A DNA stretch of 42,703 bases from Candidatus Zixiibacteriota bacterium (GCA_019038695.1 JAHOYZ010000035.1:1-42703); one strand, 5' to 3'. Shown: positions 1-42,703, counted from the stretch's first letter. The notes: generated by a model not told the origin, from the letters alone. Numbers and translations are program-made.

Positions 1-1591
1 GGGCACCACCGAGGTCAACACCAGTGGTGGCACCGGTGGCGACAATCATAGAAACTGTACCGCGGTTAGCTTCCCCAGCTACTGCGTTTTCAATGGTAAC
101 CGTCGAAGTACCATCATACTTGACGTCGTTGATAGAGTTGACATATTCGTCAAAACTGACTCTGGCATCAGTACCACTGTTCGCAACTGACTCCACACCC
201 ATACCCAGGGCAAACTCGAGATCGCCAGCATCAACGCCCATTGCGGCCATCTGGATACTGTAGGTCGAACCTTCGTCGCGAGTTGTGATCTGGATCTTGT
301 TCGAATCGAATATGGAAGCCACAAGGTCATTGTCGGTGCTGGCACCATCAACGTCATTGAAAGTGGCCTGGTTGTCTATTCCTACGTTTATCGCGTCCAC
401 GAGCGAAGAGAGAGTCGCGTACGTACCGTCAGCAACCGCGACTGTTGCCGTTGTGCCAGAGGAATTTGCGGCCGTAGTCGCAGTGATACTCAGATCACCG
501 TTCGAGGTTCCCCGGTTGCTACCGGTTGTGAAGTTGAAATAGCCATTGCCCGGATTGTCTACAAAACCGGACACTCTCACAGCATTCTGGGCACCATTGT
601 CAACAGTAGTGATGTTAAGCAGGTTGCCAGTTGCACCTCCCACCGCCGTGATCTTACCAGCCAATTCTGAAATAGCGGCAATCTCAGTGTTTATTGCAGC
701 CGCTACTTGTGTCCCTACATCATTCAACGCAACGTCAAAGCTGATAGCATGCTCAGCCGTATTCCCGGTTGTGGCATTCCAATATTGCAAAGTAACATTG
801 TATGTACCAACATCGCCAGCGACAGCGGCTGCGAGGTTAGCATCGGAATCTACCTGACCGACAGCAGCAGCACCGACCACAAAAGCATTGGTTTCAGCAA
901 ATGGGTCGTTGATCAAAAACGCATCTGAGGTTGTCTTGGCAGTGTCAGACGCCTGGATGACTTGAATGTTGTGAACACCAGCAGTCAGATTGCTTGGATC
1001 ACCGTCGGTATTAGCCAGCGAGAGACCGGTGGCAATAGTATTCAACGTTGACGAAGCATCGGCTGTCTTGGTCGCCGTGATGGAATGAGTACCGGTCGAC
1101 AGACCAGACTGAAGAACAGACAAGTCAGAAGTGTTGGTGCTGGTGATGGTCGCGGTGTTCTCGCGGGAACCATCCAGCAACTTCTTGGTGCCAAACTGCG
1201 TGTTGGCAGCGATACGGTCGATGGTGGCGATGGCGTTTTCAATTTCCGCCTGGTCAGCAGCAAGCTGATCGGCGTCGTTGAAGCCTTCGTTGGCCGCGTG
1301 AATGGCCAGTTCTCTCATCGAAATCAACAGGTTGTTGACCTCGTTAAGAGCACCCTCAGCCGTCTGAATCATGCTGATCGATCCTTCCGAGTTTTCAATG
1401 GCTCGGTTAAGTCCGGCAATCTGAGCACGGAACTGCTCACTAATAACCAGACCGGCAGGGTTATCAGCACCCTGGTTGATGCGGAAACCTGAAGACAGTT
1501 TCTGCATCGACTTCGACAACGCAGCAGTAGTGTTCACCAGATTACGGTGAGCATTGAGTGCCGCCAGGTTGTGGTTAATACGAAGTGACAT
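1..1591 (-). CDS. fliC: Flagellin (filament protein), 5' part only; 3' end off window
   Basis: Structural subunit of the flagellar filament, exported through the flagellar type III apparatus. The frame is open from the ATG at 1591 to the window edge, giving at least 530 residues. The N-terminus reads MSLRINHNLAALNAHRNL and continues with the D0/D1 signature including LSSGFRIN, AGLVISE and IQTAEGALNEVNN. After about residue 170 comes a long Thr/Ala/Gly/Asp-rich region that fits variable outer D2/D3 domains. The conserved C-terminal D1/D0 helices have not been reached, so the full protein should be well above the roughly 280-500 residues of many flagellins. The start is fixed by an AAGGAGG Shine-Dalgarno at 1599-1605. 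A sigma-28-like promoter and a CsrA-type leader lie upstream. Identity is certain; full length is unknown. Confidence 0.96.
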   Translation of the reverse strand, partial: MSLRINHNLAALNAHRNLVNTTAALSKSMQKLSSGFRINQGADNPAGLVISEQFRAQIAGLNRAIENSEGSISMIQTAEGALNEVNNLLISMRELAIHAANEGFNDADQLAADQAEIENAIATIDRIAANTQFGTKKLLDGSRENTATITSTNTSDLSVLQSGLSTGTHSITATKTADASSTLNTIATGLSLANTDGDPSNLTAGVHNIQVIQASDTAKTTSDAFLINDPFAETNAFVVGAAAVGQVDSDANLAAAVAGDVGTYNVTLQYWNATTGNTAEHAISFDVALNDVGTQVAAAINTEIAAISELAGKITAVGGATGNLLNITTVDNGAQNAVRVSGFVDNPGNGYFNFTTGSNRGTSNGDLSITATTAANSSGTTATVAVADGTYATLSSLVDAINVGIDNQATFNDVDGASTDNDLVASIFDSNKIQITTRDEGSTYSIQMAAMGVDAGDLEFALGMGVESVANSGTDARVSFDEYVNSINDVKYDGTSTVTIENAVAGEANRGTVSMIVATGATTGVDLGGA

Positions 1592-1596
1592 GTGTC

Positions 1597-1629
1597 ATCC
1601 TCCTTGGATCGTTTAGGGTATCCTTACCC
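1597..1629 (-). promoter_or_regulatory. Predicted CsrA-binding leader of the flagellin mRNA (GGA hairpin plus GGA in the Shine-Dalgarno)
   Basis: On the mRNA strand GGGTA-AGGA-TACCC (1629-1616) forms a perfect 5-bp stem with the tetraloop AGGA. Twenty nucleotides downstream the sequence CAAGGAGGAT overlaps the Shine-Dalgarno (1606-1597). CsrA dimers bind ANGGA motifs, preferably in hairpin loops, and bridge two sites. Blocking the Shine-Dalgarno of hag in Bacillus subtilis is the known precedent. csrA and fliW are in this same cluster. The motif is read directly from the sequence; its function is inferred. Confidence 0.7.
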
Positions 1630-1783
1630 AGTTTATTAAGTTCGATCAAATTCTCAGGATAGTCACTTCCTATGTCATAACATTCGAGGGCTGTTTTCCT
1701 ATGCAACCCCTTTCTTCCATGTTTCTCCATATTATAGTCGCTCATGTTGGCTTCAAATTCCTTCTCACATTTCCATAGAGGTT

Positions 1784-1810
1784 TAATCGGCAGACCACTA
1801 TTTTACTTAA
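1784..1810 (-). promoter_or_regulatory. Sigma-28 (FliA)-type promoter of the flagellin gene
   Basis: The minus strand reads TTAA-N15-GCCGATTA. This is close to the flagellar sigma-28 consensus TAAA-N15-GCCGATAA, with one mismatch in the -10 element and exact spacing. It would start transcription near 1777, leaving a leader of about 185 nt that includes the CsrA-type hairpin. The 273-bp gap between flagellin and the upstream glycosyltransferase gene contains no other gene, and I see no convincing intrinsic terminator in it. Confidence 0.7.
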
Positions 1811-1864
1811 CGAGCTGAATGGGAGTTTTCTAAGGCTTTGAAAAAAGGGTAAAAAAGCACCAAA

Positions 1865-4546
1865 TCAAGCCTTCTGAACCATCTCGCGAGCCTGGGCAAG
1901 GCGCTCCAGTGCGGGGGTAAAGTCGGGATCCCACTGGAGTACGCGCTCATAGCCCATTATAGCTGATTCTCTATGCCCCATCAGCAGATAGCATTCGGAA
2001 AGGCCAAACAATGCCAGTGGGTCCTGGGGATTGACCTGTAAGAACCGTTCATAGTATGTAAGGGCGGTGTTGTAATCTTTCAGCTGCAGGTTCAAATCGC
2101 CCAGCAGGCGTGCTATTTCGTACTGGTCGGGGGCAAGTTCGTAATATGTTGCCAGGGCAACTGCGGCCGCATCTATCTTTTCGAGATTGATCCGAGCCAA
2201 GCCAAGATTGCGGAATGTGACCGCCGGTGCCTGAGGTATTTCGGTTGCCTTCTGATAAAGTTCTTCTGCCCTGGAATAATCTTCGGTCTTGAAATAGCAA
2301 CCAGCCAGATCGTTCAGAAGGTCGGCATCCGTTGTTTCAGTTTGAACCAATAACTCATAAAGCATAGCCGCATGATCGTATTTTTCCAATCGGAAACAAC
2401 ATTGTGCCAGACGACGTTGTGTTTCAGTCGGTACTGCCTCAGAGGTTGTCATCTTGTCGATAAACGCACATGCCTGCCCGGTAAGATCGGCTTCTTCGAG
2501 CATGAGGGCATATTCGATGAGGGCTGGATGATCGCCGGGAAGCATGTCAAGCGCCTTAACCAACCAATTGTCAGCCTCTTCTTGTCGTTGTGTGGCCTGA
2601 AACACACAAGCTAATCCGACCGCAGCTTGATGTGATGAACTTTCGATTTTAAGCTGTTTCTCAAATGACTGTTCCGCCTCTTCGTATTGCTTAAGCTCCA
2701 GACAGACTCTGCCTAACCGGGCGTTGGCATCGAGTAACTCGGGATTCTGATCGAGTGCCTTCTGCAAATATCGGGTTGTTGCTGACCAATCCCGGCGGTA
2801 CTCTGTGACCAGTCCCAGCCCATAGTAGGCGTACTGGAAACTACACGGGTGCATCAACAACATCTCTTCCATGCCAGCAGTTTGTGCCACTCTAGCCTGG
2901 GTCTCAAGGTAACGGTTGTAATACCGCTCGGCCTCATCGAAGCGGTTGCTCCGGACACAGATATTCCCCAACAGAAGAATTGGATCGAGATAATCCGGGG
3001 TCAGTTCCAGTGCCCGAAGAGCATAACTCTCCCCTGCGGCATCCTCGCCTATAATGAAATGGGTCATCGCCAGTTGATAGAGAGCCATCAAATGGACGTT
3101 ACGGTCGTCATGGCTGCCTTCATCAGGATTGGTCAATTCGACTGCACGCCGGGCGGCATCAATTATATGGCGGGCATTCTCAGGGTGCTTTGCAGTATCC
3201 TGCCCCAGTAGCACCTGTGCGTAGTTGAAATGGGCAAAAGCATTGTCGGGATTATCCTGAAGTTGTTTCTCAAGGAGATCGATAGTTCGTTTGGTTTTGG
3301 TCGCCATCCGCTCCTCAGTGAGACCATATCCCAAATGCTTGATCCGGGCTGAAGTATGCGCAATCGGTTCCTCGGAATCAATAACCAGCTGATTGTGTAC
3401 AATACCCTCATAGGTGAGTCCGAGTTCTCGCTTGAAAAGTCGGATCGAGGTAAGTGAAGTCACGTTCTCGTCGAATTTGCCACTGTGATTCAACACATTG
3501 ACTGCGATTGCTCTGTGTTTCCCTGCATTCATGTGACGACGGATTATATCAAGATCGTCCTCGACAAAACGCTCATCGGCATCTATAACAAAGATCCAAT
3601 CACTGGTTGCCTGATCTGTGGAGTAGTTACGATGTTTGGAGAAGTCCCCTTCCCATTTCTGATGAAATAGTTTGGCTCCATAGGATTTTGCAATCTCGAC
3701 CGTGCTATCCGTTGAACCGGTGTCTACAACAATGATCTCATCAACCCAGTCTCGGATGGAGGCAAGACAGTCCGGCAGCAGTTCTTCTTCGTTCTTAACG
3801 ATCATACAAGCCGAAACGGTTGCACCCCGCTCCAGAGATCGAGCCACAAGACGTAATTCCTGAACCTGAGGACAGTTGCGAATGCCTCGTTTGATTACCT
3901 CACGTGCCTGCCCAAGTTTATGTGATCTCTCGTAGATTTTCGCCAGATTAAGATATGGCAGATGGTTACGCTCGTCAGCCTCTATCGCGTTTTCGAAAGC
4001 CTTACGCGCCTCGGAGATCGCTTCCCGAGCCTGATGAACCGATCCCAGCGTATTGTGAACCTGAGAAAGATGACCCGGAGTAGATGCAAAGGATTGCCTC
4101 GTTGTGCTAGCCGTGTTGTCGGCATAAAGTGAAAGGAATTTCCGAGCCGCCCTTTCGGACGGGTCGTACTCGCGCATAGCGAGATGAACATAGGCCAACA
4201 AGTACCAGGCATCCAGAGAATCGGGGACATCTTCCATCAGACGGCACACAGCCTTCTCCGCGTCTGGGTACTGTCCCTTGTTAGTCAGCCCATAGGCCCT
4301 CAGACGGTTATAATCCACTCGAAGATCGACATCAGAAATCGGGCACTGCTGTTCAATTGGCTCGATCGTTTCGAGGATGCTTTCCGCTTGATCGTTCTTC
4401 AGATACCACTCACCCAGACATAGCCGGGCAGCAACGTCATCTGGATTTGCCTTTACAGCCTTTTCCAGAACTGTTTGTGGGGTTGTCGTTTGTTGACGCC
4501 GTGATTTATTGGACGATGTTTTTTGATTCTTCTGCTTGCGAGCCAT
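1865..4546 (-). CDS. TPR-flanked family 2 glycosyltransferase, candidate flagellin glycosyltransferase
   Basis: Large cytoplasmic protein of 893 residues. TPR-like helical repeats occupy about residues 25-235. A GT-A family 2 glycosyltransferase domain follows at about 244-430 (VSACMIVKNEEELL, then VVDTGSTDSTVEIA, then the metal/nucleotide-sugar motif DADER near residue 324). Many further TPRs run to the C-terminus. The GT segment resembles bacterial SunS-like and TPR-glycosyltransferases. I place the start at ATG 4546, not the GTG one codon upstream, because GGAG lies 7 nt before it. It sits between fliW and the flagellin gene, so O-glycosylation of flagellin is the most economical role. The TPRs could bind flagellin or an export chaperone. 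Domain assignment is firm; the substrate is inferred from position. Confidence 0.85.
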   Translation of the reverse strand: MARKQKNQKTSSNKSRRQQTTTPQTVLEKAVKANPDDVAARLCLGEWYLKNDQAESILETIEPIEQQCPISDVDLRVDYNRLRAYGLTNKGQYPDAEKAVCRLMEDVPDSLDAWYLLAYVHLAMREYDPSERAARKFLSLYADNTASTTRQSFASTPGHLSQVHNTLGSVHQAREAISEARKAFENAIEADERNHLPYLNLAKIYERSHKLGQAREVIKRGIRNCPQVQELRLVARSLERGATVSACMIVKNEEELLPDCLASIRDWVDEIIVVDTGSTDSTVEIAKSYGAKLFHQKWEGDFSKHRNYSTDQATSDWIFVIDADERFVEDDLDIIRRHMNAGKHRAIAVNVLNHSGKFDENVTSLTSIRLFKRELGLTYEGIVHNQLVIDSEEPIAHTSARIKHLGYGLTEERMATKTKRTIDLLEKQLQDNPDNAFAHFNYAQVLLGQDTAKHPENARHIIDAARRAVELTNPDEGSHDDRNVHLMALYQLAMTHFIIGEDAAGESYALRALELTPDYLDPILLLGNICVRSNRFDEAERYYNRYLETQARVAQTAGMEEMLLMHPCSFQYAYYGLGLVTEYRRDWSATTRYLQKALDQNPELLDANARLGRVCLELKQYEEAEQSFEKQLKIESSSHQAAVGLACVFQATQRQEEADNWLVKALDMLPGDHPALIEYALMLEEADLTGQACAFIDKMTTSEAVPTETQRRLAQCCFRLEKYDHAAMLYELLVQTETTDADLLNDLAGCYFKTEDYSRAEELYQKATEIPQAPAVTFRNLGLARINLEKIDAAAVALATYYELAPDQYEIARLLGDLNLQLKDYNTALTYYERFLQVNPQDPLALFGLSECYLLMGHRESAIMGYERVLQWDPDFTPALERLAQAREMVQKA

Positions 4547-4682
4547 CACGATGCTCCATTTTGTGTTTCCGGCTCACCCATCTGTCAGCAGCTACCTGCC
4601 CCATGAGACACTGGGGATTTGTGTTTTCCTCTGCGGCGAGCCTACGCAACAAGGGGTACGCCAGGAAGCCCTGATGTGTGTA

Positions 4683-5168
4683 CTACACGCCCACCGGCTC
4701 TTCGACTTCTGGCTGCTCCACCTGGGGATCAGTCTCGCTCGCGTCGAGCAGCGGATGTTGAACGTGATAGTCCGAGTTGACCAACACCAGTTGCTTGCCC
4801 AGATTGTTCTCAGTGTTAATAAGGATCGGTCCCTGTAGATTAACCGACATTTCCTTGGGATTTTCGGGCACTGTTACGATCACATAGGTTTCCACGTTTT
4901 CTGGCGACTGCACTCCAAGATCGGCCACCTCCTTGGAATGAACACGAATTTTATAGTCCGCGAAAAACACAGTCGGGTTGACCACGATAAACGCGATGCG
5001 TGGATCTTCAATTGACTGAAACCACCTGAAAGGAAGAAAATCCTCCTGCTCAATCAAGCAGTACTTCGTTAGCTTCTCAAAGCCAAGAATTGGTTTCTTA
5101 GTCGTGATTATCTTGTTCTCAGGGATCTCCAGCGACCCAAAACGATCACTCTGCACCAACATAGACAT
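4683..5168 (-). CDS. fliW: Flagellar assembly factor FliW (CsrA antagonist, flagellin-binding)
   Basis: 161 residues, matching FliW in length and sequence: an N-terminal FGSLEIPENKII segment, the core ILGFEKL and the region NPTVFFADYKI. FliW binds flagellin in the cytoplasm. When flagellin is exported, free FliW sequesters CsrA and relieves repression of flagellin translation. The gene lies 16 bp after flgL and two genes after csrA, a common arrangement for this switch. The C-terminus is extended by an acidic, Pro/Glu-rich tail (EQPEVEEPV). The start ATG at 5168 has a GAGGAT Shine-Dalgarno. About 137 bp of non-coding sequence follows before the glycosyltransferase. Confidence 0.94.
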   Translation of the reverse strand: MSMLVQSDRFGSLEIPENKIITTKKPILGFEKLTKYCLIEQEDFLPFRWFQSIEDPRIAFIVVNPTVFFADYKIRVHSKEVADLGVQSPENVETYVIVTVPENPKEMSVNLQGPILINTENNLGKQLVLVNSDYHVQHPLLDASETDPQVEQPEVEEPVGV

Positions 5169-5184
5169 ATCCTCAGTTAAAGTC

Positions 5185-7110
5185 CTATCGTAAGAAATCC
5201 ATCAGCGACGGCTGTACAATTCTTGCGGTTGCCATCAGCGCTGCCTGGTAATTATTTTCATATACAGCCAGTTGAGTCACCAGCTCGGTAATGTCTGCAT
5301 CTTCAGTATCACTTAGAAGACTCGTGAAATTCAATTCCAAATCGGTGATCCGGCTCAGGGTCCCTTCCAGCCTGATGGACTTGGATCCAACTCCTGCTCG
5401 GAGATTGAGCAGGTGCTGCATAGAGTCATCCATATTGGCCAGAAGCATTCCGACGCCCTCTTGATCGTTGTTCTCAAGGGCAGTATGCAGAAGAATCATC
5501 GACCCCATAGTATCACTCGATCCCCAAAGCTGCATCTGTTTCGCCGTTTCGTCCGTTGTGTCGCAATCAATGATGAAGGAGGCATCGGTGTCATTACTGA
5601 CAATCTGAATCCCGCGACTCGAGGAGTTGATCGAGGCGGTGATGTCAATACCAGAGTTATTAAGCACATCCAGAACATCCTGAATTGTCACTAGAGCTGA
5701 AGAAGACAGGTCTATCGTTCTTGTGGTTTCTCCCTGATGTATAACCAGCCGTCCGAATTCCATCCCGTTGCCGTTCTGGAGATCAGCGATATTAGTGGTG
5801 GCCAGCATTCGAGGGTCCAGATCATTACCGGAGAAATCCCCGGTGTGAGTTCCCAATATTCCCAAATCAGAGGCTGTAGTTCCAGTGGTTTCCTCGATGA
5901 CGATGCTCGGTATCGGCTCCAGGTCGGTACCCGACAGAACCGGATCAATAGTACCGCGAATTCCCAGACCAAGAGCGGTCGCCCGCTCGGGGGAAACATC
6001 ATCAACAGAGAACCCCAGCGTGCCAGTGCTGTCTGTTATATCAAGACCGGTGTTACCGGCGTTGATGCTCATTGTCACGGTGGCATAGCCAGCCGCAGCC
6101 ATCTGCGTATTGAATGCGGTGATGACATCACCAATCGAGGTCGCTCCGCTCACATCAATCTGGATGTTAACTGCCGCACCATCAGTTACGATGAAGTTAC
6201 CCGGTAGTAAATCCAGACCATGCCCATTGTTGATCCTGTCAAGTTCGGTAGTAGTCGAAATCGTTCCATTACCAAGAGTATCCAGCAGGAGGTTGTTTCC
6301 TTCGGCCCCCAGTTTTAACTCGACATTGGTGATTCCTCCAGCCACAAGCTGGGCGTTTACTCCGGTAACGGGATCGAACAGGTCGCCCACTGTCACCATG
6401 GCGCTGACATCAACGTTAACCGACAGGCCCAGGTTTTCGTCGATAACGGTAAACGTGCCTACATCCTGGTCAATACCAGCAGCATTGTGTAGATCACTCA
6501 GGAGAGTGGCATCGGTTACACCCGCGCCGAGGTCGGCATCCTCTCCCAGTGTACTGACTTGAGCCAGGAATACATCTGAGCCAACCAGGTTGATCCCCAT
6601 GCGAGATGACGATTCTATCTGATACTCAATCAAACCGTCGTTGCCGTCGTAAACGACTCCATTGGCGGAAACCGAGAGTGCCTTCTGTTGGGTGCGATGC
6701 CCGGAGAATACGAACCTACCTTCAAGTTCGCTATTACCAAGCTGCACGAGACGCTCAAGAATTGAGGACACCTCTTCGGCCGATCCTTGCCGGGTAACGT
6801 CATCGTAGTTGCCGTTGGCCATGGCCACCGCAATCTCCTTGGCATTGGAAACGAGGTTCTTGAGATCGCTCAGGACCATGTCATACGTCCCCATCCAGGA
6901 CTGAGCCTGATGCACGGTCTTGCTGTATTGCTCGTTCTTGGCCAACTCGGTACGATACACGAGAGCTCGTTGAACGCCAATCGGGTCATCCGACGGTTTA
7001 TTGAGTATCCTGCCCGTGGATAATCGAGTCTGCAGGTTCATATAGCGACTAATTGATCGCTGCATGTTGAACACTACTCTATCGGCAATCATGCCGTTTG
7101 TAATTCGCAT
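5185..7110 (-). CDS. flgL: Hook-filament junction protein FlgL (HAP3), expanded form
   Basis: Junction protein joining hook (through FlgK) to filament. The N-terminus (MRITNGMIADRVVFNMQRS, then LSTGRILNKPSDDPIGV) and the C-terminus (VTQLAVYENNYQAALMATARIVQPSLMDFL) are typical flagellin-family D0/D1 helices. At 641 residues it is about twice the size of the E. coli protein. The extra mass is a middle region of roughly 350 residues, containing about three degenerate repeats of the Flagellin_IN type. Each has a leading 'NxGxGL/M' motif followed by a segment like 'VDVSxxxTIxDVxxxxN', for example NNGHGLDLLPGNFIV and QNGNGMEFGRLVI. It lies between csrA and fliW, and the start is ATG 7110. Confidence 0.93.
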   Translation of the reverse strand: MRITNGMIADRVVFNMQRSISRYMNLQTRLSTGRILNKPSDDPIGVQRALVYRTELAKNEQYSKTVHQAQSWMGTYDMVLSDLKNLVSNAKEIAVAMANGNYDDVTRQGSAEEVSSILERLVQLGNSELEGRFVFSGHRTQQKALSVSANGVVYDGNDGLIEYQIESSSRMGINLVGSDVFLAQVSTLGEDADLGAGVTDATLLSDLHNAAGIDQDVGTFTVIDENLGLSVNVDVSAMVTVGDLFDPVTGVNAQLVAGGITNVELKLGAEGNNLLLDTLGNGTISTTTELDRINNGHGLDLLPGNFIVTDGAAVNIQIDVSGATSIGDVITAFNTQMAAAGYATVTMSINAGNTGLDITDSTGTLGFSVDDVSPERATALGLGIRGTIDPVLSGTDLEPIPSIVIEETTGTTASDLGILGTHTGDFSGNDLDPRMLATTNIADLQNGNGMEFGRLVIHQGETTRTIDLSSSALVTIQDVLDVLNNSGIDITASINSSSRGIQIVSNDTDASFIIDCDTTDETAKQMQLWGSSDTMGSMILLHTALENNDQEGVGMLLANMDDSMQHLLNLRAGVGSKSIRLEGTLSRITDLELNFTSLLSDTEDADITELVTQLAVYENNYQAALMATARIVQPSLMDFLR

Positions 7111-7146
7111 GGTCTTACTGCCTCATATCGGGGCTAAATCATCGGA

Positions 7147-7479
7147 CTAGGGCATCCCCGGTCCGTTGCCCGGCCGCCGTGGCGGTCGTTCATTTTTGTA
7201 CTCAATTTTGGCCGGGCGTTGATCGTTCGCTTTGCGATCCTTCCTTTTCAGCTTGTCTCGGAGCATTCCGACGACACCAAACAAATCACCCTTGACCGGT
7301 TTTGATGCTCGACGGTTCTCTTCTTGTATCTTGACATAGATCTCTTCGCGATGGACGACTACTTCGGGCGGTGCCTCGATGCCTATACGCACCTGACGTC
7401 CGTGGATCCCGAGAACGGAGATTTTTATATTGTCTCCGATTGTAATAGATTCGCCCAACCTCCTTGTTAGAATAAGCAA
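7147..7479 (-). CDS. csrA: Carbon storage / flagellin translational regulator CsrA with a basic C-terminal extension
   Basis: Small dimeric RNA-binding protein that represses translation by binding GGA motifs. Residues 1-60 are canonical CsrA ([16 protein letters not shown], then [19 protein letters not shown]). At 110 residues it carries a tail of about 45 residues, rich in Lys, Arg and Pro, beyond the usual 60-75 residue length. The start codon is TTG at 7479, preceded by GGAGG with 5-nt spacing. No in-frame ATG could give the conserved N-terminus. It sits between flgK and flgL and upstream of fliW, the classical position for flagellin control. Confidence 0.95.
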
Positions 7480-7483
7480 GCTA

Positions 7484-7493
7484 CCCTCCGTGG
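7484..7493 (-). promoter_or_regulatory. csrA Shine-Dalgarno embedded in a CsrA-like site
   Basis: The csrA ribosome-binding site reads CCACGGAGGG on the mRNA strand, so the Shine-Dalgarno includes CACGGAGG, a reasonable fit to the CsrA core CANGGA. It decides the TTG start at 7479 and could allow autorepression. The motif is short and Shine-Dalgarno sequences are inherently GGA-rich, so confidence in the regulatory role is low. Confidence 0.4.
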
Positions 7494-7525
7494 TGCATGT
7501 TAGTTACGTTGCTTAGGCATCCAGC

Positions 7526-8920
7526 CTATCGTCCTACGATCCCCATCCTGGAGATCACAACATCCAACGCCTCGTCCATAACGGTGATGACTCTTGCCGC
7601 TGCCTCATAGGCATGCTGGTGTTTTATCATGCTGGCCATTTCCTCGTCAAGCGAGACTCCCTGGATCGATTGTCGGGAGTTTTCAACCTGATGGACGAGA
7701 AGTTTATAATTACTGGCAAAGGACATGGCCTGGTGAGACTCAAGTCCAAGGTCACCGATCATTGAATTATAGTAGTCGTTTATTGTCGATGTGCCGTTGA
7801 CCATGACCCGTTCATTACGCAAACCCTGCATGTTAAGAGCTATCGTGCCATCGCCCGTTTCGCCCGAGGCAGATGCTGCAAGTTTTTCAGGAGCCAGTTC
7901 CAATTCCTGGTTGATCCGCATGGAGGATGCTGTAGTATAAGTCGAGTCAAAGAAATCACGACCGTCTATTCCATCCAACCCGTATCCAGTGGAGTGAATG
8001 CTGTTGACCTGGTATACAACCGACGCTGCCAACGCATCGAGTTCCTCCAGATACTTCGGAATCAGAATATCCCGAGAGTCAAGCAACCCTCTGAGTTCCC
8101 CTGAGCCGCAAGTAAGTTCAACCGAAGTTCCTTCCCAGATGAGACGATGCCTGATGCCGCCCTCTACCAGATGGGTTTCAGTGTCGATAGCTGTCGCATT
8201 GGATCCGTTGACAATCTCAAGAGACCCGATAAGCACTCTGACCCCGCCACGGGCATCTTCAATCGTGTTGGTATTAACCAGCAAGGAGAGTTCATCGATG
8301 AGTTGATCTCTGATATCACGAAGATCATTGGATGAGGAACCGTCCAGTTCCTGGGTGACAATTTGCTGATTGAGCATGGCGACTTCCGTACTCAGACGGT
8401 TGACCTCCTGCGTCATCGCCGTGAGATCACCATCAATCGAGTCACGCAGATCAGTAAGTTGCCGGGAAAGCTCCCTGAAGTCGGTGACAAGTCTCTCCGC
8501 CGCACCCAGTACTGCCTTGCGGCTGGTCATGGATTCGGCATGCTGAGAAAGAGTATCCCACGAATTCCAGAACTCGTTTAATCGTTCGTTGAGCGTATTG
8601 TCAGCCGGCTCGGCAAAAACAGTCTCTAACTGGGAAAGTACCTTCTCCTTGTAAGTCCACTCTCCAACTGACTGACTTGTCTGCCGAAACTGCTCTCCCA
8701 GGAAGAGATCGCGAACGTGCCTGATGCTATCAACGCCCATCCCGGTACCGATTGGTCCATACGGACTGTCTGACGGGCGAGTGGCACTAATGTGTACTCG
8801 CTGCCGGGAATAGCCGGGCGTATTTACGTTGGCAATATTATGCCCGATGGTCTGAAGGTATACTTGACTGGACAGTAGTGCTCGCTTGCCAACTTCCAGT
8901 GCTTGGAATAAGCCCGCCAT
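7526..8920 (-). CDS. flgK: Hook-filament junction protein FlgK (HAP1)
   Basis: 464 residues from ATG 8920. The N-terminal flagellar rod/hook motif is intact (LQTIGHNIANVNTPGYSRQRV), as is the C-terminal heptad helix ending QHAYEAAARVITVMDEALD. The central region is shorter than in the 547-residue E. coli protein. The start is chosen at MAGLF because GGAGGG lies 5 nt upstream; a TTG four codons earlier lacks such support. The ATG overlaps the flgN stop as TGATG, so translation of the chaperone and its client is probably coupled. Confidence 0.95.
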   Translation of the reverse strand: MAGLFQALEVGKRALLSSQVYLQTIGHNIANVNTPGYSRQRVHISATRPSDSPYGPIGTGMGVDSIRHVRDLFLGEQFRQTSQSVGEWTYKEKVLSQLETVFAEPADNTLNERLNEFWNSWDTLSQHAESMTSRKAVLGAAERLVTDFRELSRQLTDLRDSIDGDLTAMTQEVNRLSTEVAMLNQQIVTQELDGSSSNDLRDIRDQLIDELSLLVNTNTIEDARGGVRVLIGSLEIVNGSNATAIDTETHLVEGGIRHRLIWEGTSVELTCGSGELRGLLDSRDILIPKYLEELDALAASVVYQVNSIHSTGYGLDGIDGRDFFDSTYTTASSMRINQELELAPEKLAASASGETGDGTIALNMQGLRNERVMVNGTSTINDYYNSMIGDLGLESHQAMSFASNYKLLVHQVENSRQSIQGVSLDEEMASMIKHQHAYEAAARVITVMDEALDVVISRMGIVGR

Positions 8921-9405
8921 CACACCCTCCAATCAACAGCGACATTGCGTCCGCTGTTCCGTTCAGCTCCGCCAGCAGTATACTCAGGAGTTGGATCTCC
9001 CACCGCCGACAGCATTTTCATCATACGGTTAATATATTCGCGTGATTTATTCAGTAGCATCGCGTTCTGATTGCGTGTGTTAAGAATTCGTTCGTTGACG
9101 TTCAGGATCGCATCGCGCAATCGGGTCAACACTTCAGCCTGTGACTTGTCCACTATTTCCACCAGTCGGGAGACGGTGAGATCACCTTCAATGGCGTTGT
9201 TCTCCTTGATAGCCCCAATCACACTCTCGCGCTCGCGATGTAGCAACGTACTTTCTGAAAGTTTCTCGCGTTGCAGCTCAGTAATCCTACCAAGTTCTTC
9301 AGCGTCATTATCCACCAGAGCGCGTTGCTGGCGTTCAAGTAGTTGAAGGAATGACTCGAAGAGTGCGGCTTCCCTGCCAAGTATGTCTATTAATCGGTCC
9401 ACCAT
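8920..9405 (-). CDS. flgN: FlgN-type export chaperone for FlgK/FlgL
   Basis: 161 residues, almost entirely predicted helix with heptad-like spacing: an N-terminal LFESFLQLLERQQRALVDND segment, then a long helical body ending NKSREYINRMMKML. This is the profile of the FlgN family, which keeps the junction proteins unfolded and export-competent in the cytoplasm. The gene lies directly upstream of flgK with a one-base TGATG overlap, which supports the call more strongly than the divergent sequence does. The start ATG at 9405 has AGGAT upstream. Confidence 0.85.
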   Translation of the reverse strand: MVDRLIDILGREAALFESFLQLLERQQRALVDNDAEELGRITELQREKLSESTLLHRERESVIGAIKENNAIEGDLTVSRLVEIVDKSQAEVLTRLRDAILNVNERILNTRNQNAMLLNKSREYINRMMKMLSAVGDPTPEYTAGGAERNSGRNVAVDWRV

Positions 9406-9438
9406 ATCCTATTCTTTCGTCAGAAGGCTTCGATCAAT

Positions 9439-10395
9439 CTATCGACCCGAATGCGATATCGCTTTAGCTTTCCCACCTCCAATTTGCTCGCGATACGATG
9501 CGTAGGCATCCATCACACGGCTCACATATGCTTCGGTTTCAGGAAACGGCGGAATGCCATTGTGGCGTTCGACAGATCCGGGGCCTGCATTGTAGGCGGC
9601 CAGGGCCAGTCGTGGATCTCCGAAGCGATCCATTTGTTTCCGCAGATACTCTGTCCCGCTATTGATATTCTGCCGAGGATCAAAAACCCTGGTCACACCC
9701 AGCTCGGCCGCCGTCCCATCCATCAATTGCATTAATCCCTTGGCTCCAGCTGGCGACACCGCCCGCGGATTGCCGCCAGATTCGGTCTTAATGACCGCAC
9801 AGATCAACGCCGAGTCGATCTTGTTGGCTACCGCCGCATCCTCGATAATATCACCGAAACGGGTAACGATGCTATCCTGGACGGGCGACTCAGTGACAGC
9901 AGTCCGATCCAGAGCCCGCAGAGGCCTGACCTTGACCGGGATCGCTGGTCGTGAGGGGCGGCTGTCTACCTCAAGCCGCTCCAAAGACAGCGGCATGGTC
10001 TGGCGATCTCCTTTGGACAACGATCCAACGTCACCGCTCGGCACAGTAGTCCCGGCACTGGGATCGATCGTTTTCACCAGCGAATCGTAGAGCAATTCCG
10101 AAATGGAACGCTTGTTGCCCGACATCTTCTCCGCCAGGTGCATATCAAACATGTCCATAAAGGTGTCTTTGCCAAAACTGTCCGAGAAAGCCCCCCCCTC
10201 TGTGAGCGGGTTTTCCTCGACCGTCTTGCGCATCGCTTGAAGCATCTGGTACATAAAAAGCGACTCGAACTGTTTGGTCGCTTTCCGTAGGTTATCTTTT
10301 TTCTTATCGAGGTCTTGAGACTCCACCCGGGCGGGCTGTTCCGGACCCGAGGGATTTATCAATCCGGGAGTAGATATGGGCAGCAAAGTACTCAT
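9439..10395 (-). CDS. flgJ: Rod-capping protein FlgJ fused to an SLT-type lytic transglycosylase
   Basis: 318 residues. Residues ~35-115 match the rod-binding domain (KQFESLFMYQMLQAMRKTV, then FMDMFDMHLAEKM). Residues ~180-305 form a soluble lytic transglycosylase/lysozyme-like domain: catalytic Glu near 205 in IKTESGGNP, then GAKGLMQLM and LALAAYNAGPGSV. This would cleave peptidoglycan so that the rod can pass. Proteobacterial FlgJ usually carries a GH73 glucosaminidase domain here instead. No signal peptide is visible, as expected for a protein exported by the flagellar apparatus. The start overlaps the flgI stop by one base. Confidence 0.95.
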   Translation of the reverse strand: MSTLLPISTPGLINPSGPEQPARVESQDLDKKKDNLRKATKQFESLFMYQMLQAMRKTVEENPLTEGGAFSDSFGKDTFMDMFDMHLAEKMSGNKRSISELLYDSLVKTIDPSAGTTVPSGDVGSLSKGDRQTMPLSLERLEVDSRPSRPAIPVKVRPLRALDRTAVTESPVQDSIVTRFGDIIEDAAVANKIDSALICAVIKTESGGNPRAVSPAGAKGLMQLMDGTAAELGVTRVFDPRQNINSGTEYLRKQMDRFGDPRLALAAYNAGPGSVERHNGIPPFPETEAYVSRVMDAYASYREQIGGGKAKAISHSGR

Positions 10396-11531
10396 TATAA
10401 AATGATCAACTCGGAGTGCAGCGCTCCGGCCTGCTTGAGAGCCTGGAATATTGCAATGATATCGCGCGGTGTAGCTCCGATTCGGTTCAGAGCATTGGCA
10501 ACATCGGAGAGGTATACTACTCTCTTGAGATGAATGACACGCGCCTTATCATCCTTAACGCTGATTCGTGAATCCTGGGAAACTACCGTGTGGCCGTCGC
10601 TGAACGGCTCCGGCTGCGAAATAATCGGAGTTGACTGAACATGGACTGTTATTGTCCCATGAGCAATTGCCACCGGATCGATTGTCACATGCTGACCGAC
10701 GACAATGGTACCGGTTTTTTCGTTGATCACTACCCGTGCCGGTGTGTCCGGCACTACCTGAAGGAGGCCCACATCGGAGATAAACTCAATGCGGCTGTTT
10801 GGATGCGACAGCGAATCCGGAATCACCAGCTTAATAGTACCAGCATCCAGCGGGTATGCCAGCAACCCATATTTGATATTGATCCGCTCGGCCACCCGAT
10901 GGGTGGTGGTGAAATTGGGATCACGAAGAGTCAGCATCAACTCCCGTTTTTCGGAAGGCTCTACCGTCAAGGGAGCAATTACCTTGGCCCCACCCGGCAC
11001 TCTGCCAACCAGCGTATAGTTGTTTACTATCTTATTGCCATCATCTACTTGCACGTTAAAGCCACCAATCGAAATTGCTCCCTGAGCCACCGCCCTTTGG
11101 ACGCCATCGAGTGTCGAAAGTGGCGTCATCAGCAGCGTTCCACCCTGCAATGACGAGGCGTCTCCAACCGACGACACCGTCACATCAACAAACGTACCCT
11201 TGGCATTGTGACTGGAGAGCTTGGCGGTTACCATAACGGCAGCGATATTTTTGACCTTAACCTTGGTTTGATCGACGGTCAGACCCATGCGCTCCATCAT
11301 ATTGACCAGTGATTGGACCGTAAACTGAGTTCCCGTGCCATCGCCACTCCCATCGAGACCAATGACCAGACCATAGCCGATCAAGTCTTCCTGCTGCTCA
11401 TTCTGAAAACTACAGATGTCCTTAACCCGGACTTTACCAGCTTCCGCTACGGAAACCATGGCTAACACAAGCCAACAGATCAGGAGCAGTCCCGTCGGTG
11501 TAGCAAGGGTTCTCGTAAGAATCGAGTTCAT
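10395..11531 (-). CDS. flgI: Flagellar P-ring protein FlgI
   Basis: 378 residues with a Sec-type signal peptide (hydrophobic LLLICWLVLAMVSVAEA, predicted cleavage after AEA). The FlgI core follows at once: VRVKDICSFQ, then NQLIGYGLV-like text (EDLIGYGLVIGLDGSGDGT) and later IVVGQHVTIDPVAI. It forms the periplasmic bushing around the rod in the peptidoglycan layer, and its presence argues for a Gram-negative envelope. It is followed by flgJ with a TAATG overlap and preceded by flgH with a 9-bp gap. Confidence 0.97.
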   Translation of the reverse strand: MNSILTRTLATPTGLLLICWLVLAMVSVAEAGKVRVKDICSFQNEQQEDLIGYGLVIGLDGSGDGTGTQFTVQSLVNMMERMGLTVDQTKVKVKNIAAVMVTAKLSSHNAKGTFVDVTVSSVGDASSLQGGTLLMTPLSTLDGVQRAVAQGAISIGGFNVQVDDGNKIVNNYTLVGRVPGGAKVIAPLTVEPSEKRELMLTLRDPNFTTTHRVAERINIKYGLLAYPLDAGTIKLVIPDSLSHPNSRIEFISDVGLLQVVPDTPARVVINEKTGTIVVGQHVTIDPVAIAHGTITVHVQSTPIISQPEPFSDGHTVVSQDSRISVKDDKARVIHLKRVVYLSDVANALNRIGATPRDIIAIFQALKQAGALHSELIIL

Positions 11532-11540
11532 ATTATCTCC

Positions 11541-12128
11541 CTAAAACAACCAGCCTACCAACCGGGTGAAAAAACCCGGCCGACTGGCCGTTGTTGCATT
11601 ACCTTTGCCGGTGTAGTGAATTTCTGCATCGGCAATGAGATAAGAATCAATGGTATTGCCGGGTGAAATGTCTTTTTGGCGCACCACTCCAGTCAACTGG
11701 AGAGTTTCTCGATCCCCTGATATGCCGACCGTTCGTGAGCCCTCTATGACGAGGTCGCCGTTGGGCAGAACACTCACAACCGTGACCGACATCCTCGCCC
11801 GCAGCATCCCGTTGCGAACGTTTTCACCTTTGCCATCAAAGGAACTACCATTCTTGGCGCTCATGTTGAACAATGGGATAAAATCAAGAGGGCCGACCCC
11901 GGGTCCACCATCGGCCGATAAGGATGTACTTTTCTCCGACTTGGATTCCGCTTTCTGAGTAGCGCGGCTCTGCTCATAGATCAGCACCGTCAAGATATCC
12001 CCCACCTTATGAGCCTTGATGTCGGTAAACAGTGACTGAGCCTGACCGAAATCATCTCCCCGTAGTTTCAGGGAGAACGGTAGCAGCAGCAACACCAATA
12101 AAATGAATAGAACTCTTCTCGTTGTCAT
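11541..12128 (-). CDS. flgH: Flagellar L-ring protein FlgH, without a lipobox cysteine
   Basis: 195 residues from ATG 12128, preceded by AAGGGG. An upstream in-frame TTG at 12158 is possible but lies inside the flgA end. The core is typical FlgH (AHKVGDILTVLI, then VLPNGDLVIEGSR and GVVRQKDISPGNTI). The N-terminus has a signal-like stretch (VLFILLVLLLLPFSL) but no cysteine follows it, and none occurs anywhere in the protein. FlgH is normally an outer-membrane lipoprotein, so this version must be anchored differently. It follows flgA by 19 bp. Confidence 0.93.
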   Translation of the reverse strand: MTTRRVLFILLVLLLLPFSLKLRGDDFGQAQSLFTDIKAHKVGDILTVLIYEQSRATQKAESKSEKSTSLSADGGPGVGPLDFIPLFNMSAKNGSSFDGKGENVRNGMLRARMSVTVVSVLPNGDLVIEGSRTVGISGDRETLQLTGVVRQKDISPGNTIDSYLIADAEIHYTGKGNATTASRPGFFTRLVGWLF

Positions 12129-12147
12129 TTTCCCCTTAACTCCTATT

Positions 12148-12837
12148 TTAGGGGTCAACCGCGACAGCGCCGTTATCGACGATGCGCGCTACAATAATCT
12201 TCCCTGAAGCTTTATTCTTCACTTTCACATAGTCACCGGCCATACCCTGCTCCATTGCCACTCCGGGCGCAGTAACCTGGCAAAGGCCATCGACATAAAC
12301 AATCTTAACGGCTCGCCCGGACTCCATGTCCGGGATAGCCTCGATGCAGGCTGTAGTGAGGATTGCACCGTTTCTGAGATTCCGTTTGGCGCGATGTCCT
12401 TCCAGAACTGCGAGGGATTGAACTGGTCGTTCTCTGAGTGAGGTCACTTCCATGCGACGAGTTGCAACGTTGTCGTCATGGAAAATATCCTTGCGCCTGA
12501 TCTTGTCGGCCGTGACCACTACCTCGGCAAATTTCCTGATCTTGAGTCTAACCTGTCCGCTCTCGACAACCTGGCCATCGATTTCTATGTCAACCTTGAC
12601 GGAAAATAGTCCCAACGGCTCCTTCTGCGTCAAAGGTCGAAGGGACAACTCCTCCAGTTGGATATCGGCGATCTTAAGCCGACTGGACACAACTTCAACT
12701 CTATACTCGGTTGTATCCAGCTGATACATATCGACCAGTCGATCAATGATGACCCGATCGGGCGTGGCAGCTTCGGGGCTTGACACCCCTAATAACAAGA
12801 GGATCGGTAATAAACTTCTGATCAAATACTTAGACAT
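12148..12837 (-). CDS. flgA: P-ring assembly chaperone FlgA
   Basis: 229 residues with an N-terminal signal peptide (LLPILLLLGVSSPEAA). The C-terminal half is a SAF/FlgA domain: VVVTADKIRRKDIFHDDNV, then LRNGAILTTACI and the terminal VKVKNKASGKIIVARIVDNG. FlgA is a periplasmic helper for FlgI polymerisation around the rod. It lies between flgG (8 bp upstream) and flgH, the usual position in FCB and deltaproteobacterial flagellar operons. Confidence 0.93.
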   Translation of the reverse strand: MSKYLIRSLLPILLLLGVSSPEAATPDRVIIDRLVDMYQLDTTEYRVEVVSSRLKIADIQLEELSLRPLTQKEPLGLFSVKVDIEIDGQVVESGQVRLKIRKFAEVVVTADKIRRKDIFHDDNVATRRMEVTSLRERPVQSLAVLEGHRAKRNLRNGAILTTACIEAIPDMESGRAVKIVYVDGLCQVTAPGVAMEQGMAGDYVKVKNKASGKIIVARIVDNGAVAVDP

Positions 12838-12845
12838 TATGCTAA

Positions 12846-13634
12846 TTACCTCTTCAGGCTATTGGCGATACTGGCCATATCATCGGCCGTTTGTATAGCC
12901 TTCGAGTTCATCTCGTAGGCACGTTGGGCGACAATCATATTGACCATTTCATCAACGACTTCGACGTTAGACATCTCGAGATAGCCTTGATCGAGCGAGC
13001 CCAAACCACTCTGGGTTGGAATGTCGGTGAGCGGATCGCCCGAGGCTCGTGTCGCCACCAGCAAGTTACGTCCGAGCGCCTCAAGACCGGCCGGGTTGAC
13101 GAACCGTGCCAGTTCAATCTGTCCCAAATTGGTCGGATCGGATTGACCGGGGATAGACACCTCTATTGTCCCGTCGGTGCCGACAGAAATGGCTGTAGCG
13201 TTCTGGGGAATCGTTATCTCGGGGTCAAGAATGTATCCATCGACATTGACAATTCGTCCGTCACCAGAAATCTTGAAGGCACCATCTCGAGTGTATGCGG
13301 TAGTGCCATCGGGGTGCTGGATCTGGAAAAAGCCGTCGCCGCTGATTGCCAGGTCGAGCGGATTGCCGGTCCGAGTGAGATTTCCTTCCGTGAACTGACG
13401 AGAAGAAGCCGCCGCACGCGTACCATAGCCGATAGCCAATCCGGTCGGAACTTCCGATCCGAGCGCCGAGGCGGTACCAGCCTTACGCAAGTTCTGGTAC
13501 AGCACATCCTGGAACTCGATCTTACTACGCTTGAAGCCGGTAGTGTTTACGTTGGCCAGGTTGTTGGCGATATTGTCCACATTCATTTGCTGGGCAATCA
13601 TTCCACTGGCCGCAGTTCGCATAGCCTTAATCAT
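12846..13634 (-). CDS. flgG: Distal rod protein FlgG
   Basis: 262 residues, the same length as typical FlgG. The N-terminus MIKAMRTAASGMIAQQMNVD with NIANNLANVNTTGFKRS, the central GDGFFQIQHPDGTTAYTRDGAF and the C-terminal EMVNMIVAQRAYEMNSKAIQ are near-consensus. It forms the distal rod that passes through the P- and L-rings. The ATG at 13634 has AGGAG upstream. It follows flgF by 30 bp. Confidence 0.97.
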   Translation of the reverse strand: MIKAMRTAASGMIAQQMNVDNIANNLANVNTTGFKRSKIEFQDVLYQNLRKAGTASALGSEVPTGLAIGYGTRAAASSRQFTEGNLTRTGNPLDLAISGDGFFQIQHPDGTTAYTRDGAFKISGDGRIVNVDGYILDPEITIPQNATAISVGTDGTIEVSIPGQSDPTNLGQIELARFVNPAGLEALGRNLLVATRASGDPLTDIPTQSGLGSLDQGYLEMSNVEVVDEMVNMIVAQRAYEMNSKAIQTADDMASIANSLKR

Positions 13635-13664
13635 ATCTGTCTCCTGAGTCGAAGTACTATTATC

Positions 13665-14396
13665 TTATCCATTCGAGCCAACTCGTCTGAACAGCTTATC
13701 CAGAGAATCATCCTGGGACTGCACCGATTTGGAGTTGGCTTCATATGATCGATAGGCGATGATCATGTCGACCATCTCCCCAACAATATCCACGTTCGAT
13801 GATTCCACATACCCCTGCCGTATTACAGCATGGTCGACCGTCAACAATTCTGCGTCCTCGGGAGCCAGTAACATTCCCCGGCCGATCTTTTCCAGTTGCT
13901 GAACATCCTCAACCGTTACCGGAGTGATCTGCCCCATGACGACACCATCAACCTGCACTTCTCCAGTGTGGGAAACAGACACCTTTCCATTTCCAATCTC
14001 AATTGCGCCGCCCTCGGAGACCACGATGCCCCCACCCGGAGCAGCCAGCATTCCCTCTTTGTTGACCGAGAAAGACCCATTGCGGGTTAAAGCGGTGGAA
14101 CCGTCCTCCAATTCCAGGGAGAAGAAACCGTCGCCATCTATCGCCAGATCGAGAGGATTGCCGGTTCGGTCAAACATACCGGCCGCGTAATCAGTATAGA
14201 TCACATCTTCGAGTGGACGCTCCCAGTCGGAGCGGGTTACTTTCTGTCGTTGCTCAGCCCGGGATAACTCCCGAGTAAACAGTGAATCCTTCTTGTATCC
14301 TGGCGTGGCAGCATTAGCGACATTATGAGCCGTTAATTCCTGCCGCTTAATGTTGGGCAACATGCCCGAAGCGGATGTGTAAATTCCCTTAATCAT
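13665..14396 (-). CDS. flgF: Proximal rod protein FlgF, first gene of the rod/ring/junction operon
   Basis: 243 residues from ATG 14396, which has GGAGG 5 nt upstream; a GTG four codons earlier is less likely. It is an FlgF/FlgG-family rod protein: MIKGIYTSASGMLPNIKRQE, ANAATPGYKK, DGDGFFSLELEDGSTALTRNG and the terminal EMVDMIIAYRSYEANSK. It is shorter and more divergent than the neighbouring FlgG, and being upstream of flgG it is best called FlgF. It is the promoter-proximal gene, with a sigma-54 promoter immediately upstream. Confidence 0.9.
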   Translation of the reverse strand: MIKGIYTSASGMLPNIKRQELTAHNVANAATPGYKKDSLFTRELSRAEQRQKVTRSDWERPLEDVIYTDYAAGMFDRTGNPLDLAIDGDGFFSLELEDGSTALTRNGSFSVNKEGMLAAPGGGIVVSEGGAIEIGNGKVSVSHTGEVQVDGVVMGQITPVTVEDVQQLEKIGRGMLLAPEDAELLTVDHAVIRQGYVESSNVDIVGEMVDMIIAYRSYEANSKSVQSQDDSLDKLFRRVGSNG

Positions 14397-14418
14397 AGAA
14401 TCCTCCACCTATCCCCTA

Positions 14419-14434
14419 TGCAGCCCCTGTGCCA
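14419..14434 (-). promoter_or_regulatory. Sigma-54 (-24/-12) promoter of the flgF operon
   Basis: The minus strand reads TGGCACAGGGGCTGCA. This gives the invariant GG and GC doublets with exact 10-bp spacing and a perfect TGGCAC -24 box; only the first base of the TTGCA -12 box differs. Transcription would begin near 14408, giving a very short leader that still contains GGAGG before the flgF ATG. The paired upstream elements at 14512-14547 and the locally encoded NtrC-type activator support it. Confidence 0.8.
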
Positions 14435-14511
14435 AGTTCACGTCTATATCGTAAGAGGTACAAGGACAACAACTTACGGCAGCGTCGCCAATGACTATCA
14501 GGCACGAAGGT

Positions 14512-14547
14512 GGAAGCTATTTCCCCCTGGTGGCGGAGGATATTTCC
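14512..14547 (-). promoter_or_regulatory. Paired 13-bp elements, predicted enhancer for the FlgR-type activator (flgF operon)
   Basis: Two copies of a GGAA-N5-TTCC-like element: GGAAGCTATTTCC at 14512-14524 and GGAGGATATTTCC at 14535-14547, separated by 10 bp (23 bp start to start). The nearer copy lies 78 bp upstream of the -24 box, the usual range for sigma-54 enhancer sites. The same arrangement occurs before flgB. The pattern is read directly from the sequence; the binding protein is inferred. Confidence 0.65.
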
Positions 14548-14584
14548 AGATTGTTATAAAGATACCTGGGGAGAAAATGGGTGC

Positions 14585-14797
14585 CTAGCTGGGCAGATTC
14601 TCGAACTTGGCCCGAGTCTTGTCAATTAACTCGTCCATAGCCTGATCAAAGCGACCCTTGCTGCAGAAGTCCCCGTTTGACTTCTGGTAAAGTGGACAGT
14701 CGGTCTTGTAGCCAAAACATTTCAAACCTTCGGCGAGATAACAGGCACGGATATAGGCACATCTTTCAGCCTTCCGGGGCATATTAGAACTAGACAT
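14585..14797 (-). CDS. Small Cys-containing protein of unknown function
   Basis: 70 residues, soluble, with five cysteines in the pattern C-x5-C-x7-C-x6-C-x9-C (CAYIRACYLAEGLKCFGYK, DCPLYQ, FCSK) and a charged C-terminal helix (AMDELIDKTRAKFEN). The cysteine arrangement suggests a metal or iron-sulfur site, but I do not recognise a named family. The start ATG at 14797 has AGAGG upstream. It is transcribed on the minus strand from the divergent region at 14798-15097. It ends about 190 bp before flgF, across the flgF sigma-54 control region, so it is probably a separate unit and not a flagellar operon member. Confidence 0.7.
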   Translation of the reverse strand: MSSSNMPRKAERCAYIRACYLAEGLKCFGYKTDCPLYQKSNGDFCSKGRFDQAMDELIDKTRAKFENLPS

Positions 14798-14818
14798 ATT
14801 ACCTCTATCGGAGAATAT

Positions 14819-14842
14819 ACCAAATGGTGTAGCATATTTGGT
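14819..14842. repeat. Inverted repeat, candidate operator upstream of the small Cys protein
   Basis: ACCAAAT-N10-ATTTGGT is a perfect 7-bp inverted repeat lying 22-45 bp upstream of the start at 14797, where a promoter for that gene would sit. The size and spacing suit a dimeric repressor. No regulator gene lies beside it. The rest of the 300-bp divergent region (14798-15097) holds the hairpin and promoter listed separately, and no gene. Confidence 0.4.
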
Positions 14843-14861
14843 CGTTTTGGTGTGTCAGGTA

Positions 14862-14875
14862 CGCAATTCGTTGCG
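14862..14875. repeat. Short perfect hairpin with a UUCG loop
   Basis: CGCAA-TTCG-TTGCG is a 5-bp perfect stem closed by the stable tetraloop sequence TTCG. No T-run follows on either strand, so it is not an intrinsic terminator. It lies in the divergent region between the small Cys protein and the dockerin-like gene and may be a protein-binding palindrome or an RNA structure. Confidence 0.35.
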
Positions 14876-14928
14876 AAAACAGGGTGCAAACGGACAACGA
14901 CAAATGGATTAACAGGAGAAAAAAGGGG

Positions 14929-14957
14929 TTGCTTAAAATGTCCGAGCAGTATATATT
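14929..14957 (+). promoter_or_regulatory. Housekeeping-type promoter of the dockerin-like gene
   Basis: TTGCTT-N17-TATATT on the plus strand fits a sigma-70-type promoter with ideal spacing. The predicted start near 14964 leaves a leader of about 130 nt before the ATG at 15098. It is the only good plus-strand promoter I see before that gene. Confidence 0.5.
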
Positions 14958-15097
14958 AGGTACGTCCAACGGATGTTTCAACAAGTACTTACATGGAATA
15001 TTCAGGACATAACTTCGATACCATAGGGTATTACATCGTTTTTTGTTCACGTAGCACTGTTTTTGCTCATAGGACCCTTATGAATAAGGAAACTAAT

Positions 15098-15841
15098 ATG
15101 CGTACGTGGATTATTACAGCCATTACTATGATCATACTTCTGCCGGCTGTGTCAGCCTTGGCAGAGAACAGTATCACAATCGATTCTGTGGTCACCTTCA
15201 CGAACCAGACCGGGAAAGTGCCCGTCACTTTTACCAATGACGTCGACCTGGCCGGTATTGAAATGTCTGTCTGGTGGGATCTACCTGAAGTACAGATTGA
15301 TTCCTTTTCCTTTGCTGATGGACGTGTCGAGTTCGCCACACTAAAAGGGTCTCTGGTGATGGGCGACACTGTCAGCATCTATGCCATTCCGTTCTCAGGT
15401 GAGCCGTTGATTACACCGGGCACGGGTCTTTTCGGTCACCTGCATTTTTCCTACAGTCTGGACATTATCCCCCAAGTGATGACCATCGACACGGTCACCG
15501 TCATTGTTCCACCCGATGTCGATTATTCCACCCGATTCATGGAGCCGAGCAAAGGGTTCTTCACCCCTGACTTCATTCTTGGCTATCTCGACATTCAACA
15601 AGCATTTGGATGCTGTGTAGAGGTACGCGGTGACGTTGATAATGATGGCGGCTTAGATGCCAACATAGCCGATCTGACCTACCTGGTAGCATACTTGTTT
15701 ACAGGTGGCGCTCCGCCGGATTGTCCTGAGGAGGCCGACCTGGATGCACAGGAGGGACCTGATGCCAATATTGCCGACCTGACTTACCTGGTAAGCTACC
15801 TGTTCACTGGCGGCCCCGCCCCTCTCCCCTGCACGCCTTGA
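15098..15841 (+). CDS. Secreted protein with cohesin-like domain and duplicated dockerin-like repeats
   Basis: 247 residues from ATG 15098, chosen because AAGGA lies at proper spacing and the signal peptide begins there (MRTWIITAITMIILLPAVSA, cleavage near ALA-EN). An in-frame ATG at 15080 is the alternative. Residues ~25-170 look like a cohesin-type beta-sandwich (VPVTFTNDVDLAGIEMSV, later GTGLFGHLHFSY). The C-terminus has two dockerin-I-like calcium-binding repeats, each of the form 'D-x-DANIADLTYLVxYLFTGG'. Many such proteins are encoded in Zixibacteria-type genomes without any cellulosome. It is the only complete plus-strand gene here, has its own promoter and terminator, and is not obviously flagellar. 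Confidence 0.88.
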   Translation: MRTWIITAITMIILLPAVSALAENSITIDSVVTFTNQTGKVPVTFTNDVDLAGIEMSVWWDLPEVQIDSFSFADGRVEFATLKGSLVMGDTVSIYAIPFSGEPLITPGTGLFGHLHFSYSLDIIPQVMTIDTVTVIVPPDVDYSTRFMEPSKGFFTPDFILGYLDIQQAFGCCVEVRGDVDNDGGLDANIADLTYLVAYLFTGGAPPDCPEEADLDAQEGPDANIADLTYLVSYLFTGGPAPLPCTP

Positions 15842-15872
15842 ACCTGAGATACGATAGCTACGAATATATTGG

Positions 15873-15904
15873 AAATGCCGGTTCCATTGGGGCCGGTATT
15901 TTTC
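15873..15904 (+). terminator. Rho-independent terminator after the dockerin-like gene
   Basis: AATGCCGG and CCGGTATT form an 8-bp stem (one G-U pair) with an 11-base loop, followed by TTTTT. It lies 30 bp after the stop at 15841 and stands between this gene and the convergent membrane-protein gene ending at 15927. The A-rich left flank means it could also act on the opposite strand. Confidence 0.75.
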
Positions 15905-15926
15905 CGATGAAAACCCACTGCCATAA

Positions 15927-16337
15927 TCACGATCTCTTCGACGACATCAGAGTCAGCCACAGATTGACCACAAAGGCCAATATTAACAAGACCTGCACGG
16001 CAACAGACAGATAGAAAATGATGACTGACTGTGAAATCCCGATCGGGGCTCCGTACGCCCGCGAGATGACCATTGCTACCAACGAGACATTGCCCAGCCA
16101 GAAGTGAATCGGCACCCATCGTGGAAACCGAAGAGGTCGACGGCCCAACTTTGGTGCGATAGAATAACCCAAGCCGTAGATGAGCATAGCGACAAAGCCC
16201 AACAGATGGAAATGAGTTCGCGCGAATGCGCTTGCAGCACTAGCCGAAGAGTAATGAGAAATAACAGCAGAGATAGCCGCCAGTGTCAGGTAGCATACTG
16301 CCGCTATCAGGAACGACTTCAGGCCAATACGAGGCAT
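15927..16337 (-). CDS. Small four-helix membrane protein, heme-copper oxidase subunit I / NnrS-like
   Basis: 136 residues with four predicted membrane helices: LIAAVCYLTLAAISAVISH, FHLLGFVAMLIYGLGYSI, IHFWLGNVSLVAMVIS and VQVLLILAFVVNLWL. Histidines in RTHFHLLGF and VPIHFWLG sit at helix positions resembling the heme-ligand helices of cytochrome oxidase subunit I and NnrS-type proteins, though the protein is far too short to be an oxidase. GGAGG precedes ATG 16337. The gene lies 12 bp after ligA and is probably cotranscribed with it. The function is unknown; a heme-binding or sensing role is only a suggestion. Confidence 0.7.
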   Translation of the reverse strand: MPRIGLKSFLIAAVCYLTLAAISAVISHYSSASAASAFARTHFHLLGFVAMLIYGLGYSIAPKLGRRPLRFPRWVPIHFWLGNVSLVAMVISRAYGAPIGISQSVIIFYLSVAVQVLLILAFVVNLWLTLMSSKRS

Positions 16338-16349
16338 AGGAACCTCCGG

Positions 16350-18907
<2,558 letters not shown>

Positions 18908-20236
18908 TCACCACCGGACTTGTTTCGCCGGACAAAACAACTTTGAGTTGCTGTAACGATTTTGGGTGATCGACCAGTTCGGATATTCGCTGCCGAAACA
19001 GATCCTCGATTGCGCCAATCTTCGAGATGGCGTCGTCAATCTCAGGATTAGAACCCTTGGCATAAGCGCCGATATTTATCAGGTCTTCGTTTTCGCGGTA
19101 GATTGACAGAAGTTGACGCACACCGGCCGAAACATTCAGTTCTTCTTCGGTGCAAACTTCCTTCATGAGCCGACTGATTGAATCCAGAACATCGACGGCC
19201 GGATAATAATTCCTCGCCGCCATTTTCCGCGACAGAGTTACATGACCATCAAGGATCGATCTCACTGCGTCCGAGATCGGCTCGTTGAAGTCATCACCTT
19301 CTACCAGGATAGTGTACAACCCCGTGATGGAGCCAGTACGATTAATCCCGGCTCGCTCCAGAATCTTTGGCAGCAGTCCAAATACGGACGGCGTGTATCC
19401 TTTTGTTGTCGGAGGTTCACCAACAGCAATGCCGATCTCTCGCTGAGCCATCGCAATTCGAGTAAGCGAGTCCATCATTAGCAAAACATCCTTGCCCTGA
19501 TCGCGGAAATACTCGGCGATAGTAGTTGCCACGAGCGCCCCTTTGATCCTTATCAAGGGTGGCTGGTCCGAGGTAACTGCCACTACCACGGTCTTGGCCA
19601 TTCCTTCCGGCCCAAGGTCAGACTCGATAAACTCACGGACCTCTCTCCCCCGCTCACCGACCAGCGCCACAACATTGACATCGGCCGAGGTTCCACGTGC
19701 CATCATTCCCAACATCACCGATTTGCCGACACCCGAACCGGCAAAGATGCCCATCCTCTGCCCTTTACCTACTGCGGCTGTAAGATCGACGACGCCGATA
19801 CCCGTTCGCAGGGGTTGAGTGATTCGCTCCCGCATCAGAGCCGGAATCGGGTCCGAATTTATGGGGCGCAGAGTGCACGTTTCAAGAGGGGCTTTGCCAT
19901 CTATGGGTTCACCCAAACCACCAATTACCCGTCCAATCAGGTTTGCACCCACAGGAATACGCAGCTGCTCGGAAGTAGATGTAACAATAGCGCCCGGCGT
20001 AATTCCTTCGACTGATCCCAATGGCATCAGCAATATGCGGTCATCGCGAAAACCTACCACTTCTGCCTTGATTCTGGATCCGTCATCACGGTTTTCAATC
20101 AAACACAACCGACCGATGGAAACCGCTGGCCCGGCCGATTCAATCACCAGCCCAACAACCTGGGTTACTTTGCCGTAATGGGTGACTGTCCTGGCGTTAG
20201 TGACACGGTTGGCATAGACGTCATAGGGCAGCGTGT

Positions 20237-20938
20237 TCACGACTCCTCCCGGTCTGACAGAAGGGCATCCTCGAGTACTTCGAACTGTGATTCTAATCGA
20301 GCATCAATATCGCCGTTGGGCGTTTCAATGAAACAACCACCATATCGTACGCGAGGATCGGGGGCTATCGATATTTCCTTGATTGAGGTCGCCCCCTTCA
20401 AGAACGCATCAATGTTCTGTTCGACAATGGGCAGATGATCGGGATTGACGCGAATCTTTAATCGCGAGCGATCTACCAGTGAGTCAATCACTCCTGAAAT
20501 TATCTCACAGTTCACTTCGGGGTCGAGCTTGATTGCATCATATGTCACCTTCCTGGCCATCTGGAATACGAGTTCCAGGACATTTTGCCTGGCCTCCTCC
20601 AGCAGGCTTTCCCTCTGACTGATGGAATCCATGACAGCGGTCTCGAACTGATGCAAAACTTTCTCAGCCTTGATCAGACCCTCCGACAGCCCGGCTTTGT
20701 GCCCAAGCTTTCGCCCTTCTTCTTTGGCATTAGCGAGAGCCTGGTTGTGCAACTTCTCCATCTTGAACACTTCTTCAATAGGTATGAACTTGACACCATC
20801 CGCGTCGGTCATTATGGCAACGACCGGGAACATCTTCGCCAGGTGCTGCTCGGCCTGGCGTTCGCGATCCCAGTCGACATGTCTGTCACCCACATAGACA
20901 GTGGCGCCAACACTGGCATTACGAATCAGTTTAGACAA
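20237..20938 (-). CDS. fliH: Flagellar export ATPase regulator FliH
   Basis: 233 residues with a central charged helix (NQALANAKEEGRKLGHKAGLSEGL) and a C-terminal FliH/HrpE domain (LVFQMARKVTYDAIKLDPEV, then IAPDPRVRYGGCFIETPNGDIDARLESQ). It is a peripheral-stator-like partner of FliI. The start is TTG at 20938, overlapping the end of fliG by 8 bp and preceded by AGAGG. The product is clear; the exact start is less so. Confidence 0.94.
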   Translation of the reverse strand: MSKLIRNASVGATVYVGDRHVDWDRERQAEQHLAKMFPVVAIMTDADGVKFIPIEEVFKMEKLHNQALANAKEEGRKLGHKAGLSEGLIKAEKVLHQFETAVMDSISQRESLLEEARQNVLELVFQMARKVTYDAIKLDPEVNCEIISGVIDSLVDRSRLKIRVNPDHLPIVEQNIDAFLKGATSIKEISIAPDPRVRYGGCFIETPNGDIDARLESQFEVLEDALLSDREES

Positions 20939-21944
20939 TTATTTCCTCTTTACCGCCACGACCGGAGATAATAATCTGACCCTCTTCCTCAAGGCGTCTG
21001 ACAGACTCTACTATCCGTCCCTGTGCAGCCTCGACATCGGAGAGTCGGGTTGGTCCCATGAACTCCATCTCCTCGCGGATCATGACTGCTACGCGTTCTG
21101 AGACATTGGCAAAAATCTTCTGTTTGACGTCATCACTGGCTGCTTTCAAAGCTATGGCCAGATCCTTGGTCTCGACTTCCTTCAGCAGACGTTGGATAGA
21201 ACGGTCGTCCAGTAGAATGAGATCATCGAAGACGAACATCATGTTCTTTACTTCGGCTGCCAGATCCGGGTCGTCAGCTTCAAGTGACTGCAGAATGTTT
21301 TTCTCTGCGGTCGTATCGATCAGGTTAAGAATTTCAGCTATCGCCTTGGCGCCGCCTGATGCGGACATCGCCCCGGCGGCGGACTGGTCGAAATGGCTGG
21401 TGAGAGTTTGCTCGATCTCTTTAAGAATCTCAGGAGCGATTTTCTCCATGGTGGCGATCCGCAGGGACACTTCGGACTGCAACTCGGGAGCAAGCTCGGA
21501 CAGAACCGCCGCCGCGTGCTGCTGAGTGAGTTGGGTCAGGATCAGTGAAATCGTTTGCGGATGTTCGTTCTGCAGGAAACCGGTCAATTGCTTGGGATCA
21601 ATGTCCTTCAAGAGCGAGAAGCCAGTCGTAACGAGTGACGACTCAAGCCGCGTCATTATCTCACGTGCCTTGCCGGCTCCAACTGCCTTTTCAAGTACCG
21701 ATTGAGCGAAATCAACACCACCCTGCGAAATGTACTGGCGAGCCATGAATATCTGGTGGACTTCTTCAATGACTTTGTCTTCAACCTCCGGGGGTACATC
21801 GCGCAGATTGGCAATCTCAATCGTAATGGCTTCGAGATCGACCTCGGAAAGTCCTTTCAGCACCAGCGCAGACACTTCTGATCCGAACGCAACCAAAGCT
21901 ACGGCCGCCTTCTGAATCGGCGACATTTCAGAGTAGTTCAACAT
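20931..21944 (-). CDS. fliG: Flagellar motor switch protein FliG
   Basis: 337 residues, the standard length. The middle domain carries the EHPQ motif (LQNEHPQTISLIL). The C-terminal domain has the charged torque helix (LILLDDRSIQRLLKEVETKDLAIALK) and the switch segment KIFANVSERVAVMIREEMEFMGP. It forms the top of the C-ring and couples stator rotation to the MS-ring. It is only 3 bp after fliF. Confidence 0.97.
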   Translation of the reverse strand: MLNYSEMSPIQKAAVALVAFGSEVSALVLKGLSEVDLEAITIEIANLRDVPPEVEDKVIEEVHQIFMARQYISQGGVDFAQSVLEKAVGAGKAREIMTRLESSLVTTGFSLLKDIDPKQLTGFLQNEHPQTISLILTQLTQQHAAAVLSELAPELQSEVSLRIATMEKIAPEILKEIEQTLTSHFDQSAAGAMSASGGAKAIAEILNLIDTTAEKNILQSLEADDPDLAAEVKNMMFVFDDLILLDDRSIQRLLKEVETKDLAIALKAASDDVKQKIFANVSERVAVMIREEMEFMGPTRLSDVEAAQGRIVESVRRLEEEGQIIISGRGGKEEIIV

Positions 21945-21947
21945 GGC

Positions 21948-23498
21948 TTAATCTACCATCATAGTTTTGATGACCCGAGCAAGTTCCTCGGGCTCACTCT
22001 TGGCTGTCTCTTGCATCTGGTCAACCAGGCGCGTCTTTCTCGCCTCCATATTGATCGGTGGCAAGACTTCTTCCTCCTCCTCAACGACACGCGCCACTGG
22101 CTTGGACGACTTGGCAGGGGCTGGCATGAGTGTGCCCAGTGTCGCAAGTAGTTTCGAGGCCTTCTTCTTGACATACAGGAATATGAACGCCAGAAGTAGG
22201 AAATAGCCTACTTTCTTGGCAATATCCATGTAGAACTCCTGTTGGTACACGGCATCCAATGCCCTACGATCTTCGACCAGGTTCTGCCTGTCAAAGGCCA
22301 GATTGACCATTTCAATTTGGTCGTTACGCTGAGCATCGAAGCCAACCGCATTCTTGACTATTGAGGCCAATCGATCCAACTCGTCCTGGGGACGCGGCTG
22401 ATAAATCATCGTCGTCTCGCCGTTCTCAGTTTCCTGAGGGGAATAAGTCCCATCCACGAGCACCGCCAGTGATAACCTGCTGATCGAGCCGACCGCTTCC
22501 ACCATGTGTTCGCTGGTCTTATTGAGTTCATAGTTCGTAATGGTAGTTTCACTACTGCCATCCTCACTACTTTCACTAGTCTCCTCATCCTTATCACTGA
22601 CGCTTGATGATGTTTTAGAGCGCTCCTCGCTACGAATCGATGGCGAGTTCGGATCGTATGACTCTGACGTCCGCTCCAGTTGCTGGAAATTGAGATCGGC
22701 GGTGACCCTTATTGCAGATTTGTCAGCACCGAGCACATCGTCCAGCATGGATTGCGCTTTTTGTTCAAGATACGATTCGACCTGTTTGCGAACATCGAGT
22801 TGAGACGCTGTCAGACCCGCCACAATATCGGACTCTTGTCCGGACGATAATAGGTTGCCGTCGTAGTCAACTATCGAGATGCTCCCCGGCTCCAACCCCT
22901 CGACCGACGAAGCCACAAGGTGGGAGATACCGTTGATCTGACGTTTTGACAACCCTCCGCCCTTGAGCTTGAGTACGATTGAGGCGGTGGCGCTTTTTCG
23001 ATCCTCCTTGAACAGGCGTTCCTTAGGCATCACGATATGTACACGGGCAGCCTGCACCTCAGAGAGTTGCATAATGGTGCGGGTTAATTCCCCCTCCAGA
23101 GCACGACGGAAATTCAGCTTCTGCAGGAAATCTGTCATGCCCAGATTGTTCTGGTCAAAAATGGAATAGCCTATATTACCCTGTCGCGGGAGGCCTTCCG
23201 AAGCCAGCGATAGACGAGCATGGTAGACATCATCCGAGGGGACCATTACGGCCCGTCCGCCATCGCTTAGACGGAAAGGGATGTTGTTTTCGCCAAGGTA
23301 TTTTACAACCTCGCCAGCTTCGCTTTCATCCAGATCGGAATAGAGTTGAGAGTAGGTCGTTTCGTTGATCCATCCGACCATGAAAACCGCCCCGACAATC
23401 GTGCCAGCCACAATGCCGAAAAGCATCATAACCTGGCTGGCGGTCATCCGACCGATCCATTCGCCAATTAGTTTACTTAAGTCTTTCAGTCGCTCCAT
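21948..23498 (-). CDS. fliF: MS-ring protein FliF
   Basis: 516 residues. A first membrane helix lies at about 20-45 (VMMLFGIVAGTIVGAVFMVGW). The ring-building motifs follow (YSDLDESEAGEVVKYLGENNIPF, QKLNFRRALEGELTRTI, ARVHIVMPKERLF). A low-complexity Ser/Glu-rich loop is at about 290-320. The second membrane helix is near 425-440 (VGYFLLLAFIFLYV), ahead of the FliG-binding C-terminus. It is the first inner-membrane ring to assemble. Confidence 0.97.
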   Translation of the reverse strand: MERLKDLSKLIGEWIGRMTASQVMMLFGIVAGTIVGAVFMVGWINETTYSQLYSDLDESEAGEVVKYLGENNIPFRLSDGGRAVMVPSDDVYHARLSLASEGLPRQGNIGYSIFDQNNLGMTDFLQKLNFRRALEGELTRTIMQLSEVQAARVHIVMPKERLFKEDRKSATASIVLKLKGGGLSKRQINGISHLVASSVEGLEPGSISIVDYDGNLLSSGQESDIVAGLTASQLDVRKQVESYLEQKAQSMLDDVLGADKSAIRVTADLNFQQLERTSESYDPNSPSIRSEERSKTSSSVSDKDEETSESSEDGSSETTITNYELNKTSEHMVEAVGSISRLSLAVLVDGTYSPQETENGETTMIYQPRPQDELDRLASIVKNAVGFDAQRNDQIEMVNLAFDRQNLVEDRRALDAVYQQEFYMDIAKKVGYFLLLAFIFLYVKKKASKLLATLGTLMPAPAKSSKPVARVVEEEEEVLPPINMEARKTRLVDQMQETAKSEPEELARVIKTMMVD

Positions 23499-23520
23499 GC
23501 TCCATCCTATGTTGTATCAT

Positions 23521-23536
23521 CGACCATCCATGGTCG
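23521..23536 (-). repeat. Intercistronic hairpin between fliE and fliF
   Basis: CGACCA-TCCA-TGGTCG is a perfect 6-bp inverted repeat in the 51-bp space between the fliE stop and the fliF start. No T-run follows, so it is not a terminator. It could be an mRNA-stability or processing structure that separates the levels of FliE and FliF. Confidence 0.4.
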
Positions 23537-23549
23537 CGTGTTCCGATCA

Positions 23550-23858
23550 TTAGACCGGCATACGTATGAGCTCCGTATATGCGCTTAGAAGTTTGTTGCG
23601 GACTTCCAGTAACAGGTCCACCGCAACACCGGCCTCTTCAGCTTTTATCATTACCTGGTGCAGCTCAACCGGTTCTCCGGCCAAGAAGGCCTTTTGGATA
23701 TCGGCAGAGTCGTGCTGTAGTTCATTCACCGAGTTGAGAAGATTTGAGAATACCTCACCAAAACCGGCACCGTCTGCTGAGGGTGCTTTGGATTGGGTGA
23801 GTTCTGGCGTTGCCAGTCCAGGCAAAACGCGTGTGATATTTACAGGTACTACTGCCAT
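23550..23858 (-). CDS. fliE: Hook-basal body adapter FliE
   Basis: 102 residues. The C-terminal FliE signature is present: GFGEVFSNLLNSVNELQHDSAD, the variable AFLAGEPVELHQVMIKAEEA, and the closing LLLEVRNKLLSAYTELIRMPV. It joins the MS-ring to the rod. Its position just before fliF is standard. Confidence 0.95.
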   Translation of the reverse strand: MAVVPVNITRVLPGLATPELTQSKAPSADGAGFGEVFSNLLNSVNELQHDSADIQKAFLAGEPVELHQVMIKAEEAGVAVDLLLEVRNKLLSAYTELIRMPV

Positions 23859-23860
23859 GA

Positions 23861-24184
23861 TTACACCTTAACGTCAATCACTCTGCCTATTGGCTGTTCA
23901 TTTTCCCGAGTGTCGGCGCTCCTATTGTAAGCGGACCCGAACCGTCCGGAATCAGCGTACCGTCGGAATAACATCTCCAACGCACTGTTCTCTTCCGGGC
24001 TGAGGAAACTTGAATAGTTGCCCTCGGGAGCCTTTACCGCCAAATTGGATTGTGCAGAGGTCTCCTGAGGGGAGATTGTCAGCGTGTTGTCCACCGCCCG
24101 TGCGTCCTCAGACTGCGACGCCGAGGGTTGTCTGCGAGCCGTCAATTGTTGGTAGGATTGTAATCCTAAGGGATTGATTTTCAT
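23861..24184 (-). CDS. Small protein of unknown function between flgC and fliE
   Basis: 107 residues, hydrophilic, without signal peptide or membrane helix. The N-terminal half (MKINPLGLQSYQQLTARRQ and following Ser/Thr/Gln-rich text) looks disordered. The C-terminal half contains one predicted helix (SPEENSALEMLFRRYADSGRF) and ends in IGRVIDVKV. I do not recognise a named family. Its position, 2 bp before fliE and 19 bp after flgC, means it is cotranscribed with basal-body genes. A disordered N-terminus with an 'MKIN' start recalls exported flagellar proteins and FlgM, but it lacks a convincing FlgM C-terminal domain. A rod-assembly accessory role is a guess from context. Confidence 0.75.
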   Translation of the reverse strand: MKINPLGLQSYQQLTARRQPSASQSEDARAVDNTLTISPQETSAQSNLAVKAPEGNYSSFLSPEENSALEMLFRRYADSGRFGSAYNRSADTRENEQPIGRVIDVKV

Positions 24185-24203
24185 AGTTCAGTCCTTGTTA
24201 ATC

Positions 24204-24698
24204 CTATATATCGAGAGCACTTTTGGCCATTTGCTTGGCGGCTGCGATGGCCACCGTGTTCGCTTCATATGCCCGAGCAGCAGCCATCATATCCACCATC
24301 TCGGTTACTATTTCAATATCAGGATACTTCACATATCCCTCAGCATCGGCATCAGGATGAGTTGGATCATGGACAACACGGAAATTCGACGCCGGATCTA
24401 TCATTTCCTCCTGGGTAACTGCTGACGCTTCAACGTCCTGACGCAACTCAACGGATCGTCCTCCAAGATGCTTGGGATTGGTGCGTCTCATACGTGTTCC
24501 GGCCTGCTTGACCATCTTGCTGAAGCTGGTTTGCTCCTGAGTTTCGGATACTACTACCCGACGTCTCCGATAAGGTCCGCCTTCTTCTGTCCTGGTTGTC
24601 TCGGCGTTGGCAATGTTCCGCGCCGTAGTATCCATCTTGGATCTCTGAACAGTCAACCCTTTCGATGATATGTCTATAGCGCCAAGTATTCCTGACAT
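24204..24698 (-). CDS. flgC: Proximal rod protein FlgC
   Basis: 164 residues, slightly longer than the ~135-150 usual for FlgC because of an insertion around SFSKMVKQAGTRMRRTNPKH. The N-terminus (GAIDISSKGLTVQRSKMDT with ARNIANAETTRT) and C-terminus (DAEGYVKYPDIEIVTEMVDM, ARAYEANTVAIAAAKQM) are diagnostic. It is a rod component, cotranscribed after flgB. Confidence 0.96.
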   Translation of the reverse strand: MSGILGAIDISSKGLTVQRSKMDTTARNIANAETTRTEEGGPYRRRRVVVSETQEQTSFSKMVKQAGTRMRRTNPKHLGGRSVELRQDVEASAVTQEEMIDPASNFRVVHDPTHPDADAEGYVKYPDIEIVTEMVDMMAAARAYEANTVAIAAAKQMAKSALDI

Positions 24699-24708
24699 TC
24701 CGAATCCT

Positions 24709-25122
24709 TTACTTACTATTGATAGCCTTCTTCAAACCCTGAAACTTGCGCTGCAACAGTTGGGCAGCAATTGTAAACTCCAGCTCATTACGAGCCATAT
24801 TGGAAATCTCATGATCAATATCTACAGCATTCAGTTCACCCTGGGTTGTCCGAGCCTGATCCACCTTTGGACCCCGATGCTGATGCTGGCCGAGAGGAAT
24901 GTGATCGGGACGAGTCAGAGTTCCGACTAACCGACGCGATTCACCGGTCAACCGACTGAACTCCTTTTGGAAATCAATACTCTCCGCTCTATAACCAGGT
25001 GTTGATACATTGGCCACATTACCACTCGTGAGCTTGTGGCTATAAGCTGACAGATCGAGAAAGGCTTCAAACTGCGGAAGTCCGATCTTCTCAAAAACAA
25101 ATCCTGTGATTTTATTCGACAT
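24709..25122 (-). CDS. flgB: Proximal rod protein FlgB, first gene of the basal-body/export operon
   Basis: 137 residues from ATG 25122; a TTG one codon upstream is unlikely. The N-terminal rod motif is SGNVANVSTPGYRAESIDF and the C-terminus is NELEFTIAAQLLQRKFQGLKKAI, both typical of FlgB. It is promoter-proximal, with a sigma-54 promoter 38 bp upstream and paired enhancer-like elements beyond that. Confidence 0.95.
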   Translation of the reverse strand: MSNKITGFVFEKIGLPQFEAFLDLSAYSHKLTSGNVANVSTPGYRAESIDFQKEFSRLTGESRRLVGTLTRPDHIPLGQHQHRGPKVDQARTTQGELNAVDIDHEISNMARNELEFTIAAQLLQRKFQGLKKAINSK

Positions 25123-25159
25123 CAATCATACCTACTTGCTTTACCTCACGGCCCAACAA

Positions 25160-25175
25160 AGCAAGAGGCGTGCCA
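25160..25175 (-). promoter_or_regulatory. Sigma-54 (-24/-12) promoter of the flgB operon
   Basis: The minus strand reads TGGCACGCCTCTTGCT, an exact match to the sigma-54 consensus TGGCAC-N5-TTGCW, with GG and GC separated by 10 bp. The predicted start near 25150 gives a leader of about 28 nt to the flgB ATG. It separates the motAB transcript from the flgB operon. Confidence 0.9.
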
Positions 25176-25262
25176 TTGACGCCATGCGAAGCTACACGAT
25201 TACAGGACAGGGAGTTATGTTAGTTGGGTCGAATGCGAGGGGAGGTTGCACAGGGTGATACT

Positions 25263-25298
25263 GGAAATCATTTCCTACACAGGTCGGAATAGATTACT
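25263..25298 (-). promoter_or_regulatory. Paired 13-bp elements, predicted enhancer for the FlgR-type activator (flgB operon)
   Basis: GGAAATCATTTCC at 25263-25275 is a perfect odd-length palindrome. A weaker copy, GGAATAGATTACT, sits at 25286-25298, again 10 bp away (23 bp start to start). The nearer copy begins 88 bp upstream of the -24 box, exactly 10 bp more than the equivalent at flgF, so the helical face is the same. The outer copy overlaps the last codons and stop of motB. Confidence 0.65.
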
Positions 25299-26046
25299 TA
25301 CTGGCCAGGTTATACATATCCGATGAAGGTTCCTTGACCGACAACTCCATCGTAAGCACAACAATATCAACACGGCGATTAAGCGCCCGGTTTTCGATCG
25401 AATTATTGGGTCGAATCGGACGGTACTTTCCATAACCCAACGCCGAAATGCGGTCTGGCGAGCACCCGTGGTCTTCAACAAAATAGCGTACAACCTGGGT
25501 AGCACGATCAGATGACAGTTCCCAGTTTGATGGATACCGGGACGAAGTTATGGAACGATCATCGGTATGCCCTTCGATTCGAATATGATTCGGAATATCG
25601 GCGATTTCGGAGTAGATCAGGTCCAGTACACCGGTCGCGCCCAACTGCAAATCAGCCGACCCTTCAGCAAACAAAGCTCGTTCCACTATGTGCACTACGA
25701 GCCCCCGTTCAGTTAATTCCATCTGAACATCCTCGAGCTTATTGCTGTCGCTGACCTTCTTTTCCACGTTTTCTTGCAACATGCGTAGATTACCCAGCTT
25801 GAGCAACCCGTGACCGGGAGTGGCAATGTCAGGATCAACTTCTCGAAGAATACCATCGCCCCCCTTTAGTATGCCATGCAGGGCTTCGGACATTTCGCCG
25901 AATCTCTTGGCGTCGATCTGCGACATGGAATACATGACCACAAAAAACGCCAGCAACAACGTGATCAGATCGGCGTAAGTTAGTAGCCAACGCTCAATGT
26001 GTTCATCATTTTCGTCGGTCTTGTTTGTCCTTCGACTTCGGCGCAT
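25294..26046 (-). CDS. motB: Flagellar motor stator protein MotB
   Basis: 250 residues. A single N-terminal membrane helix carries the ion-binding Asp (residue 26 in TYADLITLLLAFFVVMYSM). A C-terminal OmpA-type peptidoglycan-binding domain follows (RIEGHTDDRS, SNWELSSDRATQVVRYF, RIGALGYG-like text ISALGYGKYRP). It anchors the stator to the cell wall and conducts ions with MotA. It follows motA by 3 bp. Confidence 0.96.
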   Translation of the reverse strand: MRRSRRTNKTDENDEHIERWLLTYADLITLLLAFFVVMYSMSQIDAKRFGEMSEALHGILKGGDGILREVDPDIATPGHGLLKLGNLRMLQENVEKKVSDSNKLEDVQMELTERGLVVHIVERALFAEGSADLQLGATGVLDLIYSEIADIPNHIRIEGHTDDRSITSSRYPSNWELSSDRATQVVRYFVEDHGCSPDRISALGYGKYRPIRPNNSIENRALNRRVDIVVLTMELSVKEPSSDMYNLASK

Positions 26047-26049
26047 CTG

Positions 26050-26814
26050 CTATTCCTCGTGGAAACGATGGGTCGGAGCAATGAAGGATAGCAGTCTGGT
26101 TCTGATATTGCGGGGGTTGTCGCCGCCCTGCAGAGCCAGAACACCTTCGGTAATAAGTTCCAGGTGCGTCATTTCTTCTTCGTGGCGCATCCGAAGTTTG
26201 TCCGACAACGGTAAGAAAAAGAGATTGGCAAGGCCAACACCCCAGAGAGTGGCAATAAATGCGGCTGCTATGTGGCTGGCCATTTTTGAGGCATCGGAAG
26301 TTGAACCAAGCGTGTGAACCAGTCCCAGCACGGTACCGAGAATACCCATTGTAGGCGCGAAGCCACCTGCTTTTTTAAAGAAATTAATACCTCGCTTGTG
26401 ACGTTCCTCAATCTGGACAATCTCCGTGTCAAGGATATCCCGCAGTGAATCGAAATCGGTTCCATCGATCACCAGCCGAATCGCCTTCCTGAAGAACGGA
26501 TGCTGGATAGTCTTCAGGTCCGCCTCCAATCCGAGGATACCTTCTCGTCGTGCCTTTTCCGCCAATCGCACCAACCGGTCAATCGTATCCGTAAGAACCA
26601 GGGATCGATTAAATGCGGCCACTTTGATGTAATGAGGAATCCGACGAACAGTATCAAACGAAGTAGTGATAGTCGTTGCACCGAGCGTGCCACCGACAAC
26701 GATCAGCAAGGGTGCGGTGAGGAAGACCGTCTCCAACCGGCCCCCTTCGAGAAGAAAGGAACCTCCCACCGCGCCAACAGCAACAGCCAGTCCAAGTAAT
26801 GTCGCAAAATCCAT
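26050..26814 (-). CDS. motA: Flagellar motor stator protein MotA
   Basis: 254 residues from ATG 26814; a GTG five codons earlier is possible. There are four membrane helices, two N-terminal (LLGLAVAVGAVGGSFLLEGG, TAPLLIVVGGTLGATTI) and two C-terminal (FAPTMGILGTVLGLVHTLG, IAAAFIATLWGVGLANLFFLPL). Between them lies the cytoplasmic loop that contacts FliG. The motif PTMGILGTVLGL is characteristic of the MotA/PomA family. motAB lie between the flgS/flgR pair and the flgB operon. Confidence 0.96.
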   Translation of the reverse strand: MDFATLLGLAVAVGAVGGSFLLEGGRLETVFLTAPLLIVVGGTLGATTITTSFDTVRRIPHYIKVAAFNRSLVLTDTIDRLVRLAEKARREGILGLEADLKTIQHPFFRKAIRLVIDGTDFDSLRDILDTEIVQIEERHKRGINFFKKAGGFAPTMGILGTVLGLVHTLGSTSDASKMASHIAAAFIATLWGVGLANLFFLPLSDKLRMRHEEEMTHLELITEGVLALQGGDNPRNIRTRLLSFIAPTHRFHEE

Positions 26815-26884
26815 ATGCTTCGGCACCACCTATTTAAGAGTCAAGCTCGCATTCCAATTACGCGCTAAGTTTCGCATGCTGTTT

Positions 26885-26911
26885 GTATCGGCAGGATGGT
26901 GGAAATGTGAA
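26885..26911 (-). promoter_or_regulatory. Possible sigma-28 promoter of motAB
   Basis: The minus strand carries GCCGATAC, matching seven of eight bases of the sigma-28 -10 box, 70 bp upstream of the motA start. The -35 position at N15 reads TTCA in place of TAAA, so the match is one-sided. The region between flgR and motA (26815-27050) has no supportable gene. An AT-rich stretch at 26925-26950 could hold a housekeeping promoter instead. Confidence 0.4.
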
Positions 26912-27004
26912 GCAACTCTTATGGCATAATTAATAAAGCTATAATTTAACCGGGGAGGTTAGAAAACGAATGCGATGGCTTGTGATTCTGTATGTCAGCG
27001 ATCG

Positions 27005-27030
27005 CACGCCGGGAACCTTGACCCGACGCG
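27005..27030 (-). terminator. GC-rich hairpin just after flgR, possible weak terminator
   Basis: CGCGTCGGG and CCCGGCGTG on the mRNA strand pair over 9 bp, with two G-U pairs and an 8-base loop, starting 20 nt after the flgR stop. No U-run follows, so it is not a canonical intrinsic terminator. It may slow transcription or protect the 3' end. Confidence 0.35.
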
Positions 27031-27050
27031 CCACAGCAATACTTAGTCAG

Positions 27051-28403
27051 CTATCTTTTGCCGGCCAGTCCGTATTCGACCAGCTTATTGCGAATTGTCC
27101 GCGATGACACACCCAACGCTTCGGCTGCTTGGGTTTTGTTGCCATTGAACTTCTCGAGGGTTTTCAGGATAAGATACTTGGATCCCTCCTCCAACCTCAT
27201 GGGAACCTTCAACTGAGGTAAGTCATCGGCCACTCTTCCCAGAGCAAGTTCGGTAGGAAAATCATCACTTGTCAGAATATCTGATTGACCCGTCACAACC
27301 GCCCGCTCGACCAGATTCTCCAGCTCTCTCACATTTCCCGGCCAGTGGTAACTCATCAATAAAGCCAACGCGGACTTATCAACCCCCTTCACCGAACGCC
27401 CGTTTTCCCGATTGTACTTTCCGATGAAGTGATCCACCAAGAGGTTAATGTCCTCGCGGCGTTCCTCGAGCGGAGCAAGATGAATGGGAATCACATTCAG
27501 GCGATAGAAAAGGTCTTCACGGAACTTGCCATCGGCAATGTGTCTTTTCAGATCACGATTCGAGGTAGCAATAAGTCGCACATCTACAGATATTGGCGTG
27601 GTCGAACCCACTCGTTCAAACTCACGCTCCTGAATAACGCGCAGCAATTTAGATTGCAGGTTAAAGGGCATCTCCGATATTTCATCAAGGAGAAGGGTTC
27701 CGCCATCGGCCAGTTCAAAACGACCTCGGTGGGTTCGTTTGGCATCAGTGAAAGCGCCCTTCTCATGACCAAACAGTTCAGTCTCGACAAGGTTCTCAGG
27801 CAAAGCGGCACAGTTGAGCGTAACGAACGGCTTATCTTTGCGGTCGGAAGAATAGTGAATGGCGCGTGCCACCATCTCCTTGCCTGTACCCGAGTCGCCG
27901 GAAATCATGATGGTTGAGCGGGCCGAGGCGACTGACCGAATCAAATCAAATATGTCTCTCATAGCGCTGGACTTGCCAATGATATTCTGAAATTTGTGTT
28001 CCAGGTCCTGACGCATGGTCTGGTTCTCGGAACGCAGACTCAGCACCTCGGTGATCCGTGACAATACATGAGCCACCGTCTCCGGAAGCACCGGCTTGAT
28101 AAGGAAATCGTATGCACCACTCTTGATGGCCCTGACAGCAGTATCAATAGTGCCATAGGCAGTCATAATCACAACCACCGATTCCGGACTGACCTTCTTG
28201 ATCCGCTCAAGCACTTCTATCCCATCCATGGCTTTCATCTTCAGATCGGTCAGAACAATATCGTAAGTTCGATCATTGAATGCAGCCATTGCCTCTTCAC
28301 CGGAGAACACGGCCTTGCAATAGTGACCGGTCCGACGAATTGTCTCCTCCATCAACTCATTTACGAGGACATCATCATCAACAACCAGAACCGAAAATTT
28401 CAT
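27051..28403 (-). CDS. flgR: NtrC-family sigma-54 activator, FlgR/FleR-like flagellar response regulator
   Basis: 450 residues. The receiver has the phospho-acceptor Asp53 (LTDLKM). The AAA+ sigma-54 interaction domain has Walker A GDSGTGKE, a sigma-54 contact loop reading GAFTDA, Walker B GGTLLLDEI, and later FREDLFYRLNVIPI. The Fis-type C-terminal HTH is NKTQAAEALGVSSRTIRNKL. The loop usually reads GAFTGA, so its second Gly is Asp here; this variant may still be active. It overlaps the histidine kinase gene by ATGA, so the two form a cognate pair. The flgB and flgF sigma-54 promoters in the same window are the obvious targets. The symbol follows function by context. Confidence 0.9.
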   Translation of the reverse strand: MKFSVLVVDDDVLVNELMEETIRRTGHYCKAVFSGEEAMAAFNDRTYDIVLTDLKMKAMDGIEVLERIKKVSPESVVVIMTAYGTIDTAVRAIKSGAYDFLIKPVLPETVAHVLSRITEVLSLRSENQTMRQDLEHKFQNIIGKSSAMRDIFDLIRSVASARSTIMISGDSGTGKEMVARAIHYSSDRKDKPFVTLNCAALPENLVETELFGHEKGAFTDAKRTHRGRFELADGGTLLLDEISEMPFNLQSKLLRVIQEREFERVGSTTPISVDVRLIATSNRDLKRHIADGKFREDLFYRLNVIPIHLAPLEERREDINLLVDHFIGKYNRENGRSVKGVDKSALALLMSYHWPGNVRELENLVERAVVTGQSDILTSDDFPTELALGRVADDLPQLKVPMRLEEGSKYLILKTLEKFNGNKTQAAEALGVSSRTIRNKLVEYGLAGKR

Positions 28404-29755
28404 GCTCTGTGCTCCATGTTATCAGTATTCGTCCTGAAAGGTAGCAGCAACCGAAAGACAGCCCCTCCGCTGTCCCGGTTCTCTGCCACAATATTTCCTC
28501 CGTGCGCCTTCATTATCTTCCAGACCATTGCCAGCCCAAGTCCATTCCCATCCATTCGCGTAGTGAAAAATGGTGCAAATATCTTCTCCAAATTGTCTTT
28601 CTCAATCCCCGGGCCATCGTCGGCAATATTGATCACAACAACGCCTTCATCCGACTCTAATAACAGCTTCTCCCCCCATTGCCGCACTCCTTCATCCTGA
28701 AGGAGATATTCAACATTGATCTCAATACAACCGTTGCCTGAAAAAGACTCGATCGCGTTGGCAAAAAGATTGCGAAAAACCTGCTTCATCAGGATGGGAT
28801 CGATACTCACCTCTATCGGCTCGTCTACTTCCGCCAGAATATCACCAAGCACAATATCAACGTCTTGAGACACCGTCGGATTATCCTGTCCAAACTGCCG
28901 AATCGTGGAAATAAGGTAATCCCGCAGAACTACTTCGGTCTGATTGGTTTTCTCCGACCGGGCATAGTCCAACAAGGTTGTAACAGTGTGATTAAGCGTT
29001 TCAACGCCCCGACGGATGTTGTCTGCCAATCGGAACCGAGGATCGGATTTATCAAGGTCCTGGGTCAACAACGCCGCGAAGCCACCAATTCCAGAAAGTG
29101 GATTACGCACTTCGTGCGCAATAGTTGCTGCCATCTCCCCCATTGCAGCCAGGGTGTTAAGACGCGCAAATTCCTGCTCCATCTTCTTCATCTTGGTCAT
29201 ATCCTGAAAGACTTCCACCGCCCCCGCTGGTTGCCCTTCATTGTCGCGCATTACCGCCGTTGATACCGACAAGAAGCGTCGGATGCCGTTGGTCAGCTCT
29301 ATTTGTCGCTCGGTAGACTCGACCGGTTGAGCACGCTGCGAAGTTCGCAATGCGTTCGCCTCGGACGGGGTTCCAGGAGGGATCATATCCCGGTAGAGAC
29401 TCCCTCGAACATCCTCTGCCTTCAAACCAAGAATACGCTCCGCTGCCAGATTGAAGTGGGTAATGCGGCCGTCTCGGTCCACCGCTACGACCCCGGCCGA
29501 GATTGAGTGAAGTATCCCGTTGAGGAACTCGGTAGCCTGAAGATTACGTTCAGTCAACTCGACAAGTAGAGTATTGGCCTCCGCAAGTTCCTGGTTCTGT
29601 GCCGAAAATCCCTCTTCCAGCTCAATATACTTGCGCTGGAGGGTATTGATCACTCGAGTAAACGATGCGTAGGACTCGGTAAAGCGTGAAACTTCGTTGG
29701 CCGTACTCGATTCCTTCAGAACCGCACTCCGTTCGTCATCCATAACATAACCCAT
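28400..29755 (-). CDS. flgS: PAS-domain histidine kinase, FlgS/FleS-like partner of the sigma-54 activator
   Basis: 451 residues, soluble with no membrane helix. An N-terminal coiled coil (~25-75) precedes a PAS domain at about 80-190 (ILHSISAGVVAVDRDGRITHFN). The HisKA domain has its His near 214 (TIAHEVRNPLSGIGGF), and the HATPase contains NAIESFSGNGCIEI, DDGPGIEKDNLEKIFAPFFT and GLGLAMVWKIM. A cytoplasmic kinase fits sensing of flagellar assembly state, as reported for FlgS in epsilonproteobacteria. The stop overlaps the regulator start (ATGA). It follows cheB by 55 bp. Confidence 0.88.
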   Translation of the reverse strand: MGYVMDDERSAVLKESSTANEVSRFTESYASFTRVINTLQRKYIELEEGFSAQNQELAEANTLLVELTERNLQATEFLNGILHSISAGVVAVDRDGRITHFNLAAERILGLKAEDVRGSLYRDMIPPGTPSEANALRTSQRAQPVESTERQIELTNGIRRFLSVSTAVMRDNEGQPAGAVEVFQDMTKMKKMEQEFARLNTLAAMGEMAATIAHEVRNPLSGIGGFAALLTQDLDKSDPRFRLADNIRRGVETLNHTVTTLLDYARSEKTNQTEVVLRDYLISTIRQFGQDNPTVSQDVDIVLGDILAEVDEPIEVSIDPILMKQVFRNLFANAIESFSGNGCIEINVEYLLQDEGVRQWGEKLLLESDEGVVVINIADDGPGIEKDNLEKIFAPFFTTRMDGNGLGLAMVWKIMKAHGGNIVAENRDSGGAVFRLLLPFRTNTDNMEHRA

Positions 29756-29810
29756 TCACCATAAATAAAAACAATAGAGAGCGAGGAGTTGTTTTCAACA
29801 AAAACTTGGA

Positions 29811-30914
29811 TTAGAAGTAGGATACGATTTCCTGCGCGACCTGCTCAATCGGTACAATATGATCGCAAACACCAGCCTCGGCAGCCGCGCGGGGCATTCC
29901 GTAGACAATACAGGTTGGTTCATCCTGAGCGATGATGACACCACCGCCTGATTTCACTTTACGCAGTCCAGTAACACCATTGCTGCCCATACCGGTTAGA
30001 ATCACGCCAAGGATAGCGCGGTGATAAGACGCCGCCACTGAGTCCAGCATGACATCGACGCACGGCTTGTATAATGTATCCGAAGGTTCTGATGAGACTC
30101 TAACGTAAGCCTTGGCACCAGCTTTGTTCACGGTCATTTGTTGACCGCCCGGGGCTATAAGCACTGTACCAGCTTCCACCGGATCGCCGTCAGCAGCTTC
30201 TTTGACGTGCAATTCTGAAAGCCCATTAAGACGCTCCGCTAATGATTTCGTAAACTTGGGCGGCATGTGTTGCGCAATCACGATTCCGGCCGGAAGATTG
30301 CGTGGCAACCGAGGAATGACTTCAGCCAGAGCTGGCGGTCCACCTGTAGAGGAACCAATTGCTATTATACCTACCTGATGGTTACGCTTTCGTATAGTTT
30401 TGACAACCGAGACAGATTTTCTGGGAACTCCACTCCTGCCCGGCGACGTTTTCATGCGCCCGGCTGATCGGGTTCCTCGGAAGCGAGCCATCAGCAGCGA
30501 TTTGCGCTTGACAATATTCTTGATCTTGGCCACCAGTTCTTCCCTGATCTTGACAATATCAAGACTGACGTAGGAAAGTTCCTTGGGAATAAAATCGACC
30601 GCCCCCATTTCGAGGGCGTCAAGTGTAGCCCGAGCGCCATCGGTGGTCAGTGATGAAATCATCATCACCGGGACGGGATGCTTAGCCATGATTTCACGGA
30701 GAGCGGTCAGACCATCCATGCGCGGCATCTCAATATCCATGGTGACCAAATCCGGCTTGAGATGACGGACTTTCTGGATACCCTCTTCACCATCTCGAGC
30801 AGTGCCGACGACCTTGATCGCGGGGTCGGACTCCAACATCATAGAGATCGCTTTGCGCATAAAGGCGGAGTCATCTACGACGAGGATGCGAATCTGTTGT
30901 AATTTAACTGTCAT
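29811..30914 (-). CDS. cheB: Chemotaxis protein-glutamate methylesterase/glutamine deamidase CheB
   Basis: 367 residues. The receiver has Asp60 (VTMDIEMPRMDG). A linker rich in Arg/Ser/Gly leads to the methylesterase domain with the catalytic Ser in IAIGSSTGGPPAL, His in IAQHMPP and Asp near LTGMGSNGVTGL. It removes methyl groups from chemoreceptors, opposing CheR, and is activated by phosphorylation from CheA. It follows cheA by 14 bp. Confidence 0.97.
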   Translation of the reverse strand: MTVKLQQIRILVVDDSAFMRKAISMMLESDPAIKVVGTARDGEEGIQKVRHLKPDLVTMDIEMPRMDGLTALREIMAKHPVPVMMISSLTTDGARATLDALEMGAVDFIPKELSYVSLDIVKIREELVAKIKNIVKRKSLLMARFRGTRSAGRMKTSPGRSGVPRKSVSVVKTIRKRNHQVGIIAIGSSTGGPPALAEVIPRLPRNLPAGIVIAQHMPPKFTKSLAERLNGLSELHVKEAADGDPVEAGTVLIAPGGQQMTVNKAGAKAYVRVSSEPSDTLYKPCVDVMLDSVAASYHRAILGVILTGMGSNGVTGLRKVKSGGGVIIAQDEPTCIVYGMPRAAAEAGVCDHIVPIEQVAQEIVSYF

Positions 30915-30928
30915 CGAAACCCGCTTAA

Positions 30929-32779
30929 TTAGCTTATCTTTCTGGCCACGCTGAACATCCCGGCAATATCTACAATGAGCCGAATGCGTCCGTCGCCAAG
31001 GATCGTCGCACCTGCCACTCCCTCTGTTGCCCCGAGGTAGTTGCCCAACGACTTGATGACCACCTCTTCCTGACCCAGGAAACGATCTACTATGATTCCG
31101 AGTTTCTTCTCAGCCAAGCCCACAATGACAATGTACGGTTTCTCTGTCATAATGAACCCGTGGGAATTGGCGCGGAGGATCTCGGCCAAATTGATGATCG
31201 GTATGATCTCGTCTCGCAGCCGCAGAACGGGCCGTTTGTTAATGTAGAACACTTCGGCCTGCTCGGTCTTAACTGTCTCCAACACCGACGCCAACGGCAG
31301 GATGAATACTTCGTCATCACTCTCCACCAACAGGCCCTGAATGATAGCCAGTGTTAGCGGCAGCTTGATCGTAATCGAAGAACCCTTGCCCTCCTTCGTA
31401 TCAAGCTCGATCAATCCATTTAGTTTCTCGATATTGGAACGCACGACATCCATTCCCACGCCCCGACCGGAAACATCAGTCACCACTTTGGCCGTTGAGA
31501 AACCTGCCTCGAAAACATACCTGACAATTTCACGCTCAGACATCCTGGCCAGAGCGTCCTCAGTAGTCAATCCGCGTTCGATAGCTTTGTCCTTGATTGC
31601 CTGCAGAGCAAACCCACGACCGTCATCGGTAATCTTGATAATGATATGAGACCCTTCCTGGCAGGCCTCAAGATGTACCGATCCTTTGGCCGGTTTTCCG
31701 GCCGCGACACGATCCTCGGCAGATTCGAGGCCATGGTCACAGGAATTGCGAATAATATGAACCAGTGGGTCGCCAATCTCTTCAATCACACTGCGATCGA
31801 GTTCAGTACTTTCGCCGGATATCTTCAGTTCGATTTGCTTGCCGGAATCGCGGGAGAGATCTCGCACCAAACGCGGAAAACGACCAAACACTTTGCCAAT
31901 GGGTTGCATACGCATCTTCATCACGGCCATTTGCAATTCAGTCGTAATGAAGTTGATCGCGGTCGCCGCATTGTTGATACCCTCAAAATTTTGGTCTCCC
32001 TCATGATCCCGGTTCAGTATCCCGAGGGACTGTTGCATGCTATTGCGACCCAGTACCAGTTCACCCATCATATTCATCAGCGTATCCACTCGCCCGACAT
32101 CAACTCGAATCGTCTGATCGCCTGACTTCCGGGACGGTTTAGAAGGAGAGGGTTTACCGGAGCTCTTGGCCGGTGCTGAAGGGGCCGACTTGGTTGGCAC
32201 CTCCAAAACTGCTACCGCTTCCTGTGTTTCTGCTACAAACGCCGGCTCCGTGTCGAAGTTTGGCGGGGCAACAGCTTCAGCGGTTGTGGATTCCTCAGGT
32301 ATTTCGAAGGTGGGCGCATCGGGAGCTGCATCTTCGGGACTCATTGTCAACGAATCAGCGTTGCCGTCAGTGCCACCCTCCATTATTACGATCAGACGCT
32401 TAGTAACATCGGTAAGATCAAGTTCTTCGCTGTTGCCTTCGCGAACGTTTTCAAGGAGCACCTTCAATATATCGAGCGATTCGAGCAGGATGTCCATTAC
32501 TTCCGGAGTAACGACCATCTCGGACTTACGAAGCTTATTAAGAATATCTTCCATCTTGTGGGTCAGTGAAGTAACCTGCTCAAACCCAAGGAAACTGGAT
32601 GTTCCTTTTATCGTGTGTGCTGCCCGGAATATCTCGTTGAGCAAATCAAGGTCGTCGGGAGTAGTCTCGAGCTTGACGAGGTTCGTGTCCAGTGATGCGA
32701 TGAGTTCGTCTGCTTCAACCAGGAAATCATCAATGATTTCCTTCATCTCATCCTGGTCCAATTCAAAAGCGTCGGACAT
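30929..32779 (-). CDS. cheA: Chemotaxis histidine kinase CheA, lacking a recognisable P2 domain
   Basis: 616 residues. The P1/HPt domain has the phosphorylated His55 (AAHTIKGTSSFLGF). Residues ~125-225 are a Pro/Ala/Ser/Lys-rich linker where P2 would be. P3 dimerisation (RVDTLMNMMGELVLGRNSM), the P4 kinase (HIIRNSCDHGLE, DDGRGFALQAI, GRGVGMDVVRSNI) and the P5 CheW-like domain (VFILPLASVLETVK and EKKLGIIVDRFLGQ) follow. It phosphorylates CheY and CheB. Without P2, regulator recruitment must go through P1 directly. Confidence 0.96.
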   Translation of the reverse strand: MSDAFELDQDEMKEIIDDFLVEADELIASLDTNLVKLETTPDDLDLLNEIFRAAHTIKGTSSFLGFEQVTSLTHKMEDILNKLRKSEMVVTPEVMDILLESLDILKVLLENVREGNSEELDLTDVTKRLIVIMEGGTDGNADSLTMSPEDAAPDAPTFEIPEESTTAEAVAPPNFDTEPAFVAETQEAVAVLEVPTKSAPSAPAKSSGKPSPSKPSRKSGDQTIRVDVGRVDTLMNMMGELVLGRNSMQQSLGILNRDHEGDQNFEGINNAATAINFITTELQMAVMKMRMQPIGKVFGRFPRLVRDLSRDSGKQIELKISGESTELDRSVIEEIGDPLVHIIRNSCDHGLESAEDRVAAGKPAKGSVHLEACQEGSHIIIKITDDGRGFALQAIKDKAIERGLTTEDALARMSEREIVRYVFEAGFSTAKVVTDVSGRGVGMDVVRSNIEKLNGLIELDTKEGKGSSITIKLPLTLAIIQGLLVESDDEVFILPLASVLETVKTEQAEVFYINKRPVLRLRDEIIPIINLAEILRANSHGFIMTEKPYIVIVGLAEKKLGIIVDRFLGQEEVVIKSLGNYLGATEGVAGATILGDGRIRLIVDIAGMFSVARKIS

Positions 32780-32809
32780 TGTTTAGCCTCGTTTATATTC
32801 GGAGTATCG

Positions 32810-33394
32810 TTACTTGCCGGAGAAGAGCGAGTCTATGTCCGCCTGGGTTGTCTTAGTGTTGGTAAACTCAGCATTCGGATCAAACACTCGTTCCTTATGT
32901 TCGACTGTCGCTTCAGCCACATCATTGGAACCTTGAATGACACTGACGATTGAGTTCAAACGAGTCTCAAGGCTCTCAAGTAAACTTGCCGCATGATTCA
33001 TTTGCTGAGCTGTGATATCCTGAAACTGAAGCGCATCCATAATCAGAAAGGCATCCTCGTAGTTCGTCTGAACCTTCTTGATCAAAGCATCCACAGATGG
33101 AGCAAAGTCGCCTAGATCGCCGTCTACCACTTTCACCTTGATGGCCTTCAGACCCTGAATCACCTCTTCCTCTCGCTGGGAAATACCTTCAACCTTATCG
33201 AGCATCTGATGAGCAGCTGCTTCTGTCTGTTCGCTGATCTTGTCGAGCTGTTCAGTCGCCCGGGGAACGGTCTCCCTGGATTCTGCCAACGGATTCTGTA
33301 GCTGCCGGAACTTGTCAACAACTTCGGTGATTGAAGACGCAAGTGCGACAACTTCAGACTGCATCTTCTGATATAGTTTTTCACTGATAGCCAT
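32810..33394 (-). CDS. cheZ: CheY-P phosphatase CheZ
   Basis: 194 residues, helical. The catalytic DxxxQ pair is present (Asp126 and Gln130 in ALQFQDITAQQMNHA). The C-terminus ends in a CheY-binding amphipathic peptide (QADIDSLFSGK), as in enterobacterial CheZ. The rest resembles the long four-helix bundle of CheZ dimers. It accelerates CheY-P dephosphorylation. The position between cheY and cheA supports it. Confidence 0.88.
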   Translation of the reverse strand: MAISEKLYQKMQSEVVALASSITEVVDKFRQLQNPLAESRETVPRATEQLDKISEQTEAAAHQMLDKVEGISQREEEVIQGLKAIKVKVVDGDLGDFAPSVDALIKKVQTNYEDAFLIMDALQFQDITAQQMNHAASLLESLETRLNSIVSVIQGSNDVAEATVEHKERVFDPNAEFTNTKTTQADIDSLFSGK

Positions 33395-33417
33395 TAGTGC
33401 CTCCTTGTTGCCTTCAC

Positions 33418-33792
33418 TCAGGCTTTAAGAACCTGCTCAATTTTTTCTTTGAGCGTGTCCGGGGTGAATGGTTTTACGATATAGTTGTTGACGCCAGCTT
33501 TGAGCGCTTCGACGATGTCATCCTTAACCGACCGGGTCGTAACCATCAGGATCGGCAGAGTCTTATACTTATCCATACCCCTCACGGTTGTGACAAAGGT
33601 CAGGCCGTCCATCTCGGGCATATTCCAGTCCGTGATGATGAAGTTTACGTCTTCAACTTTCAGTTTTGCAAGGGCATCTTTACCGTCGCCAGCCTCCACC
33701 ACATCAGCATAGCCCGCTCTTTTGAGCGTATTGATGATGATGCGGCGCATGGTCGGACTGTCATCGACTGCGAGGATTTTCAGATCTGCCAC
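33418..33792 (-). CDS. cheY: Chemotaxis response regulator CheY
   Basis: 124 residues, single receiver domain. The acidic pair Asp10/Asp11, phospho-acceptor Asp55 (IITDWNMPEMDG), the conserved Thr/Ser region MVTTRS and the Lys in YIVKPF are all present. The WNMPEMDGL stretch is very close to classical motor-binding CheY. The start is GTG at 33792, with GGAGG 4 nt upstream. It sits directly before cheZ. Confidence 0.95.
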   Translation of the reverse strand: MADLKILAVDDSPTMRRIIINTLKRAGYADVVEAGDGKDALAKLKVEDVNFIITDWNMPEMDGLTFVTTVRGMDKYKTLPILMVTTRSVKDDIVEALKAGVNNYIVKPFTPDTLKEKIEQVLKA

Positions 33793-33822
33793 GTTACCTC
33801 CGCATGTTTATTTGCTTGATGT

Positions 33823-34194
33823 TCATTTCAAATGCTTGGATACTTCGTCCAGTAACAGAGATGACTTGAATGGTTTGACCAAGTACGAACTTGCACCTAC
33901 CTCCAAACCACGCACACGGTCCTCTTCCGAGTCTTCAGACGAGAGTATTATTATCGGTGTCTGGGCGTGCTCCTCGCTCTCCCTTAATGTGTGGATGAGA
34001 CTATACCCGTCCAGATTGGGCATATTGAGATCAGTTATAACCAACGCGATCTCTTCTTGAGCCCCTGATATTGTCTCAATTGCCTCCATACCGTCGCCTG
34101 CCGTCAGGACATTGTAGCCCTTGTTCTTCAGAGAGAACGAGACGAACTTCACAACAGTCGTAGAATCATCAACAACAAGGATTGTCTGTGCCAT
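33823..34194 (-). CDS. Second CheY-like single-domain response regulator
   Basis: 123 residues, receiver only: Asp9/Asp10, phospho-acceptor Asp55 (VITDLNMPNLDGYS), switch residues LSSED and the Lys in YLVKPF. It resembles CheY/PilH-type regulators but lacks the near-consensus CheY motif of its neighbour. It could act as a phosphate sink or control a different output. It is placed between cheR and cheY with about 30-bp gaps on each side. Confidence 0.9.
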   Translation of the reverse strand: MAQTILVVDDSTTVVKFVSFSLKNKGYNVLTAGDGMEAIETISGAQEEIALVITDLNMPNLDGYSLIHTLRESEEHAQTPIIILSSEDSEEDRVRGLEVGASSYLVKPFKSSLLLDEVSKHLK

Positions 34195-34223
34195 TTAGCT
34201 TATCCTATCTCAGTAATCGTTCG

Positions 34224-35234
34224 TCACTTCTTAACCGTCATCGGCTTAATCTTGCGGAGAAGATCTATCGCCTTTGACGCACCACTAGTTGCCCCCATGC
34301 TGGATATTTTGGATGTCGTCGGCAGCCGCTTAGCAGTAAGTCCGGCCCCGGTGGACGGCTTGGTTGTAGTAACACCGACCGCCTCCTTCCGATAAACCAA
34401 CGCGTTCTTCAAATATACCAGCTTGAATGATTTGGAGATGCCGTGGAGAGTCTCCGAGTGGCCTATGAAAAAGTTACCACCGGGCCTCAGGCTATTGTAA
34501 AAACCACGTACAATCTGTCGCTTCACTTCGTCGGAGAAATAGATCATAACGTTCCGACAAAAGATCGTATCACAATTGGAATTGAGCGAGATCATACGTG
34601 ATTCGCTGAGATTGACGAATGAAAATTTAACCATGGCCTTGATCTCAGGTTTCACCCGATAGAGATCGTCAATTTTGTCGAAGTATTTGGTCAGTTGCTG
34701 GGGCTGCACATTACGCAAAGTGATCCCACTATATTCTCCCCGGCGTGCCTTCTGGAGCACTTCTTCGGAGATATCATTGGCTATAATCTCCACCTTCCAC
34801 CCTGGTTTGGCCGCAAGTTGTTCCATGCAAATCATTCCCAGAGTGTAGGGCTCTTCGCCGGTAGAACATCCCGCCGACCAGATCTTGATGACCTTTGGTC
34901 TACCCTCCTCCGTTTTCTCCTTGATAATCGACGGCAGCACTTCTTCGGCAAAGCAGCGCAACTGCGGTTCGTTGCGGAAAAAACTGGTCTCATTAGTAGT
35001 CATGAGATCCATAAGGTGATGGAATTCTTTCATTGAGGTGTCATATTTAACGTGGTAGAAGTAGTCCTTGTAGGTCTTGAATGAAAGCTCAGCCATACGC
35101 CTATCCAATCGATTCTTGACCAGATACATCTTGTTTGAGGCGAAGAACATACCACTTTTTTCGTGAATAAAGTCGCGAATCAGCTCGAACTCTTCATCCG
35201 TCATCTTCAGTTCTTCGGTCGTATTATCCAGCAT
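34224..35234 (-). CDS. cheR: Chemoreceptor methyltransferase CheR
   Basis: 336 residues. The N-terminal helical domain is at ~15-85 (LMTTNETSFFRNEPQL), followed by the SAM-binding domain (IKIWSAGCSTGEEPYTLGM, IIANDISEEVLQKAR, NCDTIFCRNVMIYFSDEVK, GGNFFIGHSETL). It transfers methyl groups to receptor glutamates. The C-terminal ~55 residues are a Thr/Lys/Ser-rich extension beyond the usual fold. It follows the lone receiver gene by 53 bp. Confidence 0.96.
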   Translation of the reverse strand: MLDNTTEELKMTDEEFELIRDFIHEKSGMFFASNKMYLVKNRLDRRMAELSFKTYKDYFYHVKYDTSMKEFHHLMDLMTTNETSFFRNEPQLRCFAEEVLPSIIKEKTEEGRPKVIKIWSAGCSTGEEPYTLGMICMEQLAAKPGWKVEIIANDISEEVLQKARRGEYSGITLRNVQPQQLTKYFDKIDDLYRVKPEIKAMVKFSFVNLSESRMISLNSNCDTIFCRNVMIYFSDEVKRQIVRGFYNSLRPGGNFFIGHSETLHGISKSFKLVYLKNALVYRKEAVGVTTTKPSTGAGLTAKRLPTTSKISSMGATSGASKAIDLLRKIKPMTVKK

Positions 35235-35287
35235 CAGTGATCCTTATTTGCCGTGCAGCCAAAATCGAGCGCTCGTAGGGTCGAACA

Positions 35288-35677
35288 TCACGATTCGTTA
35301 ACTGCTCCCTTTGAGCCCTCAAGTTGCGCCTTAATCGTTTTATATAACCGATTGATATTGAACGGCTTCGTTACATAGTCCGCAACCCGACTCCGAAGCG
35401 CTTCTACCGCTGAATCAACCGACGGATACGCTGTCATTATGATCACCGGGATATCCGGAAAGGACGAGCGCATCTCGGAAGTGAGCGCCAATCCATCCAT
35501 ATCCGGCATCCGAAGATCAGTCAGCACCAGATCGACTTTTCGATTACCTAGAATTTCGAGTGCCTTCTGGCCATTTTCGGCCACCGATGTCTGCCACCCC
35601 TGACTCACGAAAAAATCGTAAAGGAGATCTCGAATCAGTAGCTCATCATCGACTATTAGAATTGATCCCTCTGGCAT
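35288..35677 (-). CDS. Single-domain response regulator (NtrC-type receiver)
   Basis: 129 residues, receiver only, with Asp10/Asp11, phospho-acceptor Asp54 (VLTDLRMPDMDGLAL), MTAYPSVDSAVEAL and KPFNINRLYKTI. The sequence style (TDLRMPDMDG, IIMTAYPSVDSAVEALR) is that of NtrC-class receivers, not CheY, suggesting descent from a DNA-binding regulator that lost its output domain. Its ATG overlaps the stop of the HEAT-repeat gene (TGATG), which implies tight coupling and perhaps physical interaction. Confidence 0.9.
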   Translation of the reverse strand: MPEGSILIVDDELLIRDLLYDFFVSQGWQTSVAENGQKALEILGNRKVDLVLTDLRMPDMDGLALTSEMRSSFPDIPVIIMTAYPSVDSAVEALRSRVADYVTKPFNINRLYKTIKAQLEGSKGAVNES

Positions 35678-37584
35678 CAGCTAACTCCTTCTAATGATGA
35701 GACGGCTTCCCGGACGGCCGAAATGAGATCCTCATTCTTCTCGCCATCAAGCTCGCGGATATCAGAAAGTGCCTCGCGGCAACCCAGTTGTGCCAACGCC
35801 TTTGTGGTTGCAATCTTGATGATATCCTGATCGTCACGCAGGTACGGGCGCAGATATTCACCAAACTGGCTTTGACCTGTTCCTGCAATAGTGATTATCG
35901 TGTGATACCTAACCCAGACATCGCCATCATCCAGCAGGAATCGAATATTGTCGACAGCAGACTCTCCTTTGAGGGCTATCAAGGCTGATACCGCAGCCTT
36001 GCGCACACCGCTATTCTCGTCGTTAAGAGCCTGTAGTAGCAGGTCGGTATCAACGTCGTGACCTATCTTTGTAAGAGCACAGATGGCCGAACGTCGAACA
36101 CTGGCCTCGGGATGACTGGCGGCCTTCAGCAGCGGTTCCACTACCTCGGCTTCACCGATCATTCCCAGTGAAATAACAGCCAGGCGCTGCCGTTCAATGT
36201 CCTCGTGGTAGAGATCGGCAGTAAGCTTGGCTACAACCTTGGTTCCACCTACTATAATAAGAGCACCTACAGCGGCCTCACGAACATCCGGATAGGGATC
36301 GTCGAGTCCGGTCAGAAGAAAGTCGACATCTTGTTCACTACAGAGCCAACCTGCAGACCTGAAGGCGGCCGAACGAACATGTCCCACTTCATCACGTGCC
36401 ATTTTTTTCAACGTCGGCAGAACTTTGTCGCTGCCGGAGCCACCCATGACACCTGCAATCCTGGCCCGGACTTCGGGGGCCTCATCGTCGGCATACTTGA
36501 TCAAACTGGCCGCGATATTCTCGTCAGCGTATTGCTTAAGAATGTCAAGGATGATCACTTTGGCTTGCGGTGTTGCTTTCGGAAATTTCTGGAGAAGAAC
36601 GCTGGAAGCTGAAGCTCCAGCCTGCCCGAGAGCTTCAATGAAGCGACACGAGTTTTCCTCGTCCACTGAGTCAAGGACGTCCACTATGGACTCAACGACG
36701 TTCTTGCCATACCAGCAAGAAAGACGAGCAAGAATGAAGTCGGTAATCCGCTTGTCCTTGCGCTTGACACCATCAAATAGGTGCTCGACAAAACGATCGA
36801 GAGGCAGGTCGTAGTCCAGTCGTCCGTTGTTGGCAGCACTAATATTGATGATCGCCATCAGTGCTACCTCAGCAATAGTCGTGTCGTTATCGTCAAGAAT
36901 GGGTACAAGCTTTTCGATTGACCCCAACATACCGGTGAAACCAATGGCTTCAATCGAAGCATATTTGATCATCGGATCATCGGTCTCAAGATAGCCAAAG
37001 AGTGTGTCCAGAGTACCAGGGTCACCGATCTTCCCCATGGCCTCAACGGCCTGGAGCCTGGCATCCTCAACCCGCTCGTAGACTTTTATCAACTCCGGGA
37101 TACACTTCGGTGATCCAACTTCTCCCAAGGCCTCAGTGGCTGAAACAACAACATTAGAATTATCATCCCAGAGAGACTTACAAAGAGCGTCAACCGCAGT
37201 TTCATCCTTGATCAGGCCGAGGATATCAACTATGAACTTTCTAATGTCATAGTCATCGTCGGCCAGGTTGTCGATAAGGGGCTGCACTGCCGGTTGGCCT
37301 ATCTTGATCAGTATCTCAGAGGCCAGATTGCGGGTACCAATGTCTTCATGGCCCAGGAAGCGTATCAAGAGATGGGCTCCTGTTTGGCTCTTCGTCTGGA
37401 CCAACATGTCGGCTGCCAACTCGCGTATCCCCATATCAGGATCATCAAGGGCGGTCACCAGGCCAGCAATGGCCTCGTCCTGATCGTGCTCACCCAGTTT
37501 CTTGACGGCATCCTCGCGTTCAAAGAAATCCGGCGACTGCAACTGAGCCAACAACTCCACTATTTTATCGAATCCATTTGTCAT
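35677..37584 (-). CDS. HEAT-repeat scaffold protein in the chemotaxis operon
   Basis: 635 residues built almost entirely of roughly 31-residue HEAT/PBS-lyase-type repeats, about twenty copies (for example AVDALCKSLWDDNSNVVVSA and VGALIIVGGTKVVAKLT). No catalytic domain, signal peptide or membrane helix is visible, so it is probably a cytoplasmic protein-protein scaffold. It is preceded by a STAS protein and followed, with overlapping codons, by a lone receiver. HEAT-repeat proteins occur in other chemosensory clusters (Cpc7 in the Myxococcus Che7 system), but the function here is unknown. Confidence 0.85.
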   Translation of the reverse strand: MTNGFDKIVELLAQLQSPDFFEREDAVKKLGEHDQDEAIAGLVTALDDPDMGIRELAADMLVQTKSQTGAHLLIRFLGHEDIGTRNLASEILIKIGQPAVQPLIDNLADDDYDIRKFIVDILGLIKDETAVDALCKSLWDDNSNVVVSATEALGEVGSPKCIPELIKVYERVEDARLQAVEAMGKIGDPGTLDTLFGYLETDDPMIKYASIEAIGFTGMLGSIEKLVPILDDNDTTIAEVALMAIINISAANNGRLDYDLPLDRFVEHLFDGVKRKDKRITDFILARLSCWYGKNVVESIVDVLDSVDEENSCRFIEALGQAGASASSVLLQKFPKATPQAKVIILDILKQYADENIAASLIKYADDEAPEVRARIAGVMGGSGSDKVLPTLKKMARDEVGHVRSAAFRSAGWLCSEQDVDFLLTGLDDPYPDVREAAVGALIIVGGTKVVAKLTADLYHEDIERQRLAVISLGMIGEAEVVEPLLKAASHPEASVRRSAICALTKIGHDVDTDLLLQALNDENSGVRKAAVSALIALKGESAVDNIRFLLDDGDVWVRYHTIITIAGTGQSQFGEYLRPYLRDDQDIIKIATTKALAQLGCREALSDIRELDGEKNEDLISAVREAVSSLEGVS

Positions 37585-37613
37585 GAATCATGCTCCCCTA
37601 ATAGTGAATGTCC

Positions 37614-37964
37614 TCAGCTGGCCGAAACTGTACTGTAGGAATTCAGGGCTTCTTCTTCAGTAGCAAATATTTCGAAAATGTGAGATAACTGAGTGATGTC
37701 GAAAATCTCCTGGACATAGCTGGCCAGATTAGACAGGGTCAGACGCCCCTTAATAAGCCGACTTTCTTTCATTATTGAAACCAGCGAACCCAATCCGGAA
37801 CTGTTAATGAACTCCACCCCTTTGAGATTGAGGTGAATCGAGGTCTTGTTCTGTCCGAAGCAACTCTTGATCTCTTCCTTCAGAGCAGTTCCGCTGGCAA
37901 GGTCAAGGCGCCCCTCAAGACTCAGGATGATGATCCCACCCTCTTCTTTCATAGTAGTATCCAT
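37614..37964 (-). CDS. STAS-domain anti-sigma factor antagonist (RsbV/SpoIIAA-like)
   Basis: 116 residues from ATG 37964, which has GGAGG 5 nt upstream; a GTG four codons earlier is less likely. A single STAS domain is present: IIILSLEGRLDLASGTALKE, then VEFINSSGLGSLVSIMKES, where a Ser in the NSSGLG loop is the expected phosphorylation site. It follows the RsbW-like kinase gene by 18 bp and so is its presumed substrate. The target of the partner switch is not evident. Confidence 0.92.
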   Translation of the reverse strand: MDTTMKEEGGIIILSLEGRLDLASGTALKEEIKSCFGQNKTSIHLNLKGVEFINSSGLGSLVSIMKESRLIKGRLTLSNLASYVQEIFDITQLSHIFEIFATEEEALNSYSTVSAS

Positions 37965-37982
37965 GACATCCTCCACATATAC

Positions 37983-38414
37983 TTAGTTTTGTAAAATCTT
38001 ACTGTAATCTTCTTGTCGGTCGAATGTAGCCGATACCTTAAGTCCCCCTGTCTTCGTGCAGTGAAATTTAATATTGTTAGCAAAGTGCTCCATAAGGCCA
38101 ATACCCCGACCACTTTCCGCCATCGGGTCTGGTGCCACGCGACTGCGCGAGAAGCCAGTGCCTCCCTCTCCCTGATCGGTTACACTAATTTTGATTTGGG
38201 TTGTGTTTATCTCAATTTCGATTGTGATTATCTTGTTGGGATCCAGTCTGTTGCCATGAATCAGAGCGTTAATAAACGCTTCAGAGGTTGTCTGCATGAC
38301 AGCGTTGCCAACATCTCTGCTGATCTGGTGTTTGGCCAGAGTTGCCTCCAGTTGGTTAAGCATTTGCTCCTCTGACTCGGCGATTGAACTGTATGTATAG
38401 CAGTATCGCGCCAT
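37983..38414 (-). CDS. RsbW-like anti-sigma/serine kinase (GHKL ATPase)
   Basis: 143 residues, GHKL fold: N-box QTTSEAFINALIHGNRLDP, G1 box VTDQGEGGTGF and G2 box ESGRGIGLMEHFANNI. Proteins of this type phosphorylate a STAS partner and sequester a sigma factor or another client. The gene lies between the SpoIIE-type phosphatase and the STAS protein, a complete partner-switch cassette. No sigma factor gene is adjacent, so the client may be something else, possibly within the chemotaxis or motor apparatus. Confidence 0.92.
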   Translation of the reverse strand: MARYCYTYSSIAESEEQMLNQLEATLAKHQISRDVGNAVMQTTSEAFINALIHGNRLDPNKIITIEIEINTTQIKISVTDQGEGGTGFSRSRVAPDPMAESGRGIGLMEHFANNIKFHCTKTGGLKVSATFDRQEDYSKILQN

Positions 38415-38415
38415 T

Positions 38416-39720
38416 CTATTCCACCTTCACCTGGAGAATTGTGAAATCATCGTGCGAGTCTTCCGATGATCCCACATTGAAACGATCTACCCACTCTTTC
38501 ACCTTCATGCAAAATTCGGCTGGTTCAAGGCCTACTTCAGCTGAAAATACCTGCTCTGCTCGCTCCCGACCAAACATACGTCCCTCGGCATCTTCCGCTT
38601 CAGTCAGACCATCGGTGAAAAGAAAAAGCCTGTCACCTGACGCAATAGACCGACTACCTTCCTTAAATGTTACCCCACCAAACTGGCCTACAATCGGCCC
38701 TCCCTCGGAAAGTTCGACGATCTTCTGCTCATCATTACTCCAAAACAGACCGGGAAGGTGTCCACCATTGCAATATGTGATCTTCATATCTTCCAAATCA
38801 AACTTGGCGAAAAACATCGTGATGAACATCTCTCGTTCCTTGATAATCTCTTCCACCAGCAAATCATTGAGCCGCATGGCCAGGCCGCTGATTGAAATCG
38901 ACGGGCGTTCGGTCACGATTGATTTCATGATTCCCGCCGCGGCCGCCATCACCAGCGCCGCAGGTACTCCCTTATTCGAAACATCGCCAAGTATTACCAG
39001 GAATCTCTTTTCATCGATTTGATGAGTCTGGTAAAAATCGCCGCCAACTTCCCGCGCCGGAAAATATACAGCGCCTATCTCACAACCTGGGATTTCGGCA
39101 ATATCGTGTGGTAGGATTGTCCCCTGAATCTCGCGAGCAATTGTCATTTCTTGCTCGATCTTCTGTCTACCCAGCTGTTCCTCCAGCAGGAGTGAATTGT
39201 CGATAGCAACCGCCACGAAGTTTAGAAGCATTTCGAGGCTTTCCCGATTCTCGTCGTCAAATCCCCCGCCATTAGCCTTGTTGATCATTAACATCACGCC
39301 ATGACAATGATCTGCAGTTTGAATGGGAAGGCAGATGATGGAATCAATGGCAATACCTCCTTCATCCCTGACCCCCAGATCGTTTAGTATGACTGTCTCG
39401 CGATTCTGATAACAGTAGGTTGGAAGATCAGTGTTGTTACGATAAACGAGCGATCGCACGAAACTCTCCTGGACACCCCAGGAAATCTTCAGGACAAGTT
39501 TGTCCTCCTCCTCCAGCATGATCAATCCGACTTCGCCATCAGCTAATCTGATAGCCATATCCATGACAACCGACAGAACGGAATTTATCTCGTGGATCGA
39601 CGTGATCACCGCTCCCATTGTCGCCAGGTCTCTTAGCTCGGCCTTCTTAGATGCAAGCTTTGCTTCGAGTTCATCGGGCGTCAAATCGAGCTCGCGCTTA
39701 ACTATTGACGAATAAGACAT
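38416..39720 (-). CDS. GAF-SpoIIE phosphatase (RsbU-like), first gene of the chemotaxis operon
   Basis: 434 residues. A short N-terminal coil (~10-40) precedes a GAF domain at ~45-180 (VMDMAIRLADGEVGLIML and SIICLPIQTADHCHGVMLM). A helical linker (EQEMTIAREIQGTILP) leads to a PP2C/SpoIIE phosphatase domain at ~215-434 with the metal-binding motifs VGGDFY, LGDVSNKGVPAAL, and TYCNGGHLPGLF plus the late DDFTILQV. It would dephosphorylate the STAS partner in response to a GAF-sensed cue. It is promoter-proximal and only 1 bp before the kinase gene. Confidence 0.93.
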   Translation of the reverse strand: MSYSSIVKRELDLTPDELEAKLASKKAELRDLATMGAVITSIHEINSVLSVVMDMAIRLADGEVGLIMLEEEDKLVLKISWGVQESFVRSLVYRNNTDLPTYCYQNRETVILNDLGVRDEGGIAIDSIICLPIQTADHCHGVMLMINKANGGGFDDENRESLEMLLNFVAVAIDNSLLLEEQLGRQKIEQEMTIAREIQGTILPHDIAEIPGCEIGAVYFPAREVGGDFYQTHQIDEKRFLVILGDVSNKGVPAALVMAAAAGIMKSIVTERPSISISGLAMRLNDLLVEEIIKEREMFITMFFAKFDLEDMKITYCNGGHLPGLFWSNDEQKIVELSEGGPIVGQFGGVTFKEGSRSIASGDRLFLFTDGLTEAEDAEGRMFGRERAEQVFSAEVGLEPAEFCMKVKEWVDRFNVGSSEDSHDDFTILQVKVE

Positions 39721-39729
39721 ACGTCCCTG

Positions 39730-39756
39730 TTATCGTCAGCGAGCACTAATAATTAA
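39730..39756 (-). promoter_or_regulatory. Sigma-28-like sequence upstream of the chemotaxis operon
   Basis: TTAA-N15-GACGATAA on the minus strand matches the sigma-28 layout with one -10 mismatch and has the same TTAA -35 as the flagellin promoter. Against it, transcription would start near 39723, leaving almost no leader before the ATG at 39720. It is listed as a candidate only. The remaining 100 bp to der has no clear sigma-70 promoter. Confidence 0.35.
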
Positions 39757-39827
39757 CACGCTATCACACACCACTGTGTCGGCGCAACCGCATCTGTGGC
39801 TTGAAAATATACTCTAAACTGTTGGAA

Positions 39828-41141
39828 TTATTTGCGAAGGAACTTGAGTCGGAACGACACACCCTCAAAACCAAATTCGGCGCGTATCTGATTGGCAATA
39901 TACCTGATGTATGCTTTTTCGATCAGTTTGGGCTGGTTAGTGAAGATAATAAAAGTCGGCGGTGCCACTTCGGATTGCGTGATGTAGTTAAACTTGATGT
40001 ATTTCCCGCGACGAGCTGGCGGATGCTGACGACCGACAATCTTCTGCAGAAAAACATTGAGTTCCGATGTCGGAACGCGTTTCAGATTCTCGCGGTGAGT
40101 GTCGGAGGCAAGAGACAACACCCGGGGAACACGCTGGCCTGAAAGCGCTGAGATATATACCAACGGTAGATAGGCGTACTTCGCAAGTGTATCTTTGATG
40201 GCGACGGTGAATTCATCGGCCGTTCGGGAATCCTTCTCAATAAGGTCCCACTTGTTAACCGCCAGGATTGCTGGTCGGCGTGCGGAGACAACCTCCTCAA
40301 GCACTCTCTGATCCTGTGATGTGACTTTGTCCTGAGCGTCAATGAGAACGATGGCCACATCGCAGTTTTCAATCGCTCGACTGGTTCGTAACGTGGTGTA
40401 GAACTCTATGTTTTCCTGAACCTTGTAACTCCGTCTGAGACCAGCCGTGTCCACCAGAATATACTCTTGTCCATCATACTCGAACGGTGTATCAACAGCA
40501 TCGCGCGTAGTTCCCGCTATCGGTGTGACAATGAGTCTTTCCTGGCCGATGAGCTTGTTAATAAACGATGACTTGCCAACATTCGGCCGTCCCACAACTG
40601 CCACACGGATAGCTTCCCCTTGTTCCGTCCCGATCCTATCCTCGGTCGATAATTTGCTCACGACAATGTCCAGAAGATCACCGATACCGCGTCCCACAGT
40701 GGCCGAAACAGGCACAGGCTCCCCCATCCCAAGGGCCATGAAATCGTAGATCTCCGCCTCGTCCCAATCGCTATCGACCTTGTTAGCCACCAAAATGCAG
40801 TTTCTGTCCGATCTGGTCAGGCTGTTGGCGAGAGTCCGATCAGCCGCATCGACCCCGGTCTTAACATCCACCATGAACATAATCAGATCGGCCTCATTCA
40901 AAGCAAACTCAGCCTGATCGAATATCGAGCGATCCATCTCCGCCTCGGCATTGGGAACCATTCCACCAGTGTCAACCAGTCGAAAGTTGATTCCGTTCCA
41001 GTCACAGACGGCATAGTTACGATCCCGCGTGACCCCCGGCTGTTCATGGACGACCGCAAGTCTCTTCTGCAGAAGTCTGTTAAATAACGACGACTTGCCT
41101 ACATTGGGTCGGCCTACAATCGCGACGATCGGCATACTCAT
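39828..41141 (-). CDS. der: Ribosome-assembly GTPase Der (EngA)
   Basis: 437 residues from ATG 41141, which has AAGGAGG 7 nt upstream; upstream in-frame codons lie inside the preceding gene. It has two tandem GTPase domains (VAIVGRPNVGKSSLFN, then VAVVGRPNVGKSSFIN), each with DTGG/DTAG G3 and NKVD/NKWD G4 motifs, and a C-terminal KH-like domain (FIIFTNQPKLIEKAYIRYI). It acts in 50S subunit maturation. The ATGA overlap with the DUF512 gene matches the frequent pairing of these two genes. Confidence 0.97.
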   Translation of the reverse strand: MSMPIVAIVGRPNVGKSSLFNRLLQKRLAVVHEQPGVTRDRNYAVCDWNGINFRLVDTGGMVPNAEAEMDRSIFDQAEFALNEADLIMFMVDVKTGVDAADRTLANSLTRSDRNCILVANKVDSDWDEAEIYDFMALGMGEPVPVSATVGRGIGDLLDIVVSKLSTEDRIGTEQGEAIRVAVVGRPNVGKSSFINKLIGQERLIVTPIAGTTRDAVDTPFEYDGQEYILVDTAGLRRSYKVQENIEFYTTLRTSRAIENCDVAIVLIDAQDKVTSQDQRVLEEVVSARRPAILAVNKWDLIEKDSRTADEFTVAIKDTLAKYAYLPLVYISALSGQRVPRVLSLASDTHRENLKRVPTSELNVFLQKIVGRQHPPARRGKYIKFNYITQSEVAPPTFIIFTNQPKLIEKAYIRYIANQIRAEFGFEGVSFRLKFLRK

Positions 41142-42421
41142 GAAAAAGCCTCCTTGACGGTGGCGGCGATATCGTACTGTCCCACCAGCACCGGTCGGTC
41201 CAGACACTCGCGAAACTGCCTCAGGGTAAGATCGTCGAGGAAAAGGTCATCTTCATTAAGACAATTCGGCGGCAAGACAATTGTGTCACACTTCTTCTGA
41301 ACAGCTTTTGCTTCACGCAACAAATCCTGACCTGTCAATAGCCCGGATACGGTAACACCCTTGCCCCAGAATCGATTATCCACTGGAAGTATATCGAGAG
41401 CCAGACCTACTTCTTCCCTCACATACTTGTGTACATGTGACACAAGAGAGGAAATCGCTGATCGGCCCGTCATGAATGTGACGCTCTTTCTGGATTTCAC
41501 ATTCTTAAGTTGCGCTCGGCGACGATTAAACATCGTTATTGCCTCTCGAACCATTCCAACACCGTTCTCAAACTGAGGCATCTCCTCATATTCACATCGT
41601 CTGGGGAAAGACCGATCTGCCAGCACATAAAATTCATCTGCCGCCCAGATAAAGCGCGTTCCCAGTCGATCCAGAAAAGACCTTTGAAAATCGTCTACCT
41701 GCGCCAAAACCTTCTCGGCCAGTTGCGGCGTATAACGGTCCAACGGCGATAGTCGCTCACGATACTTCGTCAGGCCGACCGGGACCACCGCCAGGGACGA
41801 GACGCCCGGATGAAGATTCGCCAGATCGACAATTGTCTCCTCCAGATTATCACCATCATTGATGCCGGGGCAAAGGACAACTTGTGTATGCAGAGTGATG
41901 TTGTTTTCAGCGAGAAACTTCAGGCGCGAAAGAATCGGTTCCAGTTTACGGTTGCGCAGCATCCGACGCCGCAGGTCATCATCTGTTGTGTGTACCGATA
42001 CATATAGTGGGGACAGACGCTGGGCTGCTATCCGTTTAAGTTCCTTATCGCTCGTATTGGCCAAAGTAACGAAGTTACCGTGCGTGAAAGACAGCCGGTA
42101 ATCCTCGTCCTTGACATATAACGACCGCCGCATCCCTTTGGGCTGCTGATGTACAAAGCAGAAGATGCAATTACACTGGCAGGTGCGGACCTTCGGTTGT
42201 TCGAAGGTTAGTCCCAGTTGGGACGCTTCGAAATCCTCGAATTCGAACTCCAATTCCAGATTATCCTGGTCTGAAAATCGAATCGTTACTTCTTCCTCAG
42301 AGGTACGGAATTGAAAATCGATAGGATCGAACACAGCATGGTCATTGACAGCCACTACTTTGTCTCCCACCTCGATGTGTCCGAACAGTGGTGATAACCG
42401 ATCTATGGCAACAATTCTCAT
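41138..42421 (-). CDS. DUF512-family radical SAM protein with an N-terminal PDZ-like domain
   Basis: 427 residues from ATG 42421; a TTG three codons earlier is unlikely. A PDZ-like N-terminus (IEVGDKVVAVND) precedes a radical-SAM core with the CxxxCxxC cluster motif (TCQCNCIFCFVHQQPKGMRR). The family segments YRLSFTHGNFVTLAN and GINDGDNLEETI follow, then the C-terminal DUF512 domain (FIWAADEFYVLADRSFP, VSGLLTGQDLL, VLPPNCLNEDDLFLDD). The biochemical role of the family is not settled. It is commonly found beside der, as here, with an ATGA overlap. The tRNA-Gly gene ends 22 bp upstream on the same strand. Confidence 0.93.
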   Translation of the reverse strand: MRIVAIDRLSPLFGHIEVGDKVVAVNDHAVFDPIDFQFRTSEEEVTIRFSDQDNLELEFEFEDFEASQLGLTFEQPKVRTCQCNCIFCFVHQQPKGMRRSLYVKDEDYRLSFTHGNFVTLANTSDKELKRIAAQRLSPLYVSVHTTDDDLRRRMLRNRKLEPILSRLKFLAENNITLHTQVVLCPGINDGDNLEETIVDLANLHPGVSSLAVVPVGLTKYRERLSPLDRYTPQLAEKVLAQVDDFQRSFLDRLGTRFIWAADEFYVLADRSFPRRCEYEEMPQFENGVGMVREAITMFNRRRAQLKNVKSRKSVTFMTGRSAISSLVSHVHKYVREEVGLALDILPVDNRFWGKGVTVSGLLTGQDLLREAKAVQKKCDTIVLPPNCLNEDDLFLDDLTLRQFRECLDRPVLVGQYDIAATVKEAFS

Positions 42422-42443
42422 CTCGTACAACCCATAAAAATAC

Positions 42444-42515
42444 AGCGGGCGAGGAGGTTCGAACTCCCGACGTCAAGCTTGGGAAGCTTGCATTCTACCA
42501 CTGAATTACGCCCGC
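42444..42515 (-). tRNA. tRNA-Gly (anticodon CCC)
   Basis: A complete cloverleaf on the minus strand: acceptor GCGGGCG/CGCCCGC, D arm ATTC-AGTGGTA-GAAT, anticodon stem CAAGC/GCTTG with loop TTCCCAA (anticodon CCC, reading GGG), T arm GGGAG-TTCGAAC-CTCCT. The discriminator is U and CCA is not encoded. It lies just upstream of the DUF512 gene, with TTTTT in the spacer. Confidence 0.96.
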
Positions 42516-42669
42516 CGACTATTTTACATTCGAAAAGAAATCTACTGGCTCAATAGTCGTTTGTCAATAGGCATCCACGACACACCAAGCAAGGGTAATA
42601 TCTTTAGAAGTGTGTAAAAGACAAAAGGTGTATCCTAGAGTTTTCAACGACCCACAAAGGAGACACCTA

Positions 42670-42703
42670 ATGCCTTATCGAGAATTGAATTTCGACAGTC
42701 ACA
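42670..42703 (+). CDS. 5' end of an unidentified plus-strand gene, cut by the window edge
   Basis: ATG at 42670 is preceded by AAAGGAG with 7-nt spacing, and the frame MPYRELNFDSH is open to the last base. Eleven residues are too few to identify a product. The 153 bp between it and the tRNA gene contains no other gene and only weak promoter-like sequence (TATCCT at 42631). Confidence 0.55.
   Translation, partial: MPYRELNFDSH

Follow-up and report, generated by a model that had tools for sequence, protein, structure and literature searches.

The five genes at positions 35288-39720 of the window (the whole 42,703-nucleotide stretch of Candidatus Zixiibacteriota DNA analyzed here) very probably form two functional units, namely a partner switch with its receiver and a chemotaxis HEAT protein. 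The switch and the receiver go with flagella, and HEAT goes with chemotaxis. Throughout the phylum the first unit is linked to a PAS histidine kinase and a sigma-54 activator of NtrC type, and it nearly always accompanies flagella. The full explanation, which combines this division with the mechanism proposed below, appears reasonably likely. Functional partners are deduced from gene order throughout.

The set consisting of rsbU, rsbW, STAS, HEAT and a lone receiver is located on the minus strand, with spacings of -1 to 29 bases from rsbU to the receiver, and precedes cheR-cheY-cheY-cheZ-cheA-cheB in a Zixibacteria flagellar locus. ORF calls, Pfam and NCBIfam bear out the five ORFs, the strand and the domain assignments given in a preliminary description of this DNA. 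The che genes that it had placed downstream are indeed there, but it had listed a single cheY where there are two, and the true order is cheR-cheY1-cheY2-cheZ-cheA-cheB. The features are:

38416-39720, minus strand: rsbU, a GAF + SpoIIE (PP2C-type) serine phosphatase (Pfam 1.7e-42)
37983-38414, minus strand: rsbW, a GHKL serine kinase (Pfam HATPase_c_2 2.3e-15), after a 1-base gap from rsbU
37614-37976, minus strand: STAS, RsbV/SpoIIAA-like (Pfam STAS 1.5e-20), with a GTG start, after a 6-base gap from rsbW
35677-37584, minus strand: HEAT, a solenoid (Pfam HEAT_2 2.4e-77), after a 29-base gap from STAS
35288-35677, minus strand: receiver, stand-alone and NtrC-class (Pfam Response_reg 3.8e-31), with a 1-base overlap with HEAT
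34224-35234, minus strand: cheR
33823-34194, minus strand: cheY1, missing wherever HEAT is missing
33418-33792, minus strand: cheY2, the best conserved gene of the locus, retained by some loci that lack HEAT or CheA
32810-33394, minus strand: a cheZ-like phosphatase gene
30929-32779, minus strand: cheA, flagellar type, 616 aa
29811-30914, minus strand: cheB
28400-29755, minus strand: a PAS + HisKA histidine kinase (AtoS-like), constant neighbour of the STAS-receiver unit
27051-28403, minus strand: an NtrC/FlbD/FlgR-type sigma-54 activator, constant neighbour of the STAS-receiver unit

Beyond cheB, the PAS histidine kinase and the NtrC-type activator are followed, in order, by motA, motB and flagellar structural genes. 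The 5' side of the five-gene set is occupied by der and a DUF512 radical-SAM gene. By NCBIfam, the receiver is nearest to the AtoC/NtrC-class receivers.

A survey of gene order, the check proposed in the preliminary description, found that the arrangement is not confined to one genome. It recurs in seven families of the phylum (f1, f2, f3, f5, f9, f10 and f15), far beyond chance, with test values being descriptive only because the species are related, and the order rsbU-rsbW-STAS-HEAT-receiver is maintained on contigs of sufficient length. The gene after STAS is HEAT in 42 of 69 loci and directly the receiver in 25 (the 69 STAS loci include two genomes counted twice). Among 132 phylum genomes, orthologues of HEAT were found in 58, FliF in 98 and CheA in 70; most of these genomes are metagenome bins, in which a single absence weighs little, and the argument lies in the pattern over many. 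Fusions of rsbU with rsbW in family f2 and of rsbW with STAS in families f4, f18 and f19 suggest that phosphatase, kinase and STAS act together. No fusion of HEAT to a switch protein was seen among the loci read; one long HEAT frame (L061) opens with a ClpC N-terminal fragment close to the end of its contig and probably reflects a chimeric assembly.

The division into two units rests on the comparison of what is kept and what is lost across the phylum. The scores of the module STAS profile are bimodal, with members at 108 bits or more and background STAS proteins at 88 bits or less. By this measure the module STAS is present in 102 genomes, among them 92 of the 98 FliF genomes, in agreement with the motility tie proposed earlier for the switch. 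In 41 flagellated genomes the module STAS is present and HEAT is absent. The homologous place was read in ten such genomes, and in seven the kinase, ntrC and motAB come after the switch genes, STAS and receiver (rsbW and STAS being a single protein in two of the seven), while cheR, cheB, cheY1 and full-length cheA are absent; in the remaining three the block is located elsewhere in the genome. Across the 132 genomes, HEAT and flagellar-type CheA occur together in 46, HEAT only in 12, CheA only in none and neither in 74 (Fisher value 1e-24, which ignores shared ancestry, several of the 12 HEAT-only genomes being incomplete; 'flagellar-type' denotes the shorter CheA of about 600 aa, as defined by protein length and match strength and not by a tree). 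A comparable picture is given by 53 STAS loci with kinase or ntrC, where 28 have both HEAT and cheR, three HEAT only, none cheR only and 22 neither. HEAT is thus a chemotaxis protein placed between STAS and the receiver, because it is lost with the che genes, tracks CheA and precedes cheR outside the phylum. As a counterpoint, HEAT is kept in a few genomes without flagellar CheA (G010, G017, G053, G047, G090 and G091, with G047 and G091 incomplete), and its position inside the switch operon together with this retention indicates that it may also have a role in the switch. Since the HEAT-less genomes lack cheR and cheA at the same place, one deletion could remove all of them.

The AlphaFold2 model of the HEAT protein is a regular all-helical solenoid of about 39 helices (pLDDT 92.7) for 635 aa, with invariant residues clustered at about 54-190 and 373-560 and a variable middle. 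A Foldseek search for kinship to one solved protein gave generic solenoids (SF3b, CAND1, PP2A-A, importins) at low TM-scores, and the fold therefore tells no more than 'HEAT solenoid'. Relatives were found by an alignment-based scan; a single-sequence scan of named genomes gave no match. Outside Zixibacteria, where the scan used HEAT motifs only and was blind to che genes, cheR directly follows HEAT in 20 of 34 loci. HEAT-cheR loci are found there in Calditrichota, KSB1, Neomarinimicrobiota and Myxococcaceae, and no switch genes were detected beside them. It is the synteny, not the HEAT score, that carries this argument; long cyanobacterial HEAT proteins also score well, and scores alone are therefore no proof of orthology. 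A module-like STAS was also sought in Calditrichota, KSB1 and Neomarinimicrobiota, where the best scores of 57-88 bits are background and the STAS loci read are not this block.

HEAT-repeat proteins associated with chemotaxis proteins have been described before. Two examples are Cpc7 of Myxococcus xanthus, which binds CheY7 (PMC11514114), and OE2401F of Halobacterium, a HEAT_PBS protein needed for motor switching (PMC2666748). The Zixibacteria solenoid between STAS and the receiver is likened to them by type and not as an orthologue. Its most likely role would be in chemotaxis, alongside CheR and CheY1, where it might offer a CheY-type receiver a docking platform. A HEAT-cheR locus also occurs in M. 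xanthus (L118), not matched to a named Che system. No paper was found that gives a cheR-preceding HEAT protein a role in bacterial flagellar chemotaxis.

The active-site residues of kinase, phosphatase and STAS appear intact in the sequences. RsbU carries D228, D246, D424 and D425, which are invariant in relatives and which we take to be the metal site, as is general for the family; RsbW conserves E45, N49, G82 and G102-R103-G104 of the N and G boxes; and STAS carries the phospho-serine motif NSSGLG, found as [N/D]SSGLG in 68 of 69. STAS is the most conserved switch member, with a mean identity of 62%, whereas RsbW, at 31%, is the fastest-evolving of the five proteins, which suggests that STAS and not RsbW contacts the conserved target and favours STAS as the bearer of the output. 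In distance-matrix (mirror-tree) comparisons nearly all genes correlate and the STAS-receiver pair does not stand out. A sigma-54 promoter pattern gave 15 matches versus 10.5 expected, none of them just upstream of rsbU, and was not informative.

In the receiver, D10-D11, D54, T82 and K104 are invariant and the helix-1 motif DDELLIRDLLYDFF is nearly so. Its most constant neighbours are STAS and the PAS-kinase/NtrC pair. The preliminary description had named CheA as the source of its phosphoryl groups, and the distribution of the motif speaks against this: active site and motif (DDELLIRDLLYD) are retained in genomes that lost CheA. Sorted by locus content, the motif is kept in 30 of 32 loci that hold both CheA and HEAT, in 11 of 11 where HEAT is present and CheA is missing from the locus, and in 16 of 23 that have neither (contig ends truncate a few of the CheA-less loci; the clear cases with HEAT and no CheA are G010, G017 and G053). 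The exact motif is missing in three f17 genomes (L219-L221) and in f16 (L207). As receiver and motif are unchanged where CheA is gone, CheA seems unlikely to be its sole kinase.

Parts of the switch are also found in the absence of flagella, and the view that the module needs flagella was rejected on the basis of FliF-less genomes, two of them also checked for FlhA. G090 and G091 are without FliF and FlhA and yet keep STAS (G090 also rsbW), along with a truncated HEAT, two receivers, cheY2, a cheZ-like gene, the kinase and ntrC. G117 keeps the whole switch without FliF, and G125, G126 and G127, likewise without FliF, have STAS-receiver-receiver2 and ntrC with no adjacent rsbU or rsbW (unlinked copies may exist). 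The adjacency of STAS and receiver thus outlasts HEAT, che and flagella, and in three genomes also adjacent rsbU/rsbW; its survival in FliF-less genomes marks STAS and the receiver as the most persistent pair.

That the five genes constitute one signalling module, with HEAT as scaffold or client and CheA as the kinase of the receiver, was the model of the preliminary description and now looks quite improbable. It would account for the near-overlapping genes, for an order conserved in seven families, for the persistence of HEAT in some CheA-less genomes and for the occurrence of HEAT without STAS in only two genomes, one with a contig that begins inside HEAT. Against it stand the 41 flagellated genomes with the module STAS and without HEAT, the tracking of cheA and cheR by HEAT, the HEAT-cheR linkage in phyla without the switch, and the unchanged receiver of CheA-less genomes.

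A cognate sigma gene alongside is not a strict requirement of the wider partner-switch kind, since several described switches act on other targets. The earlier statement that no sigma factor is adjacent extends well beyond this genome, as comparison with FliA proteins detected no sigma-70-family ORF near the module in 72 loci (1.04 Mb). Classical control at a distance, with RsbW as anti-sigma factor for a sigma factor encoded away from the locus (e.g. of FliA/WhiG type) and STAS as its antagonist, is in our view unlikely. It is compatible with the intact residues of RsbW, STAS and RsbU and with the presence of a FliA-type sigma factor elsewhere in this genome (C52), in which FlgM was not detected, and it has a precedent in Pseudomonas, where HsbA acts on FlgM/FliA (PMC6482189). 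However, in addition to the lack of a nearby sigma gene, RsbW is the least conserved member, which would be unexpected if it held a conserved sigma factor, FliA is present in 131 of 132 genomes regardless of flagella, and STAS-receiver units exist without an adjacent rsbW. FlgM/FliA was also considered as the obvious target by co-occurrence; FlgM is barely detectable (6 of 61 relatives, two over the cut-off, in a 55-residue family that is easily missed) and FliA is universal, so that co-occurrence cannot decide the target. A motility target of STAS outside transcription, for instance the motor or a diguanylate cyclase, is very improbable. In its favour are the binding of HsbD by HsbA in Pseudomonas (PMC6482189) and the tight association of the block with motA/motB and flagellar genes; against it, the conserved genes of the block include no cyclase gene, and FliF-less genomes still have the block together with the NtrC activator.

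For the partner switch and receiver as a unit of their own, we tentatively propose a route from kinase to receiver, from the receiver to the switch in trans, and through STAS to kinase/NtrC control of flagella; both interactions and direction are inferred. The adjacent PAS histidine kinase, with CheA at most in addition, would phosphorylate the receiver. The receiver would then influence the switch in trans, much as HsbR and CrsR are influenced in cis by their fused receiver domains, and would shift STAS between its phosphorylated and free forms. The output would pass through STAS, most likely to the control of flagellar transcription by the neighbouring kinase/NtrC pair, and perhaps by direct contact of STAS with the receiver. 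A stronger version is more doubtful: the partner switch might be wired into a sigma-54 two-component pathway, in which an inseparable STAS-receiver pair links serine phosphorylation to the kinase/NtrC pair with no alternative sigma target, and HEAT physically couples this pair to the Che proteins in chemotactic lineages.

The closest parallel is the HptB-HsbR-HsbA system of P. aeruginosa, in which the receiver, PP2C and kinase domains of one protein, HsbR, control the STAS protein HsbA (PMC6482189; PMC8256260). Both systems share a PP2C phosphatase, a GHKL-type kinase and a receiver that control one STAS protein, as well as a tie to flagellar gene expression and motility, which is read here from sequence. 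Unlike the single HsbR polypeptide, the Zixibacteria proteins are mostly encoded by separate genes apart from the phosphatase-kinase (f2) and kinase-STAS (f4, f18, f19) fusions, the phosphatase has a GAF domain, and neither FlgM nor HptB was detected next to the switch. In CrsR-CrsA of Shewanella oneidensis, a partner switch is likewise encoded inside a chemosensory gene cluster, the che1 locus, and controls RpoS (PMC9855816); the Zixibacteria switch, in contrast, survives the loss of che and stays with the kinase/NtrC pair. By NCBIfam similarity, this PAS-kinase and NtrC-type activator adjoining motA/motB and the flagellar operon resemble the FlrBC, FlgSR and FlbD-type systems. These consist of a kinase and a sigma-54 activator of flagellar genes, whereas the Zixibacteria pair is constantly joined to the STAS-receiver unit and is kept in some non-flagellated genomes.

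No paper was found that joins HEAT, STAS, SpoIIE and flagella or that describes flagellar control in Zixibacteria. The analysis sets apart a HEAT protein that directly precedes cheR in several phyla. Partner switches are known mainly as controls of sigma factors. Most of an uncultured phylum conserves the present one next to a kinase/NtrC pair; its most faithful companion is the stand-alone receiver, and no copy has a sigma gene nearby. The question of how such a switch works when no sigma factor adjoins it can thus be put to a direct test with only a few proteins.

In many relatives, the stand-alone receiver is followed by a second single-domain receiver carrying a C-terminal extension, which is absent from the window itself. 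A second STAS-receiver pair occurs in genome G028, where the protein encoded after it is 767 aa long and has a receiver domain at its N-terminus.

L033:8764-9255, second single-domain receiver with C-terminal extension
L208:9298-9828, second single-domain receiver with C-terminal extension
L215:7565-8357, second STAS-receiver pair (G028)

AI-2E-type transporter or dicarboxylate symporter genes adjoin the STAS-receiver block in families f18 and f19 (L208, L211, L213, L218, L223).

Two lineages that have lost both cheB and full-length CheA carry a 309-aa mini-CheA, encoded between cheY2 and the PAS kinase gene and apparently missing the dimerisation and CheW domains.

L052:12227-13156, mini-CheA (Hpt-like and ATPase parts)
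L204:10870-11799, mini-CheA (Hpt-like and ATPase parts)

One HEAT reading frame begins with a ClpC N-terminal domain and is probably a chimeric assembly.

L061:8932-11541, HEAT frame with ClpC start, contig end nearby

Both FliF and FlhA are missing from genomes G090 and G091 (L175, L176), which retain as open frames an N-terminally truncated HEAT gene together with two receivers, cheY2, a cheZ-like gene, the kinase and ntrC. A FliA/WhiG-type sigma factor is encoded elsewhere in the window's own genome and was found in 131 of the 132 Zixibacteria genomes, including genomes devoid of flagellar genes.

G000 contig C52:63326-64000, FliA/WhiG-type sigma factor
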